A stretch of DNA of 64,000 nt from Actinomycetota bacterium (lineage in GTDB: Bacteria; Actinomycetota; Thermoleophilia; RBG-16-64-13). The DNA is taken from NCBI GenBank assembly GCA_018830645.1, contig JAHJSA010000035.1:1-64000 (forward strand), read 5' to 3'. Made by a program: the position numbers and the translations under genes. The notes under the pieces are model-generated. The model was not told where the DNA came from. It did no database searches and saw only the letters and a list, made by a program, of their open reading frames with translations. The stretch's first letter is position 1, and every line of letters begins with the position of its first letter. This document shows positions 1 to 64,000 of this stretch, one piece after another.

Positions 1-60
1 CCTGGTCCGATACTCGACGAAGGGCTCGCCTTCGAGCAACCAGTCGACTGGAACGTTCAC
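1..60 (-). CDS. Start of an unidentified gene running off the left edge
   Basis: Only the first 20 codons are in the window. The GTG start at 58-60 is preceded on the minus strand by a strong GGAGGTGAT ribosome binding site, which is why I call it. The visible start reads MNVPVDWLLEGEPFVEYRTR. Short DWLLEG...EYRT openings occur in alpha/alpha-toroid (prenyltransferase/squalene-cyclase-like) proteins, but 20 residues are too few to assign a family. It lies just downstream of a decayed IS5-like transposase, so it may be the next cassette or resident gene beyond the element. Confidence 0.35.
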   Translation of the reverse strand, partial: MNVPVDWLLEGEPFVEYRTR

Positions 61-199
61 ATCACCTCCAAGGCGACGCCGCGCACCCAACTCGCCAAGG
101 ATACCGCTCTCGGTCCGCTGTCTGGGCACGCTTCCAGTGCGCCCGGACCACGGCTCGATCTTCTTGAGACCGTCCGACGGGAGATCCGGGAGTACGCCG

Positions 200-450
200 A
201 ACACGCGCGCTCGCACTCTTGGAAGCAACGGTGGGCTGAGGACGAGGAGCATATCCCCGTGATGACGTTCAGGGCGTTCCACTGCATACCGGTGCGCAAC
301 ACCAGGAGGATGGCGTTCATAGCGCTTCGGTCAGGCACTCTCGGACGCGGTGGCAGCCCAAGGGGTGTGGCGGCGGGGGCGGCAGGGGCGGGGCCATCCG
401 CTCCCACAGCCAATCGGGGATGCGCCGGCCATCGTCGCGATCGACGAGTC
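200..450 (-). pseudogene. IS5-family transposase, N-terminal remnant
   Basis: Reading the minus strand from about 435, one frame gives DDGRRIPDWLWERM followed by a proline-rich LPPPPPHPLGCHR, and after a one-base shift RPRVPDRSAMNAILLVLRTG and GMQWNALN, then a serine-rich SSSSAHR. This is the typical order of the N-terminal domain of IS5/IS427-type transposases (PLLPP...HPLGCHRPRVPDR...LRTGCQWNAL). The frame is broken at least once, the GICSSSSAHRRFQEW segment is altered, and the catalytic DDE part is missing. The element appears to have landed where the attC of the DUF1801 cassette should be. I cannot define its terminal inverted repeats. Confidence 0.6.
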
Positions 451-545
451 CCCTGGTTCCTCCTCTGATCGGTGGCTCGATGGCCGGCCAACCACCGGGT
501 TCAGCATGGGCTGCCAGAGTCCTTCTGAGATAGGGCCTAAGGGTT

Positions 546-917
546 TCAGCCCACCGCTTTCTTCACGAGCGCGGCGATCTTCGCCTCTTCGGGGCCGGTC
601 AACTGCTTCACGGCGAAGGCGACCGGCCACATGGCGCCTTCGTCGAGGTTAGCCTCGTGTTGGAAGCCGAGAGTCGCGTACCTCGTCTTGAATTTGTGCG
701 CGCTTTGGAAGAAGCAGACGACTTTTCCGTCTTTCGCATACGCGGGCATCCCGTACCAGAGTCTTGGCGAGAGAACCGGCGCGTTGGCTTTGATGATCGC
801 ATCGAGCCGCTCGGCTATCACGCGATCAGGTTCCGGCATCGCGGCGATGTTTGCGAGCACCTCGGCCTCGCCGTCGACCTTCTTCGTTGCCCTGTTGGTA
901 GTCTTCTTCTCAGCCAT
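546..917 (-). CDS. DUF1801 (YdhG-like) protein
   Basis: This encodes 123 residues starting [13 protein letters not shown]; the ATG at 915-917 follows GGAGGG, while the longer open frame upstream has no comparable site. A lysine-rich start is followed by the DUF1801/YdhG fold signature: [23 protein letters not shown] around residues 63-85 and a [11 protein letters not shown] segment. Bacterial members are small alpha/beta proteins, some named iron chaperones (Fra/YdhG), with no settled biochemical role. The gene begins 28 bp after the attC-like site at 945-1001, so it sits like the last cassette of the array. Its own downstream attC is not visible; an IS remnant occupies that place. Confidence 0.75.
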
Positions 918-944
918 TGGCCCTCCTGTGTCGGACTCACGTAC

Positions 945-1001
945 GGCCAAGCCGCTCAGCCGCGGCGCAAAGCGGCGTCGGTCTGCAGCGGCTTGTTAGG
1001 T
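945..1001 (-). other. attC-like recombination site, partly decayed
   Basis: On the minus strand this site starts with ACCTAAC followed by AAGC and ends with GGCTGAGCGGC then CTTGGCC. The layout is that of an integron attC: an RYYYAAC box followed by AA, an imperfect palindrome centred on GACGCCGC...GCGGC, and a closing core box. The closing box has C instead of G in GTTRRRY, so recombination competence is doubtful. It lies 7 bp beyond the stop of hicA, the usual position for a cassette attC, and shares the GCTGAGCGGC segment with the sites at 2498-2584 and 7824-7869. Confidence 0.6.
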
Positions 1002-1008
1002 GGCGCGC

Positions 1009-1233
1009 TCACCGGGCGCCCAGGAGTTCGTCCACCGTGAGACGGACATCAGCGGCGATCTTGCGCAGAAGTGTGGGCGAGACGTCGCGACCGGCATGGA
1101 AGGGCACAGTGGTCGAGCGTCCGTCGGGGTGGCGCAGCTGCTTGTGCGATCCGCGCTGGCGGACCACCTCGAAACCGTGCGCTTCGGGCAAAGCGACGAC
1201 CTGCCGAGCCTTGAGGACCCGCAGGCTGCCCAC
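1009..1233 (-). CDS. hicA: HicA-type mRNA interferase toxin
   Basis: This encodes 74 residues from a GTG start. HicA toxins are small double-stranded-RNA-binding-fold ribonucleases that cleave mRNA. The family pattern is clear: a start like LKARQVVALPEAHGFEVVRQ, then RGSHKQLRHPDG, with the catalytic histidine in GSHKQ at about residue 29, and a C-terminal hydrophobic TLLRKIAADVRLTVDEL helix. It is transcribed just after the HicB antitoxin with a 3-bp gap and ends 7 bp before an attC-like site, the standard architecture of a toxin-antitoxin integron cassette. Such pairs are thought to stabilise cassette arrays. Confidence 0.88.
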   Translation of the reverse strand: MGSLRVLKARQVVALPEAHGFEVVRQRGSHKQLRHPDGRSTTVPFHAGRDVSPTLLRKIAADVRLTVDELLGAR

Positions 1234-1236
1234 GGG

Positions 1237-1446
1237 TCAGGCGACCTGGATGGTGCGTACGTCGACGAACTCAGACTCCAGCGCAGGTTCGCCGTCTTCA
1301 AGCAGCATCTCAATGACCTCGCGCAAGTTCTGCTGCAACTCGTCGATGTCGGCACCTTGGGTGTGGGCACCCGGCCAGCCAGACACGTAGCCGACGAGTA
1401 GGTTGGTCTCTGGGTCACGCTCGACGACAAAGCGATACGAACGCAT
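1237..1446 (-). CDS. hicB: HicB-type antitoxin
   Basis: This encodes 69 residues starting MRSYRFVVERDPETN; the ATG at 1444-1446 follows AAGGAGG. The protein has the HicB partial RNase-H fold features: a Y-x-V-x-E-x-D strand, GYVSGWPGAHTQG with the typical P-G-x-x-T/S-x-G loop, and a DELQQNLREVIEMLLED helix. It lacks the C-terminal DNA-binding helix-turn-helix seen in longer HicB proteins, so autoregulation may be weak or rely on another element. Together with hicA it forms one cassette. Confidence 0.88.
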   Translation of the reverse strand: MRSYRFVVERDPETNLLVGYVSGWPGAHTQGADIDELQQNLREVIEMLLEDGEPALESEFVDVRTIQVA

Positions 1447-1542
1447 GATCCGCCTCCTTCCGGCCCCCATACGATAGCGGAAAGCCATGGCCGACGCACC
1501 AGCGTGGCCACGAAACGTCAACGTCTGGCGCTTAACCTGCGC

Positions 1543-1601
1543 GCCTAACGGCCTCCATCATGCTCCCACGTCCGGCGCGTCAGGTGAAGCGCTTGTTGGG
1601 C
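1543..1601 (-). other. attC recombination site of the two-CxxC cassette
   Basis: On the minus strand the site starts GCCCAAC then AAGCGCTTCA and ends in GGCC then GTTAGGC. Both 7-bp simple sites match the integron consensus (RYYYAAC and GTTRRRY), and the AAGCG...TCA...TGACGC stretch after the first box matches the bottom-strand half typical of attC. The site is 59 bp, at the short end of the known range. The stop codon of the upstream gene (1558-1560) lies inside it, as often happens in cassettes. Confidence 0.75.
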
Positions 1602-2463
1602 GGCACGCCACCGCCACCCACACGAGTCTCCGCACCCCAAGCGCCTCCAGGGTCTTGCGCGCGCGCTGCGACACCACGATCCCTGCACCACCGCCGACAA
1701 GGCGCGCTTGCGAAGGATGACAGATCTGGCGCCAGTCGCCGAAGTACTCAAACGTGTGGTTGAAGTCGCAGGCATCGCTAGGAAAGGAGGCGTAGACGGG
1801 TGCCTCCGGAGCATGTAGGTCGCGATAGTGACCGCTGCGGCCGCAGGTGGGGCACACGTCGATGGCGCTGTAGCCGGTTGTGGAGGAATCCAGCTTGGGT
1901 AGGTAGCCGGCCACCTTGAGCCAGCCAAACCGGGCATCGGGCGGGCGACGACGCGTCTTCACGGGCTGAATCTCAAACCCAGTCAATCCGGTGAGACCTG
2001 TGGCCACTCGTGCCGTGACGATGAGGCGCGCTTCGTAGACCAGATGGTCGATGTCCTTCTGGCCCATGGCGCCGAGTTCCGCCAACAGTGGTGCGACCGG
2101 GACCGCACCCGCGCCACATGTCCTGCAGGCGTGCCCGAAATCGTACACCTGGCCGTAGTCGACGCCGCCGTACAATCCGGCAGTAGCGATTCTGAGCACG
2201 AGCCAGTCGGCCGCATCGAGCTCGCTCTTGGTGTGGACACGATCGACGCGGGTGAGCGGCTTGACTCCCCGCTCCCGGAGTCTTTCGAGAAGGGGCTCGA
2301 GTCTAGGGTCCTCGGCCGGGAGCCTGAGCCGCACCCCAGTGTGCATCGAGCCAAGCTGATCAAGCGCCACGTCGGTGAGAAGGTTGGAGTCAGCCAGCAG
2401 CCGACGCGCCTCGTCGCCACGCTCGTGTCCGAGAAAGAACGAGACGTACAGGTAGTCTTGCAT
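1558..2463 (-). CDS. Uncharacterised cassette protein with two CxxC pairs
   Basis: This encodes 301 residues from the ATG at 2461-2463, preceded by GGAGAG; a GTG 15 bp upstream is the alternative. I do not recognise the family. Visible features are an N-terminal YLYVSFFLGHERGDEA segment, a charged helical LEPLLERLRERGV stretch, a CRTCG motif near residue 115 and a CPTCGRSGH motif near residue 207. These could form one split zinc site or two knuckles. The C-terminal third ends in an RARKTLEALGV segment and a basic tail that runs into the attC. It occupies a complete cassette between attC sites at 1543-1601 and 2498-2584. Confidence 0.7.
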   Translation of the reverse strand: MQDYLYVSFFLGHERGDEARRLLADSNLLTDVALDQLGSMHTGVRLRLPAEDPRLEPLLERLRERGVKPLTRVDRVHTKSELDAADWLVLRIATAGLYGGVDYGQVYDFGHACRTCGAGAVPVAPLLAELGAMGQKDIDHLVYEARLIVTARVATGLTGLTGFEIQPVKTRRRPPDARFGWLKVAGYLPKLDSSTTGYSAIDVCPTCGRSGHYRDLHAPEAPVYASFPSDACDFNHTFEYFGDWRQICHPSQARLVGGGAGIVVSQRARKTLEALGVRRLVWVAVACRPTSASPDAPDVGA

Positions 2464-2497
2464 CCACTCTCCGGTCACCGGCTGACTTGCCGTGTCC

Positions 2498-2584
2498 GCC
2501 CAACGCCCGGCCGCTCAGCTGCGAGCCCCGCGGCTACGTCTCGCCGCGACGCCTTGGCGAGCCAGCTTGATCCGCTTGTTGGGC
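2498..2584 (-). other. attC recombination site of the membrane-protein cassette
   Basis: On the minus strand the site starts GCCCAAC followed by AAGCGGATCAAGC and ends GCAGCTGAGCGGCC then GTTGGGC. Both simple sites fit RYYYAAC/GTTRRRY perfectly and are exact reverse complements of each other. The interior is an imperfect palindrome of 87 bp in total. This is the clearest attC of the array. It starts 38 bp after the stop of the membrane-protein gene, so that gene plus this site make one cassette. Confidence 0.82.
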
Positions 2585-2622
2585 GTTCGCGGTTTGTCCG
2601 CGAGCAAGGACTCCATCGGGGC

Positions 2623-3105
2623 TCATGGCCCCGAGGTCGCCGGAACGGTGGATAGCACTCGCCCTGCCGTCGAGAGACGCACGGCGACTACGAGTGCGAG
2701 GACGGACACCGCCCCCAGTGCGCCCACACCGATGAGTGCGCCGACGTAGAAGGGTGTCACGTCGAGCGTTCGCGCCATCTCCTCGGCCAGGCGACTGCCG
2801 GGGCCATAGGCCGCCTGCGCGTAGGTGAACCACGCCGCCACCACGGCTGCGCACGCTCTCATGGGCCAGTTCCCGGCGACCAGGAGAAGGGCACAGAGCG
2901 CGCCCACGATCAGCATGCCGACCTCGGCCGGCGGCGCGGCGCCCCAGCGAGCCCAGAGTGGAAGGAGGTTCACCGCGGACACCGCATCGCGGCTGTGGCC
3001 GAACCGCGCCAGGGTGACGACAAGCATCGTCAAGGCGCACACCAGGCCGAGGATACCGCCGATGAGAAGCACCCACCTGAGCGCATTCCGTGAGCTTGCG
3101 TCCAC
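2623..3105 (-). CDS. Small integral membrane protein of a gene cassette
   Basis: This encodes 160 residues from a GTG start (3103-3105) with GGAGGGG immediately upstream. The protein shows about four hydrophobic helices: WVLLIGGILGLVCALTMLVV near residues 11-31, a VGMLIVGALCALLLVAG segment near 62-78, an ACAAVVAAWFTYA segment near 84-96, and a C-terminal GALIGVGALGAVSVLALVVA segment near 122-142. No conserved family is recognisable. Its start is 37 bp from the GTTGGGC core at 3142-3148, so it is the first cassette next to the presumed attI end. Confidence 0.7.
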   Translation of the reverse strand: MDASSRNALRWVLLIGGILGLVCALTMLVVTLARFGHSRDAVSAVNLLPLWARWGAAPPAEVGMLIVGALCALLLVAGNWPMRACAAVVAAWFTYAQAAYGPGSRLAEEMARTLDVTPFYVGALIGVGALGAVSVLALVVAVRLSTAGRVLSTVPATSGP

Positions 3106-3141
3106 CGCCCCTCCTATCGCCAGGCTCTACTGGGTTGATAC

Positions 3142-3148
3142 GCCCAAC
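3142..3148 (-). other. Integron core site at the head of the array (attI-like)
   Basis: The minus strand reads ATTGTTGGGC here, a perfect GTTRRRY core, with no RYYYAAC partner or quasi-palindrome upstream. A lone core box facing the first cassette is what an attI site looks like. It lies between the first cassette gene and the 24-bp repeats next to the intI remnant. Without a functional integrase to test against, attI identity is inferred from position only. Confidence 0.5.
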
Positions 3149-3261
3149 AATACTTCTGCAGTCTGCCTAAATCGGCCATCGCCTGCCATCTGTCTGTCTA
3201 TGCATCCCCCCGAAGACGACGTGAGGGTCCCCGGAAAAGCGCCTGTTCTCGCGAGGAAGCA

Positions 3262-3381
3262 CTTCCGCCCGCACGCGGGGGCACGCTTCCGCCCGCACGC
3301 GGGGGCACGCTTCCGCCCGCACGCGGGGGCACGCTTCCGCCCGCACGCGGGGGCACGCTTCCGCCCGCACGCGGGGGCACG
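3262..3381. repeat. Five tandem copies of a 24-bp GC-rich repeat
   Basis: Five head-to-tail copies of a 24-bp unit begin at 3262, 3286, 3310, 3334 and 3358, all identical as far as I can read. Each unit contains CCCGC and GCGGG separated by two bases, a small hairpin. The unit length is a multiple of three and contains no stop in any frame, so long shadow reading frames cross it. There are no spacers, so this is not a CRISPR array. It sits between the 3' end of the broken intI and the first cassette. Confidence 0.95.
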
Positions 3382-3411
3382 TACATAGGCAAACAGTATA
3401 TGTCGCGGCCT

Positions 3412-3625
3412 TCAGCCGTCAAGCGGACTGCGCACGCTCAGGCCGGCGCGGTTCAGAACGTGGGTGTAGATCATCGTCGTCCGCACATCTTTGTAGCCGA
3501 GCAGCTCCTCGATGGTGGGGATATAGGCTCACTGCCAGCCCCACTCGGACGCGGCATCGGGGTACTTGGCGGTCCGGAGCATCCGGGAACGGGGACAGTA
3601 CAGCTACCGACTCAGACAAGACGAC
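3412..3625 (-). pseudogene. intI: Integron integrase (IntI) remnant
   Basis: The minus strand encodes, up to the stop at 3412-3414, [20 protein letters not shown] then [13 protein letters not shown]. This is the C-terminus of IntI-type tyrosine recombinases, including the nucleophile tyrosine in TTMIYTHVL. Just upstream, in fragments, come RTAKYPDAASEWGWQ, matching the IntI-specific region before YVFP, and perhaps LSESVAVLS, resembling the LPES segment after the first catalytic arginine. The stretch between GWQ and IEELLG (about 60-70 residues including the HxxR box) is deleted and the N-terminal half is gone, so no active enzyme is possible. The gene points the same way as the cassettes, with its 3' end towards them, unlike class 1 integrons but like the reverse arrangement of Treponema. 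No gene is recognisable from 3626 to 3756. Confidence 0.78.
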
Positions 3626-3756
3626 GGAGACAACACATGGACCAAGTACCTGAACCAGGGGATCAAGGGATCCTGTTCCCCCGGATGGACCGGAATCGCT
3701 CGACGACGCAGGCTGAAGAGGTTCTCGCCAGGTTCGAGGCGAAGCCCGGCGCGTGA

Positions 3757-4251
3757 TTAGTCACCGTGGAGCCAGACCTTGGTCAGGTCGAACGGATGGA
3801 ACTTGTAGGTGGCCGCTTCCTTCTCAGGCATCACCTGGATGCAGAGCTTCCACTTCGGGAAGTCACCCTTCTCGATGGCCTCGTCCAGGTCGCGCTGGTG
3901 GCTCTCGCGATCCCTGCCGACAAGCGCCTCGGCCTCGGCGTCGGTGAGGTTCTCGATGCATAGTTGAGGTCGGGGAACTTCAGCGGATCGCGCAGGAAGA
4001 GCACCGGCGTGTTGTTGCCCACCAGGTCCCAGTTGCCCTCTTCCGTGTAGAGCTTGACGGCGAAGCCGCGGATATCGCGCTCGGCATCGGCGGCCCCGCG
4101 CTCGCCGGCCACGGTCGAGAAGCGCACGAAGAGGTCGGTCTTCTTCCCGACTTCCGAGAAGACCCTCGCTCTCGTGTAACGCGTGATGTCATTGGTGACC
4201 GCGAAGGTCCCGTAGGCCCCGGAGCCCTTGGCGTGCATCCTGCGTGCAGAG
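3757..4251 (-). pseudogene. katA: Broken monofunctional heme catalase
   Basis: From 4251 leftwards the minus strand reads [15 protein letters not shown], then [40 protein letters not shown] and [12 protein letters not shown]. These are diagnostic of clade-3 heme catalases from the active-site histidine region onward. After that the sequence jumps in another frame to [20 protein letters not shown] and [15 protein letters not shown], ending [11 protein letters not shown] and a TAA. About 90-100 residues are missing at the junction, the first ~60 residues and the proximal-tyrosine C-terminal domain are also absent. The remaining pieces are well conserved, so decay is probably recent. It cannot encode a working catalase. 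Confidence 0.85.
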
Positions 4252-4265
4252 GGTCTCCAGCTGGG

Positions 4266-5312
4266 TCAGTTTCGTCCCTCCGTCCCGGTCTTCCGCCCGC
4301 CCAGCCGATCGATCAAGAGTGTGGTCGTGAACCCGCCCAATGCCAGTGCCAGGGCGCCCGCGATCTGCCCACCGGTCGGGGGGACGCGTTGCAGAGGCCA
4401 GTGCTTCTCATCGAGCGATGCGACGCCTGCCGCGTCCAACACGACACCCCTGTGTACGTAGCCTTCAGCCGGGCGGACCGGTTCTTGAAAGGGATAGAGC
4501 CCGACGACCGCGCCGACCAGCAGGCCTAGGAGGAGGCCGAGGATCGCTTTGTCATGGTGCTGAAGCAACCATTTCAGGAGATTGCCCACGCCAACGACAC
4601 CTATAACCACGCCGACACCGACGGGCACCAAGACATCCATGCTCCCCATCACGAGAGCGCCATCGACGCCGCCCCCATCCCATCCAAAGAGCCCTATCTT
4701 CAGGCTGTCCACGGCCCCCAGGATGACTTCGTACTGACCAAGCAGAAGGAGTATGTAGCCGCCGCTGACGCCCGGCAGAATCATGGCGGAGGCGCCGGCT
4801 AGGCCCGACAGCAGCAACAACGGCCAATGTGTTCCTCCAGAGATCGTTCGTTCGCCACCGAAGGCCATGAGTACCATCAGTACGAAGCCGACCGCTGCTG
4901 AAGCCCAGAGCGTGGGCGTGGCCGGACGAGCCAGACGCCAGACGACAGGCACGCCGCCGAGAGTCAGGCCGATGAAGATGCTGTACATCGCCCAGCGTTG
5001 CTCGATCACGAGGTCCTTGAGCACGCCTGCGAACAGAAGAATCACCAGGGCGGCGGCGCCGCCGATGGTCCCCAGCGCCACGATGGAGCGGGTACGGAAG
5101 CGCAAGGTGGTAAGGTCGGCGATGGCGGAGATGAACGTCGGATATACTCCGGCGGCCAACAGCATCGTTCCACCGCTGACACCGGGAACAAGGTTCGCGA
5201 GTCCCATCAGGACCCCACCGACGCCTCCGCGGGCCACAAGTTCGGGAAGCGCGATCGCCTCCTCCACCTCAAGAGCGCTCCGACTGCCCGCTTCGGGCGC
5301 AGGGCTAGACAT
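4266..5312 (-). CDS. DUF368 polyprenyl-phosphate transporter
   Basis: This encodes 348 residues, with about eight to nine hydrophobic helices. DUF368 proteins (PopT/UptA-related) recycle undecaprenyl phosphate across the cytoplasmic membrane for cell-envelope synthesis. Diagnostic motifs are the paired NLVPGVSGGTMLLAAGVY near residue 41 and MILPGVSGGYILLLLGQYE near 177, each marking the start of one inverted repeat half. The C-terminal GALALALGGFTTTLLIDRL helix closes the protein. It is a single gene facing away from the ada-like gene; the 256 bp between them (5313-5568) should hold both promoters, but I see no clear operator. Confidence 0.88.
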   Translation of the reverse strand: MSSPAPEAGSRSALEVEEAIALPELVARGGVGGVLMGLANLVPGVSGGTMLLAAGVYPTFISAIADLTTLRFRTRSIVALGTIGGAAALVILLFAGVLKDLVIEQRWAMYSIFIGLTLGGVPVVWRLARPATPTLWASAAVGFVLMVLMAFGGERTISGGTHWPLLLLSGLAGASAMILPGVSGGYILLLLGQYEVILGAVDSLKIGLFGWDGGGVDGALVMGSMDVLVPVGVGVVIGVVGVGNLLKWLLQHHDKAILGLLLGLLVGAVVGLYPFQEPVRPAEGYVHRGVVLDAAGVASLDEKHWPLQRVPPTGGQIAGALALALGGFTTTLLIDRLGGRKTGTEGRN

Positions 5313-5568
5313 GTGCAGCGGATGCTCCGGTCACGCAGCGGCGTCCTGGGTGGCGCCGTGGGCGAGCGCGCCCGGGGATTCGACGACCTCCGCGATCCGG
5401 GGCCTGTCGGTCTCGCGCTCAAGCTCGATTGTGAGTACGACCGACACCGCGCCAACCTCCTGAGGAATCAAGACAAGGATACTACTACTCGGCCGCAAGA
5501 ACCGGGTCGTGTCCGCTCGGCGGCGGTGCTATCGTCGGAGGCGTTCCGGATAGGGGAGGAGCCTCGAG

Positions 5569-6405
5569 TTGGACACAGACTACGAGCGCGTGAAGAGCGC
5601 CATCATGTATATAGAGGAGAGCGCCTCGATGCAGCCGACGCTCGAAGACGTGGCCGCTCACGTCGGGCTGAGCCGCTACCATTTCCAGCGCGTCTTCCGA
5701 CGGTGGGCGGGGGTCAGTCCCAAGCGATTCCTCCAACACCTGACGGCGAGCCGCGCGAAGGCCCTGCTGAGGGATTCTCAACCTATCCTGGACACCGCAT
5801 TCGCGGTCGGCTTGAGCGGACCCGGCCGTCTGCACGACCTGATCGTCGCCACAGACGCGGTCACGCCCGGCGAGTACAAGGCGCATGGTGAGGGCATCAC
5901 CATCCGGTACGGAATCCACGAGACGCCCTTTGGATCGTGCCTGATCGGCGTGACCGACCGCGGCATCTGCGCACTCCGATTCTTCGACGGCCCGGATTCC
6001 CGGGATGCGATCGCCGAGCTTGCGCAGGAGTGGGGACTCGCCTGCATCGTCAGGGATGATGAGGGGACGCGCCGGCTCGTAGAGTCGATCTTCGAGAGAG
6101 CCGGCGCCTCCATCGAGCCGCTCCCGCTCCTATTGAGGGGCACCAACTTCCAGATCAGAGTCTGGGAAGGGCTCCTGCGTGTGCCGGAGAGCTGTCTCGT
6201 TTCTTACGGCGGTCTTGCCGAGCGCTTGGGCGTGCCGTCTGCGACCCGCGCCGTGGCCGGTGCGGTCGGGGCCAATCCGATCGCTTTCGTCATCCCGTGT
6301 CACAGAGTCCTCAGGTCGACGGGTGCCCTCGGTGGATACCGGTGGGGCCCCGATCGCAAACTTGTCATGCTCAAGCGCGAGGTTGCAGTTGGGGCGGAAC
6401 AATGA
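5569..6405 (+). CDS. Ada-like regulator/methylated-DNA-cysteine methyltransferase
   Basis: This encodes 278 residues from a TTG start preceded by GGGGAGGAG. Residues about 5-105 are an AraC-type double helix-turn-helix (LEDVAAHVGLSRYHFQRVFR and VSPKRFLQHLTASRAKALL). The rest is an O6-alkylguanine-DNA alkyltransferase: NFQIRVWEGLLRVPE, GGLAERLGVPSATRAVAG with the arginine finger, and the acceptor cysteine C244 in IPCHRV followed by GGYRWG. It lacks the N-terminal zinc domain of E. coli Ada that senses methylphosphotriesters, so this is the short AraC-Ogt type. The next gene starts on its stop codon, implying a shared transcript. Confidence 0.9.
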   Translation: MDTDYERVKSAIMYIEESASMQPTLEDVAAHVGLSRYHFQRVFRRWAGVSPKRFLQHLTASRAKALLRDSQPILDTAFAVGLSGPGRLHDLIVATDAVTPGEYKAHGEGITIRYGIHETPFGSCLIGVTDRGICALRFFDGPDSRDAIAELAQEWGLACIVRDDEGTRRLVESIFERAGASIEPLPLLLRGTNFQIRVWEGLLRVPESCLVSYGGLAERLGVPSATRAVAGAVGANPIAFVIPCHRVLRSTGALGGYRWGPDRKLVMLKREVAVGAEQ

Positions 6406-6920
6406 GCGAGGCTATCGACTCTCTGGTCTTCGCACCCGGATGTGATCGCCGCTATCGCGAACTCTACGAAGGCATCTTCACAACCTCACTTTGGGAAGTA
6501 CTTGCCGCGGCCGGTTCGTTTCCGTTCCCGGACTACGGAGGCGCGGTGATGACGGTGCATGACCCCTGCCCCACTCGTACGGAGGACCGTGTACATGAGG
6601 CTATCCGGACTCTGCTAGAACGAATGAACGTGAAGCTCGTGGAGCCGATGTCGACCCGCGCCGCCGGTGTCTGCTGTGGCGACAGCTTCTTCGGAACGCT
6701 TCCGGACGCCCGCGTGCGAGAGTTGATGACACGCCGAGCAGACTCAATGCCGGCCGAAGACGTGGTCGTCTATTGCGTGTCCTGCGTCAAAGCGATGCAC
6801 ATCGGGGGCAAACGCCCCCGGTATATGGTGGATCTGCTGTTCGGCGAGACCACGGAGGCCGGGGTGGTCGATCTCACCGAATGGCATGCCGAGCTGGACC
6901 GGTTCATCGCCGAACACTGA
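6402..6920 (+). CDS. Cysteine-rich (CCG) domain Fe-S oxidoreductase-like protein
   Basis: This encodes 172 residues; its ATG overlaps the TGA of the ada-like gene (ATGA), so the two are translationally coupled. It carries one CCG-type cysteine-rich domain: VHDPCPTR near residue 51, GVCCGDSFFG near 89 and YCVSCVKAMH near 125. This is the pattern of HdrB, GlpC and LutA proteins that bind unusual Fe-S clusters in heterodisulfide or lactate/glycerol-phosphate oxidation. Only one of the usual two domains is present and there is no ferredoxin partner here, so the substrate is unknown. Confidence 0.75.
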   Translation: MSEAIDSLVFAPGCDRRYRELYEGIFTTSLWEVLAAAGSFPFPDYGGAVMTVHDPCPTRTEDRVHEAIRTLLERMNVKLVEPMSTRAAGVCCGDSFFGTLPDARVRELMTRRADSMPAEDVVVYCVSCVKAMHIGGKRPRYMVDLLFGETTEAGVVDLTEWHAELDRFIAEH

Positions 6921-7111
6921 GCGGCGCGGCGGGCGCGGATCCCGGACCCTGGTTCGATCAGTCGGCCCCGTGTACGAACGCCGAGGACGCCGTCCCGATC
7001 TTGCGGCCAATGCGATCGGTCGAGAGCGTCCGTATCTGGCTGATTTTCACCAAGGCCTAGCAACGCCGTCGCTTTGAGCCGTGCGCGAAGCGCATCTGCT
7101 CGAAATCGTTG

Positions 7112-7504
7112 TTATCCCGCCGCGGTGTCGAGATCCTTAGCGATGTAGCGGACCCCCAGAACACTCTCGAAATCCACGTCCTGAGTCCAGAGCGTCGCTC
7201 CGTGCGCCCGAGCGGTGGCCAGTATGATGCTGTCCGCCATAGGTAGATTGTACTCGAGGCTGAGGCGAGCTGCCGACAAAGCCAGAGGGGACGACAGTTC
7301 CACGACGCGACCCTGCTGCATCATCGCGACCGCCTGGAGAGCATCGCCCTCGTCGCGCTGCTGGATGATCCGCTTGAACACTTCGTAGATGGTCATAGAG
7401 GGGACGATGAGTTCGGAAGTGGCTGCCAGAGCGTCAGAGAAGAACGTCGCGTTCGGACCGTCGCCGAAGTACTCGAGCCACCCGCACGAATCGACTACGT
7501 TCAT
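7112..7504 (-). CDS. vapC: PIN-domain toxin, VapC family
   Basis: This encodes 130 residues. PIN-domain ribonucleases use an acidic quartet: here MNVVDSCGWLEYF (D5), an E in MTIYEVFKRII (about residue 41), D in YNLPMADSIILATARA (about 91) and D in LWTQDVDFE (about 109). The ATG overlaps the stop of the AbrB-type antitoxin gene, the usual arrangement of this toxin-antitoxin class. The truncated attC at 7824-7869 upstream suggests the pair arrived as an integron cassette. Confidence 0.88.
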   Translation of the reverse strand: MNVVDSCGWLEYFGDGPNATFFSDALAATSELIVPSMTIYEVFKRIIQQRDEGDALQAVAMMQQGRVVELSSPLALSAARLSLEYNLPMADSIILATARAHGATLWTQDVDFESVLGVRYIAKDLDTAAG

Positions 7505-7707
7505 GTGCGATCGTCTTCGCGTGGCACGTCCGAGTCGAGCCCCGGGAGGAACCCCCGCATCTCCGAGATCGGGCGCACCGGCACAAGCTCGATACGGCGG
7601 TCGTAGAGAATCGCCTCTACCTTCTGACCGGGGCGCAACTCAAGGCTCTCCCGGATGAGCTTGGGGATGACTACCTGGTACTTGGGAGAGATCGTGACGG
7701 TTTCCAT
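7501..7707 (-). CDS. vapB: AbrB/MazE-fold antitoxin paired with VapC
   Basis: This encodes 68 residues from the ATG at 7705-7707. The N-terminus METVTISPKYQVVIPKLIRE, followed by LRPGQKVEAILYDRRIELVPV, is a textbook SpoVT/AbrB swapped-hairpin DNA-binding domain. The C-terminal MRGFLPGLDSD segment is the kind of tail that wraps the PIN toxin. A longer reading frame upstream has no better start. The antitoxin-toxin complex normally represses its own promoter, which would lie between 7708 and about 7823. Confidence 0.88.
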   Translation of the reverse strand: METVTISPKYQVVIPKLIRESLELRPGQKVEAILYDRRIELVPVRPISEMRGFLPGLDSDVPREDDRT

Positions 7708-7823
7708 GAGAGCCTCGCTTATCGCTACGACTTCCGTACTACGTGTAGTGTATCGACCGAATACCTGGGGGTCAATACTCGCCGCCGACTCCACGACTGC
7801 GGCCGGGTACTCGATCGAGGGAC

Positions 7824-7869
7824 GGGCTAACGGCCGGCCGCTCAGCCGCGCCGCCCGCCGGCGAAGGTC
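7824..7869 (-). other. Truncated attC half-site
   Basis: On the minus strand the segment reads GCAGACC, then a GC-rich stretch, GGCTGAGCGGCCGGCC and GTTAGCC. It aligns base for base with the 3' half of the attC at 945-1001 (GCAGACC...GGCTGAGCGGC) and with the end of the site at 2498-2584. Its 5' half, including the RYYYAACAA box, has been replaced at 7870 by the duplicated leuD segment. It directly precedes the vapBC genes in their direction of transcription, consistent with a cassette junction. Confidence 0.6.
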
Positions 7870-8050
7870 TGCCGTCGACGGCCTCCGGCGCCACCAGGAT
7901 GGGCAAACCGGTATTGAAGGCGTTGCAGTAGAAGATGCGGGCGAAACTCTTCGCGATCACCAGCGGGATGCCGGCTCCCTTGATGGCCATGGGCGCGTGC
8001 TCGCGGCTCGAGCCGCAGCCGAAGTTCTCATCGGCCACCAGGATGTCGCC
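7870..8050 (-). pseudogene. Ectopic internal fragment of leuD
   Basis: These 181 bp match 10640-10820, inside the intact leuD gene, with only three mismatches and in the same orientation. Translated on the minus strand it gives [33 protein letters not shown] and [16 protein letters not shown], with one R to C change. It has neither the start nor the end of leuD. The two copies bracket the restriction-modification genes. Outside the 181 bp the flanks are unrelated. Confidence 0.93.
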
Positions 8051-8134
8051 ATTCCGTCCGACCTGGCGGGTAAACTAATCGCGGTCCTCATGCACAGTCA
8101 TTCGAGCACCTGGGAACTCTGATACCCTTTCTTC

Positions 8135-9103
8135 ATGGAGGAGAAAAAGATGGTGGAGGAAGGATCGCTCTTGACCTCGGCGGTGAGCCCGCCGCTCCGA
8201 TGCCTCTCCCCGATGCTACCTGCTGTGGTACCCGATCTGGACCTCCGTGAAAACTTGAATCTGGACGGCTTTGACATAGCATTAGAGACTCAGCTGGGCA
8301 CCCTGGTAATAGGCGACTGCCTTGAAGTCCTTGGCCATTTGCCCGACGATAGCCTTGACTTGGTCGTGACGTCGCCGCCGTATGACCGGCAGCCCAAGTA
8401 CGGCAATGGCGAGAAGTACGGCAGCGATTGGTATCACGGCTTCTTCCTGCAAGTGACCGCCGAGATCCTCCGAGTACTGAAACCGCACGGGTCGTTCCTG
8501 CTGAACTACCGCTCCAAGCGTACCGCAGGAGGCGAAAGGGGCACCCTGCAGTACGAGCTGGTCTTTCTGCTCCGCGATCAGGGGTTCCATTTCGCTGAGG
8601 ATTTCATCTGGGGCAAACCTTCGCCGCCACCAGGGCGATTCAACCGCTATCTCAAGGACGCCGTGGAGTACTGCTTCCAGTTCACGAAGACGGACTCCTG
8701 GCAGTTCTTTCCCGAGCACTGCCTCAGGCCCGCCCGGTGGGATCGCAAAGACGTCGAACGGCGTAAGAAACTGGCACACAACTTTGTACGAGCCAACGCT
8801 CCCTCCGGCCAGGGCAGGAAGCGCGTCCAAGCCGGCCCGGACCTCGTACGACCTTCGACGCTGCTCTACGTCGAACCCGAGTTCAAGCCAAACCCAACTC
8901 GGCATCCAGCGCGCTTCCCGGTTGAGTTGCCAAGCTTCTTCATTAATCTACTTTCGCTGCCCGGGCAGATAGTCTTCGATCCCTTCGCCGGAACAGGCAC
9001 TACCGCGGTCGCGGCCGAGCAGCTCGGACGCCGCTGGCTTGCCAGCGAAATCGACGCTAGATACGCTGCGGCCCTCCCAAGCCGTCTACACCGAGCAGGG
9101 TAG
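8135..9103 (+). CDS. Type II DNA methyltransferase, beta-class amino-methyltransferase
   Basis: This encodes 322 residues. It transfers a methyl group from SAM to an exocyclic amino group of DNA, most likely N4-cytosine judging by TSPPY at residues 79-83 (N6-adenine enzymes more often have DPPY). The SAM-binding FDPFAGTGTTAVAAEQLGR box lies near residue 280, after the catalytic motif, which defines the beta class (M.PvuII-like order). An upstream ATG at 8150 is an alternative start. It ends directly before the predicted endonuclease gene, so this is a complete restriction-modification pair. The recognition site cannot be read from sequence. Confidence 0.88.
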   Translation: MEEKKMVEEGSLLTSAVSPPLRCLSPMLPAVVPDLDLRENLNLDGFDIALETQLGTLVIGDCLEVLGHLPDDSLDLVVTSPPYDRQPKYGNGEKYGSDWYHGFFLQVTAEILRVLKPHGSFLLNYRSKRTAGGERGTLQYELVFLLRDQGFHFAEDFIWGKPSPPPGRFNRYLKDAVEYCFQFTKTDSWQFFPEHCLRPARWDRKDVERRKKLAHNFVRANAPSGQGRKRVQAGPDLVRPSTLLYVEPEFKPNPTRHPARFPVELPSFFINLLSLPGQIVFDPFAGTGTTAVAAEQLGRRWLASEIDARYAAALPSRLHRAG

Positions 9104-10234
9104 TTGGACGCGGCACAACAGATCGACGCAACGGCGCGTGAAGTAGCCTCGGCGACGAGCTGGGACGAGCGAGTGGCTCTCATCAGACGGGTCCCCGAGT
9201 CCTTTGGCACTGGCCAACTGGCGGCAGTCTATGCAGCAATTGCTGAGCGAGCCTACGCTCCCGACTTTGGAGCCGACTTCGGGTACGTCCATTGGCCGCG
9301 GGAATACGAACTGGACGGGGTAATTGAGTCGTACAACATCGCGTTGCGAGCGACCAGTGGTTTCCAGGCCGTGTCTCCAGCCGACCTCGCTCGCGTGCTC
9401 CAAACGAACCCGCGGACCCTCCGGATCTTCCGGCTCCTGTTGGGATTCACCACCCAAGAGTTCGCGGCGGCCACAGTCATGGTGGCAAGAGGCCATGGTG
9501 GACCTGGGCTGGCCAACACGCGGATCAAGAGCATGGAAACCGGACACGCAGCATCGCCTCAGCAGACGGAGTTGGCGGCACTGACCATAGACCACACGAT
9601 GACCGGGAGTCTCTTCTCGGAGACGGACAGCGAGACCATCCGATCCAAGATCACGAAGCCGGACACCGCACTTGGCTGGGCGAGCGTCCAACACTACGCG
9701 GTGGCTGGTGTCCCGCTGCCCATGTTCCTCCACCAACGGCTGTACGGTGGCGCCTTCCGCCAGATCCTTGATGCGACAAGCACTAGACGGGGTGACCTCA
9801 TCGAGGACGAAGTTGAATCGAGGTTCGTCAACACCGGGATTCTCCATGTACGCACGGGCTCCGCAAACCAAAGCGAGATTGAAGCTCGATTCGGGCTGAC
9901 GGTGAGACCCGCTCCCGATTTCGTCGTCTACGACGTGGCCGGGCATCTACAGGCGCTCCTTGAATGCAAAGGCGCCAACGACGGGGGTACGGCGCGGGAC
10001 AAGGCCAGCCGATTCCGCGCGCTGAGAGGCGAGGCCACTCGACTTGGCGGAGTGCCTCTCTTCGCCGTGCTGGCAGGCCTCGGATGGCGACGAACCGCCG
10101 ACGCTTTGGGTCCCGTAGTGCGCGACACCGATGGCCGCGTGTTCACCCCATCCAACTTGGACGCCATGCTCGCGTGCCGACCGTTCCCGGAGCTTGCTGG
10201 CTCTGCAATGGCCGGGATTGTAGACAGCGGATAG
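9104..10234 (+). CDS. Predicted type II restriction endonuclease (PD-ExK)
   Basis: This encodes 376 residues from a TTG that follows the methyltransferase stop without a gap. The C-terminal part contains PDFVVYDVAGHLQALLECKG: P271-D272 and E287-C-K289, spaced like the catalytic PD...(D/E)xK motif, with a downstream KASRFRALRGEATRLGG helix. The N-terminal half includes a PADLARVLQTNPRTLRIFRL segment that resembles a helix-turn-helix, perhaps for self-regulation or DNA binding. I recognise no named family. Its role follows from the motif and tight coupling to the methyltransferase. The 250 bp after it (10235-10484) hold no convincing gene. Confidence 0.72.
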   Translation: MDAAQQIDATAREVASATSWDERVALIRRVPESFGTGQLAAVYAAIAERAYAPDFGADFGYVHWPREYELDGVIESYNIALRATSGFQAVSPADLARVLQTNPRTLRIFRLLLGFTTQEFAAATVMVARGHGGPGLANTRIKSMETGHAASPQQTELAALTIDHTMTGSLFSETDSETIRSKITKPDTALGWASVQHYAVAGVPLPMFLHQRLYGGAFRQILDATSTRRGDLIEDEVESRFVNTGILHVRTGSANQSEIEARFGLTVRPAPDFVVYDVAGHLQALLECKGANDGGTARDKASRFRALRGEATRLGGVPLFAVLAGLGWRRTADALGPVVRDTDGRVFTPSNLDAMLACRPFPELAGSAMAGIVDSG

Positions 10235-10484
10235 GTACCCGGCTTCTCGGTAGACCGCATGCTCAGCTCACACTCCAGACGGCTGCGCTTGGTTACAGCG
10301 CCCACGCTTTCAAAGAGCGCTCCGCTGAACATCACCGATTCCCTTGACTTCGGTACGCAGTTCGAGCGGCATGACACCCTTCCTTTGCGGTCCACCCCAT
10401 CGATAGCGGCTCTCATTGTCGGATCGCCTGAGTACTGAGTCCTATCTGCCCCCACCGAAGCTGCTCCACCGCGTCGACCTACCC

Positions 10485-11024
10485 CTACCCGCGCCCCTTC
10501 AGATATGGCAGCAGTCCACCGGCAGCGACCAACTCCTGCATGAAGGAGGGCAACGGTTCGGCTTCGAACTCCTTGCCCGAGGTCAGGTTGCGGATGCACC
10601 CGGTGGAGAGGTCCACCTCGACCTCGTCGCCCTCGTCGATGCCGTCGACGGCCTCGGGCGCCACCAGGATGGGCAAACCGGTATTGAAGGCGTTGCGGTA
10701 GAAGATGCGGGCGAAACTCTTCGCGATCACCAGCGGGATGCCGGCGCCCTTGATGGCCATGGGCGCGTGCTCGCGGCTCGAGCCGCAGCCGAAGTTCTCA
10801 TCGGCCACCAGGATGTCGCCCGGGCGCACCTTCTGCGGGAACTCGGGGTCGGCGTCTTCCATGAGGTGCGCGGCCAACTCCTCGGCCGTCTTCATGTTGA
10901 GGTAGCGGGCGGCGATGATGAGGTCGGTGTCGACATCGCGGCCGAAGGTCCAGGCATGGCCCCTGAGCACGGCGCTGCCACCGGGGACGGCTCCCAGTTC
11001 GTTGTTCGGAGCGCTCGCGCTCAT
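10485..11024 (-). CDS. leuD: 3-isopropylmalate dehydratase small subunit (LeuD-type)
   Basis: This encodes 179 residues from the ATG at 11022-11024, preceded by GAGGAGGGCGG. It is the swivel domain of the aconitase family, pairing with LeuC to isomerise 2-isopropylmalate in leucine synthesis, or homocitrate-like acids in related enzymes. Signatures are FGRDVDTDLIIAARYLN near residue 25, [20 protein letters not shown] near 66 and [17 protein letters not shown] near 101. The YLN after the DTD loop is the position that helps set substrate specificity, so a homoaconitase or dimethylmalate variant cannot be excluded. Its central 181 bp are copied at 7870-8050. Confidence 0.87.
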   Translation of the reverse strand: MSASAPNNELGAVPGGSAVLRGHAWTFGRDVDTDLIIAARYLNMKTAEELAAHLMEDADPEFPQKVRPGDILVADENFGCGSSREHAPMAIKGAGIPLVIAKSFARIFYRNAFNTGLPILVAPEAVDGIDEGDEVEVDLSTGCIRNLTSGKEFEAEPLPSFMQELVAAGGLLPYLKGRG

Positions 11025-11073
11025 GCCGCCCTCCTCGTCGTGGGGCCGCTCACGCCGCCGCCTGATGTGGCGC

Positions 11074-12351
11074 TCATGCCGCCCTCCTCGTGCCGATCTG
11101 TTCGGGGGTCGCGATGTGGCCGGCCACGGCACTGGCGGCGGCCACGTAGGGGCCGGCCAGGTAGACCTCGCTGCCGGGGTGGCCCATGCGGCCTACGAAG
11201 TTGCGGTTGGTGGTCGCTACGGCGCGCTCGCCCTCGGCCAAGATGCCCATGTGCCCGCCCAGGCAGGGGCCGCAGGTGGGCGCGGAGACCACGGCTTCGG
11301 CGTCCAGGAACACGTCGAACAACCCTTCGTTCATGGCCTGTTTCCAGATGACCTGGGTGGCAGGGATGACGATGCAGCGCACGTCCTTGTGCACCTTCTG
11401 CCCGCGGAGCACCTCGGCGGCCATGCGCAGGTCTTCGATGCGGCCGTTGGTACAGCTGCCGATGACCACCTGGTCGATGCGCGTGCCAGCAAGGTCGGCG
11501 GCGGGCTGGGTGTTCGAAGGGAGGTGGGGCTTGGCCACCATCAAGGGCACGTCGGCTGCCGACCAGCGGCGGACACGAGCGTACTCGGCGCCCTCGTCTG
11601 ACTCCACGTACACGGGCTCCCGTTGGAAGCGGCCCTCCACGTAGGCGCGCGTGGTCGCGTCGGCTGCGATGATGCCGTTCTTCCCCCCTGCCTCGATGGC
11701 CATGTTGGCGATAGAGAAGCGGGAGTCGATCGACAGGCCGGAGATGGCCGAGCCGGTGAACTCCATGGCCATGTAGAGGGCCCCGTCGACCCCGATGTTG
11801 CCGATGGTGTAGAGGATCAGGTCCTTGCCCGTGACCCACGGAGAGAGCTCCCCGTCGAAGACGAACTTGAGCGATTCGGGCACGCGGAACCACACCTGGC
11901 CGGTGGCCATGGCTCCCGCCAGGTCGGTGGACCCGACGCCCGTGGCGAAGGCGCCCAGGGCGCCGTACGTGCAGGTGTGGGAGTCGGCGCCGATGACCAC
12001 GTCGCCCGGGCCGACCAAGCCCATCTCTGGGAGTAGGGCGTGTTCGACTCCCACGCGCCCCACATCGTAGAAGTGAGTGATGCCGTGGCGGGCTGAGAAC
12101 TCGCGCATCTGCTTGACGAGCTGTGCCGTCTTGATGTCTTTGTTCGGCGTGAAGTGGTCGGGGATCAGGGCTATACGCTCTGGGTCGAAGACGCTGTCGA
12201 AGCCGGCCTTCTCGAACTCGTCGATAGCGACGGGTGCTGTGATGTCGTTGCCCAGGCAGAAATCGACGCGGGCCATGATCAGGTCGCCGGGCTCCACGAC
12301 GTCGCGGCCGGCCGCCCTGGCCAGGATCTTCTCGGTGATGGTCATCGGCAT
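11074..12351 (-). CDS. leuC: 3-isopropylmalate dehydratase large subunit (LeuC/HacA-type)
   Basis: This encodes 425 residues, the short form found with separate small subunits. MPMTITEKILARAAGR starts at 12349-12351 after GGAGGACCG. The 4Fe-4S ligands are in ADSHTCTYGALG (near residue 125), VVIGSCTNGRIEDL (near 288) and SAPTCGPCLGGHMG (near 350). It forms a heterodimer with the leuD product and needs the cluster for dehydration and rehydration. Between the two genes (11025-11073) a partial duplication of the leuD start region creates an 18-codon open frame, MSATSGGGVSGPTTRRAA, that ends on the leuD start. Confidence 0.88.
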   Translation of the reverse strand: MPMTITEKILARAAGRDVVEPGDLIMARVDFCLGNDITAPVAIDEFEKAGFDSVFDPERIALIPDHFTPNKDIKTAQLVKQMREFSARHGITHFYDVGRVGVEHALLPEMGLVGPGDVVIGADSHTCTYGALGAFATGVGSTDLAGAMATGQVWFRVPESLKFVFDGELSPWVTGKDLILYTIGNIGVDGALYMAMEFTGSAISGLSIDSRFSIANMAIEAGGKNGIIAADATTRAYVEGRFQREPVYVESDEGAEYARVRRWSAADVPLMVAKPHLPSNTQPAADLAGTRIDQVVIGSCTNGRIEDLRMAAEVLRGQKVHKDVRCIVIPATQVIWKQAMNEGLFDVFLDAEAVVSAPTCGPCLGGHMGILAEGERAVATTNRNFVGRMGHPGSEVYLAGPYVAAASAVAGHIATPEQIGTRRAA

Positions 12352-12483
12352 GGTCGGTCGGTCCTCCAGTTCTGTGCGGCGGTACGACTGCCTGCGAAGG
12401 CCTAGATTGTACCAGCCGCCGCCAACAGGCCGGCACGGTTGCCGCCCGGCGGTGAGGCGGGTTGCTACACTGACCGGACGATC

Positions 12484-13251
12484 ATGCGCCCGGATCCCCG
12501 ACACCCCGACGCCCCCACGCTCGACGACCCTAGGGCGGTTCGCCACGCTGCCCGCATGAGCGGAGGCGGTCGGGGTTCCCGCTTCGGGACCCGACTGCGG
12601 CGGGCAGCGGTGCTCGTGGCGGCGGCGATCCTCGTCGCTGGGGTCGGCGCGGTCGCAGCGAACGCCTATGTGGTTGCTCGGGGCGGCATGTACGTGGCGC
12701 CTTCGGGGGACGAAGCCCCCTCCGCCCAAGTAGCGATCGTCCTCGGTGCGAGCGTGAGCGCCGCCGGCCGGCCCTCACCGATGCTGGCCGACCGCCTGCA
12801 GACCGGCATCGGACTCTACGAGTCGGGAAAGGTGCGGAAGCTGCTCTTGAGCGGCGATCACGGCACCATCCCGTATGACGAGGTCAACGCCATGCGGGCC
12901 TACGTGCTGGAACACGGCGTACCACCGGAGGACGTTTTCATGGACCACGCCGGCTTCAGCACCTTCGACACCATGTACCGGGCCCGCGACGTGTTCCTGA
13001 TAGAAGACGCACTTGTGGTGACTCAGCAGTTCCATCTGGAGAGGGCCGTGTACACTGCGCGGACCTTGGGCCTCGAGGCCACCGGGGTGGCCGCCGACCT
13101 CCGCCCCTACCGCGACCTCGAGCGACTGCGGATACGCGAGTGGTTCGCGCGCTGCAAGGCCCTTCTCCAGCTGCACGTACTGGGCTCCGAGCCCCGCTTC
13201 CTCGGGCCGACGATACCCATCACCGGCGACGGCCGCGCGACTGTGGACTGA
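12484..13251 (+). CDS. SanA/YdcF-like DUF218 membrane-anchored protein
   Basis: This encodes about 255 residues; the ATG at 12484 is the more generous start and 12556 (MSGGGRGSRFG) is equally possible because neither has a strong ribosome site. A basic stretch is followed by one transmembrane helix (VLVAAAILVAGVGAVAANAY). The external domain carries AIVLGASVSAAGRPSPMLAD, LLLSGDHG and VVTQQFHLERAVYTAR, the DUF218 signatures of SanA, which affects envelope permeability and vancomycin sensitivity in E. coli. The enzymatic activity of the family is unsettled. The gene stands alone between leuC and a HAD hydrolase gene. Confidence 0.83.
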   Translation: MRPDPRHPDAPTLDDPRAVRHAARMSGGGRGSRFGTRLRRAAVLVAAAILVAGVGAVAANAYVVARGGMYVAPSGDEAPSAQVAIVLGASVSAAGRPSPMLADRLQTGIGLYESGKVRKLLLSGDHGTIPYDEVNAMRAYVLEHGVPPEDVFMDHAGFSTFDTMYRARDVFLIEDALVVTQQFHLERAVYTARTLGLEATGVAADLRPYRDLERLRIREWFARCKALLQLHVLGSEPRFLGPTIPITGDGRATVD

Positions 13252-13321
13252 GGCGGATCTCTCCGTCCGCCGGGGTGGGTATACTCCCCTCTCCACCACC
13301 CCAGCCGACCGCGGAGAGCGC

Positions 13322-14050
13322 ATGGCCATCGACGGCGTCACGTTCGACTTCTGGAACACCCTCTATACCGATTCGCACCTCGAACCCGACGAGGGGTCCC
13401 GCGCCCTGAGGCTCGCGGTGTTGAGCGAAGCGGTCGAAGCCTGTGGCGGCTCGTCAAACGTCGAAGCGCTCAGGCAGGCCCAGCACAGCAGCTTCGACTC
13501 ATATCTGGATGCGTGGCGGGCCGGTCGACACTACGGTGCTCACGAACACGTGCTCCACGTTCTCGAGCAGTTCGGGCTCGAGTCGTGCGACGGCGTCGCC
13601 GAGCGCACCGCGCTGCGCATCGAGGAACTAGGAGCCCACATCTCGCTGCGCCTGCTCCCCGGGGCGGCGGAGGCCATCCCCCGGTTGGCCGCCGATGGGG
13701 TGAAGATGGGTCTTATCTCCGACACCGGCCTCACCCCGGGGCGCATCCTCGTGGGATTCCTCGAGCGAGACGGCCTCCTCGACCACTTCTCGAGCCTCAC
13801 GTTCTCAGACGAGACCGGCTACCCCAAGCCCGACCCACGCATGTTCGAGAAGACCCTGGCCGAGATGGGCGTGCTCCCCGAACACGCCCTCCACGTGGGC
13901 GACACGCCCCGCACCGACATCGCGGGCGCCCTCGGCATGGGCATGCGGGCGGTGCGCTTCGCGGCTGTGAACGACCACGATGACCCGCCGAACGCTGACG
14001 CCGTCATCCGCGACCACCGTGAGCTGTTGCCGTTGGTGGCCGACTCCTAG
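13322..14050 (+). CDS. HAD-superfamily hydrolase
   Basis: This encodes 242 residues. Haloacid-dehalogenase-type motifs are in order: TFDFWNTLYT near residue 7 (nucleophile D9; W replaces the usual D/G position after it, as in some phosphatases), SDTGLTPG near 137, the lysine in GYPKPDPRMFEK near 163 and GDTPRTDIAGALGMGM near 195. This is a subfamily IA enzyme with a helical cap, probably a small-molecule phosphatase. The substrate is unknown. It ends with TAG. The following 140 bp hold two copies of a GGGAGGCCGCCGGGTCAC unit but no gene. Confidence 0.85.
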   Translation: MAIDGVTFDFWNTLYTDSHLEPDEGSRALRLAVLSEAVEACGGSSNVEALRQAQHSSFDSYLDAWRAGRHYGAHEHVLHVLEQFGLESCDGVAERTALRIEELGAHISLRLLPGAAEAIPRLAADGVKMGLISDTGLTPGRILVGFLERDGLLDHFSSLTFSDETGYPKPDPRMFEKTLAEMGVLPEHALHVGDTPRTDIAGALGMGMRAVRFAAVNDHDDPPNADAVIRDHRELLPLVADS

Positions 14051-14193
14051 GCCGGCAGGGGCAGGGGCGGCGCCGACCACCCGCCGCACCCACGGTCACG
14101 CGGGAGGCCGCCGGGTCACCTGGGAGGCCGCCGGGTCACGCGGGAGGTTACCTGGTCAGCCGAAGGTTGCCGGCCCCCCGCGGGGTACACCGC

Positions 14194-15564
14194 TCAGCCC
14201 GCGGCCGGGGTCCGGGTTTGTGCGGGCACCACCAGCAGCAGCAGCGCCGCGGCGGCGAGCGCCGTGCCGGCTCCCACCCAGAACGGAGCGGCCGGCGAGA
14301 CCCGATCCCAGAGGACACCCGCAAACACGCTGGCCGGCAGTGCGGTTACGCCGGCCACGGCGTGGTACGCGCCGAAGGCAGTGGCGCGCCGCTCCGCGGG
14401 CGCGAGCTCGGCGAGCAAAGCCCGCCCGGTGCCGTCCGCGAAACCCATGTAGGCACCGTACAGGGCGAACAGCACCCACACGTGCACCGGGCTATCGGCC
14501 GCCCCCAGTCCCGCCTGGGTGGCCGCGAAGAGCAGGTACCCGAAGGCCAGGACAGAGCGCCGCCCGTACCGGTCGGCCAAGAGCCCGGCCGGCACCGAGA
14601 GCGCCGAGTACACCAGATTGAACAGCAGATACGCCAAGGGTATGAGGGCCGCCGTGAGCCCTAGATCTTCGGCTCGCAGGATCAAGAACGCGTCGGAGAA
14701 GTTGCCAAGCGAGAAGAGCCCCGTCACCGTGAGGTATCCCAGAAGGGGGCCGCGCAGCCGAGCCACCCTGCCACGCATCCCCAGGCCGGAGTCGGAGTTC
14801 GCGGCACCATGGGCGCATGCATCGCCGGGGCGGCCCGCCGAGCGATCCACCGAGCCATCCGCCGGGCTCCCCTGAACCCGGCGCCTCCCGGGCACGCGCC
14901 GCTCCTCGATGAAGAAGACTACGACCCCCACGGCGAGGAGCCCCGGGATCAGGCTCAGCCAGAAGACGGTACGGTAGCCTCCCGGTTGGGCGGTCAGCAC
15001 GAGGAACGCCACCGCGGGACCGAGCACCGCTCCAAACTGGTCCATCGCCCGGTGGAAGCCGAAGCTCCGTCCCAGGTCTTTCGAGATGCTGGAGTCGGCG
15101 ATGATGGCGTCCCGCGGGGCCGTACGCACGCCCTTCCCCACACGATCCACGAACCGTGCCCCGAGCACGTGGCCCCAGGAGCCGGCCAGAGCCAGGCCTA
15201 TCCGGCTGACCGCGGAGATGCCGTACCCCGCGCCCATAAGCGCCTTGCGACGTCCGATACGGTCGCTGTACCAGCCCGACGCGACCTTCAGCAGGCTCGC
15301 GGTGGTCTCGGCGATCCCCTCGATCAGCCCGATGAGCGACTTGTTGATTCCGAGCACCGAGGAGAGGAACAGGGGCACGAGCGGATAGACCATCTCCGAA
15401 CTCATGTCCATGAAGAACGACACCACACCCGCGACGAAGACGTTCCGCCGCAGTCCGAAGAGACCGCGCCCCGACTCCCCGATGGACTCCGGGCGACCCG
15501 CCTCCCCGCTGGGTTCCGGGCGCCCCGCCCGGTCCGGACCGTCGACGCCGGGGGAGCAGCTCAT
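14194..15564 (-). CDS. Major facilitator superfamily transporter
   Basis: This encodes 456 residues with about 12 transmembrane helices in two halves separated by a long hydrophilic loop (EERRVPGRRRVQGSPADG onwards). The MFS signature SDRIGRRKALMGAGYG lies after helix 2 and ADRYGRRSVLAFGYLL is the matching repeat in the C-terminal half. The opening VSFFMDMSSEMVYPLVPLFL is typical of the YnfM/drug-exporter-like branch seen in anaerobes. The N-terminal 40 residues are a low-complexity GRPE-rich extension; the first helix starts near residue 45. Its start lies 2 bp beyond the mscS stop, so both are cotranscribed. Confidence 0.85.
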   Translation of the reverse strand: MSCSPGVDGPDRAGRPEPSGEAGRPESIGESGRGLFGLRRNVFVAGVVSFFMDMSSEMVYPLVPLFLSSVLGINKSLIGLIEGIAETTASLLKVASGWYSDRIGRRKALMGAGYGISAVSRIGLALAGSWGHVLGARFVDRVGKGVRTAPRDAIIADSSISKDLGRSFGFHRAMDQFGAVLGPAVAFLVLTAQPGGYRTVFWLSLIPGLLAVGVVVFFIEERRVPGRRRVQGSPADGSVDRSAGRPGDACAHGAANSDSGLGMRGRVARLRGPLLGYLTVTGLFSLGNFSDAFLILRAEDLGLTAALIPLAYLLFNLVYSALSVPAGLLADRYGRRSVLAFGYLLFAATQAGLGAADSPVHVWVLFALYGAYMGFADGTGRALLAELAPAERRATAFGAYHAVAGVTALPASVFAGVLWDRVSPAAPFWVGAGTALAAAALLLLVVPAQTRTPAAG

Positions 15565-15566
15565 CA

Positions 15567-16511
15567 CTACCCGCCCCCACCTCCGCCGGCGCCCGGTGTC
15601 CCTTCGGCTCCCGGTGTCTCGCCGGCGCCCGACGGCACCTCCGCTCCCGACGGCACTGGGATGAGGCGGATCCTCCTGGCCGATATCGGCACTCCTTGCG
15701 CGGCAAGCGCCTTGAGCGCCTGCTCCCGCAGGGCCGCGCCGAGCTTCCACGCGTCGGGCTGATCGGCGGCCCACGCGGTGAGGCGCACGGAGACCCCTGA
15801 GTCGTCGGTGTCCACCACTTCGACCTCGGGCTCAGGTTCAGGGATGAACAGGGGATGGGCGCGTGCGAGCTCGAGAAGGGTGCTCCGCACCGCGTCGAGG
15901 TCGGCGGTGAAGTCGAGGCGCATCACGATACCGGCGGCCATGCGCGCATCGTGTATCGTGTAGTTCTTGATCACCTTGTTCGAGAGTAGTTGGTTGGGGA
16001 TCACGATTCGCCGGTTGTCCCAGGTCTTCAGCGAGGTGTAGAACAAGCCTATCTCCTCGACCTGACCGTACTCGTCTTCCACCCGCACCCGGTCGCCGAG
16101 TCGCAGGGGCTGCACGAAAGCGATGATCACCCCTGAGATCAGGTTGGCGGCGGTGGTCTGGCTGGCGAAGCCGAGGGCGATGCCGACGAGTCCCGCCGAT
16201 GCGAACATGGCGACCGAGATCTTCCTCAGGATGCCCACGTCGACCACATAGAGCGCGAGGCCGATTCCCAAGAACGCTATCCCGGCCGCCGCCAGCCGCT
16301 CGATCATGCGGAATCTAGTGCGCGCTCCGGCGTCGAGTTCGGCCAAGGCCCGGTGGGTGAGGAACTGGTCGACCGCACGCCGCATCAGCCGAATGAGCAG
16401 CCACGCACCAATAACGACGAGGACCGCGATGCCCACGTTGATGGCGGTGGCGCGATGCTCGGCGAGGAAGTCCACCACTGCGGCTACACCCCCACTCTGC
16501 TCTCGCGGCAC
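15567..16511 (-). CDS. mscS: Small-conductance mechanosensitive channel, MscS family
   Basis: This encodes 314 residues. Three transmembrane helices (near residues 22-40, 66-88, 95-125) are followed by the cytoplasmic MscS vestibule. The pore-lining TM3 is GLVGIALGFASQTTAANLIS; the beta domain continues LRLGDRVRVEDEYGQVEEIG, IVIPNQLLSNKVIKNY. MscS channels open under membrane tension to release solutes at osmotic down-shock. A C-terminal GGTPGAGGGGGG-type low-complexity tail is peculiar to this protein. The start is a GTG. Confidence 0.9.
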   Translation of the reverse strand: MPREQSGGVAAVVDFLAEHRATAINVGIAVLVVIGAWLLIRLMRRAVDQFLTHRALAELDAGARTRFRMIERLAAAGIAFLGIGLALYVVDVGILRKISVAMFASAGLVGIALGFASQTTAANLISGVIIAFVQPLRLGDRVRVEDEYGQVEEIGLFYTSLKTWDNRRIVIPNQLLSNKVIKNYTIHDARMAAGIVMRLDFTADLDAVRSTLLELARAHPLFIPEPEPEVEVVDTDDSGVSVRLTAWAADQPDAWKLGAALREQALKALAAQGVPISARRIRLIPVPSGAEVPSGAGETPGAEGTPGAGGGGGG

Positions 16512-16518
16512 CCGGCGC

Positions 16519-17958
16519 TCAAGCGACGGCCTTCTGGTCGCCGCCTCTCCGGGCGAAACCGCCCGGCCTACGGCGCAAGAAGACGACCATGATGGCCACG
16601 ACGACCGCGAACGCCACCGCGAACGCGATCGCCGCCATGAGCGACGACCCGGCGGTCTCTACAGACTGCTCGGTCTGGGCCATCAGGATGACGGGAACCT
16701 CTACGTCGAGCTTGGCCTTGTCGGCCAACTCCTGCGTGAACGACATGTACTTGAGCTCCGCCACCACCTTGGCCTCACCGGAGACCCCCTCAGGCCACGC
16801 GAACTCGATCACTTCGTCAAGCGCACCCATCGGCGGTACCCGGCGGTCGTAGTAGACTGAAGCGGCAAACCACACCGGCACGTTCTCGTGGTTGCCCGAT
16901 TCGTCGGCGAATATAGTGTGGTACTCCACCTTCCCCAGCTCCACCGGGTCGCCCGATTTCCCGACGGCCTTCACCTCGAGCCACATGCGTCGCGTGTCCG
17001 TGAGCCCCGTTGGCAGGTAGTGACCAGCGGCGACGTTCTTCACCTTGACGAGTGCTTTCACAGGATCGCCGGCCTTCACGCCGGCCTCGGGCACTCCTTC
17101 GACGATCAGCTCGAGGGCGGCGGCGCCCTTGAGCCTCTCCTCGGCCGCTTCCCGGTTACCGAAGACCGCGTTCGCTCCCGTGAAGTCCATGCTGAATACG
17201 CGGTCGCGCTCAGGGCCGAAGGCCGCCACCGGGCCCGTACCGGGAGGCGAGGGCCCCGCGCCGGGAGTCATGTGGCAGTCCTGGCACCGCACACCGAGAT
17301 CGGCCCAGCCGCTCTCTTTCCACTCCGTGTAGGTGGCCTCCAGTGCGAGCCCGTTCAGCGGGTGGTTGACATCGTGACAGCTTCCGCAGAAGTCGGACGA
17401 GGTGTGGAACTCCGAGAAGGCGGTATCGTGTGCAGGTGATACCGAGTCGGCGTAGGGACCCCGTTTCGTGAGGCCGGGATCGCTCTCGAAGGAGGAGTTG
17501 CCGGGCCACTCATCGGACGGCCCCGACACTGTGTGGCAGAAGTCGCAGGTGACCCCTTCCTTGGCGATGTCGGAGAGCGCGCTCCCGTCACTCTTGCCTG
17601 TGGGGGGAGCCGTCTCCCCGAGCCAGTCGCCAATGGGCGAATGACACTTGAGACAGAAGGGACCCACGAGGCCGTCCGTCTGCTCGTCCGCCAGAGCCAC
17701 CTCGTACAGGTAGAGCGGGTCGACGGCTGCCTGCGAGTGCATGCTCCCCGTGAACTGCTCATACAGGGCGTCGTGGCAGTACCCACAGGTTTCGGGAGAC
17801 TGCCAGTCGGACGAGAGCCTTTGTTCCTGTGCCCACACGGGACCCGGGACGAGTGCGGCGAATGCGAGAAGCGCAAGAGCCGTGGTTGCCGGCACAAGAC
17901 GGGCGAGCGCGAAGAAGGCTGCACGCCGTCCGGGCCGCCGGGCGAAGGAACAACTCAT
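16519..17958 (-). CDS. Five-heme membrane-anchored c-type cytochrome
   Basis: This encodes 479 residues from the ATG at 17956-17958, after GGAGGAGGT. A basic N-terminus and hydrophobic signal (LALLAFAALVPGPVWAQ) target it outside. Five CxxCH heme-binding motifs are visible: CGYCH, CLKCH, CDFCH, CGSCH and CQDCH, all in the first 250 residues. Then comes a beta-rich region (VKVKNVAAGHYLPTGLTDTR), a motif shared with cytochrome c-554-like and other multiheme proteins. A C-terminal helix (AAIAFAVAFAVVVAIMVVFL) anchors it with a short basic tail inside. It probably shuttles electrons at the outer face of the membrane. No partner oxidoreductase is adjacent. Confidence 0.85.
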   Translation of the reverse strand: MSCSFARRPGRRAAFFALARLVPATTALALLAFAALVPGPVWAQEQRLSSDWQSPETCGYCHDALYEQFTGSMHSQAAVDPLYLYEVALADEQTDGLVGPFCLKCHSPIGDWLGETAPPTGKSDGSALSDIAKEGVTCDFCHTVSGPSDEWPGNSSFESDPGLTKRGPYADSVSPAHDTAFSEFHTSSDFCGSCHDVNHPLNGLALEATYTEWKESGWADLGVRCQDCHMTPGAGPSPPGTGPVAAFGPERDRVFSMDFTGANAVFGNREAAEERLKGAAALELIVEGVPEAGVKAGDPVKALVKVKNVAAGHYLPTGLTDTRRMWLEVKAVGKSGDPVELGKVEYHTIFADESGNHENVPVWFAASVYYDRRVPPMGALDEVIEFAWPEGVSGEAKVVAELKYMSFTQELADKAKLDVEVPVILMAQTEQSVETAGSSLMAAIAFAVAFAVVVAIMVVFLRRRPGGFARRGGDQKAVA

Positions 17959-17966
17959 CCTGTGAC

Positions 17967-18042
17967 CTCCTCCGATGATGATACCCTCCGCCATGTCCAC
18001 CACGTTGCCGCGCATGGCGAACTCCTTGAACTCCTTGAGCAC
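17967..18042 (-). pseudogene. mscL: MscL N-terminal remnant
   Basis: The minus strand from the GTG at 18040-18042 reads [20 protein letters not shown] then IIIGG, matching the highly conserved first amphipathic helix and start of TM1 of the large-conductance mechanosensitive channel ([22 protein letters not shown]). It then runs without a stop into the leader of the five-heme cytochrome. The rest of mscL is absent. Either a deletion joined the two genes, or the fragment now serves as a translated leader. The strong ribosome site before the cytochrome ATG suggests the cytochrome is translated on its own. Confidence 0.8.
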
Positions 18043-18287
18043 GCGGAAGACCTCCAATACGCGAGTGGCCCGAAGGCCCGCTCGGCTCGTCTACCCCGGC
18101 CACCTCCCGTGACGGGGGGCCGCGTGTGCCACGGCTTCGCGCGGCTAGTATAACCACCGGCGGTTTCGACCCAAACCCCACGATCCGGCGTCCTCGGCAG
18201 CGGCCGGCGGCTGCGTCGAACCGACCTCGGGACGCGGGCGCCGCGAGATCGCCGCGTCTTCGGCCGCGCCGCAGCGCCGGTGCCGCC

Positions 18288-19832
18288 TCAGCTGCGCCGG
18301 AATGTGCGCCCATCGCGCGAGCACATGAGCTGCACGGCATGGCGGCCCGAGAAGAGCACAGGCGGCACCCCGCCCCCAGGCATGACCCACTGCCCGGCCA
18401 TGAAGAAGCCGTCGAGGCCGGGGAGGGTGCGCTCCAGGGTGCGCGTCATCACTTCCGGCACGGGCATCCACCCCTCGAAGGCTCCGCGCTCGTTCCGCGT
18501 GTAGCGCCACGTGGTGTACGGAGTGGCCACGTCTACGACGTCCACCAGCGCGCCCAGGCCCGGATAGTGCCTCTCGAGCCGGTCGAGCACAGCCTCCGAC
18601 ACCCGTTGCTTCTCGGCCTTGTACGCGGCGCGGTCACGGCGCAACCTCGCCCAGTGTTCGAAGTCGCTCTCGAACTCCACCTGGATCACCGCCCGACCGG
18701 AGGGCGCGAAAACGTCACCGTAGTCGAAACGCCGCATCATGATGCCTTCCACCGTGCGATCGCCCACACTCAGCGGATGCTCCAACCGGTAGGCGCTGAG
18801 CGGCGGCTCGCCCGGAAAAGTGCGCCGCACGCCGAATGACACCATCACGTACGGCTCGAAGAGGCGCCAGTCACGGTAGCGTCGCACGATGCCGTCGTTC
18901 ACGTAGCGGCCCCTGAGCATGTCGAATATGGTGCTGCGGCCGTCGGCGGCCGAGATCACCGCGTCGGCCCGGTGCTCGGTTCCGTCGGTCAGGCGGACGC
19001 CCACCGCCCGGTCGTGCTCCACGAGGATCTCCTCCCCTGTCGCCCCGTAGACCACCTCGCCCCCCAGGTCGAGGTAGCGACGCTCGATCGCCCCCACGAA
19101 CGACCGGCACCCGTCCTTGAGTAAGCCGAGCTGTCCGTCGGCCAGCATGGCGAGGAGCATAGTCACGAACCACACCGGTACGTCGGGCATGAACAGGTTG
19201 CGAACCACCCAGCGCACCCACGGATCCTCGATGCCGGCGGCGAACTCAGCGACCGGGCGCCCCATGGAGCCGTGCATGTGGCGCAGCAGGCCTCTCATGT
19301 CCCACAGGTCGCGGGCCGTGTGGTAGAACCGACTGAGTTCTGGTGGACGCTCCATGCCTGCGGCGGCGAAGCCGACGCCTCGCAGCGAGCGGGCCTCCTC
19401 GACGAGACGGGCCACGACAGCCCGGTCGCCGTGCACGCCGGCGCGCGACCGGCCTGACGCCGCGGGCGAGACGCCGGCGCCGAGCGACCCCGTCAGGTCA
19501 TCGGCCAGCCTTTCGATGTCTGACCCCACCACCACCGAGCGGCCGCTGGCCTCATCCACGTACTCGGCGTAGGCGTGCATGTCCACAACCCGTACGCCCG
19601 GGAAGATGCCCAGCTCCTCGTAGAGCTCGTACGTGGGCTGACCCGGTCGGTGACCCATCAGGAAGTGGATGCCGCCGTCGAACAGGTAGTCCTTGCGGGT
19701 CCACCAGGCCGCCACGCCGCCGGGTTGAGAATGGTGCTCCACGATCAGGGAGTCGTAGCCGTTCAGCCGGGAGTACACGCCCGCCGACAGTCCCGCGAGC
19801 CCGGCTCCTATCACGATCACTGACCCAGACAT
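18288..19832 (-). CDS. CrtI/phytoene-desaturase-like FAD oxidoreductase
   Basis: This encodes 514 residues from the ATG at 19830-19832. The N-terminal Rossmann motif VIVIGAGLAGLSAGVYSRLNG binds FAD; it is followed by HHSQPGGVAAWW and FDGGIHFLMG. The C-terminus has the family GQWVMPGGGVPPVLFSGRHA box. Members desaturate or isomerise carotenoids, or oxidise other hydrophobic polyenes. There is no crtB or other carotenoid gene near it, so the real substrate may differ. A divergent ligD-type gene lies upstream. I see no gene between 18058 and 18287. Confidence 0.82.
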   Translation of the reverse strand: MSGSVIVIGAGLAGLSAGVYSRLNGYDSLIVEHHSQPGGVAAWWTRKDYLFDGGIHFLMGHRPGQPTYELYEELGIFPGVRVVDMHAYAEYVDEASGRSVVVGSDIERLADDLTGSLGAGVSPAASGRSRAGVHGDRAVVARLVEEARSLRGVGFAAAGMERPPELSRFYHTARDLWDMRGLLRHMHGSMGRPVAEFAAGIEDPWVRWVVRNLFMPDVPVWFVTMLLAMLADGQLGLLKDGCRSFVGAIERRYLDLGGEVVYGATGEEILVEHDRAVGVRLTDGTEHRADAVISAADGRSTIFDMLRGRYVNDGIVRRYRDWRLFEPYVMVSFGVRRTFPGEPPLSAYRLEHPLSVGDRTVEGIMMRRFDYGDVFAPSGRAVIQVEFESDFEHWARLRRDRAAYKAEKQRVSEAVLDRLERHYPGLGALVDVVDVATPYTTWRYTRNERGAFEGWMPVPEVMTRTLERTLPGLDGFFMAGQWVMPGGGVPPVLFSGRHAVQLMCSRDGRTFRRS

Positions 19833-19948
19833 GATCGACGCGCTCCTCCGTAGGGGATCGACGCCCACCTCCGTCTGGGATCGACACCCACTTCCGTCGG
19901 GATCTATGCCATCCTCCCTGGAGTAGATACTCCCGCCCTCAGGGTAGC

Positions 19949-20719
19949 ATGACCGAGAGCCGGGTCCGAATGGCCGCCCAGACAGGAGATGCGAGTGGCG
20001 TGACAGGTGCCGACGACAAGCTCAAGGAGTATCGCGAGAAACGCGACTTCGCGCGCACGGCCGAGCCGTCGGGCGGAGCGATCGAACCGAGCGAAGAGCG
20101 CAGGCTCTTCTGCGTGCAGAAGCACGCGGCCACCGCCCTCCACTACGACCTGCGCCTCGAGATCGACGGAGTGCTGAAGTCGTGGGCGGTGCCGAAAGGC
20201 CCGTCACTCGATCCGGCCGACAAGCGCCTCGCGGTGATGACCGAAGACCATCCCTTGGACTACGGCGACTTCGAGGGCGTGATCTCCGCGGGAGAGTATG
20301 GCGGCGGCGCGGTGGTGCTCTGGGACACGGGGTGGTGGGAGCAGGATCACGGCCGGGAGAAGAGGCCCCGCGAGGGCGGCCCCTCCACCCCGGCGGAGCA
20401 CCTGGCGGCGGGAGAACTCAAGTTCATCCTCCACGGCGAGAAGCTCAACGGGAGTTGGACCCTGGTGCACATGAAAGGTCGAGGGGACAAGAACTGGTTG
20501 CTGATCAAGCATCGTGACGAGACGTCCCGCCCGGGCTACGACCTCGTCATCGAAGCTCCTCTGTCGGTGCTGAGCGGCCGTGGCATCGAGGAAGTGCTCG
20601 AAGGCGGCGCCCCGCAGCGGGAGCATGATACCCCCTTTGGAGGCGCCCCCGACGAAGGTGTCCCTTCTGGAGGCGCCCCCGCCGCCGCCGCGGGCCCAGC
20701 GTCCGACGACGCCGGCTGA
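19949..20719 (+). CDS. LigD 3'-phosphoesterase domain protein
   Basis: This encodes about 256 residues, or slightly fewer if ATG 19970 is used. LigD-PE enzymes trim 3'-phosphates and ribonucleotides at DNA ends during bacterial non-homologous end joining. Diagnostic segments are FCVQKHAATALHYDLRLEID, LKSWAVPKGPSLDP, LAVMTEDHPLDYGDFEG and GSWTLVHMKGRGDKNWLLIK, including the metal-binding histidines and aspartate. The C-terminus is a GGAP-rich linker like those joining LigD domains. The TGA at 20717-20719 is the only stop before the polymerase domain, which continues in the same frame. Confidence 0.88.
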   Translation: MTESRVRMAAQTGDASGVTGADDKLKEYREKRDFARTAEPSGGAIEPSEERRLFCVQKHAATALHYDLRLEIDGVLKSWAVPKGPSLDPADKRLAVMTEDHPLDYGDFEGVISAGEYGGGAVVLWDTGWWEQDHGREKRPREGGPSTPAEHLAAGELKFILHGEKLNGSWTLVHMKGRGDKNWLLIKHRDETSRPGYDLVIEAPLSVLSGRGIEEVLEGGAPQREHDTPFGGAPDEGVPSGGAPAAAAGPASDDAG

Positions 20720-21643
20720 CTGCCGCGCACCGAACGACCCCTCCTGGATAGCACCTTCTCCATCGCCGGGAAACGCGTCACCTTCACCCACACCGACAAG
20801 GTGTACTTCCCCGCGGAAGGAGTCACCAAGGGCGAGGTGCTCGCCTACTACCACGAGATCGCACCGGTCCTCCTCCCCCACCTACGCGACCGTCCGCTCA
20901 CCCTCGAGCGCTACCCCGAGGGCGTCGAAGGGGAGTCGTTCTACCAGAAGGATACGCCCGCCCACTACCCCGACTGGCTTCGCACATACTCGAAGAAGTA
21001 CCGCCACTCGGAACGGGTGACGCACCATCCCCTCGTCGACGACGCGGCGGATCTGCTCTACCTGGCGAACCTGGGCGTGCTCACCTTCCACACGTTCCTT
21101 TCACGCACCGCGGACATCGAACACCCCGACCTGCTGGTGATCGACATCGACCCCCCCTCCGACCCGGACAGAGAATCCGTTCCGCAGTCGTTCGCGAAGG
21201 CGCGGGAGGCCGCCCATGTCCTGAGAGCCGAGCTCGAACGTTCCGGCCTCGATCCGCTGGTGAAGACCTCCGGCAAGCGCGGTCTGCATCTCGCCCTCCC
21301 CCTGGACGGCACTCTCGACTTCGCCGAGATACGCGAGGTACTGTCGGGCCTCTTCGAGAAGGCCATCGCCGCCCACCCCAGCCTCGTCACTCGCGAGGTG
21401 AGCAAGGGGAAGAAGCGGTCGCGCGTGTACCTCGACGCACTCCGGATGGCTCTTGGGGCCACGGTCGTGGCGCCTTACGCCGTCAGGCCCACACCTATAG
21501 CCTCCGTGTCGATGCCCGTGACCTGGGAGGAACTTGACGAGCTGGACGACCCGTACCTCTTCACCGTCCGCACGGCGGGCGAACGAGTCGCGGCGGTGGG
21601 AGACCTGTGGAACGCGATCCACACAGGGGACACGATCCTCTAG
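20720..21643 (+). CDS. LigD polymerase (primase-like) domain
   Basis: This is in the same reading frame as the phosphoesterase gene, right after its TGA. The domain starts with FSIAGKRVTFTHTDKVYFP, so translation must begin upstream of the GTG at 20801; the CTG at 20720 or 20753, or readthrough of the UGA, are the candidates. Archaeo-eukaryotic primase-type motifs are present: LLVIDIDPPS (catalytic DxD), TSGKRGLHLALPL and the LRMALGATVVAPYAVRPTP box. It adds nucleotides at break ends for Ku-dependent repair. No ku gene or ligase domain is in the window. It ends with TAG. Confidence 0.85.
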   Translation: MPRTERPLLDSTFSIAGKRVTFTHTDKVYFPAEGVTKGEVLAYYHEIAPVLLPHLRDRPLTLERYPEGVEGESFYQKDTPAHYPDWLRTYSKKYRHSERVTHHPLVDDAADLLYLANLGVLTFHTFLSRTADIEHPDLLVIDIDPPSDPDRESVPQSFAKAREAAHVLRAELERSGLDPLVKTSGKRGLHLALPLDGTLDFAEIREVLSGLFEKAIAAHPSLVTREVSKGKKRSRVYLDALRMALGATVVAPYAVRPTPIASVSMPVTWEELDELDDPYLFTVRTAGERVAAVGDLWNAIHTGDTIL

Positions 21644-21655
21644 AAAGGCGAGGTC

Positions 21656-22675
21656 ATGAGAGTCCTGGTCTCAGGCGCCACCGGCTTCATGGGCAGATCG
21701 ATCTCCAGGCACGTGCTGGGAGCGGGGCATACGGTGCGGGCGATGAGCCGCTCGGCTGAGAAGGCGGCCCGCAAGTTCGAGGCGCTGCCTGAGGCGGCGG
21801 CCGCCGTGGAGACAGGGCGCCTTGAGTTCGTGAGCGCCGACGTCACGGAGCCGGCGTCCCTCTTGGCGGCGGTGGAGGGCGTAGACGTCGTGATCCAGTG
21901 CGCGCAGTTCCCCGGCGCACCGGTGGAAAACGCACGCCGCGGTCTCACCTACATGCAGGTGGACCGCGGAGGCACCCTCAACCTCCTGACCGCCATCTCC
22001 ACGGTCTACCGCGCACAGACCGCGGGCCCGGGTATGACTCGATTCCCCGACGGCGCTCCCCGCTTCTTCTACTTGAGCGGAGTCACCGTCTCCCAGCACG
22101 CCACGGAGACCTGGAACCGGGCCAAGTGGCAGGCCGAGAGTGCGATCAAGGGGAGCGGGCTCGAGTGGGCCGTCGTGCGCTCGAGTTGGGCGTTCGGCCC
22201 GGGCGACGATTCCCTCAACCGCATCCTCGGCTTCTCCGACTTCCTGCCGTTCGTGCCCGTCTTCGGAGACGGAACGGAACTTCTCACGCCCGTGTTCGTG
22301 GAGGATGTGGGCAGGCTGTTCGCCCGATTGGTGGACGACCCGGAGGCTTCGCGCGACGCCACCCTGCCGCTGGGCGGTCCCGAGCCGATCTCGATGAACG
22401 AGTTTGTGGGCACCGCCTTGGAGGTGATGGGGAGACGTCGTCCGATCCTGCACGTACCGAAGCCGCTCGGCAAGATCCCGGCTGCGGTTCTTCAGTTCCT
22501 GCCCGGTCGACCGCTCTCACCGGGAGCTGTGGACTTCACCTCTCAGGGGGGCGTCGCCGACCTGGGGCCGCTCCTGGAACGCTTCCCCGACTTCAAGACC
22601 ACCCCCACGCGGGCGGCACTCGAAAGCTATCTGGGAGAGAGTCATGAGAGGTCGACGGCCGGGGGACGTAAGTAG
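21656..22675 (+). CDS. NmrA/complex-I-NDUFA9-like NAD(P)-binding protein
   Basis: This encodes 339 residues. It starts MRVLVSGATGFMGRSISRHV with the GxTGxxG nucleotide-binding loop, and continues with FVSADVTEPASLLAAVEGVD and FYLSGVTVSQHATETWNRAK. The catalytic YxxxK of classical SDRs is replaced by TWNRAKWQAE, where W takes the usual tyrosine position, as in atypical NmrA/NDUFA9-type members that act as NADPH sensors or assembly factors rather than dehydrogenases. It follows the LigD polymerase gene by 12 bp with an AAAGGCGAGG ribosome site, so it is probably cotranscribed. Confidence 0.8.
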   Translation: MRVLVSGATGFMGRSISRHVLGAGHTVRAMSRSAEKAARKFEALPEAAAAVETGRLEFVSADVTEPASLLAAVEGVDVVIQCAQFPGAPVENARRGLTYMQVDRGGTLNLLTAISTVYRAQTAGPGMTRFPDGAPRFFYLSGVTVSQHATETWNRAKWQAESAIKGSGLEWAVVRSSWAFGPGDDSLNRILGFSDFLPFVPVFGDGTELLTPVFVEDVGRLFARLVDDPEASRDATLPLGGPEPISMNEFVGTALEVMGRRRPILHVPKPLGKIPAAVLQFLPGRPLSPGAVDFTSQGGVADLGPLLERFPDFKTTPTRAALESYLGESHERSTAGGRK

Positions 22676-22945
22676 GCGCCCAGCGCGGCCTTCCGCGTCC
22701 GGGCGCCAAACCCCCCATGCATGTCCCTTCCCCCATCAGGACAGCAACCGAACCTGACGATACCTTCTGCGACCCCGGCTGTCAACAGGGACGCGCCCGG
22801 GGCCGAGACACCACGTGATCACGATACCATCCGCGCCCGGCCGGTTTCCCCAACCGCCCAAGAGGCAACAGTACGAAGGGTGGCGACCCACGAAACGGTG
22901 ACCACCGGGACACCCGCGACGATCGCAACGGAACGAGGCCCTGCA

Positions 22946-23128
22946 ATGGCAGAAGAAGATATCGAGCGACTGAGGCGCAGTATCGCGGACAAGCAAGCCT
23001 ACTTGGAGGAGCTGCAGGCTTCGCTCCCCGCCCACACGATACGGCCACATCAGCTCATCGAGATAGAGGACACCGAGGAGATCATCACCGACCTCCGAGC
23101 GGAACTCGCGAGGCTAGCGCCCGAATAG
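22946..23128 (+). CDS. Small coiled-coil protein, unknown function
   Basis: This encodes 60 residues from ATG 22946 (MAEEDIERLRRSIADKQ). A longer frame begins at 22721, but its first 75 residues are low-complexity and lack a ribosome site. The sequence is a charged heptad-like helix, a TIRPHQLIEIEDTEE turn and a second helix, so probably a helical hairpin. It is not recognisable as a known family. Its 3' end overlaps the convergent gene at 23114 by 15 bp. Confidence 0.45.
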   Translation: MAEEDIERLRRSIADKQAYLEELQASLPAHTIRPHQLIEIEDTEEIITDLRAELARLAPE

Positions 23129-23824
23129 TCGAGGGAGAAGTCTGCGCGGCGCGGTCCGCGAGCGCTCACGCTCTTCGTCGAGTTCGCCCTGAGACGCCCA
23201 CAGCTGCACCCTGAGGTCGTGCAGCCGCTCTTCGTAGTGTCGCTCGGCGTTCTCCAACGAGCTCTCCGCCACTTCGGCGCGGATCCCGAGGCGCAGTACC
23301 TCTTCCTCGAGCTCCTTGACCCGGGCGATGAGTTGCAGGTGCACCTTGGTCCGCAGAGAGGTGATCCGCTTGCCCACGATGGGCCGCCGCTCGACGGGCC
23401 TCCCGAAGTAGTCGGGAGCTGTATCTGCCGCCTCGAGAGATCCCGCGGCCGCGCGGCTCCGAACCTGAGCGTGCCTGGTGGCCGAGGGGCGCGGGTCGCC
23501 GTCATCGGACGCTGCGGGAGGAGTCCGGGTCTGGGCGGACGGAGGAAGCGCCCTGGTCTCGGGGGGAGCTGGGGGCGCCTGTTTCGCCGGCGGCACCGGA
23601 GGCCTCACGGCCGCGGGAGGCGAGGTCTTCCGGGTCACAGGAGATTCAGCGGTCCTACTGGGGTCGGACGGGAGCGGCGTGCCGAGTTCGCTCGGAGCAT
23701 CCGTTCGAGGCGAACCGGCTACCTTCGAAGGCCGATCCGCCAATCGAGCATCGACCATGTGCTGCAGCTCTTCCTGAAGACGGTTCCACTCGTTGGGTCG
23801 TGTGTCCTCGTTCACCCTTTGCAT
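23114..23824 (-). CDS. Proline-rich coiled-coil protein, unknown function
   Basis: This encodes 236 residues. It has a short N-terminal helix (EWNRLQEELQHMVDARLAD), a proline/alanine-rich disordered middle from about residue 37 to 140, and a C-terminal coiled coil (RVKELEEEVLRLGIRAEVAE onwards) ending in a basic RRLLPRLFGR. This build suggests a cytoskeletal, secretion or polar scaffold protein. The coiled-coil segment resembles the family of DivIVA-like helices only loosely. I cannot assign a function. Confidence 0.6.
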   Translation of the reverse strand: MQRVNEDTRPNEWNRLQEELQHMVDARLADRPSKVAGSPRTDAPSELGTPLPSDPSRTAESPVTRKTSPPAAVRPPVPPAKQAPPAPPETRALPPSAQTRTPPAASDDGDPRPSATRHAQVRSRAAAGSLEAADTAPDYFGRPVERRPIVGKRITSLRTKVHLQLIARVKELEEEVLRLGIRAEVAESSLENAERHYEERLHDLRVQLWASQGELDEERERSRTAPRRLLPRLFGR

Positions 23825-23933
23825 GCCCCCACGAATGGCCGGTCGGGAATCCTAAGCGGAGTGACGCGCTCGCGCCACGCGACATACTGTACCCCAGATA
23901 CCTGTCACGACACAGCGGCCCCCATAGCCAAGC

Positions 23934-25205
23934 TCACGCACTCGTCTCGGGCATGGTCTGGAGCGAATCATTCCCGTGATCTTCCAGTCCCGGCCCTTCG
24001 GGCATCGCCGCAGATGGGTCGGGGGACGATGGATCGGCGGTGACCGGCTCATCCGGCTCGCCCGGCTCGCCCGATCCGTGCCCTTCCGTGAGTTTGCGGT
24101 GCACGTAGATGCCCACCACCCGGGCGGTGGCCATCACCGGCACGGCCAGATACGCGCCCAGGATGCCGGCCACGCTCGCACCCGCCATGATGCCCACGAT
24201 GATCACGATGCCCGGAAGCTCTACGCTCCTCCCCATGATGCGCGGCTGCAGCACACTCGACTCGAGCTGCTGGAGGCCGAGATAGACGGCGAGCACGATG
24301 AGGGCGAACATGCCGTTCCCCACGGCCAGGTGTTCGGATCCCTGGATCAGGGCCATGAGGACCGCGAGCCCGCCGGCCACAAGAGCTCCGATGCTGGGCA
24401 CCAGATCCATAACTCCAGCCATGATGCCCACCATCAGGGCGCTGGGAAGCCCGAGTCCCCACATCACCAGGCCCACCGAAAGACCGAAGAGCGTCACCAT
24501 GAGAAGCTGCCCCCGGAAGAAGGCACGCCAGACACGCACGACCTGACATTGGAGTTCCTCCAGCTCGGGGCGATGCCGGACGGGCACGAGACTCCACGCG
24601 CTGGAAGCCAAGCGCGGACCATCGCTCACCAGGTACAGGCTATAGATGAGGGTGAGGAACAGAGTGAGCAGCAGTCTCCCGAGTGAGGAAGCAAACCCGG
24701 CGAGGGCTCCGGCGGTAGTGGACAGGATGCTGTCGATCGACCCAAAGAGATCCTGTCCCGAGGGGAGGAAGCCAACGACGGCCGACGGCTCGAGCCTCTT
24801 CTGGAAGGAATCCACATACGGCCCAAGACCGAGTTCGTAGCCCCCCACGCTGAAGGACCGCAGCGACTCCGAAGCCGCGCGCAGCCACTCAAGCGCCCCG
24901 TCGACCGCATCGTCCACGTTGAAGCGCACCTGGCTGAACTGGTTCACTAAGATGGGTGCCAGCACCATGACGGCCACCAGGAAGAGGGCGAGGAGGAGGA
25001 GCAACACCAAGAGACCGGCGACCACCCTCGGCACGCGGAGACGCCGGTTGAGATACGAGACCAGCGGCTCGATCAAGAAGGCGAGCACGCCCGCCATCAC
25101 CAGCGGCGCCAGCACGCCCCTCGCGGCGTAGATCATGAGCATGAGGACGCCGACGAGCAGGATGCCGATCGCCCGGCGCGTGTACTGGCTCCATATGCCG
25201 TCCAT
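23934..25205 (-). CDS. AI-2E family transporter (YdiK/PerM-like)
   Basis: This encodes 423 residues with about eight transmembrane helices. The family signatures are APLVMAGVLAFLIEPLVSYL near the N-terminus, LLLTLFLTLIYSLYLVSDGP, LPSALMVGIMAGVMDLVPSI and the end LELPGI-like box IMGRSVELPGIVIIVGIMAG. Members include the E. coli TqsA autoinducer-2 exporter and Na+/H+ antiporter-like proteins; the true substrate here is unknown. The C-terminal 55 residues form an acidic, proline-rich cytoplasmic tail. The next gene (HAD-IIA) ends 12 bp upstream, so the two likely form one unit. Confidence 0.85.
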   Translation of the reverse strand: MDGIWSQYTRRAIGILLVGVLMLMIYAARGVLAPLVMAGVLAFLIEPLVSYLNRRLRVPRVVAGLLVLLLLLALFLVAVMVLAPILVNQFSQVRFNVDDAVDGALEWLRAASESLRSFSVGGYELGLGPYVDSFQKRLEPSAVVGFLPSGQDLFGSIDSILSTTAGALAGFASSLGRLLLTLFLTLIYSLYLVSDGPRLASSAWSLVPVRHRPELEELQCQVVRVWRAFFRGQLLMVTLFGLSVGLVMWGLGLPSALMVGIMAGVMDLVPSIGALVAGGLAVLMALIQGSEHLAVGNGMFALIVLAVYLGLQQLESSVLQPRIMGRSVELPGIVIIVGIMAGASVAGILGAYLAVPVMATARVVGIYVHRKLTEGHGSGEPGEPDEPVTADPSSPDPSAAMPEGPGLEDHGNDSLQTMPETSA

Positions 25206-25216
25206 AGTGACCGAGC

Positions 25217-26197
25217 CTACCGCAGACGCGTGTCGGCCAACAGCCCGTCGAGCACTCCCGACAGTTCGGCCAACGTTTCCAGGACGAAATCGGGCGAGGC
25301 GGCATCCGCGACGGCAAGATCGGCTCGGGTGGACACGCCCGTGAGCACGAGGGCCGAACGCATGCCCGCGGCGACGGCCATGCCGATATCGGTATCGAGC
25401 CGGTCACCTACGAACAACACAGCGGCGGCCTCGCCGCCGGCCTCGTTCACCAGCGCGCGGGCGAGTCCGAGTTGCGGCTTCCCGATCACGAGCGGCTCGC
25501 GCTGCGACGCCACCGCGATCGCCGCCACCAGGGCGCCGCCCCCGGGGAGAACACCGCCCTCCACGGGGAACGTCGCGTCGGCGTTGGTGGCGATGAACCG
25601 TGCTCCCGCTCTGATCGCGGCCTGCGCGACCGCCAGAGTGGCGTAGTCGAAACCAACGTCCAGACCCACCACGACCGCCGCCGGAGCCCCCGAGTGCTGC
25701 GGGGCCCCCGATTGCTGCGGGGCCCCCGAGTGCTGCGGGGCCCCCGAGTGCTGCGCGAGCACCGAGGCCTGCGGGGTGCTGCGCGCGTGGCGCGGTTCCA
25801 GTCCGGCATCGCGCAGTTCTGCCACGAGGCCGTCGCCGCCGACAACGAGCACGGAAGCGCCCTCGCCGAACTCAGAGCGCAGGTACGAGGCGGTCGCCGC
25901 GGCCGAGGTGAGCACCATGCCGGGCTCCGCGGGCAGCCCGAGGCCCGCCAGCCGCTCGGCGACCTCCACTCGGTGCCGCGTCGAGTTGTTCGTGACGTAG
26001 CGCAGCAGGAGTCCCCGGCCCAACACGTCCGCGAGCGCGGGCGGCGCGGCCGGAAGCAGGGTGTCGCCCCGCAACACCACCCCGTCGATGTCGAAGGCCA
26101 CCATGCGAAGGGACGACCCGCCGGTGGTGGGCTCGCCGACGGAGAGATCGCCAACGGAAGGATGCGGTATCAGAGGTTCCTCAGACATGGGTTCCAT
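25217..26197 (-). CDS. HAD-IIA phosphatase (NagD/p-nitrophenylphosphatase-like)
   Basis: This encodes about 326 residues starting MEPMSEEPLIPHPS; ATG 26188 is a close alternative. The HAD motifs are VAFDIDGVVLRGDTLLP (nucleophile and acid aspartates), RYVTNNSTRHRVEVAERL with the sugar-phosphatase TNNS loop, the lysine in LVIGKPQLGLARAL and FVGDRLDTDIGMAVAAGM. The C2-type cap is interrupted near residue 150 by four tandem six-residue units of the QHSGAP type (one reads QQSGAP), encoded by 18-bp repeats. Such slippage-prone insertions can vary in length between strains. The natural substrate is probably a small phosphate ester. Confidence 0.85.
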   Translation of the reverse strand: MEPMSEEPLIPHPSVGDLSVGEPTTGGSSLRMVAFDIDGVVLRGDTLLPAAPPALADVLGRGLLLRYVTNNSTRHRVEVAERLAGLGLPAEPGMVLTSAAATASYLRSEFGEGASVLVVGGDGLVAELRDAGLEPRHARSTPQASVLAQHSGAPQHSGAPQQSGAPQHSGAPAAVVVGLDVGFDYATLAVAQAAIRAGARFIATNADATFPVEGGVLPGGGALVAAIAVASQREPLVIGKPQLGLARALVNEAGGEAAAVLFVGDRLDTDIGMAVAAGMRSALVLTGVSTRADLAVADAASPDFVLETLAELSGVLDGLLADTRLR

Positions 26198-26292
26198 TGT
26201 ATCCTGGGTGGGCAAGAGCCGCGGCTCCCCGCGCGACGGTGGACCGGAGGCTTCCGGCGCAGACGCGGAAGCGCGACCGAGGAGGCTCGCCG

Positions 26293-27000
26293 ATGAAGAG
26301 CATGACATTCAGCACCAGGCTGGTCGACAGGATCCCCCGAGTGGAGGGCGTCAAGACCTACCGGTTCGAACGCCTCAAACAGTACACGTACGAAGCGGGC
26401 CAGTGGTTCATACTAACCATCCCCGACGGCGAGGGCTACCTCACCAAGCACTTCACCCACTCCAGCTCCCCCACCGAGGGCTATCTGGACTTCACCACGC
26501 GCCTCACCGGCTCCCTCTATAAGACCGCCCTGGACTCCATGCCCGTTGGCACCGAGGTGGAGATGGAAGGGCCGTTCGGGAGCTTCACCCTGCGTGAGGG
26601 CGGCCAGCGCCTCGCCTTCATCACCGGCGGCATCGGCATCACCCCGGTGCGCAGCATCCTCCGCTACCTCGCCGACACCGGCAGCGACATGGAGGTCGCA
26701 CTGCTGTACGGTAACCAGAACGAGGACGCGATCCCGTTCCGGCTCGAGCTCGAGACCTTCTCGTCGCAGCTGCCCGGTCTGCGCGTGACCCACGCACTGG
26801 CGGATCCCTCGCCCGACTGGGGGGGGCCAACGGGCTACATCGGACAGGAGACTGTGAGTACGGCGCTCGACGATCCCGCGGGCTGGACGTACTACGTCAG
26901 CGGCCCCCCCTCGATGGTGGCCGCGATGAAGGGCGTGCTCGACAAACTTGGCATCACCCGGCGCCAGATGATCCTCGAGAGCTTCGACGGCTACGAGTAG
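26293..27000 (+). CDS. Ferredoxin-NADP reductase-like FAD/NAD oxidoreductase
   Basis: This encodes 235 residues from ATG 26293, after GGAGGCTCG. It starts with the FAD-binding beta barrel: RFERLKQYTYEAGQWFILTI and the HFTHSSSPTEGYLDFTTR motif, where the RxYS/T FAD loop is changed to FTHS. The NAD(P) domain follows with FITGGIGITPVRSILRYL and ALLYGNQNEDAIPF, and ends YYVSGPPSMVAAMKGVL. It lacks its own [2Fe-2S] domain, so it must work with a separate ferredoxin or flavodoxin or act as a diaphorase. It ends with TAG. Confidence 0.85.
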   Translation: MKSMTFSTRLVDRIPRVEGVKTYRFERLKQYTYEAGQWFILTIPDGEGYLTKHFTHSSSPTEGYLDFTTRLTGSLYKTALDSMPVGTEVEMEGPFGSFTLREGGQRLAFITGGIGITPVRSILRYLADTGSDMEVALLYGNQNEDAIPFRLELETFSSQLPGLRVTHALADPSPDWGGPTGYIGQETVSTALDDPAGWTYYVSGPPSMVAAMKGVLDKLGITRRQMILESFDGYE

Positions 27001-27073
27001 GCCGGCCGGCGCCCGCGGAAGCCGCTCCCCTCACGGTTCGATCGGCACGGATCACGCACGACAGCGCGGCGCA

Positions 27074-28870
27074 TCAGCCCTCAGAAAGAGCGCCCTTGAT
27101 TGTCGGCGTGTCCGCAAGAAGGCTCCGGGTGTACTGAGCCCGAGGGTTCGCCAGGACGTCATCCGTGGGCCCGTACTCCACGACGCGCCCCTCGCTCATC
27201 ACCGCCGCCTCGAAGGCGATGCTTCGAATCAGCGCTAGGTTGTGAGTCACGAACAGCATGCAGAGGCCTATCTCCCGCTGAAGCCGGACGAGCAACTCCA
27301 CGATCGATGCCTGCACCGAGACATCGAGCCAGGACGTCACCTCGTCGCACACCAACACGGTAGGGTCGGCCGCCAAGGCCCGGGCGATTGCGACTCGCTG
27401 CCGCTCCCCCCCGGAGAGCTGGTCCGGATACCGCCGCAGCAGGGAGCCCTCGAGAGACACGAGCTCGAGCAGTTCCGCAAGGCGCTCCTCGCGCTGGTCG
27501 CGATCCAGATCGAAGAAGATATCGAGCGGCTGCTTCAGGATCTGCGCTATGGTCTTGCGTGGATGCAGCGAACTGTACGGGTTCTGGAACACGTACTGTA
27601 TCGATCGACGGATCGGGACCGGTCGACTGCGTGCGTGGCGCGCCAGCGGCGCGCCCTGGAATTCGATATCACCGGTCATCTTGAACGCATGCAGGCCGGC
27701 GATGCAGCGGGACAACGTGGTCTTTCCGCTCCCCGACTCCCCCACTACAGCAAGGCACTCGTGTGCCCGGAGCGTGATGTCGACGTCGTGCAGGATCTCG
27801 CGCGAACCGTACCAGGCAGTCAGGTTCTTGACCTGCAGGAGCGCCTCTTGGTCGCCGCCAACCAGAGCCGACTCATTCGCGTCGGAGGCAACGGAGACAA
27901 CGGCGCTCACTTCCGCGGCACGCCAGCAGCGCACGAGGTGGCTCTGGGAGACGGTGGTCTCCGGCGGCATCTCCGTCTCGCACCGCTCCACGGCGTAGGA
28001 GCATCTCGGCTGGAAAGCACAGCCCACCGGCCGACGGCCCGGACGCGGCGCGTATCCCGGTATCCCTTTCAGCGCGCGGCGCCCCTCGATCACTGGGATA
28101 GCAGCCAAAAGACCGCGCGTGTAGGGGTGACTGGCGCCGCGGAAGAGTTCGTGGCTGGGTCCGAGTTCGACGATACGCCCCGCATACATCACGGCGATCC
28201 TGTCGGCGAGTTCCGCGACCACGGCGAGATCGTGCGTGACGTACACGGCAGCCACCCCGTGCGCCCTCGCAAGGTCGCGCAGCGTTGACAGCACGTGTGC
28301 CTGGGTGGTCACGTCGAGACCGGTTGTCGGCTCGTCGAGCACGATCACCTTTGGACGACAGGCGAAGGCCATGCCGAGGACGACACGCTGCTGTTGCCCT
28401 CCCGAGAGCTGGTGAGGATAGCGCCGCAGGAACTCCTTGTCCGACGGCAGCAGAACCTCCGCCATCATCTCATCGACGCGATCTCTCCGTTCGGCGTCCG
28501 ACGAGCCGAATCCGTGCTCTTCGAGCACCTCCCGCAATTGGGTGCCGATGCGCAAGGCTGGATTCAAGGCAGAGCCCGGGTCTTGGGGGACGTAGGAGAT
28601 CTCCCCACCGCGCAGGTGTCGTAGCTGGGACTTGCCGAGAGCGAACACTTCGCGTCCCGCGACGTTGACGCTGCCACCGGCGATCCGAGCGCCGCGACGC
28701 TGGAAGTTGAGCAGCGCGGTCGCCGCCGTGGTCTTACCGGAGGCAGACTCCCCCACGAGCCCCAGGACTTCTCCCTCATGCAGTTCGAATGAGACCTCGC
28801 TATCGATCTCGATCCCCGAGGGATCCAGTTCGATGCGGAGATCTCGCACCGTGAGTGCGATACGACTCAT
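27074..28870 (-). CDS. Fused DppD/DppF-type ABC transporter ATPase
   Basis: This encodes 598 residues, two ABC ATPase domains in one chain. The first has Walker A GESASGKTT near residue 40, signature LSGGQQQR and Walker B VIVLDEPTTGLD; a CAFQPRCSYAVERC cluster near 290 is the typical oligopeptide_HPY zinc/iron-site tail of DppD. The second has GESGSGKTT near 375, LSGGERQR and VLVCDEVTSWLD, where S-W replaces the usual S-A. It powers import of peptides or related solutes through the DppBC-like permeases encoded just upstream. Its ATG overlaps the stop of the DppC-like gene. Confidence 0.92.
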   Translation of the reverse strand: MSRIALTVRDLRIELDPSGIEIDSEVSFELHEGEVLGLVGESASGKTTAATALLNFQRRGARIAGGSVNVAGREVFALGKSQLRHLRGGEISYVPQDPGSALNPALRIGTQLREVLEEHGFGSSDAERRDRVDEMMAEVLLPSDKEFLRRYPHQLSGGQQQRVVLGMAFACRPKVIVLDEPTTGLDVTTQAHVLSTLRDLARAHGVAAVYVTHDLAVVAELADRIAVMYAGRIVELGPSHELFRGASHPYTRGLLAAIPVIEGRRALKGIPGYAPRPGRRPVGCAFQPRCSYAVERCETEMPPETTVSQSHLVRCWRAAEVSAVVSVASDANESALVGGDQEALLQVKNLTAWYGSREILHDVDITLRAHECLAVVGESGSGKTTLSRCIAGLHAFKMTGDIEFQGAPLARHARSRPVPIRRSIQYVFQNPYSSLHPRKTIAQILKQPLDIFFDLDRDQREERLAELLELVSLEGSLLRRYPDQLSGGERQRVAIARALAADPTVLVCDEVTSWLDVSVQASIVELLVRLQREIGLCMLFVTHNLALIRSIAFEAAVMSEGRVVEYGPTDDVLANPRAQYTRSLLADTPTIKGALSEG

Positions 28871-29838
28871 GCGGCCCCCGTATCGCGTTCGATGCCGATC
28901 ATCGCACGGGCCATCCCATCGGTGACCAAGTTGGTGCCGATCGTGAGAACGGCGATCAAGGCCACCGGCACGAAGACGGCGTAGGGCTGAACGATGAGGC
29001 CGATGCGATTCTCGTTGATCATCAGTCCCCAGTCGGCCGCCGGCGGCTGCAGGCCGAAGCCGAGAAAGCTGAGGGCGGCGATCAGACCGATGGAATAGGT
29101 GAGGCGGAGGCCGAACTCGACCAGCAGTGGGCTGGTGATGGTCGGCAAGATCTCACCGATGGCGATCCGTATCCGCGACACCCCGAGCGCCTCAGCCGCT
29201 TTGATGAAGTCTCTCTCTCTCACTTCCAGGGTCGCGCCGCGCGTCACTCGGGCGATGCGCGGCGAGTGCGTGAGCCCCACTATGAGCACGATCAGCCAGA
29301 CCTTAGGGCCGAGGATCGAGACAAACAGCAAGACCAGGACTATCTGCGGAAAGGCGAGAACAACATCGAGCAGGCGCATGACAGTGTCATCCACAGCGTC
29401 CCGCGTATACCCGGCCACCAGACCGAACGTGACGCCGAGGAATGAACCGATGGCCGTAGCCGCAAAGGCAAGCAGCAGAACCGAGCGACCGCCGTAGAGC
29501 ACGCGACTAAGGACATCGCGACCGAGATGGTCGGTGCCAAGAACGGCATCGCTTCCGGGTTGAGCGTACGGCAGACCCGTGAACTCGTAGGGAGTATACG
29601 GTGCCAGAAGAGGACCGAGGATCGCCAGGACGGCGACGAACAGGACCAGCACCAGACCTATCTTGGTGCGCCTATAGCCTAAGGCGTCGTGCGCCAACTG
29701 AACCCATTCGCTGCGACGCTTGTCACCTTGAGCGCGCGGCGCAGACACGTTCTCAAAGCCCGGGCCGATGACCTCTTCGCTCAGCTCGAGGCCCGGACCG
29801 TGCAGGGCTTGAGGTCCCTTCTTCCTTTCGGGGCTCAT
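28867..29838 (-). CDS. DppC-type ABC transporter permease
   Basis: This encodes 323 residues, six predicted transmembrane helices. A cytoplasmic N-terminus is followed by the OppC_N helix (KIGLVLVLFVAVLAILGPLL), then GTDHLGRDVLSRVLYGGRSV, the conserved DppC motif, and the EAA loop EAAEALGVSRIRIAIGEILP-like segment (AAEALGVSRIRIAIGEILP) that contacts the ATPase. Start and stop codons overlap those of the flanking genes by 4 bp, so expression is tightly coupled. The C-terminal TIGTNLVTDGMARAMIGIER is the usual last helix-to-tail region. Confidence 0.92.
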   Translation of the reverse strand: MSPERKKGPQALHGPGLELSEEVIGPGFENVSAPRAQGDKRRSEWVQLAHDALGYRRTKIGLVLVLFVAVLAILGPLLAPYTPYEFTGLPYAQPGSDAVLGTDHLGRDVLSRVLYGGRSVLLLAFAATAIGSFLGVTFGLVAGYTRDAVDDTVMRLLDVVLAFPQIVLVLLFVSILGPKVWLIVLIVGLTHSPRIARVTRGATLEVRERDFIKAAEALGVSRIRIAIGEILPTITSPLLVEFGLRLTYSIGLIAALSFLGFGLQPPAADWGLMINENRIGLIVQPYAVFVPVALIAVLTIGTNLVTDGMARAMIGIERDTGAA

Positions 29839-30797
29839 TGCAGGCCCGTCCGAAGTCGGGGGCTTACGAGAATGGTCAGGATGTCGGCCACGAGATTGAA
29901 GATCACGTACAGCCCGGCGATGAGAAGAGTGATCGCCTGGATGACCGGCAGGTCACGGTTGGAGACTGCGTCCATGAGCGCCGAGCCGATGCCCGGGTAG
30001 TTGAACAGATACTCCACGACGACCACGCCGCCGGCGAGCCACGCGAGGTTCAAGGCGATCACTTGGATAGCGGGCACGATGGCATTAGGCAGCGCGTGCC
30101 GACCGAGCACGGTGCGCTCTGACATGCCCTTGAGTCGGGCCATCTGGATGTAGTCGCTCTCAAGGACCTCGATCATCGAGGCGCGAAGAGTGCGGACGAT
30201 GTAGGGAGCCACAGCCAGCACCAGCGTGAGGGAGGGCAGCACGAGCATCTTCAGTTGCGCGAGGATGGAACTCTCGGGATCGAGCAGAGTCACCGCAGGG
30301 AAGATGTGGAATACCTGAGTGGCCAGCAGCAGGATGAGAAGGATCCCCACCACGAACTCGGGCAGAGCCGCCAAGGTCAAGCTGCCGAGTGAGACAACTG
30401 TATCGAACCCTCGGTCACGAAGCAGACCACTCAGGCTTCCCAGGAGCAGCGCCAGAGGAACACTGATGAGCGCCGCCAGCAGCACGAGCGCGGCCGAGTT
30501 CTTGACTCGGCCGGAGATCAGGGCTGTGACCGGCTGCTTGGCGACCAGTGAGTCGCCGAGATCCCCCGTGGCGACGCCACCGAGCCAGCTGCCGTACTGC
30601 ACGATCGCGGGCCGGTTGAGATCAAGTTGCTCGCGCAACGCCGCCAGACGTTCCGGAGTAGCCTCTCGACCGAGGATGGCGCGCGCAGTGTCGCTCGGCA
30701 GGGCCTGCGTGGCGGCGAACACGACCCCCGACACGAGAAGAAGTGTGAGCAAACCGAGCAGGGTTCGCCGCAGAATGACCTTGAGAAGAGGTGGCAC
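29835..30797 (-). CDS. DppB-type ABC transporter permease
   Basis: This encodes 320 residues from a GTG after GGGGGAAG. The first helix (LLGLLTLLLVSGVVFAATQA) and the DppB N-terminal domain (LREQLDLNRPAIVQYGSWLG) are typical of the nickel/peptide/opine permease group. The ATPase-contacting EAA loop is YIQMARLKGMSERTVLGRHA followed by LPNAIVPAIQ. It forms the pore heterodimer with the DppC-like protein. A stable hairpin precedes it in the operon, so permease levels may be lower than those of the binding protein. Confidence 0.92.
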   Translation of the reverse strand: MPPLLKVILRRTLLGLLTLLLVSGVVFAATQALPSDTARAILGREATPERLAALREQLDLNRPAIVQYGSWLGGVATGDLGDSLVAKQPVTALISGRVKNSAALVLLAALISVPLALLLGSLSGLLRDRGFDTVVSLGSLTLAALPEFVVGILLILLLATQVFHIFPAVTLLDPESSILAQLKMLVLPSLTLVLAVAPYIVRTLRASMIEVLESDYIQMARLKGMSERTVLGRHALPNAIVPAIQVIALNLAWLAGGVVVVEYLFNYPGIGSALMDAVSNRDLPVIQAITLLIAGLYVIFNLVADILTILVSPRLRTGLQ

Positions 30798-30823
30798 CGC
30801 GGAGCTTCCCCCTTTCCGCTGAC

Positions 30824-30849
30824 GGCGGGCGCCCCCCGGGGAGCCCGCC
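30824..30849 (-). terminator. Intercistronic hairpin between binding-protein and permease genes
   Basis: GGCGGGC at 30824-30830 pairs with GCCCGCC at 30843-30849, with a C/G-rich loop that can extend the stem. There is no T-tract, so it is more likely a partial attenuator or mRNA-stabilising hairpin than a full terminator. Such elements between the gene for the abundant binding protein and its permeases are common in ABC operons. Confidence 0.5.
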
Positions 30850-30875
30850 GCCTGTGCCGATCGTTGGCCGGAGTA

Positions 30876-32513
30876 CTACTTGAAGTAGACGGTGTGCAGG
30901 CGCCACCTTCCCAGCGGGATCCCGATCACTTCGTTCTGCTCGATGCCGACGAGCTTGTCGCTGTAGGCGTCGAGCTGGTTCTTGAAGGTAGGGATGATGT
31001 AGCCACCCTCGTTGTATTCGATGGTGTTGGCTTGGCGGATCAGATCGTTGCGCTTGTCATCGTCCGCGGTCTTGGCGGCTTCCTGAACCAGTGCGTACCA
31101 CTCTTCGTTCTCCCAATGGGTCTCGTTGTAGGGGGCGTCGGGCGTAGACCCGGCGGCCGCCTGCTGGAGATAGTTGCGGAGTCCCCAGTAGTCGACCGAG
31201 AAGCCCCATGAGAGGTAGTCGTCACCGTAGATCACGGCACTATCGACCTTCTGCACGTTCACCGTGACACCGGCGCCCTTGGCCTGTTCGGCGAAGATCT
31301 CCGCCTGAGCCACGGCGCCGTTGCCCACCGCATCGGACGTGATCAAGTCTACTGTGAGTCCATCGGCATAGCCGGCCTCGGCAAGGAGCTCCTTGGCCTT
31401 CTCGAGGTCTTGGACCCGCTGCGGCAGATCGCTGGGATAGCCTTTGTCGAAGGGAGAGTACATATCGTTCCCGATCCAACCGACGCCGCTGTAGGCGTTG
31501 TCGAGGATCTGCTGACGATCGACGATGAGCCGGAAGGCCTGCCGAACCCGCACGTCGTCGAACGGTTTGACGCTGAGGTTCATGCAGAAGGGGACCCAGC
31601 CGCCCGACTTGGAGTTCAGCGCCACCAGCCCAGCCGTAGCCTCGATGACGGGCAACTGCGACGGAGGGAGCTCACAGATCGCGTCGACCGCACCGCTGAG
31701 CAGCGCATTCACGCGGGCCGTCGGATCCTCGAACTCGGTGAACGTGAGCGTGTCGAGATACGGCGCTCCCCCGTGGTAGTCCGCGAAGGCCTCGAGAACG
31801 AAGCCCTCGCCGGGCTTGAAGCTCTTCATCTTGAAGGGCCCCGTACCGATCGGGTTGACCGGATCGAAACCTACCGGCACCACGTGCACGAGGCGCTGCG
31901 TGAGGGCGTCGGTCTTGAAGACCACGTTCGGCTCGTCGAAGGTGAAGGTGACCGTCATATCGTCGACCTTCACGATGTTCTCCGACTTCAGGCCGCCGAG
32001 AGCCGCCGCGCCGAGAAGAGGGTTGTCCGGGTCCACGATGCGCTTGAAAGAGAAGACCACGTCGTCGGCAGTGAGTGGCTTGCCGTCGTGCCACAAGATG
32101 TCCGACTTGATCTTCGCGGTCCACACAGTCGCGTCTTCGTTGGGGGATACGTCTTCGGCCAGCAGGTACTCCGGCGTGTAGTCGGCGCTGTACTGGAGAA
32201 GACCCTCGAACAGGCACCAGTTGATGGCATCATCTGGGATGAAGGACGACATGTGCGGGTCGGCCGTGTCTTGAGCGCCGCCGCCGACGAGCCCGATCTT
32301 GAGGTTACCGCCCTTCTTCACCTCGCCCACTGTGGTGGTGGTGCCCCCGGCGGCCGTCGTGGTAGTGGTGCCGCCTCCACAAGCCGCCAGCAGCGGGCCG
32401 AGCCCGATGATGGCTCCAGCGGCCGTTCCGCGCTTGAGAAGGTCGCGCCTCGAGATCCGCTGGCTCAGGATCCTGTCGAGATCGAATCCCGACTTCTTGG
32501 CATCTTCGCTCAC
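30876..32513 (-). CDS. Tat-exported lipoprotein, peptide-type ABC substrate-binding protein
   Basis: This encodes 545 residues from GTG 32511-32513, which has AAGGGGG eight bases upstream; ATG 32529-32531 adds six residues. The leader carries a twin-arginine motif (ISRRDLLKRG) and a lipobox (LLAACGGG), then a Thr-rich linker, so the protein folds before export and is lipid-anchored. The body is an SBP_bac_5 domain: LAEDVSPNEDATVWTAKI, LTADDVVFSFKRIVDP, PFDDVRVRQAFRLIVDRQQI. Family members bind peptides, opines, nickel or betaine-like compounds. With the TetR-type palindrome upstream at 32671, the ligand may be the substrate of the neighbouring catabolic genes. Confidence 0.9.
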   Translation of the reverse strand: MSEDAKKSGFDLDRILSQRISRRDLLKRGTAAGAIIGLGPLLAACGGGTTTTTAAGGTTTTVGEVKKGGNLKIGLVGGGAQDTADPHMSSFIPDDAINWCLFEGLLQYSADYTPEYLLAEDVSPNEDATVWTAKIKSDILWHDGKPLTADDVVFSFKRIVDPDNPLLGAAALGGLKSENIVKVDDMTVTFTFDEPNVVFKTDALTQRLVHVVPVGFDPVNPIGTGPFKMKSFKPGEGFVLEAFADYHGGAPYLDTLTFTEFEDPTARVNALLSGAVDAICELPPSQLPVIEATAGLVALNSKSGGWVPFCMNLSVKPFDDVRVRQAFRLIVDRQQILDNAYSGVGWIGNDMYSPFDKGYPSDLPQRVQDLEKAKELLAEAGYADGLTVDLITSDAVGNGAVAQAEIFAEQAKGAGVTVNVQKVDSAVIYGDDYLSWGFSVDYWGLRNYLQQAAAGSTPDAPYNETHWENEEWYALVQEAAKTADDDKRNDLIRQANTIEYNEGGYIIPTFKNQLDAYSDKLVGIEQNEVIGIPLGRWRLHTVYFK

Positions 32514-32670
32514 TCTGATAACCCCCTTCATTCCCCGGCGGCCGACGAGCGACGGTCGCACTAGATGACGACACCCGGCCCCGTGGGGCGAGCCGAGCCG
32601 AGCCGCGGAGGGCCGATCCGACCGTCCGCTCGCGCCCACTGTGACATGGCTTCGGCCCGGTGTCAATCCC

Positions 32671-32690
32671 TAATCAATCGATCAATTAGC
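32671..32690. promoter_or_regulatory. Palindromic operator candidate upstream of the ABC operon
   Basis: The 20 bp from 32671 have CTAAT and ATTAG as outer arms around an A/T-rich centre with ATCAATCGATCAAT. It resembles the near-perfect palindrome at 33545-33566 and the one at 41140-41161. It lies about 160 bp upstream of the binding-protein gene and 3' of tetR in the shared gap. A TetR-family dimer is the likely binder. Confidence 0.6.
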
Positions 32691-32734
32691 CCAGGAGGTC
32701 GTAGTGCGGAATGCCGGTGTCATCCGGCGAGCGG

Positions 32735-33445
32735 CTACTCTCCCTCGTCCACCGTGGTGGTCACACCACTGGAAATCTGAGGAAAGCAGCTCTCGATCAT
32801 CCTGGAGAGCACAGCATAGGCGTGGGTCAGATCGAGATCGGGATCGATGGCCGTCTGGATGGCGATCCCATCGATGAAGGCGGAGAGGAGTTGCGAGAGA
32901 CCGAGTATCTCGGGGTCGTCGAGGACGTTCTGAACGTCACGAACACCCAGCCAACCGAGTTTCTCGCTGCGGTACCACTCGTACAGAAGAGCGATGCGCT
33001 TGCGCAGCATCTCGTTTCTGAGAGCGACGGGCAGCAACTCGAAGAAGACTCGGAACTCCTCATGGGCTGCGGTGATGCTTCGCATCTCTTCGATCATGCG
33101 GCGTACTCGCTCGCCAGGCTCCACGTCATTCATTCTCGCCACGGAGGTCAGATACTCATCGTGGATGACCGAGTCCAAGACTGCCGCGATCAGACCCGCC
33201 TTGCCTCCGAAGTAGTAGGAGATCATGGCCTTGTTCTCGCCCGACACCTCGGAGATGGAGTTCAGACTGAGGGCATCGAAGCCCTGGTCGGCCACGATGC
33301 TCTTCGCCGCCAAGAGGAGCTTCCGCGCGACCTCCGGAAGGTCCGACAACGGGTTATCGAAGTCGAAGAGCACCGCGGGCGCGGTCTCCAGCGCCACCGC
33401 TTCGCCCGCCTCCGCTACATCGATCTGGCTCTGCTCCGCTTCCAC
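32735..33445 (-). CDS. TetR-family transcriptional regulator
   Basis: This encodes about 236 residues; I chose the GTG at 33443-33445 because it follows GGAGGGAGTGAGGGG. The longer frame would run through the operator-like palindrome at 33545. A 35-residue N-terminal extension precedes the DNA-binding domain: ARKLLLAAKSIVADQGFDAL, SLNSISEVSGENKAMISYYF and GGKAGLIAAVLDSVI, a full TetR_N helix-turn-helix. The C-terminal ligand-binding part contains FFELLPVALRNEMLRKRIAL. It faces away from a dehydrogenase gene across the palindrome, the classic autoregulated layout, and probably represses both arms until a catabolite binds. Confidence 0.85.
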   Translation of the reverse strand: MEAEQSQIDVAEAGEAVALETAPAVLFDFDNPLSDLPEVARKLLLAAKSIVADQGFDALSLNSISEVSGENKAMISYYFGGKAGLIAAVLDSVIHDEYLTSVARMNDVEPGERVRRMIEEMRSITAAHEEFRVFFELLPVALRNEMLRKRIALLYEWYRSEKLGWLGVRDVQNVLDDPEILGLSQLLSAFIDGIAIQTAIDPDLDLTHAYAVLSRMIESCFPQISSGVTTTVDEGE

Positions 33446-33544
33446 AGACCCCTCACTCCCTCCGACGACCGTCGGCTTCTCCGCTTCCCTGCCGCCGACG
33501 CAGACCCACTTGACATGCGGTACCTCGCCGGTGTGAAATGGAGC

Positions 33545-33566
33545 GCTAACTGATTGATCAGTTAGC
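33545..33566. promoter_or_regulatory. Perfect 22-bp palindrome, probable TetR operator
   Basis: GCTAACTGAT (33545-33554) and ATCAGTTAGC (33557-33566) are perfect inverted repeats with a 2-bp TG spacer. It lies 100 bp upstream of the tetR start and 79 bp upstream of the divergent dehydrogenase gene at 33645, so one bound dimer could block both promoters. It is the best copy of a motif seen also at 32671 and 41140. Confidence 0.78.
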
Positions 33567-33644
33567 CCTCTGACCGCCATCCTATCAGACGGCGCGAACG
33601 GAAGAGACCGTCACTTCCGGTGCCACAAAGACACGGAGCGAACG

Positions 33645-34580
33645 ATGCGATACGGGTACATCGGTCTCGGGAATCTGGGAGCACACTTGGCCGCCAGCCT
33701 GGTCCAGGCGGGCCACCAGGTCACGGTGCACGATCTCAACAAGGATGCGGGCGCTCGACTCGTCGAGGCCGGCGCCAGTTGGGCGGATTCGCCCGAGGAG
33801 GTGGCCCGCGCTTCCGACGCAGTCATCACGTGCCTCCCTTCCCCCGCGGCCGTCACGAGCGTTGTGGCGGGCGACCGGGGCGTCTTGAGCGGCATGGAGC
33901 CGGGCGGAACCTGGATCGACATGAGCACCAACGACCTTCACGAATTGGGCCGTCTCGCCGCGATCGCAGCAGAGCAGGGGGTCGACTGCCTCGAAGCGCC
34001 GGTGACGGGAGGCGTACACCGGGCCGCCGAGGGTCAGATCACCGTCCTCGTGGGGGGCGACGAGGCGGTCTTCCACAGGCATCAGCCCGCCTTCCAAGCC
34101 ATGGGCGGGAAGGTCTTCTACCTCGGTCCGCTGGGTCAGGCCTCGGTGATCAAGGTGATCACCAACATGCTCGCCTTCATACACATGTACGCCTCGGGCG
34201 AGGCGCTGATGCTGGCGAAGCGTGGAGGCATCGACCTGAACCTGGCCTACGACGTCATCAAGGCGAGTTCGGGCACCAGCTTCATCTTCGAGACCGAGAC
34301 GCAACCCATCCTGAGCGGCAGCTACGACATCGGCTTCAGCTTGGACTTGTCGTGCAAAGACCTACACTTCGCTTACGAGCTCGGGCGGGAGTTCGGAGTG
34401 CCGCTCGAGGTGGCCGGCCTGGTGGAGCAACTGAACCTGCGCGCCAAAGCGAAGTATGGAGGCTCCGCGCACTCGCCCATGGTGGTGAAGCTCCTCGAAG
34501 ACGCAGTCGGAACCGAGCTGCGCGCTCCCGGCTTCCCGAAAGACCTCCAGGAATACCTGGAAGGCCGCTCCCGCGAGTGA
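33645..34580 (+). CDS. 3-hydroxyisobutyrate dehydrogenase-like NAD(P) oxidoreductase
   Basis: This encodes 311 residues. Beta-hydroxyacid dehydrogenases of this family oxidise 3-hydroxyisobutyrate, glycerate, tartronate semialdehyde or related acids. Motifs in order are MRYGYIGLGNLGAHLAASL (dinucleotide fold), APVTGGVHRAAEGQITVLVG (substrate loop), and KVITNMLAFIHMYASGEALM with the catalytic lysine near residue 167. The extended KDLHFAYELGREFGVPLEVA block closes the C-terminal domain. It is a close paralogue of the gene at 40189-41103, which lies at the far end of the same gene group. It is divergent from tetR and presumably controlled by it. Confidence 0.88.
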   Translation: MRYGYIGLGNLGAHLAASLVQAGHQVTVHDLNKDAGARLVEAGASWADSPEEVARASDAVITCLPSPAAVTSVVAGDRGVLSGMEPGGTWIDMSTNDLHELGRLAAIAAEQGVDCLEAPVTGGVHRAAEGQITVLVGGDEAVFHRHQPAFQAMGGKVFYLGPLGQASVIKVITNMLAFIHMYASGEALMLAKRGGIDLNLAYDVIKASSGTSFIFETETQPILSGSYDIGFSLDLSCKDLHFAYELGREFGVPLEVAGLVEQLNLRAKAKYGGSAHSPMVVKLLEDAVGTELRAPGFPKDLQEYLEGRSRE

Positions 34581-34599
34581 ACATCGAGGGTGTCTGCGC

Positions 34600-35571
34600 T
34601 CACTCCCGTTTCGGAGCGATGATCTCCGCCAACTCCTCGATGACGGCCACCCCGTCGTCGAGGATCACGGCGTCCGCACTCTTGGCGATCGGGGCCCGCT
34701 CATCGAGGTCGATCGCCGCGATGAACCCAGCCTTCTCGATCCCCCAGTAGAGCGCCGGAGCCCCCGAGGCCCCCGCGACGATGCACAACTCGGGCGCTGT
34801 GCGCGTCCCCGAGACACCGATGAGCCGATCCATGGGGGCCCAGGCGCTCATTGCGACCGGCCGGCTCACGGCGAATTCGGCTCCCATGCGGCGGGCCGCC
34901 GCGGCGATGCGCTCCACCCCATCGCGACTTCCCGCTCCCGCTCCCGCCACGACCAGGAACCGGCTCTGCTCGAGATCCCCTGTGGGAGGCGGTTCGACCA
35001 GCTCAAGGTCTTCGAAGGGCGTTTCGTCCGGTCCCCCCGCGGCCCCGGTCTCGTCCGTGCTGGACAGCACGACATGCTCGCGACGTGCGGCGGCCGCTTC
35101 GTCATCCCACGAGACGTCGATACTGACACACCACGGACGCGCCGCGAGCTCGAAACTCCCCACCATGTGATTGGAGTACACGGGCCGGCGGCACGTGAGA
35201 CGCTCCGGCCCGATCTCGATGCTCAGCGCGTCGGTCATGACGGTGCCGCCGGTGCGGTGGGCCAGACGAGTCGCCAGCTCTGTGCCAGAGTACCCACCCG
35301 TGAAGATGAAGAGCTGGTTCTCCGCGTCTCGGGCCGCGGCCGAAAGGATATCCACGATCGCATCCGGACGCCTCTCGGCCGTCTTCACGAGCCGGACCCC
35401 GCGGGTGGGCGCCTGTTCCACGAGTCGCCCCATGTCGCGGTCGTCGCTGAAGAAGACCAGGGTCTCCGCCGCCGGATGACCCGTCGAACCATCGCGGAGA
35501 AAGGCTCCCAAGGCTCGGGCCTGCCGATCGGCCGTACCCACGGTGCCATCAAGGACGACCAGGGACCTCAC
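34600..35571 (-). CDS. etfA: Electron transfer flavoprotein alpha subunit
   Basis: This encodes 323 residues from a GTG that overlaps the etfB stop (GTGA). The C-terminal FAD-binding domain is recognisable: DRLIGVSGTRTAPELCIVAG, GASGAPALYWGIEKAGFIAA and IDLDERAPIAKSADAVILDD. The N-terminal half is shorter and more diverged than in beta-oxidation ETFs, with an acidic ETPFEDLELVEPP linker. It should pass electrons from the FAD oxidase encoded two genes upstream to the membrane or to ferredoxin. It ends convergently, 19 bp from the dehydrogenase at 33645-34580. Confidence 0.87.
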   Translation of the reverse strand: MRSLVVLDGTVGTADRQARALGAFLRDGSTGHPAAETLVFFSDDRDMGRLVEQAPTRGVRLVKTAERRPDAIVDILSAAARDAENQLFIFTGGYSGTELATRLAHRTGGTVMTDALSIEIGPERLTCRRPVYSNHMVGSFELAARPWCVSIDVSWDDEAAAARREHVVLSSTDETGAAGGPDETPFEDLELVEPPPTGDLEQSRFLVVAGAGAGSRDGVERIAAAARRMGAEFAVSRPVAMSAWAPMDRLIGVSGTRTAPELCIVAGASGAPALYWGIEKAGFIAAIDLDERAPIAKSADAVILDDGVAVIEELAEIIAPKRE

Positions 35572-36458
35572 AGCTTCCCCATCAGGCTCTTCAGATGTGA
35601 ATCGAAGAGGGTCTGCGCCTTCTCGCGCGGAGTCTGCCCGCCGATGATCGTCCCCGACCGGTCTCGCCGGACCACCTCGAGCCCCGTCAGAACGTACGAC
35701 TCGCCTGCGAGTCCACTCACGACGTCGATACCAAGATCTGACGTCTGGACGTGTTCGATGTGCGCCTCCCTGCGGGCGAGGCGGGCGGTCAGAGTGGGCA
35801 CCCGGAGGCGCGCGACCACCGCGTTCCCCACGCCCAGCACGCAGGGAAGCCGCACCGTCACGCGCAGGAGTCCGTCGTCGACCATGTGGGCCACGCGCAC
35901 ACGGTCGTCGCTCAACACCATGACCTCGGTCACCTGCGTCACGCACGGCCACCCGAGTTCCTCGGCGACGAGGAAGGGTAGCGTTCCCGCGTCATCAGGG
36001 CCGTTGCGACACCCGAGCATCAGCAGGTCGGTCTTGTTCGTCTCCTGGACGTATCGCGCGATGATCGAGGCGGTGACGGTCGGAGCGAAATCCAGGCCCG
36101 CATCCACGTGCACCCGGGTCGCTCGCTCATAGCCCAGGGCCTGCAGCGTCTTCAAGTGCGGCTCGACCTCCCTGCCGCCCACCGAGATCGCGCCGAGGTC
36201 TACCGGCACGCCGTCGCTGGCTGTCGCGTCACGCATCCGCAGGGCCATCTCCAGGGCGCTCTCGTCGAAGCAGTCGAGGATGCGAGGGACGTAGCGGGTC
36301 TCTACGCCGCTCGCGACGCCGCTCCCAGCCCGGGCGTCGGCCTCTGCGGCGCCGGACCTGTCTGAGCAGTCGCCTTCTCCCGCGGCCCAGTCCGCTTCCC
36401 GGAGCGCCTCATAGTCGGGCGTCACCTTGAAGCGCACCAGGATCCTCATGGCGTTCAT
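35568..36458 (-). CDS. etfB: Electron transfer flavoprotein beta subunit
   Basis: This encodes 296 residues. ETF-beta features are MRILVRFKVTPD at the start, the DESALEMALRMRD segment, and the AMP/FAD-stacking LLMLGCRNGPDDAGTLPFLV region (usually GxQAxDxDxxQ), here diverged to N-G-P-D-D-A-G. An insertion of about 25 charged residues (GEGDCSDRSGAAEADARAGS) after the first strand is unusual. Its ATG overlaps the stop of the FAD oxidase gene and its stop overlaps etfA, so the three proteins are made together. Confidence 0.87.
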   Translation of the reverse strand: MNAMRILVRFKVTPDYEALREADWAAGEGDCSDRSGAAEADARAGSGVASGVETRYVPRILDCFDESALEMALRMRDATASDGVPVDLGAISVGGREVEPHLKTLQALGYERATRVHVDAGLDFAPTVTASIIARYVQETNKTDLLMLGCRNGPDDAGTLPFLVAEELGWPCVTQVTEVMVLSDDRVRVAHMVDDGLLRVTVRLPCVLGVGNAVVARLRVPTLTARLARREAHIEHVQTSDLGIDVVSGLAGESYVLTGLEVVRRDRSGTIIGGQTPREKAQTLFDSHLKSLMGKL

Positions 36459-37897
36459 GCGGGGATGATCGTCCCCTTGTTCATGATGCCCTTCGGATCG
36501 AAGGCACGCTTCAGGCCCTCCAGGATGTAGTAGGAGGAGCCGTATTCATCCTTGACCCACGGGGTGCGCGCCTTGCCCAATCCGTGGTGATGCACGATGG
36601 CGCCGCCGTGGCGGAGCGTCTCCTCACAGATGATGCGGTTGATGGGAGTGTGGTACTTGGTGACCTCCTCCTCCGGCCCGCAGTCGACGACGTTGTAGAA
36701 GTAGTTGAAGTACATGTTCGTGCCGTTGATGTAGCTGTGAGAGGAGTGGCCGCCGGCCATGGTGATGTCCGGTATCTCTTCGATGATACGGCGCAGGGCG
36801 TTCTCGTAGATGTCGTTGATGCAGCCCCAATCGCCGGAGACCTCGGTGGTGCGATTGATGTTGCCCGTCTGCAGGATGCCCTCGCGCTCTCGGGCGATCT
36901 TGTCCGGACCCCAATTCAGGTCGGCGAACCACGTGCTGATGTACCTGCTCTCCACCTTCCGACACTCCGGGTGCCGCGCGACGATCGCTTCGATGCCCTC
37001 GGCCGTGGCCTTCGCGATGCCCGCAGGACCCTCAGCCACGAAGATCAGCACGCTTAGTCCTTCGGGGACGAAGTGGGCGAAATGATAAGCACCGTCGGCG
37101 GGATCGTAGAGGCGGGCCACCGAGGGACGGTACCCGTTGACCATCACCTCGCGGAGCACCTCGAAGCCGGTCTTCATCGTATCCACCGTGTAGCCCAAGA
37201 AGATGTTGTTCTCGGGCAGGTAGGGGAAGAGCTTCACCGTCACTTCGGTGATGTAGCAGAGCGTCCCCTCGTTGCCGATGATCACGTGGCGGATATCCGG
37301 GCCGACCGCCCGGCGAGGCACGTTCTTGATGCGGGTGACCGTGCCGTCGGGGAACACAGCCTCTAAACCGACGATCATGTCCTCGATCCCGCCGTACAAG
37401 GTGGAGAGCTGACCGATGCTGCGCGTGGCCGTGAGGCCACCCATGTGTGCAAGTGGCTTCGACTGGGGCGAGTGACCCGTGGTAAGCCCCTGCTCGCGTA
37501 CCCGGTCCTCCAACACCTGGAGGGGCACACCGCACTGGCAGGTGGCCTGCATGTTGTACGCGTCTATCACTACGATCTGGTTCATGCCCGAGCCGTCGAG
37601 CACGACAGAGTCGGGCACGGCGGTCTCAAGACCACCCTCGGTTGCCGTACGGCCCGTCCGAGCCACCACGTTGATACCGTGCTCGTTGGCGAAACGCAGC
37701 ACGCCGGCCACCTGCTCGGTGCTTCGAGCCATAGCCACCGCCGCCGGGATCGGCTGCGTGTAGACACCGTGGATATCCTCGAACATCCGAAAGCGGTCGA
37801 TGCTGCTCTCCCTGAGGATCCGCTCGTCGGTGACCACCGAATCCGCTCCCAGGATGTGTTTCAGGCCTTCGACGATGGTCTCTCTGCTCAGACTCAA
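36455..37897 (-). CDS. GlcD/alkyl-DHAP-synthase-type FAD-dependent oxidase
   Basis: This encodes 480 residues from a TTG with GGGGGAA upstream. It is a FAD_binding_4 (PP-loop/VAO-fold) protein: QPIPAAVAMARSTEQVAGVL, VVARTGRTATEGGLET and GGLTATRSIGQLSTLYGGIE. The C-terminal cap has GGAIVHHHGLGKARTPWVKD, the HHH segment typical of alkyldihydroxyacetonephosphate synthase-like and D-lactate/glycolate dehydrogenase-like enzymes, and ends FDPKGIMNKGTIIPA. Coupled to EtfBA, it most likely oxidises a 2-hydroxy acid or a related catabolic intermediate rather than making ether lipids. Confidence 0.85.
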   Translation of the reverse strand: MSLSRETIVEGLKHILGADSVVTDERILRESSIDRFRMFEDIHGVYTQPIPAAVAMARSTEQVAGVLRFANEHGINVVARTGRTATEGGLETAVPDSVVLDGSGMNQIVVIDAYNMQATCQCGVPLQVLEDRVREQGLTTGHSPQSKPLAHMGGLTATRSIGQLSTLYGGIEDMIVGLEAVFPDGTVTRIKNVPRRAVGPDIRHVIIGNEGTLCYITEVTVKLFPYLPENNIFLGYTVDTMKTGFEVLREVMVNGYRPSVARLYDPADGAYHFAHFVPEGLSVLIFVAEGPAGIAKATAEGIEAIVARHPECRKVESRYISTWFADLNWGPDKIAREREGILQTGNINRTTEVSGDWGCINDIYENALRRIIEEIPDITMAGGHSSHSYINGTNMYFNYFYNVVDCGPEEEVTKYHTPINRIICEETLRHGGAIVHHHGLGKARTPWVKDEYGSSYYILEGLKRAFDPKGIMNKGTIIPA

Positions 37898-37931
37898 GAC
37901 GGTTCCCCCGTGTTCACGTCGCGCATTGGCA

Positions 37932-39368
37932 TCACTGGAAGATCGGATATGACCGCTTGAGGATCTCATCCGTGACCCCAGGTATGATCTTGTAGACCGC
38001 TTCGTTCATGCGCTCATAGACGTCGACGTTCGCCGGGTCCGGCGCGAAGGACTCGCGGCTCTTCGTCATCCGAGCCACCGCGGTCTCGAAGTTCGGGTAG
38101 GCGCCCGTCGCCACCGCCACGCAGATAGCCGATCCGAGGCCCGCCCCACCGCCGCCCACGCTGCGCGACGAGGGGATCCCGAACACGTCGGCGAAGATGC
38201 GCATGAACAAGGGACTCTCGGACCCGCCCCCCGAGAGGACGATCGAGTCCAGGGCGATGCCGAGTTCCTCGCACATCGCGTCCACCCGGTTCTTCATGGT
38301 CAGCGCTATGGCCTCGAGGATCGAGCGATAGACATGGGCCCTCGTGTGCCGAGCATCGAACCCGATCATCACACCCTTGCGGAAAGGCTCACTCGAGGGA
38401 GCGAGCCAGTCGGGGATGGTCATGAGGCCATCGCTGCCCGCCGGGACCTTCTCCGCTTCACGATCCAGGTACTGCTCGGCGGTGAGCCCGAGGGACTCCG
38501 CCGGCCTGGTGACCCCCTCACCCAGGAGGTCCTTGAACCAGCTTACGGTCCACATGCCCCGACGTATGCCGTAGCTCTCGTAGAGGTAGACCCCGGGCAC
38601 GCAGGCGAAATTGGTCCAGAAGTGGCTCGGTGCATGGACGTTCTCCCGCCCGAGAACCATCGCGGCGATGTAGGTGCCCAGGGAGACGAGCGCCGTGTTC
38701 TCGGCGAGCGAACCGGCAGCCAAGGCTTCGACCGCTTTGTCGTTGGCGGTGGCGACCACCGGTATCCCCTCTGGTATCCCCGACGCCTCACCCGCTTCCC
38801 GAGTGACGTAGCCCAGGATGGTGCCGGGCATCTGAAGATCGAAGAGCATCTCGCGGGGGATGTTCCACAGCGCCAGGACGGCCGGGTCCTCACTCCACTG
38901 CCAGGTGTCGGCATCGACGGGCCACTGTCCTTCGATACTGTTGGCGGAGGTGTCGACGAACCGACCCGTGAAGCGGTGGGTGAGGTACCCCGAGGACGTC
39001 GTGACGTAGGCGACGGCCGGGTCTTCGTGCACGTACGGCTGGTAGGCGCGTGTGTCCATCCAGCTCATCACAGGAGAAGCCAACGAACCGTCTTCCCTGA
39101 GGAAGGCCCGTTCGCACCGGATCGTGCACAAGCCGACCCCGATGATATCTCTCGGGTCGCCCGGGAACTTCGCCATGGCCTGACGGCTGGCGGCGGCGAT
39201 CGAATCCCACAGATCGTCGTCTGGGTGCTCCACGATACCGTTCCGCGGACGGCTCACCGGGCGCAGCGCCTGCCTGCCTTCACAGACGACGTTCCCCTCC
39301 AGATCGTAGACGGCTACCTTGGAACTCTGGGAGCCACCGTCCACACCGATGATGTACCGTCCCGGCAT
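37932..39368 (-). CDS. FGGY-family carbohydrate kinase
   Basis: This encodes 478 residues from the ATG at 39366-39368. ATP-dependent sugar/polyol kinase features are YIIGVDGGSQSSKVAVYDLE (phosphate 1 loop), VGLCTIRCERAFLREDGSL, and DSIVLSGGGSESPLFMRIFA with GGAGLGSAICVAVATGAYP, the second FGGY signature. It could phosphorylate a ketose, a polyol or erythronate-type acid released by the dehydrogenases of this operon. It follows the SDR gene by 20 bp. Confidence 0.85.
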   Translation of the reverse strand: MPGRYIIGVDGGSQSSKVAVYDLEGNVVCEGRQALRPVSRPRNGIVEHPDDDLWDSIAAASRQAMAKFPGDPRDIIGVGLCTIRCERAFLREDGSLASPVMSWMDTRAYQPYVHEDPAVAYVTTSSGYLTHRFTGRFVDTSANSIEGQWPVDADTWQWSEDPAVLALWNIPREMLFDLQMPGTILGYVTREAGEASGIPEGIPVVATANDKAVEALAAGSLAENTALVSLGTYIAAMVLGRENVHAPSHFWTNFACVPGVYLYESYGIRRGMWTVSWFKDLLGEGVTRPAESLGLTAEQYLDREAEKVPAGSDGLMTIPDWLAPSSEPFRKGVMIGFDARHTRAHVYRSILEAIALTMKNRVDAMCEELGIALDSIVLSGGGSESPLFMRIFADVFGIPSSRSVGGGGAGLGSAICVAVATGAYPNFETAVARMTKSRESFAPDPANVDVYERMNEAVYKIIPGVTDEILKRSYPIFQ

Positions 39369-39388
39369 CGAGTCCCAGTTCCCCCGCC

Positions 39389-40165
39389 CTAGCGGACGAG
39401 GTAGCCGCCATCGACCACGACGACATGGCCGTTGACGTAGTCTGAAGCCCGGCTCGCCAGGAAGACGACGGCGCCCATGAGGTCGAGAGGTTCGCCCCAG
39501 CGCTCTGTCGGGATGTGGTCGAGAACGCGCTTGTTCGTCTCGGGATCGCTTCGCGTCTTCGTGGTGATCTCGGTGGCGAAGTACCCGGGTGCGATGCCGT
39601 TCACCTGGATGTTGTGCTCGGCCAGTTCGTCGCAGTATGCCTTGGTGAAGCCGGCGAGACCGTGCTTGGTGGCAGCGTACGCGGACGACCAGCGCCCGCC
39701 CAGGTATGAGAAGAGCGAGCAGATGTTGATGATCTTGCCGGCGCGCTGAGGGATCATCCGCTTCGCCGCTTCGTAGCTCATCTCGAAGGCGGCGGTCAGG
39801 TTGACCGCTACCGTGGCGTCCCACTGCTCGCGGCCGAAGTCGAGGACTTCAGCCATCGGGCAGATGCCCGCACTGTTGACGAGGATATCGATGGAACCGA
39901 ACCTCTCCACGCAGGCATCGACGATCGCTGCAGGGGCGCCCGGCGCGGTGATGTCGGCCTTCATGAACTCGTAGCGCACACCTTCGGCCTCGATCATCTG
40001 CTTGGTGGAGCCGTCGTCGTCGATGATGCTGGGAACCAGGACGTTGGCCCCGCCCTTGGCCAGCGCCAGGGCGAAGGCCTGGCCCAGGCCCGTGTTGCCG
40101 CCGGTCACGATGGCGTTCTTGCCCCGCAGGGAGAAGAAGTCCATCGTGAAATCACCGATATGCAT
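39389..40165 (-). CDS. Short-chain dehydrogenase/reductase
   Basis: This encodes 258 residues; ATG 40163-40165 follows GAGGAGG. A classical SDR: NAIVTGGNTGLGQAFALALA (cofactor loop), NSAGICPMAEV, the catalytic serine in INICSLFSYLG and YAATKHGLAGFTKA (Y-x-x-x-K), then APGYFATEITTK. It is similar to 2-deoxygluconate/KduD or gluconate 5-dehydrogenases. It is likely to oxidise a hydroxyl group in the same pathway as the FGGY kinase. It is the second gene of the operon starting at 41103. Confidence 0.88.
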   Translation of the reverse strand: MHIGDFTMDFFSLRGKNAIVTGGNTGLGQAFALALAKGGANVLVPSIIDDDGSTKQMIEAEGVRYEFMKADITAPGAPAAIVDACVERFGSIDILVNSAGICPMAEVLDFGREQWDATVAVNLTAAFEMSYEAAKRMIPQRAGKIINICSLFSYLGGRWSSAYAATKHGLAGFTKAYCDELAEHNIQVNGIAPGYFATEITTKTRSDPETNKRVLDHIPTERWGEPLDLMGAVVFLASRASDYVNGHVVVVDGGYLVR

Positions 40166-40188
40166 GGCGGCCGCCTCCTCGCTCCGAC

Positions 40189-41103
40189 TCAAACCGGCTC
40201 CAGCTCACAGGGGAACCCCGGTGCCCGCAGATCGGTACCGCAGGCATCCTCGAGGAGCTTGCACACCATCGGCGAGAACGCGTCGCCCCCGTACGACGCC
40301 CGGGCCCGGGCGAAGATCTGCTCCACCAGCCCCGCGAGTTCCAGCGGCACGCCGAACTCCCGGCCCATCTCATACGCGAAGTGCAGGTCCTTGCGCGCCA
40401 AGTCCATGGTGAAGTTTATATTGTAGCTGCCGTTGAGGATCACCTGACTCTCGGTCTCGTGCACGAAGCTGTTGCCCGAGCTAGCCTTGATCACTTCGTA
40501 GGCCAACCCCAAGTCGATACCGCCGCGCTTCGCCAGCATCAGCGCTTCGCCGGCGGCGCACAGGTGGATGAACGCCAGCATGTTGGTGATCACCTTGATG
40601 ATGGTGGCCTTGCCGAGGACGCCGATGTAGAAGACCTTCCCGCCCATGGCCTGGAAGGCGGGCAGGTGGGCTGTGTAGACGGCCTCGTCGCCGCCGACCA
40701 TGACCGTGATACTCCCGGAAGCCGCTGTGTGCACGCCGCCGGTGACCGGCGCCTCAAGTGTGGCGACTCCCTTCTCGGCCGCGATCGCCGCGAGGCGCTG
40801 CAGCTCGTGAGGGTCGTTCGTGCTCATGTCGATCCAGGTGTCCCCAGGCTCCATGCCGCTGAGGACGCCGTTCTCGCCAGTCAGCACGGCCGCGACGACC
40901 TCAGGCGACGGGAGACAGGTGATCACCGTGTCGGCAAGCCGGGCGGTTTCGGCCGGTGACTCCGCCCAGGAAGCACCCGCCTCGAGCAGAGCGGCCGCAG
41001 CGTCCTTGTTCAGATCGTGCACGATCACCTCGAAGCCCTCGCGAACGAGACTGGAGGCCAGGTACTTCCCGATATTGCCCAAGCCGATGTAGCCGATCTT
41101 CAT
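40189..41103 (-). CDS. 3-hydroxyisobutyrate dehydrogenase-like NAD(P) oxidoreductase (second copy)
   Basis: This encodes 304 residues, first gene of the minus-strand operon. It shares with the 33645 gene the dinucleotide loop (IGYIGLGNIGKYLASSLV), the loop APVTGGVHTAASGSITVMVG, the catalytic KVITNMLAFIHLCAAGEALM and the ASSGNSFVHETESQ segment, and most of the sequence in between, so the pair is a fairly recent duplication. The HYNI-type difference region NGSYNINFTMDLARKD suggests a slightly different substrate. A palindrome similar to the tetR operator lies 37 bp upstream. Confidence 0.87.
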   Translation of the reverse strand: MKIGYIGLGNIGKYLASSLVREGFEVIVHDLNKDAAAALLEAGASWAESPAETARLADTVITCLPSPEVVAAVLTGENGVLSGMEPGDTWIDMSTNDPHELQRLAAIAAEKGVATLEAPVTGGVHTAASGSITVMVGGDEAVYTAHLPAFQAMGGKVFYIGVLGKATIIKVITNMLAFIHLCAAGEALMLAKRGGIDLGLAYEVIKASSGNSFVHETESQVILNGSYNINFTMDLARKDLHFAYEMGREFGVPLELAGLVEQIFARARASYGGDAFSPMVCKLLEDACGTDLRAPGFPCELEPV

Positions 41104-41139
41104 GATGTGTCCGCCTCCCCATCCACCCGGATCCCTGTT

Positions 41140-41161
41140 GCTAATTAATCGATCAATCAGC
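41140..41161. promoter_or_regulatory. Palindromic operator candidate between the dehydrogenase operon and mtbB
   Basis: GCTAATTAAT (41140-41149) and ATCAATCAGC (41152-41161) flank a CG spacer; eight of ten positions pair. It has the same length, spacer and outer GCTAA/xxAGC bases as the perfect palindrome at 33545-33566. It is 37 bp upstream of the 41103 start and 137 bp upstream of mtbB on the other strand, so it could control both. Confidence 0.65.
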
Positions 41162-41297
41162 TACCATTAGATACCGGGTTACTGGTGTTGTCAAGATAAG
41201 GCCCAGAACTGCGGGCGCCAGAGAGCTTCGACCCAGAGGACAAGGGGGTACGGTGACACGTCACTCGATACCAGACGAGGAAACGGGGGGCTGCTAG

Positions 41298-42701
41298 ATG
41301 TCAACGTACAAAGTGCGTGCCGGCGACGGCCGTTTCATATCGATGACCGCCGACGAGATCAGGCGTGACCTGATCGAGGGTTCCGAGGACGCCGCGGACC
41401 GTGGCGGCATCCCTCCGCTCGAGGAGAACGAGATCGATCGACTGCTCGACCTCTTCCTCGACCAGGCCGGCGTGGTCGGGGTCCAGATCGGCAACCAGGT
41501 CGTGAGCACCCAGGATGGGGGCGACCACCGCATCAACGCGGACGCGGGGAGCTGCGGACTGGCCCTCGCCATCGGGCGCATCCAGGAGCTGCACTTGCAC
41601 GAGCGGGCGTTCGGCCAGGACACCATCGAGCTCGGCCATATCGACTACTCGTACAAGGCCGTGAGGCCTATCGTGGCGCAGGAGCAGTCGTATGTGGAGC
41701 ATGCGCTCCTCACCACCACCTCGCCTCTCATGTACGGGGCCATGCCGAACCTGGGACTCTACTACGCTCCGGACGGCCCGTACGCCAACCCGAGTGACCT
41801 CCTACCGGCCGGCAAGGTGAAAGAGGCGCTGGCGGCGCAGGAGGAGGCTTCCCTTCACGCGCAACGCGACATCGTCTACGTCGGGACCCGTCTGGCCGAC
41901 TCCGGCCTCGACGCGATGAACCTCGACACGTCCGGCTCCGCGGGCGACGCGGACTTCTTGGCGTCACTCAACGCGGCCGAGGAGTTGAAGGCGAAACGGC
42001 CCGACCTGGGCATCGAGATGGGCATGGCGTCAGAGTTCGTACTCGGCATGCACGGCAGGCTCAGCTACAAAGGCGAGCGCCTGGCGGGCATGTATCCCCA
42101 CGACCAAGTGCGCATGGCCGAGGCGGCCGGCGTCGACGTGTTCGGGCCCGTGGTCAACACCAACACGCGCCGCTCGACACCGTGGAACGTGGCCCGCGCT
42201 GTCTGTTTCGTGAAGGCATGCGTGCAGGCCGCGAACATCCCGATTCACGCGAACGTGGGGATGGGCGTGGGCGGCATCCCCGTGCTCGACACGCCCTCCC
42301 TGGACGCGGTGAGCCGCGCCTCGGTCGCGATGGTCGAGATCGCCCGCGTCGACGGGTTATAGCTGGGTGTTGGCGACCCGTACGGGATGCCGATCGCTCA
42401 CAGCGTGGTATCCGGGATGGGCGGCATGAGGACGGCCGGAGATCTGGTCGCCCGCATGCAGTTCACGCAGAAGATGCGGATCTCGGAAGCCAAAGCGTAT
42501 GTGGCGAACAAGTTGAAGGTGAGCGCGCAGGACCTCTCGGACGTCGCGGTGATGCGCGAGGTGCGCGAAGAACTCGGTTTCGGCGTGGTCCTCGGGATAC
42601 CGGGCGATCCAAAGGGCATGGAGGCCAAGGCGCGTATCGCGGAGGTGCTCGATATCCGGATCAACTGCGTCGAGCGCCTGAAGCGGCGCGGCCGAGCATA
42701 G
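41298..42701 (+). CDS. mtbB: Dimethylamine:corrinoid methyltransferase with in-frame amber (pyrrolysine) codon
   Basis: Read through the TAG at 42360-42362, this gene encodes 467 residues, the length of Methanosarcina MtbB. MtbB moves a methyl group from dimethylamine to a Co(I) corrinoid protein. Matches to the methanogen family are dense on both sides of the [30 protein letters not shown]-like [58 protein letters not shown] before it and [13 protein letters not shown] after it. The amber is residue 355, where the methanogen enzyme has pyrrolysine in VDGI-Pyl-IGVGDP. Without readthrough the C-terminal 112 residues, which complete the TIM barrel, would be lost. tRNA-Pyl and PylSBCD must be encoded elsewhere. 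Confidence 0.92.
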
Positions 42702-42721
42702 AAAGACAGGTGAAGACCCTC

Positions 42722-43369
42722 ATGACCGAACAAGAACTCCTCTCCGCCGCCACCGAAGCCGTGGTCGCCGCCAACGAAGAGAAAGCCTGCGAAGTGGCCC
42801 GCGAAGCCGTCTCGTTGGGCCTCGACCCGCTGCGCGTCATCAACGAAGGCTTCACCCCCGGTATGCGCGAGGTAGGCGACCTCTTCGAGCGGGGCACCAT
42901 GTTCCTACCCGAGGTGATCTTGGCTTCGGAAGCCATGGTGGCCGCGGTGGCCATCCTGGAGGAGAGCCTCCCCGCCGACCAGAGAGAGAAGACGGCAGGC
43001 TCCGTGGTACTCGGCACCATCGAGGGCGACGTGCACGACATCGGCAAGGGCATCGTGGCCACGCTCCTTCGCGTCTACGGCTTCGAAGTCCACGACCTGG
43101 GGCGTGACGTACCGCTCACCTCCTTCGTGGAGAAGGTGGCCGAGACCGGAGCCGACCTGGTCGGCACCTCCGCCCTCATGACCACCACCATGGTGGGACA
43201 GAAGGCTCTGGAGAAGATGTTGAAAGAAGCGGGGCTCCGCGACCAAGTGAAGACCATGGTGGGCGGTGCCGTCGTCACCCAGTACTGGGCGGACAAGATC
43301 GGCGCAGATGCCTACGCGGAGAACGCCCAGGAGGCGGTGGCGAAGGCGTTGGAGTTGGCGCAGGGGTAG
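42722..43369 (+). CDS. Methylamine corrinoid protein (MtbC/MttC family)
   Basis: This encodes 215 residues. An N-terminal four-helix methionine-synthase-type cap (EQELLSAATEAVVAANEEKA to EVILASEAMVAAVAILEE) is followed by a B12-binding domain with VLGTIEGDVHDIGKGIVATL, where H105 in DVHDIGK is the lower-axial cobalt ligand, and then GADLVGTSALMTTTM and MVGGAVVTQYWADKIGADAY. It carries the methyl group from MtbB and probably also from the MttB-family protein to a methylcobamide:acceptor methyltransferase, which is not in the window. It lies 20 bp after mtbB and ends with TAG. Confidence 0.92.
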   Translation: MTEQELLSAATEAVVAANEEKACEVAREAVSLGLDPLRVINEGFTPGMREVGDLFERGTMFLPEVILASEAMVAAVAILEESLPADQREKTAGSVVLGTIEGDVHDIGKGIVATLLRVYGFEVHDLGRDVPLTSFVEKVAETGADLVGTSALMTTTMVGQKALEKMLKEAGLRDQVKTMVGGAVVTQYWADKIGADAYAENAQEAVAKALELAQG

Positions 43370-43494
43370 TGGTGGCACCCGGCGAGGGCGGGCCCGAAGC
43401 CGGGAGCACACGAACGTGGGAACCGTAGGCAGAGGGGGCGCCTCATGACAACGAGAGAACGCATGCGCGCGCGGCGAGCGACGGGATCCCCAGC

Positions 43495-44658
43495 GTGACC
43501 GGCGGGCGGATCGTGGAGGTGCAGACGCTGCGCCACCCCTCCCACCGGCACCTCCTGCACGTCGTGCTGCGAGCGGCAGACGGCGCCACCGGACTGGGCG
43601 AGACGTTCTGGGCCTCGAGTGCCGTCGAGTCATACGTGCACGACCTGCTCGCCCCAAGGATCTTGGCGCTGAGCACTGGGACCCCCGCTCGCATCCGCGA
43701 GGAGTGCTCGAAGAACATCTACGGCAGCCGCCGGGGAGATGGGTCGGCTTCGGTGGAGACCGCGGCGGCGTCGGCCTTGGACATCGCCGCGTGGGACCTG
43801 GCGGCGCGGCGTGAGGGCCTGCCTTTGGCTGGATTCCTCGGCGGCGAGCACATCCGCAAGGAAGTAGACACCTACAACACCTGCTGCGACCCCGATCACG
43901 ACTGGGTGGCCGCTGGCGATGGTCCCCACTGGGACTTCACGGCCTCCATCGACGACCCTCGAGGTCTCTCCGAAGGACTCCTCGCCGACGGGTACACACT
44001 CATGAAGGTGTTCCATCTCGAGCCGGGTAAGAACGTGGAGGAAGGCATCGAACTCGTTCGCGAGGCCGCGTCCGTACCAGGCATGTCGGTCGCGGTCGAT
44101 CTATACGACCAGTTCGACCGGGAAGAGGGCACACGGGTGGCCAGGGCCCTGGACGGTCTGGGCCTGGCCTGGATCGAGGACCCCTTCACCCCCACGACTG
44201 ATCGCGACTTGGCGGAGCTCGCCCGGACGTTGGCCACCCCGCTCTGTTCCGGGGAATCGCTGGCCGGAGGCGCTGCGTTCCGGCGACTCGCCAGTGCGGG
44301 CGGCATCGGACTACTACACTGCGATATCAGTTGGTCGGGGGGTGTGAGTGGCGCTCTGGAGGCGGCAGCCGCGGCAGCCGATAGCGGCCTGCCCATCACC
44401 TTCCACGACTGCACGGGTCCGATCGCCTGGGCCGCAGGCATCCACGTGGCGAGCCGCACGCCGAACGTCGCGCACGTCGAGTCGGTGCGAACTCTCGTCC
44501 GGGGTGCCTACGGGGCTATCGCTCATGGGTTCCCAAGTATCGTCCGAGGCCGCGTCGCCGCCCAGGGCTCCGGCCACGGATGTGCACTCACTGTAGCGCA
44601 CCGAGCCGCCTGCCACGTGAGAAGCACGAGCACTGTCAAACAGCAACCACCGGTCTGA
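43495..44658 (+). CDS. Enolase-superfamily protein (mandelate racemase/muconate cycloisomerase type)
   Basis: This encodes 387 residues, from GTG 43495; the start is uncertain because no strong ribosome site is visible. The barrel motifs are ALDIAAWDLAARREGLPLAG, the lysine in DGYTLMKVFHLEPG, metal ligands in SVAVDLYDQFD, LAWIEDPFTPTT and PLCSGESLAGG, and the GLPITFHDCTGPIAW segment. These enzymes abstract a proton next to a carboxylate to racemise, dehydrate or cycloisomerise. A position between two corrinoid methyltransferase genes suggests it acts on the demethylated carbon skeleton or epimerises the substrate. Confidence 0.85.
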   Translation: MTGGRIVEVQTLRHPSHRHLLHVVLRAADGATGLGETFWASSAVESYVHDLLAPRILALSTGTPARIREECSKNIYGSRRGDGSASVETAAASALDIAAWDLAARREGLPLAGFLGGEHIRKEVDTYNTCCDPDHDWVAAGDGPHWDFTASIDDPRGLSEGLLADGYTLMKVFHLEPGKNVEEGIELVREAASVPGMSVAVDLYDQFDREEGTRVARALDGLGLAWIEDPFTPTTDRDLAELARTLATPLCSGESLAGGAAFRRLASAGGIGLLHCDISWSGGVSGALEAAAAAADSGLPITFHDCTGPIAWAAGIHVASRTPNVAHVESVRTLVRGAYGAIAHGFPSIVRGRVAAQGSGHGCALTVAHRAACHVRSTSTVKQQPPV

Positions 44659-44670
44659 AGGGGAGAAGGA

Positions 44671-46161
44671 ATGCCCAGCTCTGAGTCGCACGACACGGAT
44701 AGGCCATCGAGTCCCAGGTGGGGCATCAAGGCGCTCGAGCGCGCCGAGCTTGAGGCGCTCCACCAGGCCACCCTGCACGTGCTCTGGCACGCGGGGGTCA
44801 AGGTTGAAGACCCGCCCGCGGTGGACATCTTCGAGGCGGCCGGTGCCACGATCGAGCGACGGGGCACCCACGCTCTCGTCCGCTTGCCCGCGTCACTGGT
44901 GGAAGAGTCGATCCGCTCGGCGCCGGGCACCTTCACGCTCCACGGCCGCGACCCGAAGCACAACTTCCTCGTACGGCCGGGGGCGACGGGCTTCACCGCC
45001 GGCTACGGCGAGCACGTGATGGTGATCGACATCCACACCGGTGAGGTGCGGCCCACCGTCAAGCAAGACCTCGCCGACATAACCCGCATCCAGGACAACC
45101 TGGAGCACGTGAGCTTCGCGGAGCGGGCCGCCTGCTCCGGCGACCAGTACCCGGCCGTGCAGGCCGTGCACAACTACGACGCGATGGTTCGGAACACCAG
45201 CAAGCATGTGTTCCTGAGCGCGGGCGGCGGAGACAACGCCAAAGCCATCGTCGCCATGGCGGAAGCGGTTGCGGGCGGGCGAGAGAAGCTGCGCGAGCGC
45301 CCCATCGTCACGTGCCTCGTCTCCCCCACGAGCCCGCTCTCGCTGGTGACGGAATGTACCTCTTCGATGATCGCGGCCATCGAAGGTGGCTTGAATGTGG
45401 TCTTCCATGCCATGAGTCTCTCCGGGGCCTCCTCGCCGGCAACTCCCGTCGGCGTGGTCGTGCAGCACAACGCCGAAGTGCTGAGTGCGCTGGTGCTCGC
45501 ACAAGCGGTGCGCAAGGGAGTGCCGTGCATCCCGGCCTTCAACAGCACCATGATGGACCTCCGACGCAGTGTGGCCCCCATCGGTGTGCCCGAACTCGCC
45601 CTGCATGGGGTGGCGGGCATCCAGCTGATGCAGTACTACGACCTCCCCACCTGGGCCGGAGCCTGTGCCTCGGACAGCAAGATCCCCGACGCCCAGCAGG
45701 GCTACGACTTCACGCTCACCGCCATGCCGGCGGCGCTCGTCGGGGCGAACGTGATCTACGGCATCGGGGCACTCGAGTCGGTGATCACCTTCGACTACGC
45801 GGCGATGATCATGGGAGCGGAACAGGCAGGGCGCATCAAGCGCATCGTGCAGGGCATCGACCTGAGCGGACTCGACGAAGCCGTCGCCCTCATCGAGGAG
45901 GTAGGCCCTGGGGGCGAGTACATCACCCACGACCACACCTTCGCGCACATGCGTGAGCTGAGCTCGTCGAGCATCTTCGATCGCAAGGCTCGGGAACTCT
46001 GGGAACGGGATGGCTCGAAGAGCGCGGCCGACAGGGCCTACGTGGAGGCGCGGCGCATCTTGGCGAGCCACGAGCCCGCACCGCTCGACGACGGCGTCAC
46101 CGAGAAGCTGGACGCCATCCTGGCCGCGCGCGAGGCCGAGGCCCGGGCGGCCACGGCCTGA
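44671..46161 (+). CDS. MttB-family methyltransferase without pyrrolysine (MtgB-like)
   Basis: This encodes 496 residues. It belongs to the trimethylamine methyltransferase MttB superfamily (COG5598): HVLWHAGVKVEDPPAVDIFE, FTAGYGEHVMVIDIHTGEVR, IVTCLVSPTSPLSLVTECTS and DSKIPDAQQGYDFTLTAMPA. The frame has no amber codon, so it belongs to the large non-pyrrolysine branch whose characterised members demethylate quaternary amines such as glycine betaine (MtgB), carnitine or proline betaine. It would deliver methyl groups to the corrinoid protein encoded upstream. The 12-bp gap to the enolase-like gene indicates cotranscription. After the stop, a CGGCCTGAAGCC unit is repeated twice. Confidence 0.9.
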   Translation: MPSSESHDTDRPSSPRWGIKALERAELEALHQATLHVLWHAGVKVEDPPAVDIFEAAGATIERRGTHALVRLPASLVEESIRSAPGTFTLHGRDPKHNFLVRPGATGFTAGYGEHVMVIDIHTGEVRPTVKQDLADITRIQDNLEHVSFAERAACSGDQYPAVQAVHNYDAMVRNTSKHVFLSAGGGDNAKAIVAMAEAVAGGREKLRERPIVTCLVSPTSPLSLVTECTSSMIAAIEGGLNVVFHAMSLSGASSPATPVGVVVQHNAEVLSALVLAQAVRKGVPCIPAFNSTMMDLRRSVAPIGVPELALHGVAGIQLMQYYDLPTWAGACASDSKIPDAQQGYDFTLTAMPAALVGANVIYGIGALESVITFDYAAMIMGAEQAGRIKRIVQGIDLSGLDEAVALIEEVGPGGEYITHDHTFAHMRELSSSSIFDRKARELWERDGSKSAADRAYVEARRILASHEPAPLDDGVTEKLDAILAAREAEARAATA

Positions 46162-46211
46162 AGCCCGCCACGGCCTGAAGCCACTGCCTGAAGCCGCCGC
46201 CTGAGCGACTT

Positions 46212-46245
46212 CCGAGGGCGCCGGATCAGCGGCCGGCGCCCTCGG
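46212..46245. terminator. Bidirectional hairpin terminator
   Basis: CCGAGGGCGCCGG (46212-46224) and CCGGCGCCCTCGG (46233-46245) form a perfect 13-bp stem with an 8-base loop. It lies between the convergent ends of the MttB-family gene and the aconitase gene, 4 bp from the aconitase stop. There is no long T-run, as is common for GC-rich genomes. Confidence 0.8.
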
Positions 46246-46248
46246 CGC

Positions 46249-49044
<2,796 letters not shown>

Positions 49045-49189
49045 CTCCCCTTCCCTGATCAGCGGCGGACACGGCCGGAGACGCAGGCCGCCGTGCAGTA
49101 CGTAGCGGGCCTTCATGGTAGCAGACCGCGGTTCGTGAGAGCGCCGACGGCCGGGGGAGCCCGGCGATGCTTCCGCGGCGGCGCCTGCC

Positions 49190-50131
49190 CTACAGCGCCT
49201 CGATTACCTCCACCCCCATCTGTCGCGCCTCGATGGCCAGGAATGAGGTGTTGTGGACGGTTTCATCCACATCCAAAGCGAACACCGCGTCGATTGACCG
49301 GAGCAGCTCCGGCATGGCCCAGGGCGGCACGAACGGCTCTAGGGGCAGGACTCGCCCGAGGTGTTCGTACATCCATTGCTTGAAATCGGACTCCCCCACA
49401 CCCTGGGCGATCAGCCGCAGTGAGACCTCCGAAGGGTCCTGGGCGGCGTACCAGTCGATGATCCGGTCCAACCCCTTGCGGCGCCAGTGATAGTTGATCT
49501 TGCCGATGTATGCATACACGCGCGGGCCGCCATGCTGCCTGCGTTCCGCCGGGACAAAGGCCGATTCGTTCACCTCGTAGACCGGGCGGCGCTCAGTCTT
49601 GGCTCCAAGGGAGGAAAGAACCGCCTCATGGTGTTCGTCGGTGATCACCCGCTCGGCATCGACAAGCACCGCGCGCAGCAATGTGCTGTAGGCAGGATGG
49701 TTCAGGAACTTGGCGATGTCGCTTCCACCGTGGCGGACAACGTGAGGCACGCCCGTGAGCCGCGACGCGAGGTAGCCCGCGATCCCATACGGCACCAGGT
49801 AGCCGGATTCGATCACGTCCCAACGCCCCTCGCCGAGCACGCCGACCAGCTGGTTCAGCAACCGTTCGAGATAGTCCGGGCTGTGCGGCACATGCCAGGG
49901 CGGCGGGCCGGAGACGTCGCGCAGGCGGAGGCCTCGCTCCCGGACAAGCCAACTCAGGTGGTCATCGCACGAGCCGATCCGGTACTCGGCTTCGACACTG
50001 CCGGCGTTCGTCACCAGCGCGACCTCGTGCCCCCCGTCCAACAGCTCTCGCGTACGCCAGTAGGTGCGCGTGGCGATGCCGCCTTCGATCGGAGGGAACT
50101 TACTGACGATACATGTCCGCACGGATGCCAC
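49190..50131 (-). CDS. Short GT4-type glycosyltransferase, last gene of the RiPP-like operon
   Basis: This encodes 313 residues; ATG 50131 overlaps the end of the asnB-like gene by 32 bp, and GTG 50122 is an alternative. The N-terminal acceptor domain starts CIVSKFPPIEGGIATRTYWR, a GT-B/GT4 motif. The donor half has VYAYIGKINYHWRRKGLDRI (G-K-x-x-x-x-R-K-G) and DETVHNTSFLAIEARQMGVE, where a GT4 enzyme would normally show the E-(x)7-E motif and then EALACGTPVV plus 50-80 more residues. The protein stops right at IEAL. It could be a natural short form or a truncated enzyme. A role in glycosylating the operon's peptide product is an inference from position. Confidence 0.8.
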   Translation of the reverse strand: MASVRTCIVSKFPPIEGGIATRTYWRTRELLDGGHEVALVTNAGSVEAEYRIGSCDDHLSWLVRERGLRLRDVSGPPPWHVPHSPDYLERLLNQLVGVLGEGRWDVIESGYLVPYGIAGYLASRLTGVPHVVRHGGSDIAKFLNHPAYSTLLRAVLVDAERVITDEHHEAVLSSLGAKTERRPVYEVNESAFVPAERRQHGGPRVYAYIGKINYHWRRKGLDRIIDWYAAQDPSEVSLRLIAQGVGESDFKQWMYEHLGRVLPLEPFVPPWAMPELLRSIDAVFALDVDETVHNTSFLAIEARQMGVEVIEAL

Positions 50132-51833
50132 TTTCGTAGAAGTCGCGAACGTCGAAGCCCTCTGGAAGGCTGCCTCGGTTCTCGACGAAGATGTAATGGA
50201 AGAGATCGAACATGATCGCGTCGAGCGGAGACTTCACCCATCTCTGGAAAGGGTGAGCGGCAACCGCGGCGTCGGGGACCAGCCTGCCCGCCAGGGTCTC
50301 CAGCCGGCCCGCGATCCCCTGCACGGCCGCGGGCATGCCGGACTTCTTCCGATCGATCAGATGTGTGAGGCCGTACCGCGCAAAGAGGGGCCTGGCCGCC
50401 TCTTTGAGCACGCGCTTGGTCTCGCTCCCGCGCACCTTCAGCTCGATGGGAAGCGACAACGCCAAGTCTACAAGGTCGTCGTGCAGGTACGCCGGCCGTA
50501 CCTCGAATCCGAACGCCGAGCACGAGCGGTCGACGCTCCACAGGTGATAGTTGGAGAGTCCACCCCGGATCAGGAAATCGAACAGGTTGCGTCGATATAC
50601 GGTCTCGTCTTCCGGCTGCGGGAACAGGGCGTCGACCTGTTGTGCGACGGCGGTAGGTGAGCCAATGGCATTCAACCTCGCGCGGATCCGGTCCGAGAAC
50701 CCGAGGGGGTGCGTATAGGACCAGTAGTAGCCCCCGAAGAGCTCATCGGCCCCCTCACCGGAGAAGGCCACGCGTACGTACTCAGAGATTCGGCGCGAGA
50801 GCAGCTGAAAGGCCATGCCCCCGTGGACATCGAACACGCCGCCGGCGATGACGTTCTCATAGTGCCTCACGAACACCGGCAACTCACGCAGGTAGTCATC
50901 CAGATCGACGCGGAATTCGTGGTGGTCCGCACCGATCGCCTCAGCGACCGCCCGTGCCGCGAGGAGGTCGGGCGCATCATACGAGTCCGCCAGGGTGAAC
51001 GTGAGAAGCCGTTCCGCCTGTGACTCGGCGGCGATCATCGCCAGCAGGGAGGAGTCCACGCCCCCCGAGAGATAGAAGCCTTTCGGGAGAGCGTCATGCT
51101 CCAGCGTCTGCCGAAGTGCGGCCCAGAGGCACTCGCGCACGGCATCCGCCGCCTCGGAGAGCGAGAAGTCGCCATCATCCCGCGGAGGCGCCGGCCGCCA
51201 ATACCGGTGGGTCACAATGCGTCCGCGCACTATCTCCACGACGCAGCCGGGCGGCACCTGCTTGATGGCCCCGAACGGCGTCCGCTCTGGCGAGCTGATG
51301 TAGCCAAACACCGCGGTCTCGTCGAGCGCCTGCGCGTCAAGCGACGTCGGCACAGCGGGGTGGGCCAGGACCGCCTTGATTTCGGACCCGAACACGACCT
51401 CGTCCCCCACCACGGCATAGAACAGCGGCTTGATGCCGAGTCTGTCGCGCGCCAGAAGGGTAGACTCCCCATCCAGCGCCACGACCGCGAACATGCCGTT
51501 CAAGCGCGACAGGCCCCGCCACCCTCCGCGGGACAGCAATTGCCCGATGAGATCTGATTCGGGATCAAGCGGGTCCAGGACACCCAGACCCATCTCCCCC
51601 GCAAGTAGTGGGTAGTTGTAGATCTCGCCGTTGAGAAGGACGAGTGTACTACCATCCCACCTGGGCACGGGAGCCGTAGGAGACCCCACGATAGCGAGGC
51701 GGCAGCCGCCGACAGACGCCTCAGAGATGCTCAGGATGTCGAACGAGTCCGGGCCGCGATGACTGATGGACGCCAGCATCCGCTTGGCGAGGTTCTCGTC
51801 CACACGGCCCACCACGCCGCAGATGCCGCACAT
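50100..51833 (-). CDS. Asparagine synthetase B-like glutamine amidotransferase
   Basis: This encodes 577 residues. The N-terminal Ntn glutaminase domain is intact: MCGICGVVG with Cys2 as nucleophile, ISHRGPDSFDI, LLNGEIYNYPLLAGE. The ATP-binding synthetase domain has FYLSGGVDSSLLAMIAAES (PPi loop near residue 256) and VAFSGEGADELFGGYYWSYT. Enzymes of this family make asparagine, amidate carboxylates, or in peptide pathways close rings (the lasso C protein) or form beta-lactams. Its ATG overlaps the stop of the toroid-protein gene (ATGA) and it sits in an operon with a peptide precursor, which makes modification of the precursor more likely than routine asparagine synthesis. Confidence 0.88.
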   Translation of the reverse strand: MCGICGVVGRVDENLAKRMLASISHRGPDSFDILSISEASVGGCRLAIVGSPTAPVPRWDGSTLVLLNGEIYNYPLLAGEMGLGVLDPLDPESDLIGQLLSRGGWRGLSRLNGMFAVVALDGESTLLARDRLGIKPLFYAVVGDEVVFGSEIKAVLAHPAVPTSLDAQALDETAVFGYISSPERTPFGAIKQVPPGCVVEIVRGRIVTHRYWRPAPPRDDGDFSLSEAADAVRECLWAALRQTLEHDALPKGFYLSGGVDSSLLAMIAAESQAERLLTFTLADSYDAPDLLAARAVAEAIGADHHEFRVDLDDYLRELPVFVRHYENVIAGGVFDVHGGMAFQLLSRRISEYVRVAFSGEGADELFGGYYWSYTHPLGFSDRIRARLNAIGSPTAVAQQVDALFPQPEDETVYRRNLFDFLIRGGLSNYHLWSVDRSCSAFGFEVRPAYLHDDLVDLALSLPIELKVRGSETKRVLKEAARPLFARYGLTHLIDRKKSGMPAAVQGIAGRLETLAGRLVPDAAVAAHPFQRWVKSPLDAIMFDLFHYIFVENRGSLPEGFDVRDFYESGIRADMYRQ

Positions 51834-52624
51834 CAGGACCCTTCGAGGAGGTTGGCGGCCTCCGTCAGGCCCCAGTAGGCGTAGGCGGTGCCCTCATCGA
51901 TGAAGTGGTAGGGCCAGTAGCCGGATTCGAGCTGGGTGTCGATGAGCCACTGCACCGCCCGTTCGACCACACCGCGGTCGGCCAGTTCGGGGAAGCGGCA
52001 GAGTCCGGCGAGGCAGACCCCCGTGCTCCAGGGGTCGCTGCCGATTGGGTGGCCGCGCCAGGGGCCGAAACCACCGTCATCGTTCGGCTGGGAGTGGAGG
52101 TAGTCGAAGGTACGGAGAACCAAATCCGACGGTCGGCGATCGGAGTCCTGGCAGGACAGGAAGAAGCCGCCCTTATAGGTGACTTGTAAGTCTGATTGAA
52201 GATCGGCGACCCACAAATGGTCGAGAACGCACCAGTCATTGGATTCACTTATCATGTTTCCAAGAAACCTGAGCACGACAGCCGTGATCGGAATCCTCGG
52301 CTGGTCACGCTCATTCCGACCCCAGCCACGACCGGCTGCTCGATGTGCAGCCAGCCATGCAAGCGCTCGTTTGGTAGAGGTTTCGACGGGCTGCTGCCCC
52401 TGTAGCAGGATAGCGCACCAGAGTGAATCCTCCATGTCGACCCAGCCACCATCCTTGCGCTGGTTGGCACTCACAAGCCTGGCCGTGCCGGGCGATTCGG
52501 AAGGGCACAACACCTCGATCCGAGCGAGTCTGCCTGCATCGCCTGTGCGACGACCAAGGCCCTCTAGACCTCCATGAAGCACAACGGCCGCACGATCAAC
52601 CGCGTTGCCCGGACAGATGGTCAT
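51833..52624 (-). CDS. Alpha/alpha-toroid (prenyltransferase/squalene-cyclase-repeat) protein
   Basis: This encodes 263 residues; ATG 52622-52624 overlaps the TGA of the large upstream gene. QW-like repeats are visible: LVSANQRKDGGWVDMEDSLW, LHSQPNDDGGFGPWRGHPIG and WLIDTQLESGYWPYHFIDEG, with WSTGVCLAGLCRFPELADRG helices between. The C-terminus ends TAYAYWGLTEAANLLEGS. It lacks the DxDD or DxDxTA motif of terpene cyclases, so I do not think it makes terpenes. Similar toroids act as peptide-binding or isomerase-like scaffolds. In this operon it may bind the precursor or be an enzyme of unknown type. Confidence 0.75.
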   Translation of the reverse strand: MTICPGNAVDRAAVVLHGGLEGLGRRTGDAGRLARIEVLCPSESPGTARLVSANQRKDGGWVDMEDSLWCAILLQGQQPVETSTKRALAWLAAHRAAGRGWGRNERDQPRIPITAVVLRFLGNMISESNDWCVLDHLWVADLQSDLQVTYKGGFFLSCQDSDRRPSDLVLRTFDYLHSQPNDDGGFGPWRGHPIGSDPWSTGVCLAGLCRFPELADRGVVERAVQWLIDTQLESGYWPYHFIDEGTAYAYWGLTEAANLLEGS

Positions 52625-55600
52625 TGTTCCAGGATCAATCTCATGAGCGGCTGCTGCTTCTTGCGGAAGATTGCATGCCTTTGGTCGTAAGAGAGAGAGG
52701 CACGGCAAGCGGGACACACGTAGAAGATCTGCTCGTTGTCACCAAATACCTCGTGCTCGAACTCGGTTGTAGCCCAGGGGTAGAACCTCTCACAACATGA
52801 GCAGCGAACGCTCCTGTCAACGGGGTCGACCAACAACCCAACGTCACCGGCAAGAAAACGCACCTGGTCGAAGTACGCGTCCAGTGCCTCAGCGAGCATG
52901 ACGCGAATACCTCCGCTCAGCTCTTCTCCGAACTCCGAGAGCACAACCAGCTTCTCACCACGGTGGCGACACTGCGCATCGAGTTTCTCCGTGAACCACA
53001 CTACGCCAGGAAGGAAGAGGTGATTCGTTTTCGCCAGCACGGAGTCAAGCTCCCCTCGATTGAGGAGATCAAGCAGACGATGACTCCGTTCGGAGATGGA
53101 TCCAAGGTGCAGACAGACAACGTCACACCGCTCGTAGGCATCCCCGATCTGCTCGTCCCATGCCGTGTCCGAAGGGAAGCCAACGAGTGCCTTCGTGTCA
53201 GCGCCAGAAATGACCTCCACGAGCATCCCCAGGGAATCATGCCGCAGACTCCGATACGCGGAAATGTCCTGGTGAATGGCTCGAGTTGCCGTTAGCTTCA
53301 GTTTCTCGGAACCTTCCTGGATCCGGGCTAGAGTGTGATTCGTTAGGGGGAACGTGGACCAGTTTCCTTCGGGTTCCACTACCCGGCTGGGTCTGAGGAC
53401 TACCGTATCGCGGATGACGTCGCTCGAGTCGACAATCGACTGCAGGTGGTCGAGTGCGCCATGCGATACCACCAGCTCAATGCGCACCTTCTTTTCTCCG
53501 TTGTTCTTCTTGTTGAGTTTGTCAACCTCGATCAGAAGGTTGTGCATAGCCTCGAAATCGGCCAGATGGTCAGGGTGGTCGTGCGTCACGGCGACGCCTG
53601 TCAAATCCCCAATACTGTAGCCTTGCGCCAGCAAGTTCTTTACAAAACCGTAGCCCGGATCGATAGCCAAACCAATGTGCCGGGAATTCCCTGTTCTTGT
53701 CGATCCGGTGATAAGGGCTGCAGCGCACTCTCGGCAGTACTTGGCGTCGGGTTCTCGCGGCTGCCTGCACTTTGGACACTCGGGAGGCTTTGGAAACCAC
53801 GTCATGAGATACCCGCCACCTTCGGAGATCGCCGCGGCAGGAGTGAAAGAGTTCCACCGCTGCAGGACGGCAAGCCCCCAGCCAGATGGGGTCCTAGGGC
53901 GGTTCCCTTCCACTAGTCGAGCGTCAATTGCCCTTTGGTTCCGGGTTACAGTCTCGTCACAGTAGTGAACAACCATCCGATCGTCGTCCCGCGGCGGATG
54001 TGGCAGCGTGAGAGCCGGATTGCTTATGGCTGCCCTCACAAGCGAGCGGCAAAGTACCCCTTTGCCTGGTTTTGTGCACTCGTCTCGTCCCCTAAGTTTG
54101 CAGAAACGGCACCGCAACTTCCTCATCGCCCGCTCGAGAGGGGTGGACGCCGTCGACTCGACGAAGTGCTCCCAGACGAAATCGTCCAGGGCGCCTCTGC
54201 CTTTCTGGCCCCCATGAGCGGACGGCAAGGAACGACCATTCACTCGACGCGCTTTGTTCCTAATGAGGTGAGTATCGTACTCAGTAAGAACGCCGTCTTG
54301 CTTTTGAAGACGACAGAGAATATTGCCAAGACGCGAGTAGCGTTCTCCTGCAATCCTCGAGAGGCCATCTATAGAATCGCCGACTCCCGAGGCCGCCAAG
54401 CCGGCCTTCTGCAGACTCTTCTTCAGTGCGGCGGCACTTTCCCACATGTCCCACAAGCACTTCTCAGTGCGTCTGGCGATTTCCGGCCGATGAGCTCTGT
54501 TGGCTCGGTCTTCAAGAAGGTCTAGGGTCGCCTGGAAGAACGTGTCGGCGTCCCTCCATCCAATGGGGAGGCGTAGCTCGAGGTATCCCCGTGTGATCTC
54601 CACGCTGCGGCGGACCTGCTGATTCAAGGCATCCGCACCGCCGGGCCGCTCCCGAGTAGTTTCCACCCTGTCGGAGACCCGCTTCAGGTTGTCGGCTGCA
54701 CCACCGAGTCCACCGGCCCACTCCAGCAAGACTTGGTCAAACTCCTCGCGGTCGCGAATGGCCGACTCGGCCCTCTTGGCCAGTACAGTGGGCAAATGCC
54801 GAGGGCACCTCCTCAGTGACTCCGCTTCCACCGAATCAAACTGCGACTCGATGCGCCGGCGACCTTTCAATTCGGTCGGCAGCTGGAGCGGCTCAGCGGG
54901 CTCTCGGTCCTGGTCAGCGAGGCAGCGGTGTCTGACCCGAAGCCGGCACTGGCGGCGGTACTGCGTATCGCGGTGCGTATCCGGCTCGGGACGACTACCG
55001 TGATTGTTCAGGCAATGGAGAGCCTCCGTGGAACGCTGCAGCTTGTTCAGAGCATCGGCCATCTGAATAACGGAAGCATGGCCGATGTAGGCACGCAACA
55101 GCTCCTTTCCATCTTCCCACCGGAAGCAGTAGAGCCAATCGTCGGCGCCTCGCGCCGGCTCGAATGCATACATGTCATCAGGAACAGTCCCGTTGATCAG
55201 CCCACAATCTCGAGAGATACGCTCGAAGTTCTTGGCGGCCTGCTCGTAGTTGTCGCCGAAACCCACGTGCATGTATCCCATGGCCTTGTTGTAAATGGCG
55301 ACCTGCTCGTATAACGACTGCCCGATTCGGTCCTTCTCGCGAACTCCGAAGGCCTCAAATGCCTTCTGCAGCAGTTTCAGCGCGTCTTCTGCGTGCGCTA
55401 TTTGGTGGTATCCGTGATAGCAGGACGAAGCCTCGATGAGGCACAGGACACGCAGCACGAGGTCGGTGTACTGGGAAGGCAAGTCGGAGCCCTGACCCTC
55501 GGATGCGGCCCCAAGCTCCCGCTTGACCTGTTCGGCGTCTTCATGGTTGCGCACGAGCCCTGGGCTGGACGGTGCCGTCTTGAGCAAGGATTCCGCCAGT

Positions 55601-56040
55601 TCATCCAGTAGTGCGTCGATTGCCGTGCCCCCTCGGCGCATCAGCTCGGACCTCATGAGCTTCGCCAACAGCAGGACTCGCCAAGCCTCCTCGGCATGAT
55701 CCCAGACCTTCGTCAAGGTATCTTGCTGAAAATCATTGACTAGCGCACCTAAGGACTCGGGCCATTCAGCAGGTGGTTCCGCAACGTGCAGTGACTTGAC
55801 TTGGTCCAGCGTGGCGCACTTGAGATCGTCCAATGTCCAGCCAAGGGTTTCTTCCCAAGGCCGTCGTTCCCCGGGCAACTTGCATCCAACAGGTCGGGCG
55901 TCCAAGTCTTCGAAGATCTTGACTTGCTTGCCGTCGGCCCCCACGAATTGGCAGGGTCCGTCGTTATACAACTCCTCATCGATCTGAATGTCATAGAGGA
56001 TCGCGAACGTCTCGAGCGCGCGGAATGTCTTCCAGTCCAC
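52621..56040 (-). CDS. Large helical-repeat / zinc-ribbon / metallo-beta-lactamase-fold fusion protein
   Basis: This encodes 1139 residues from a GTG 22 bp after the precursor stop. Residues 1 to about 360 are helical and partly TPR-like (SLYEQVAIYNKAMGYMHVGF, DALNKLQRSTEALHCLNN). Residues 360-690 are charged helices, ending in a four-cysteine segment CRFCKLRGRDEC...C. A metallo-beta-lactamase fold starts near 735 (ISEGGGYLMTWF) and is interrupted by a zinc ribbon (C755-P-K-C758 ... CREC), then resumes with AIDPGYGFVKNLL and the metal site THDHPDH at 819-825. A C-terminal CSCCERF...CPAC ribbon follows. I know no family with this order. A hydrolase, peptide or nucleic-acid processing role is possible. 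Confidence 0.8.
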   Translation of the reverse strand: MDWKTFRALETFAILYDIQIDEELYNDGPCQFVGADGKQVKIFEDLDARPVGCKLPGERRPWEETLGWTLDDLKCATLDQVKSLHVAEPPAEWPESLGALVNDFQQDTLTKVWDHAEEAWRVLLLAKLMRSELMRRGGTAIDALLDELAESLLKTAPSSPGLVRNHEDAEQVKRELGAASEGQGSDLPSQYTDLVLRVLCLIEASSCYHGYHQIAHAEDALKLLQKAFEAFGVREKDRIGQSLYEQVAIYNKAMGYMHVGFGDNYEQAAKNFERISRDCGLINGTVPDDMYAFEPARGADDWLYCFRWEDGKELLRAYIGHASVIQMADALNKLQRSTEALHCLNNHGSRPEPDTHRDTQYRRQCRLRVRHRCLADQDREPAEPLQLPTELKGRRRIESQFDSVEAESLRRCPRHLPTVLAKRAESAIRDREEFDQVLLEWAGGLGGAADNLKRVSDRVETTRERPGGADALNQQVRRSVEITRGYLELRLPIGWRDADTFFQATLDLLEDRANRAHRPEIARRTEKCLWDMWESAAALKKSLQKAGLAASGVGDSIDGLSRIAGERYSRLGNILCRLQKQDGVLTEYDTHLIRNKARRVNGRSLPSAHGGQKGRGALDDFVWEHFVESTASTPLERAMRKLRCRFCKLRGRDECTKPGKGVLCRSLVRAAISNPALTLPHPPRDDDRMVVHYCDETVTRNQRAIDARLVEGNRPRTPSGWGLAVLQRWNSFTPAAAISEGGGYLMTWFPKPPECPKCRQPREPDAKYCRECAAALITGSTRTGNSRHIGLAIDPGYGFVKNLLAQGYSIGDLTGVAVTHDHPDHLADFEAMHNLLIEVDKLNKKNNGEKKVRIELVVSHGALDHLQSIVDSSDVIRDTVVLRPSRVVEPEGNWSTFPLTNHTLARIQEGSEKLKLTATRAIHQDISAYRSLRHDSLGMLVEVISGADTKALVGFPSDTAWDEQIGDAYERCDVVCLHLGSISERSHRLLDLLNRGELDSVLAKTNHLFLPGVVWFTEKLDAQCRHRGEKLVVLSEFGEELSGGIRVMLAEALDAYFDQVRFLAGDVGLLVDPVDRSVRCSCCERFYPWATTEFEHEVFGDNEQIFYVCPACRASLSYDQRHAIFRKKQQPLMRLILEQ

Positions 56041-56061
56041 GGCGGTGTCAGCCCCGACGGA

Positions 56062-56202
56062 CTATCGGCAGCCGTGGCAGGACGAGCACTGCCGGCAGGC
56101 GAGCTCCTTGCTCACGCCCTCGATGCCCCGCAGCGGGAACTCCATTCCCACTTGCTTCTTGATCGCGGGTTTCTCGTAGGTTTTCGTCTTCTTCTCAGTC
56201 AT
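56062..56202 (-). CDS. RiPP precursor peptide with CxxCxxCxxC core (46 aa)
   Basis: This 46-residue peptide starts MTEKKTKTYEKPAIKK and ends ELACRQCSSCHGCR before a TAG. The ATG at 56200-56202 has GGGAGGAG nine bases upstream. The leader contains Y9-x-x-P12-x-I14-x4-G19, much like the YxxPxLxxxG motif that RRE proteins grip in lasso-peptide leaders. The last 12 residues carry Cys36, Cys39, Cys42 and Cys45, one every third residue, the only cysteines in the peptide. It follows the PqqD-like gene by 3 bp. I predict a radical-SAM-modified (thioether- or otherwise crosslinked) product. Alternative: a small metal-binding protein, but the leader motif and neighbours argue against it. Confidence 0.8.
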   Translation of the reverse strand: MTEKKTKTYEKPAIKKQVGMEFPLRGIEGVSKELACRQCSSCHGCR

Positions 56203-56205
56203 GCC

Positions 56206-56469
56206 TCACTCCTCCCTCGTGACAAGGCCTTCGTCTACACACGTAGTCAGCAGTTCCTCCACGTCGACTTCCGTCCGGCCCGAGGTTATCCCATACTCCC
56301 CAGCCAAATGGTGCGCGATCGACACCTGGTCGTCTCCCCGCGCAAGCGCCGCCAGCGTCTCGTAAGCGGTCTCGTTCAGTTCATAGTGTTCACCGCTGTC
56401 AAGCCGGAACGCCCAACAGGAACCGTCGGGTCCTCGTCGCAGCCGAACCTGCGGACTCAAGCGGAACAC
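56206..56469 (-). CDS. PqqD-like RiPP recognition element (RRE) protein
   Basis: This encodes 87 residues, from a GTG (56467-56469) inside the last codons of the radical SAM gene. The fold is clear: MFRLSPQVRLRRGPDGSCW, AFRLDSGEHYELNETAYETL and the C-terminal winged-helix DVEELLTTCVDEGLVTREE, as in PqqD and lasso B1 proteins. These hold the leader peptide and present the core to the modifying enzyme. Direct overlap with the maturase gene and the adjacent precursor make its role in this pathway nearly certain. Confidence 0.88.
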   Translation of the reverse strand: MFRLSPQVRLRRGPDGSCWAFRLDSGEHYELNETAYETLAALARGDDQVSIAHHLAGEYGITSGRTEVDVEELLTTCVDEGLVTREE

Positions 56470-57488
56470 GACTCGGCCTTCCAGCAGTGCGGGTCGGAAG
56501 CAAAGCAATCCCCGGAGGCGAAGTGCGCCATGGCACGACAACCTCGGCACAGGGGGACCAAGACACAATCCCGACATCCTTGGATATTGCCCGGGTCGCG
56601 CACCTTCCACAGGAACTCCGAGTCGTACCAGATCTTGAAGAGACCTTCCTCCAAGATGTTGCCGAGTGGGATCGGTAGACGGCGACAGGGGTAGACCGTG
56701 CCGTCGTGCATGACCGTGAGCGCATTGGTGCCCACCGAACACATCGCCCCGACCGTGGGGTCATCGCGGTCAACGAGCGCGAACAAGGGGCGGTACATCA
56801 GCACGCGGAGCCGGCGTTCCGCCACGCCCAGGCGGTGCACGAGTTCAAACGTTTCGCGCGCCTCTTCCGACGATAGCATTGCGTCTCCGAGCTCCGCACC
56901 CGCACCCTCGGGGATGAACCGCTCGGTGGCAAAGGTGTCGACACCATGCTCGGCGAGCAGATCGATCATCGCCGATAGCGAATCCTTGTTGTGCCTCGCG
57001 ATGGTCATCATCACCGCGACTTCGAGACCTGCGGCCTTCAATCGATCATTGGCGCTGAGAGTCGTGGCGAAGCTCCCAGAACCACGAATCGCGTCGTTGT
57101 CCTGAGGCGTTGGTGCCTCGAGTGAAACCTGAACGCGGCGAAGCTTCGCGGAATCCCGGAGTCGACCGACGTCGTCGCTCCCAATGAGTGCCCCGTTGGT
57201 GAGGATATCGTAGTAGCCGACGGCATCGCTGGAGTCGAGCAGGTCCGTGAGCGCGTACAACTCGTCCCGCCGCATGAACGGCTCTCCACCCGTGAGCGAA
57301 AAGGAGCCGATGCGATTCCACGCCTTCAGCGCGCGCTCCATCTCCGCGAACACGTCCTGGAGCTCCGGCAGCGTGAGTTCGCCCCGAGACGAGTAGGACT
57401 CGTGATAGCAGTGGGCGCACCGCTGGTTGCAGCGCTCCGTGATGTGCCACTGGAAGTAGAACTCGTCGCCAGGCGCGATCTCGGTCAT
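56457..57488 (-). CDS. Radical SAM/SPASM peptide maturase
   Basis: This encodes 343 residues from ATG 57486-57488; a longer frame upstream reaches 57554 without a ribosome site. The radical SAM cluster is CNQRCAHC (C20, C24, C27), followed by GSFSLTGGEPFMRRDELYAL. The C-terminal SPASM domain has CSVGTNALTVMHDGTVYPCR and GCRDCVLVPLCRGCRAMAHF with two more cysteines before the end, enough for two auxiliary 4Fe-4S clusters. Such enzymes install thioether, C-C or epimer modifications in RiPPs. It is the first gene of the seven-gene operon. The 168-bp gap upstream (57489-57656) should carry the promoter. Confidence 0.92.
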   Translation of the reverse strand: MTEIAPGDEFYFQWHITERCNQRCAHCYHESYSSRGELTLPELQDVFAEMERALKAWNRIGSFSLTGGEPFMRRDELYALTDLLDSSDAVGYYDILTNGALIGSDDVGRLRDSAKLRRVQVSLEAPTPQDNDAIRGSGSFATTLSANDRLKAAGLEVAVMMTIARHNKDSLSAMIDLLAEHGVDTFATERFIPEGAGAELGDAMLSSEEARETFELVHRLGVAERRLRVLMYRPLFALVDRDDPTVGAMCSVGTNALTVMHDGTVYPCRRLPIPLGNILEEGLFKIWYDSEFLWKVRDPGNIQGCRDCVLVPLCRGCRAMAHFASGDCFASDPHCWKAESCSA

Positions 57489-57656
57489 CTCACTGCCTCT
57501 CGGAGAAGAGTACGTAAGAGTTTCCTTCCCGTGCTGGCCGCTGTTTCCCCTCAAATGCAGCAGAAAGATGAGCCAAGCCAGCAGTGAAGACGCTTACTGT
57601 TCATTAACAATACACCCGAACGGCTCACAAAGCGAGCATGCCGTGTGCCAAGCCGC

Positions 57657-60600
57657 TTACTCCCGCTCGAACCCGTGGGTCTCGAACTTCAGCGTGCCGC
57701 AGTTCTCGGTGACCGTGCGCACCACGTTGTCCGGCGCCCCCGACGGGAGTTCGGCGTGGATCTCCACGGTCACATCGACCGTCGCCCCCTGGAGCAGCCC
57801 GAGGTGTTGCAGCACAGCTTCTGAGATCTGGTCGAAGTCCCGTCCCGGGCGGAGGGAGTCGAGCTTCTTCGAAGCGAAGAACCGGCGAATCCGCGGCCGG
57901 TCGGGGACTGCGCTGTCGGCCGCGCCCGTAGCTCCGCCCGCGATGTCTGGCGTGGCCGCAGCCTCACCTGCGCCACCTGCCCCACCAGCGTCGCCGGCTC
58001 CGGCCGCCGCAGTGGAGTCGGGTGCGACCGCCCGCTGCCGCTCGGCGTCGAGTTGGGCCTTGGCCACCTCGGCCTTGACCACGAGGCCGTCCAGGGTCAC
58101 GCTGCCGTGCTCCCCGGCCTTGAGGCCCCGGTAGCGGCCGGCAGCCTCGTCGTAGGCCTCGGCGTAGGCGAATGAGTCCTGGAGCCAGGACAGCTGGGCG
58201 ATGCCCGATTGGACGGCCCGCAAGAGCACACTGCTCTCGGTAAGACGCGGGAGATAGAGGTACTGGGTGAAGTCCTCCCAGAGCTGCCGAATGCTCACGT
58301 GGTCGCCGCGCCACAGGGGGATGCGGTCGAGCTCGTAGCGCAGAGCGACCCCACCGTAGTCGGTGACGAGGTTCCCATCGTTCTTGAGGCGGCGGCCGGC
58401 GCGATCGGCCGGGGCCTCCGTGCCCGTGAGACGGGTGGTGAGCCACTCGGCCTCCCCCAAGAGGTCCCCCTGGCTGGGCACAAGTAGCCATGAGTACGTC
58501 TCGTTCAGGCGGGCGTCGATGGTCTCGTTCCATTGGGAGCCCTTGGTCTGGGCTTGGTTACGCTGGAAGGCGTCCAGCCCCAGTTCGTCACACTCCCCCA
58601 GAATGGACGACCAGGCCAGATAGTTGGCCACGGCCTCGCGGAGCTCCCCGAGGCGGTCCTGGTCGGCCGCCAGGAAGACGAGCGCGTTCCGGCGGCGGCG
58701 GGGACCCTCGCCTCGGGTCGCAAGTATCTGCGACGCATGCACACGGGCCGGACTCTCCGCGGTCTTCCCCGAATGGCCGTGGACCGGATCGAGAATGACC
58801 AGCCGGGCCTCAGGCTCGTCGGGCACCTCGGCACTCCCGGTGGGGGCGGGGTGCACGGCGTAGAAGTCTCCGCGGCGGCGGTCGGCGCGCAGACGCCTCA
58901 CCACCTCATCGTCGGCCCGGGAAAGGAACTGCTCGGCCCGGTCGCGCGCAAGGCGGGCCACGCTCGGCTGGGGGCTGAACCAGTAGCGGCTGCCGTCGAC
59001 ATAGAGGTAGGTGGCCTGGTCGGTCAGGCGGCGAAGCGCGTCGCCGAAGTGGGCCGGGGTCTCCCCGGGCTGCACGCAACCCAGGGTAATGCTCTTGTCG
59101 TCGAGGCCGCGGTGGGCGGCCTTCAAGGTCGGGGCCGAGCCCAAGTAGACGGTACGGGCCACACGCCGGGTGGCCGAATAGCGCTTGAGGGCGGGGTTGT
59201 CCCGGTCGATGAGGACGGGCGTCGAGTCGTCGCCGTCCACATCCTTCTGGATAACGGGCACCCAGTTGTCCTCCAGGTAGCGGGTAAGCTCGAACTCGAC
59301 CGCCTGAGCGTCGATAGGCACCGTCCCCGGCATGATGAGGAGGTTTCCATCGTCCCGGTCCCACAGCTCGTGGATGACCGCCGCCATGAGCCTCAGGACC
59401 CCGCGGGTTCGCTGGAACCTCTCGAGGGTCGACCAGTCCTCGTACAGGCGATCAAAGAGCTCCGGATGAATAGGATAGGCGCTCCGAAGGCGTCGCTCGT
59501 ACGTTCCCTCCTTGCAGTCGGAGGGGAAGCTCTGATGCTGGGAGCGGTAGAGGTCGGCGAAGGCTCCCACCACCGCATCCCGGGCGGTGTGATCCATGTT
59601 CTCTTCGAATAGGCGCCGGCGCACGATCTCGAAGCCCTCCTCCTTGGAGGCGGGCCGCCACGGCGAGTGCATGCGACCGATGACCTGCTTCAAGCGCTGC
59701 AGGGCGGCCTGCCCCCCTTCGCCCCCAATTTCGATGGAGGAGGGGATGCCTTCGTCCTCTTTGAGCACGTCGGAGGCGGGGATGCTGACCACCACGAGGA
59801 CTCCCGGCACCGCCCGGGCGGCTTCGGTCAGGGTTTGGGCGAAGGTGAAGTGGGCGTCAAAGCTCCCACCGGCCAGGCGATCATCCTTCCCGTAGAGCTG
59901 CCGGGCGTAGGCCACCCACTCATCAATAAGGATGAGGCAGGGAGCATGGCGTTTGAAGAGCTCGTTGAGTGCGCTCCCGGGATTCGTGCCCGTGGTATCC
60001 GCCTGCTGCACCAGGGCGTAGCCTTCCGCTCCCCCGAGCTGCCAGGCGATCTCTCCCCAGAGGGTGTTCGCGACTGTGCCGTCCGGCTTCTGCTGCGGCT
60101 GGCCGGGGCTCAAGGACGTCCCCACAATGACCGCCCGCGCCGTTGGCGGAACCTCGGTCACGCCGGCTGCGCTCAAGATCTCCTCGACTCCGGGGAGGTC
60201 GGCCGCCGAGGTCCCCGAGCACAGGTGGTAGAGGGCCAGAAGAGAGTGGGTCTTCCCACCCCCGAAGTTCGTTTGAAGCTCGACCACCGGGTCGCCCCCG
60301 GTGCCGGCGAGACGCCTCAGGGCTTCGGTCAAGAGCTGCCGGAGGCCGGCGGTGATGAAGGTGCGGCGGAAGAACTCCCGAGGGTCCCGGTACTCATCGG
60401 TGCCCTCGCCCCGGTGGACCTGGGCAAGATCGGCGGCGAACTCCGCCTGTTGATAGCGACCGGAGGCGACGTCGGGGTGAGGAGTCACCACCTGCCGCCA
60501 CGGGAGAAGGCCGGCCTTCGGCTGACCGAGGATGGTCTCGGAGGCCTGAACTTTGCGGGCGGCCTGCCGCGCCTGTTCTTCGTAGCGCTGGCGATTCAGC

Positions 60601-61004
60601 TCCTGCTTTTGACGCTCGACCTCAATGGCTCCCTCTGAGGAGACGGCCGTGAGCAGACGCTGGACGGTGTCCAGGGCACGATAGGCGTCGTCAGCCGAGA
60701 AGGGCTTCTGGTGCGCCCAATCGTTGCGGACGGTGCGGAGCTCGCTGACCCAGTTGCGCTCCGAGTGCCCCAGGGTACGCTTGAAAACCTCGTTCCACTG
60801 CCCCCACATCACCTTGAGCAGGTTCTGAACGTCCCCGAGTTGCTCCTTCCTGGCGCTGACCCCAACCGCCTCCAGACTCTCGGCGGCTGCGTACAGCCAA
60901 CGGTCGCCGTAGACGGCGGTCATCTCCTGCTCGACGAAGGGGAGGAGGCCCTGAGCGAGGAGTTCGAGCGCTCTTCCCACCCGCTCCCGGTTGCTGACGG
61001 CCAT
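57657..61004 (-). CDS. HEPN (Swt1-like)-DUF499 P-loop ATPase, phage-defence type
   Basis: This encodes 1115 residues. The N-terminal 120 residues form a Swt1-type HEPN domain with the RNDWAH motif (R93-x4-H98), the catalytic pattern of HEPN ribonucleases. The DUF499 AAA-like ATPase follows: Walker A NFGGGKTH at 246-253 and Walker B LILIDEW at 357-363, then the arginine-rich EMWRRRLF-like FEIVRRRLFEENMDH region. The C-terminal 120 residues contain an alanine/glycine linker and a small alpha/beta domain. DUF499 proteins travel with DUF1156 methyltransferases and helicases in anti-phage loci. It starts 10 bp after the methyltransferase gene stop. Confidence 0.88.
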   Translation of the reverse strand: MAVSNRERVGRALELLAQGLLPFVEQEMTAVYGDRWLYAAAESLEAVGVSARKEQLGDVQNLLKVMWGQWNEVFKRTLGHSERNWVSELRTVRNDWAHQKPFSADDAYRALDTVQRLLTAVSSEGAIEVERQKQELNRQRYEEQARQAARKVQASETILGQPKAGLLPWRQVVTPHPDVASGRYQQAEFAADLAQVHRGEGTDEYRDPREFFRRTFITAGLRQLLTEALRRLAGTGGDPVVELQTNFGGGKTHSLLALYHLCSGTSAADLPGVEEILSAAGVTEVPPTARAVIVGTSLSPGQPQQKPDGTVANTLWGEIAWQLGGAEGYALVQQADTTGTNPGSALNELFKRHAPCLILIDEWVAYARQLYGKDDRLAGGSFDAHFTFAQTLTEAARAVPGVLVVVSIPASDVLKEDEGIPSSIEIGGEGGQAALQRLKQVIGRMHSPWRPASKEEGFEIVRRRLFEENMDHTARDAVVGAFADLYRSQHQSFPSDCKEGTYERRLRSAYPIHPELFDRLYEDWSTLERFQRTRGVLRLMAAVIHELWDRDDGNLLIMPGTVPIDAQAVEFELTRYLEDNWVPVIQKDVDGDDSTPVLIDRDNPALKRYSATRRVARTVYLGSAPTLKAAHRGLDDKSITLGCVQPGETPAHFGDALRRLTDQATYLYVDGSRYWFSPQPSVARLARDRAEQFLSRADDEVVRRLRADRRRGDFYAVHPAPTGSAEVPDEPEARLVILDPVHGHSGKTAESPARVHASQILATRGEGPRRRRNALVFLAADQDRLGELREAVANYLAWSSILGECDELGLDAFQRNQAQTKGSQWNETIDARLNETYSWLLVPSQGDLLGEAEWLTTRLTGTEAPADRAGRRLKNDGNLVTDYGGVALRYELDRIPLWRGDHVSIRQLWEDFTQYLYLPRLTESSVLLRAVQSGIAQLSWLQDSFAYAEAYDEAAGRYRGLKAGEHGSVTLDGLVVKAEVAKAQLDAERQRAVAPDSTAAAGAGDAGGAGGAGEAAATPDIAGGATGAADSAVPDRPRIRRFFASKKLDSLRPGRDFDQISEAVLQHLGLLQGATVDVTVEIHAELPSGAPDNVVRTVTENCGTLKFETHGFERE

Positions 61005-61014
61005 GCGCTACCTC

Positions 61015-63852
61015 CTAAAAGAGGGTCTCTTCGGTCGTCTTCACTTCGCGGCCTTGGGCGAGGCGCGCGATCTCCGGCCACGCCACCACCAGGGAGTTGT
61101 AGGCAAGGGCCTCCTGCGCCCACTTCTTGCGCTCACAGGTGGTGTAGAGGCGGTAGGCGAGATCCCGGGCCGCCTCGCCCAGGGAGCCCACTTTGCGGAG
61201 GAGCGTCGCGGCTCCGAGATCACCCTCGCGCTCGAGGGCGCGGATGAGGTGCTGGGTCACCTCCCAGACGGTGAGACGGCGGTCGCTCACCGGGTCCCAG
61301 TCCTCGGGAAGCTCAGTGCGGGTAAGGAGTCTGACCTTGCCGCGGCCGGATTGCACGATGCCCGCCTGCATGAGCCCCGCCACGGAGCTGTTCTTCGCCT
61401 TGGACAGGGTCTCGGCGAGACCGAACTCCTTCTCCTCCAGGCCGAATTGATCAAACCAGGCAATGGCCCACCGCGTATCGGCATCGTATTCGCCTTCTTG
61501 TTCGGTCAGAACCTCGTCGAGCGACTGATTGATGAGGGCCAAAGCAGTCCGAACACGCATGGCGGAACCATCGGGTTCGAGGACCTTCGCGTAGCGGGAG
61601 AAGACAGCCATCCCGGGACCGATGGTGGCCTGCGCCAGGTCTACGGGGGCGATGTTGCCGTGCTGGAGGCTTCGCAATGCCTCTGGGAGTTCACGCTTGA
61701 GCGCACCGACGAACTCCTTTCGTGTGGCGAGGGGCGCGTCGGCGTGTCGTGGGCGACAGACGAGGACGATGGAGGAGGCGAGGGCGTTTGTGCCACCCGC
61801 GATCATGCGGTTCGAAAGCTCACTGCGCATCGGCCAGGTGCCGTCGATGGTGAACCCGGCGCTCACGAGCCCTCCGAGCATGGTTTCCCAGCCGGTGGAG
61901 GCCAGACCGGTGTGCTGACCGTTGCCGTCGTCATCACTTTCTGCCTGCTTGAAGGCGTAGTACACGGTTAGGGGGAAGCCCGGGTGCTGAGCGTCTCGCA
62001 TGCGCGCGAAGGCCTGACCCAACCCACGCTCGAAGAATCTTTCGGCCTCCTTCTTGTCCCCGCCGAATCGATACGGCGTGGCCACGAGTTCTTGCGCCTT
62101 TGGGACGAGGAGTGTGCTGAAGAGGTCTGGGTAGACGTTGCCCAACGAGCGACGCAGCCAGACGTAGAAGAAGTCAGAGAGGTCGGCGTAGCCGATGTTG
62201 TCGTAGTAAGGAGGGTCGGTCGAAACAAGGTGCGGCTCATCGGCCACATGCGCAGTCGCCTCATGTTGCAGAGCGTGACTGGAATGACCGCACGATTGCG
62301 CCTGCCGCTCTCCCATGGCAGTGCGCCCGAATACAACTGAACTCCCCAAGCTCTCCATGCACTCGGCCACCCACACGCACCCGTTTCGGAACGAGCCCGT
62401 CGCGTCATGAATAGGGTTCAGCTCTGTGTAATCCCAAGACATGGGCAAGGCCTGGCGAGCGAAAGTCGAACGGGCCGAGTCTCGCTGGGGAAACCATCTG
62501 CACAATGTGGTTGCGTAGTCGGCGAGCTTGCTCAGGGCGAACCCCAAGTATGTAGCCACCGCGTCCGCGTACGCCGGCGCACCCGCGCCGCCATCGTTCA
62601 AACCGACGCCATCACTCGCCAGCCCGGCCGCCAGGGCATCCTTCAGCACAAATTCTCGTGCTTCCCCGACCAGGTCGCTGAAGGTGGTGAGCGCCACCAG
62701 CTGGCGGGGGGTGAAAAGGTGAGCATGCTTGGTCATGCCGTAGGCTTGGACGCGGAAGCCCAGTGCTTGTTCAGGCAGGTCGGTGTTCGGGACGCCGACA
62801 GGAAAAGGCACATGGGCCACGAGTTCTTGCGTCTCGTCTGGCGGCAGATAGACGCGCTCACGCTGCCCCTCGGCCACGATCGCCATCAGTCTCGCCCTCA
62901 TCCGCCCGGCCCGGCCCTCCGCCCGCACATGACTGAACGGCACCGGAGAGTCGCACACGATGCAGCGTGCGCCTCGGCGATTCACGGTCCCCTCGCGCGG
63001 CACCCCCTCCCCCATGCGCACCTCGAAGCGCACCGTCTTCGCAGCCTGATCCACGATGGGCTCCACCCAGGCCTGCTTGCTCTTCTTGGTGGAGAGCGCG
63101 AAGGAGCGCACCAAAGGCATCTCGGCCCCGCAGGCCGGGTTCGGACACTTCACCGTCCGCGCCCAGAGCCAGGCGATGACTGTGGCCTCACCACCGCCGT
63201 ACTCCTTGGGCAGCGAGACCTTGGGGTAGAGGTGGCCGATGCGCTTCTCGGCCTCATCCCGCATCCATTGCCCGTAGTAGCGGACATCGTCGGCCAACCC
63301 CTGCGCGCCTCGCCACCCGGCGTCCACGAGCTTATTGTCCTTCGACGGGTGAACCGGGGGACGGTTTGCGAACTTGGGCGGGATCTCGATCAAGGCCTTT
63401 GTGATGAGCACCGCCACGGGGTTCAGGTCGCTCCCGTGCGCTTCGAGGCCGAGGCGCTGGGCTTCCAGGGGGATGGATCCTCCCCCGCAGAACGGGTCGA
63501 GCACCGGAGGGGGATTCCCGTCGCACGACTTCATGATCTCCGCGCGGGCCTGGGCGAGCACGCTCTCGTTGTTCGAGTTCTCCCACTTGACGAGCTCCTC
63601 GATGAGACGGAACAGGCGCTGCCGTTCCTTCTCCTGGGCCTCTTCGGTGGGAAATTCCTCGGGACGTGAGGAAGGATCATCCACGAGGGAGGCGAAAAGC
63701 ACGGCCCTGCAAGTAGCCAGCGGCCGCCGGGCCCACCAGAGATGAAGGGTGGATGGGTGGCCGTGGCGGATGGACTTCTCCCGGGCCGATTCGCGGTTGA
63801 TGGCTTCCAGCGGGAGAGAGACTTCGATCAACTTCTTCTTGTGGTCAGCCAT
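61015..63852 (-). CDS. DUF1156 DNA adenine/cytosine methyltransferase, phage-defence type
   Basis: This encodes 945 residues from ATG 63850-63852, after AGGGAG; GTG 63858 is also in frame. The N-terminal DUF1156 block (IEVSLPLEAINRESAREKSI, HPSTLHLWWARRPLATCRA) is diagnostic. The SAM-binding motif DPFCGGGSIPLEAQRLG is at 119-135 and the catalytic DPPY at 546-549 (STDPPYYDNIGYADLSDFFY). A zinc-ribbon-like insert is visible (CPNPACG, CIVCDSPVPF). It modifies exocyclic amines in host DNA, so the partner ATPase and nuclease proteins can discriminate phage DNA. The pairing with DUF499 is typical of loci annotated as anti-phage-associated. Confidence 0.9.
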   Translation of the reverse strand: MADHKKKLIEVSLPLEAINRESAREKSIRHGHPSTLHLWWARRPLATCRAVLFASLVDDPSSRPEEFPTEEAQEKERQRLFRLIEELVKWENSNNESVLAQARAEIMKSCDGNPPPVLDPFCGGGSIPLEAQRLGLEAHGSDLNPVAVLITKALIEIPPKFANRPPVHPSKDNKLVDAGWRGAQGLADDVRYYGQWMRDEAEKRIGHLYPKVSLPKEYGGGEATVIAWLWARTVKCPNPACGAEMPLVRSFALSTKKSKQAWVEPIVDQAAKTVRFEVRMGEGVPREGTVNRRGARCIVCDSPVPFSHVRAEGRAGRMRARLMAIVAEGQRERVYLPPDETQELVAHVPFPVGVPNTDLPEQALGFRVQAYGMTKHAHLFTPRQLVALTTFSDLVGEAREFVLKDALAAGLASDGVGLNDGGAGAPAYADAVATYLGFALSKLADYATTLCRWFPQRDSARSTFARQALPMSWDYTELNPIHDATGSFRNGCVWVAECMESLGSSVVFGRTAMGERQAQSCGHSSHALQHEATAHVADEPHLVSTDPPYYDNIGYADLSDFFYVWLRRSLGNVYPDLFSTLLVPKAQELVATPYRFGGDKKEAERFFERGLGQAFARMRDAQHPGFPLTVYYAFKQAESDDDGNGQHTGLASTGWETMLGGLVSAGFTIDGTWPMRSELSNRMIAGGTNALASSIVLVCRPRHADAPLATRKEFVGALKRELPEALRSLQHGNIAPVDLAQATIGPGMAVFSRYAKVLEPDGSAMRVRTALALINQSLDEVLTEQEGEYDADTRWAIAWFDQFGLEEKEFGLAETLSKAKNSSVAGLMQAGIVQSGRGKVRLLTRTELPEDWDPVSDRRLTVWEVTQHLIRALEREGDLGAATLLRKVGSLGEAARDLAYRLYTTCERKKWAQEALAYNSLVVAWPEIARLAQGREVKTTEETLF

Positions 63853-63882
63853 CCACACTCCCTCGCCCGTGCGTCGCTGCGC

Positions 63883-64000
63883 TCACGTGCCCAGAACCTC
63901 GGCGAGAAACTTGTCGATGCGCTCCCGGTTGCCGGCGAGGTTCGAGAACTGCTTCTCGCTCACGTCGCTGAAGCGGGCGAGGACGCGGCGGTTGATCTGC
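63883..64000 (-). CDS. C-terminal end of a gene upstream of the DUF1156 methyltransferase (partial)
   Basis: On the minus strand the last 38 codons of a gene enter the window: QINRRVLARFSDVSEKQFSN then LAGNRERIDKFLAEVLGT and a TGA. The stop is 30 bp before the methyltransferase start, so the genes are probably one operon. In DUF499/DUF1156 loci the neighbours are usually a helicase, a HerA-type ATPase, a DUF3780 protein or a nuclease. The visible helical tail does not tell which. Confidence 0.65.
   Translation of the reverse strand, partial: QINRRVLARFSDVSEKQFSNLAGNRERIDKFLAEVLGT

Follow-up and report, generated by a model that had tools for sequence, protein, structure and literature searches.

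A probable RiPP precursor gene with a cysteine at every third core residue in a conserved radical SAM/PqqD cassette of an Actinomycetota bacterium

The window analyzed here, a 64-kb stretch of DNA from an Actinomycetota bacterium, carries a short peptide gene which, on the evidence of its codons, is under strong selection, and whose product is very probably a RiPP precursor, the predicted substrate of an adjacent radical SAM (rSAM)/PqqD pair. Judged by sequence, the system is best read as a new rSAM/PqqD RiPP family with a cysteine at every third residue of the core; the periodicity of the cysteines is not in itself new, because systems with a cysteine at every fifth residue and the ACGX systems exist. 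The gene is part of a cassette in the order rSAM/SPASM enzyme, PqqD-like protein, peptide, large solenoid plus metallo-beta-lactamase (MBL) protein, toroid protein, asparagine-synthase-type amidotransferase, and GT4 glycosyltransferase (Table 1). The sequence-only reading had noticed the peptide in the gap between pqqD and the large gene, but missed the conserved remainder of the cassette. As a unit, the latter is not named in Pfam, NCBIfam, or PADLOC, and literature searches returned no description of the seven-gene set.

Table 1. Features of the peptide cassette and its upstream neighbour in the window
Feature	Position	Strand	Evidence and remarks
HmaC (57657-61004) and HmaB (61015-63858), Hma anti-phage system	57657..63858	-	Directly upstream of the cassette; HmaA lies past the window (L013:5147-8683)
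rSAM/SPASM maturase, about 343 aa	56457..57488	-	PF04055, PF13186; CX3CX2C and SPASM cysteines; ATG start inferred by alignment
PqqD-like protein (putative discrete RRE), about 87 aa	56206..56469	-	PF05402, 33.5 bits (cut-off 23.4); GTG start inferred by alignment
Shine-Dalgarno-like GGGAGGAG	56209..56216	-	6 nt before the peptide ATG; overlaps the end of the PqqD-like gene
Precursor peptide gene, 46 aa and TAG	56062..56202	-	Under purifying selection; homologues in the corresponding position of 7 other loci
Leader recognition block Y9-EKP-xI-...-M20-x-F22 (YxxPx[IVF]xxxxx[ML]xF)	56137..56178	-	Y9, P12, and F22 kept also in L043
C-terminal core C36-RQ-C39-SS-C42-HG-C45-R46 (CxQCSxCHxCR-COOH)	56065..56097	-	Invariant Cys, Q38, S40, H43, and R46 (7-sequence alignment)
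1139-aa protein, helical (TPR-like) N-terminal region and C-terminal MBL domain	52621..56040	-	PF12706; zinc-finger-like cysteines
Alpha/alpha-toroid protein (squalene-hopene-cyclase C-terminal-like)	51833..52597	-	PF13243; AlphaFold pLDDT 82; start inferred from alignment
Asparagine-synthase-type amidotransferase	50100..51833	-	PF00733; N-terminal Cys2 and SGGxDSS ATP loop kept
GT4-type glycosyltransferase	49190..50131	-	PF13579; overlaps the amidotransferase gene; homologues in L002, L008, L004, and L026

The peptide gene and its conservation

The frame runs on the minus strand from 56202 to 56062 (46 codons and a TAG), translates as MTEKKTKTYEKPAIKKQVGMEFPLRGIEGVSKELACRQCSSCHGCR, and starts three bases past the stop of the PqqD-like gene (56206). 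It is present where the sequence-only reading had placed it, with the strand left unstated. The gap between the PqqD-like stop and the GTG of the large gene (56040) measures about 165 bp, close to the 160 bp or so given before, and translation confirmed the proposed C-terminal end, ACRQCSSCHGCR, with cysteines at positions 36, 39, 42, and 45. The strong ribosome site claimed for the gene corresponds to the Shine-Dalgarno-like sequence of Table 1, and a similar purine-rich sequence precedes most of the peptide homologues too (AAGGAGGT in L004). A suggested arrangement of all four thiols on one face of a helix fails on geometry for an alpha-helix, as steps of i+3 drift to 0, 300, 240, and 180 degrees and only a 3-10 helix works. 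A promoter scan found none, the number of terminator-like sites was near expectation, and no tRNA lies within the window.

Scanning GTDB genomes with the neighbouring rSAM as query yielded nine loci. A peptide homologue occupies the same place in all five that retain DNA beyond rSAM and PqqD (L002, L003, L008, L004, and L005), and the contigs of the remaining four stop inside or just after the rSAM gene. Profile searches added L014, from the same phylum, and L026, from the phylum of the Deltaproteobacterium, which brings the homologues to seven other loci in Coriobacteriia-like Actinobacteria, Deltaproteobacteria, and others, most of them in metagenome-assembled genomes. The conservation alignment comprised the seven distinct peptide sequences of these eight loci (window included), in which M1, K5, Y9, E10, K11, P12, F22, C36, Q38, C39, S40, C42, H43, C45, and R46 do not vary. 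By mean pairwise identity, the core (89%) stands well above the leader (49%) and the spacer (39%). No frame is interrupted and the cysteine spacing is kept at all eight loci, either of which the sequence-only reading had named as grounds for refutation if otherwise; only the distant L043 shifts the last cysteine. Its further expectation of conserved leader positions was borne out in part: Y9, P12, and the cysteine spacing are retained, position 14 is I, V, or F, and G19 is not conserved, being Lys in five of the seven aligned sequences.

We regard the frame as a selected gene because the differences in its last 12 codons among five close relatives (window, L002, L003, L008, and L014) are all synonymous, with 2-8 synonymous and 0 nonsynonymous changes per pair. 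Over the whole frame, dN/dS ranges from 0.07 to 0.23 for the window pairs with computable dS. Selection and synteny together rule out a chance ORF. Strong matches to the peptide profile (E<1e-8; about 1,380 genome look-ups) all adjoin a cassette-type rSAM, and a peptide homologue follows rSAM and PqqD in every cassette locus having that DNA. Four weak matches (E from 3e-4 to 7e-3) were discarded, three of them (G115, G923, and G1328) having no cassette genes in the stretches examined and the fourth (G735) sitting in a long unrelated frame. No Pfam or NCBIfam peptide model matches the precursor. The gene has the general marks of a RiPP precursor: it is short, combines a conserved leader with a distinct C-terminal core, and is preceded directly by rSAM and PqqD-like genes in its relatives.

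Leader recognition and the lasso-like description

The leader carries Y9-E-K-P12-A-I14. RREs of lasso, PqqD, and StsC (sactipeptide) systems bind W/Y/LxxP-type sequences (PMC12710340), and the LPP leader motif YxxPxVLxHQxIxF (PMC13381572) has the same spacing to its final hydrophobic-x-F as YEKPxIxxQxxMxF has here. The YxxP motif thus serves PqqD/RRE recognition in general and is not specific to lasso peptides (PMC12710340, PMC13381572). What stands of the lasso-like leader proposed earlier is the RRE-binding-type block; the term lasso-like claims too much, as G19 varies and the motif is common to other RiPP leaders. The YxxPx[IV] block links the cassette to the discrete-RRE leaders of lasso, PQQ, StsC, and LPP systems (PMC13381572, PMC12710340), but the likeness is confined to the leader, and none of these systems has the core, toroid, MBL giant, or gene set of the cassette. 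Equivalents of the PqqD-like protein occur in L002, L003, L008, L004, L005, L026, and L043; in L014 the corresponding stretch is interrupted by Ns.

A lasso peptide variant, with the asparagine-synthase-like enzyme as cyclase beside the PqqD-like RRE, would account for the YxxPxI leader and for an RRE and a PF00733 protein in one cassette. It is, however, extremely improbable: the PqqD-like protein reaches 37.3 bits against the lasso RRE model NF033530 (cut-off 70), the cyclase model NF033535 gives 107.5 bits (cut-off 525), the core lacks the Gly1...Asp/Glu7-9 ring pattern, and no B2 transglutaminase-like peptidase was found among the cassette genes scanned or their homologues. An ordinary lasso peptide was rejected on these sub-threshold scores and the missing peptidase. 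Furthermore, since the amidotransferase keeps its Cys2 nucleophile and ATP loop, it should use glutamine; lasso cyclases, by contrast, are not known to do so.

The maturase and related families

The best NCBIfam match of the rSAM is TIGR04340 (ACGX), at 183 bits in the window against a cut-off of 400, and no other named rSAM family scores higher with any of the cassette members tested (183-197 bits across cassettes, 174 in L043). These scores lie under half of the cut-off, however, and the cysteines of the cassette peptide fall at every third residue, whereas the ACGX family name implies a cysteine-repeat peptide target, with a cysteine at every fourth. We found no paper on the ACGX peptide in the literature. 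CefB (NF038107) is likewise an rSAM/SPASM enzyme named for evenly spaced cysteines, here at every fifth residue, but it differs in that spacing and in score (64-84 bits, cut-off 600). The maturase also falls below every cut-off of the StsB, SkfB, AlbA, and PapB families (68 bits against 625 for StsB and 60 against 340 for PapB), although SkfB is the solved structure nearest to it by sequence. Membership in the ACGX, PQQ, mycofactocin, StsB, and PapB families was rejected on scores under the cut-offs.

With the auxiliary-cluster cysteines of its rSAM/SPASM enzyme and a Cys-rich core, the cassette resembles sactipeptide and ranthipeptide systems (AlbA, SkfB, StsB, and PapB), which combine such an enzyme with a Cys-rich precursor. 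It departs from them in its unusual tailoring genes and its near-invariant core, and its thioethers are putative.

The other cassette genes

The full gene order is common to L002, L008, and L004; within the limits of their contigs, L003, L005, and L014 share part of it. In L026 the set is rearranged with the core kept, and a second rSAM gene is present (8289-9392). The large protein is encoded by two adjoining ORFs in L003 and L008. Its MBL motifs (RWNSFTP..GGGY and HDHPDH) include an intact HxHxDH, and the nearest folds of the domain are RNase Z and YhfI, with Apyc1 lower in the list. The structure model is of low confidence overall (pTM 0.43), as is its N-terminal fold, and therefore only the MBL fold was used. 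Two local peculiarities were observed in this protein: a zinc-ribbon-like insert (CPKC...CREC) within the MBL region of the window (53730-53820, minus strand), which the aligned homologues are without, and an additional N-terminal P-loop stretch (GVGCVGKSS) in L026 (4677-8270), lacking in the others. The toroid protein, in its AlphaFold model, resembles class II terpene cyclases.

Distribution and a sister cassette

A more distant locus, L043 from the Bacillota, encodes an rSAM 45% identical to those of L004 and L005, together with PqqD, a toroid, and a four-cysteine peptide ending in ...TYQTPLFEKEDGMNFSEEIWEEFNGGNWCFGCTNCNCN. The leader block YxxPx[IF]xxxxxMxF is kept but the core is not: Y, P, F, and four cysteines remain, and in CFGCTNCNCN the spacing of the last cysteine differs. 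Because L043 keeps the rSAM, PqqD, leader block, and toroid alongside other genes, rSAM-PqqD-peptide-toroid looks, at the sequence level, like a common kernel around which the tailoring genes vary. The sister cassette (L043:1199-10908) also contains a beta-propeller, two further rSAMs, an amidohydrolase, and a methyltransferase, and a dimethylamine methyltransferase gene lies nearby.

The cassette was found in none of 17 other genomes of the source's order. This patchy occurrence and the lower GC content of the MBL region (58-60% versus about 65%) fit a horizontal gain. Plasmid tblastn searches returned only generic rSAMs (<60% identity), and a viral scan gave one fragmentary match. Three rSAM relatives (G1179, G1191, and G1202; 30-35% identical) were set aside as being without toroid and peptide. 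Two unrelated metagenome-assembled contigs (L007:3148 and L009:3450) end at the same homologous rSAM codon, after ...DG in the SPASM region, which is probably a coincidence or an assembly effect.

Proposed maturation of the peptide

In our model, the YEKPxI...MxF leader would be bound by the adjacent PqqD-like RRE, which would present the peptide to the neighbouring rSAM/SPASM enzyme. The latter would modify the CxQCSxCHxCR core, for which oxidative chemistry directed at the cysteines, such as the formation of intramolecular thioethers, is the likeliest route. Thioether chemistry on the core is a tentative assignment, with chances slightly short of even, and the candidate acceptor residues upstream of the cysteine block are not conserved, as the identity of the spacer indicates. 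Tailoring of the product might then follow, by the toroid protein, the amidotransferase (glutamine-dependent), and the GT4 enzyme, and the solenoid-MBL protein may process the product or act together with it. The product is probably a single, fixed molecule kept inside the cell (a cofactor, a metal- or redox-active peptide, or an effector) and not a diversifying bacteriocin, given how little the core differs from phylum to phylum and given that neither an exporter nor a dedicated leader peptidase was seen among the cassette genes, to which the judgement on the exporter applies. A metal-binding peptide, or a precursor broken down to a small cofactor, would agree with the sequence context as well.

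A cofactor-type maturation in the manner of PQQ or mycofactocin, where the peptide is a mere scaffold of which a few C-terminal residues are cross-linked by the rSAM, excised, glycosylated, and amidated into a small redox or metal cofactor for a cellular enzyme, seems rather unlikely. PqqD, the rSAM/SPASM enzyme, the MBL protein, and the glycosyltransferase do resemble those toolkits, and a core near-invariant across phyla, ending exactly at R46-COOH in a cassette without exporter, speaks in the same direction. Yet the rSAM is far under the cut-offs of PqqE (83 bits against 381) and MftC (124 against 265), and is thus assigned to neither equivalog; eleven conserved core residues exceed the need of either cofactor, and no dedicated peptidase or dependent oxidoreductase was found.

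Alternatively, the peptide might remain free of enzymatic cross-links and serve as a small metal- or redox-active protein, in which CxxCxxCxxC would hold a metal or an Fe-S cluster, or CxxCH a heme. The invariance of CxxCxxCxxC and of CSSCH with His43 (CSGCH in L026) agrees with this, but the RRE-type leader and the PqqD and rSAM neighbours indicate a modified substrate, L043 loses CxxCH while keeping the leader, and the peptide has no hydrophobic signal peptide and therefore no cytochrome c-type maturation, all of which makes such a protein decidedly improbable. The rSAM-modified precursor remains our preferred reading.

Defence genes beside the cassette

With HmaA, HmaB, and HmaC all present, a complete Hma system adjoins the RiPP cassette as a neighbour. 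Together with a PDC-M24B-like gene (window 57657-63858 and L013:3884-8683), it is encoded on the same strand as the cassette. Three further rSAM loci have defence neighbours: BrxA, BrxB, BrxC, and PglX (BREX) and an AbiEi gene, divergently beside a family rSAM in L006 (3-9738), where the contig stops 141 bp past the rSAM, BREX-like genes beside an rSAM relative in L010, and a HEC-01A/AbiEii-like ATPase with DUF4276 near an rSAM relative in L005. Separately, a distant MBL-domain homologue (414 aa) in L036 (7339-13846) has as neighbours a DndB/DpdB-like protein, a HATPase, an Mrr-type nuclease, and a weak radical-SAM protein, a set that may represent a so far undescribed operon for DNA modification or defence.

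These neighbours raise the question of whether the cassette itself is an anti-phage or conflict system, in which the peptide would be effector, sensor, or trigger and the solenoid-MBL protein the nuclease or phosphodiesterase arm. The Hma, BREX, and AbiEii-like neighbours, the L036 operon, and the resemblance of the MBL domain to RNase Z and, less closely, Apyc1 point that way, as does the count of defence neighbours, 4 of 9 loci (p about 9e-5) against a rate of 3% in random regions (PMC12715929). However, RiPP clusters generally lie near defence genes, roughly 10% of lanthipeptide clusters having them within 10 kb, a rate against which the same count gives p about 0.007 (PMC12715929), and the nine informative loci are a small, non-random sample chosen by the analyst. 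Moreover, L006 and L010, whose contigs are cut off within the rSAM or directly behind it and whose genomes show no peptide or toroid elsewhere, may not be full cassettes; the flanks of L002, L014, and L043 have no clear defence genes, and those of L004 and L026 gave weak matches only. We therefore treat the association as a suggestive lead and not as a result, and consider an anti-phage role unlikely. The specific picture of a fixed four-cysteine, amidated, and glycosylated intracellular peptide acting unsecreted, with the solenoid-MBL protein, as an effector in defence or stress beside Hma or BREX is quite doubtful.

Significance

With this analysis, a precursor gene and a cassette of seven genes come to light that the curated libraries searched do not list as a unit. 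Unlike in typical bacteriocins, the core is nearly frozen across phyla, and this suggests that its chemical function is conserved. The enzymes brought together here (rSAM, RRE, terpene-cyclase-like toroid, amidotransferase, glycosyltransferase, and solenoid-MBL protein) could reveal new peptide chemistry. Should the defence reading prove true, the cassette would represent a modified peptide that is not secreted but used intracellularly in anti-phage immunity.
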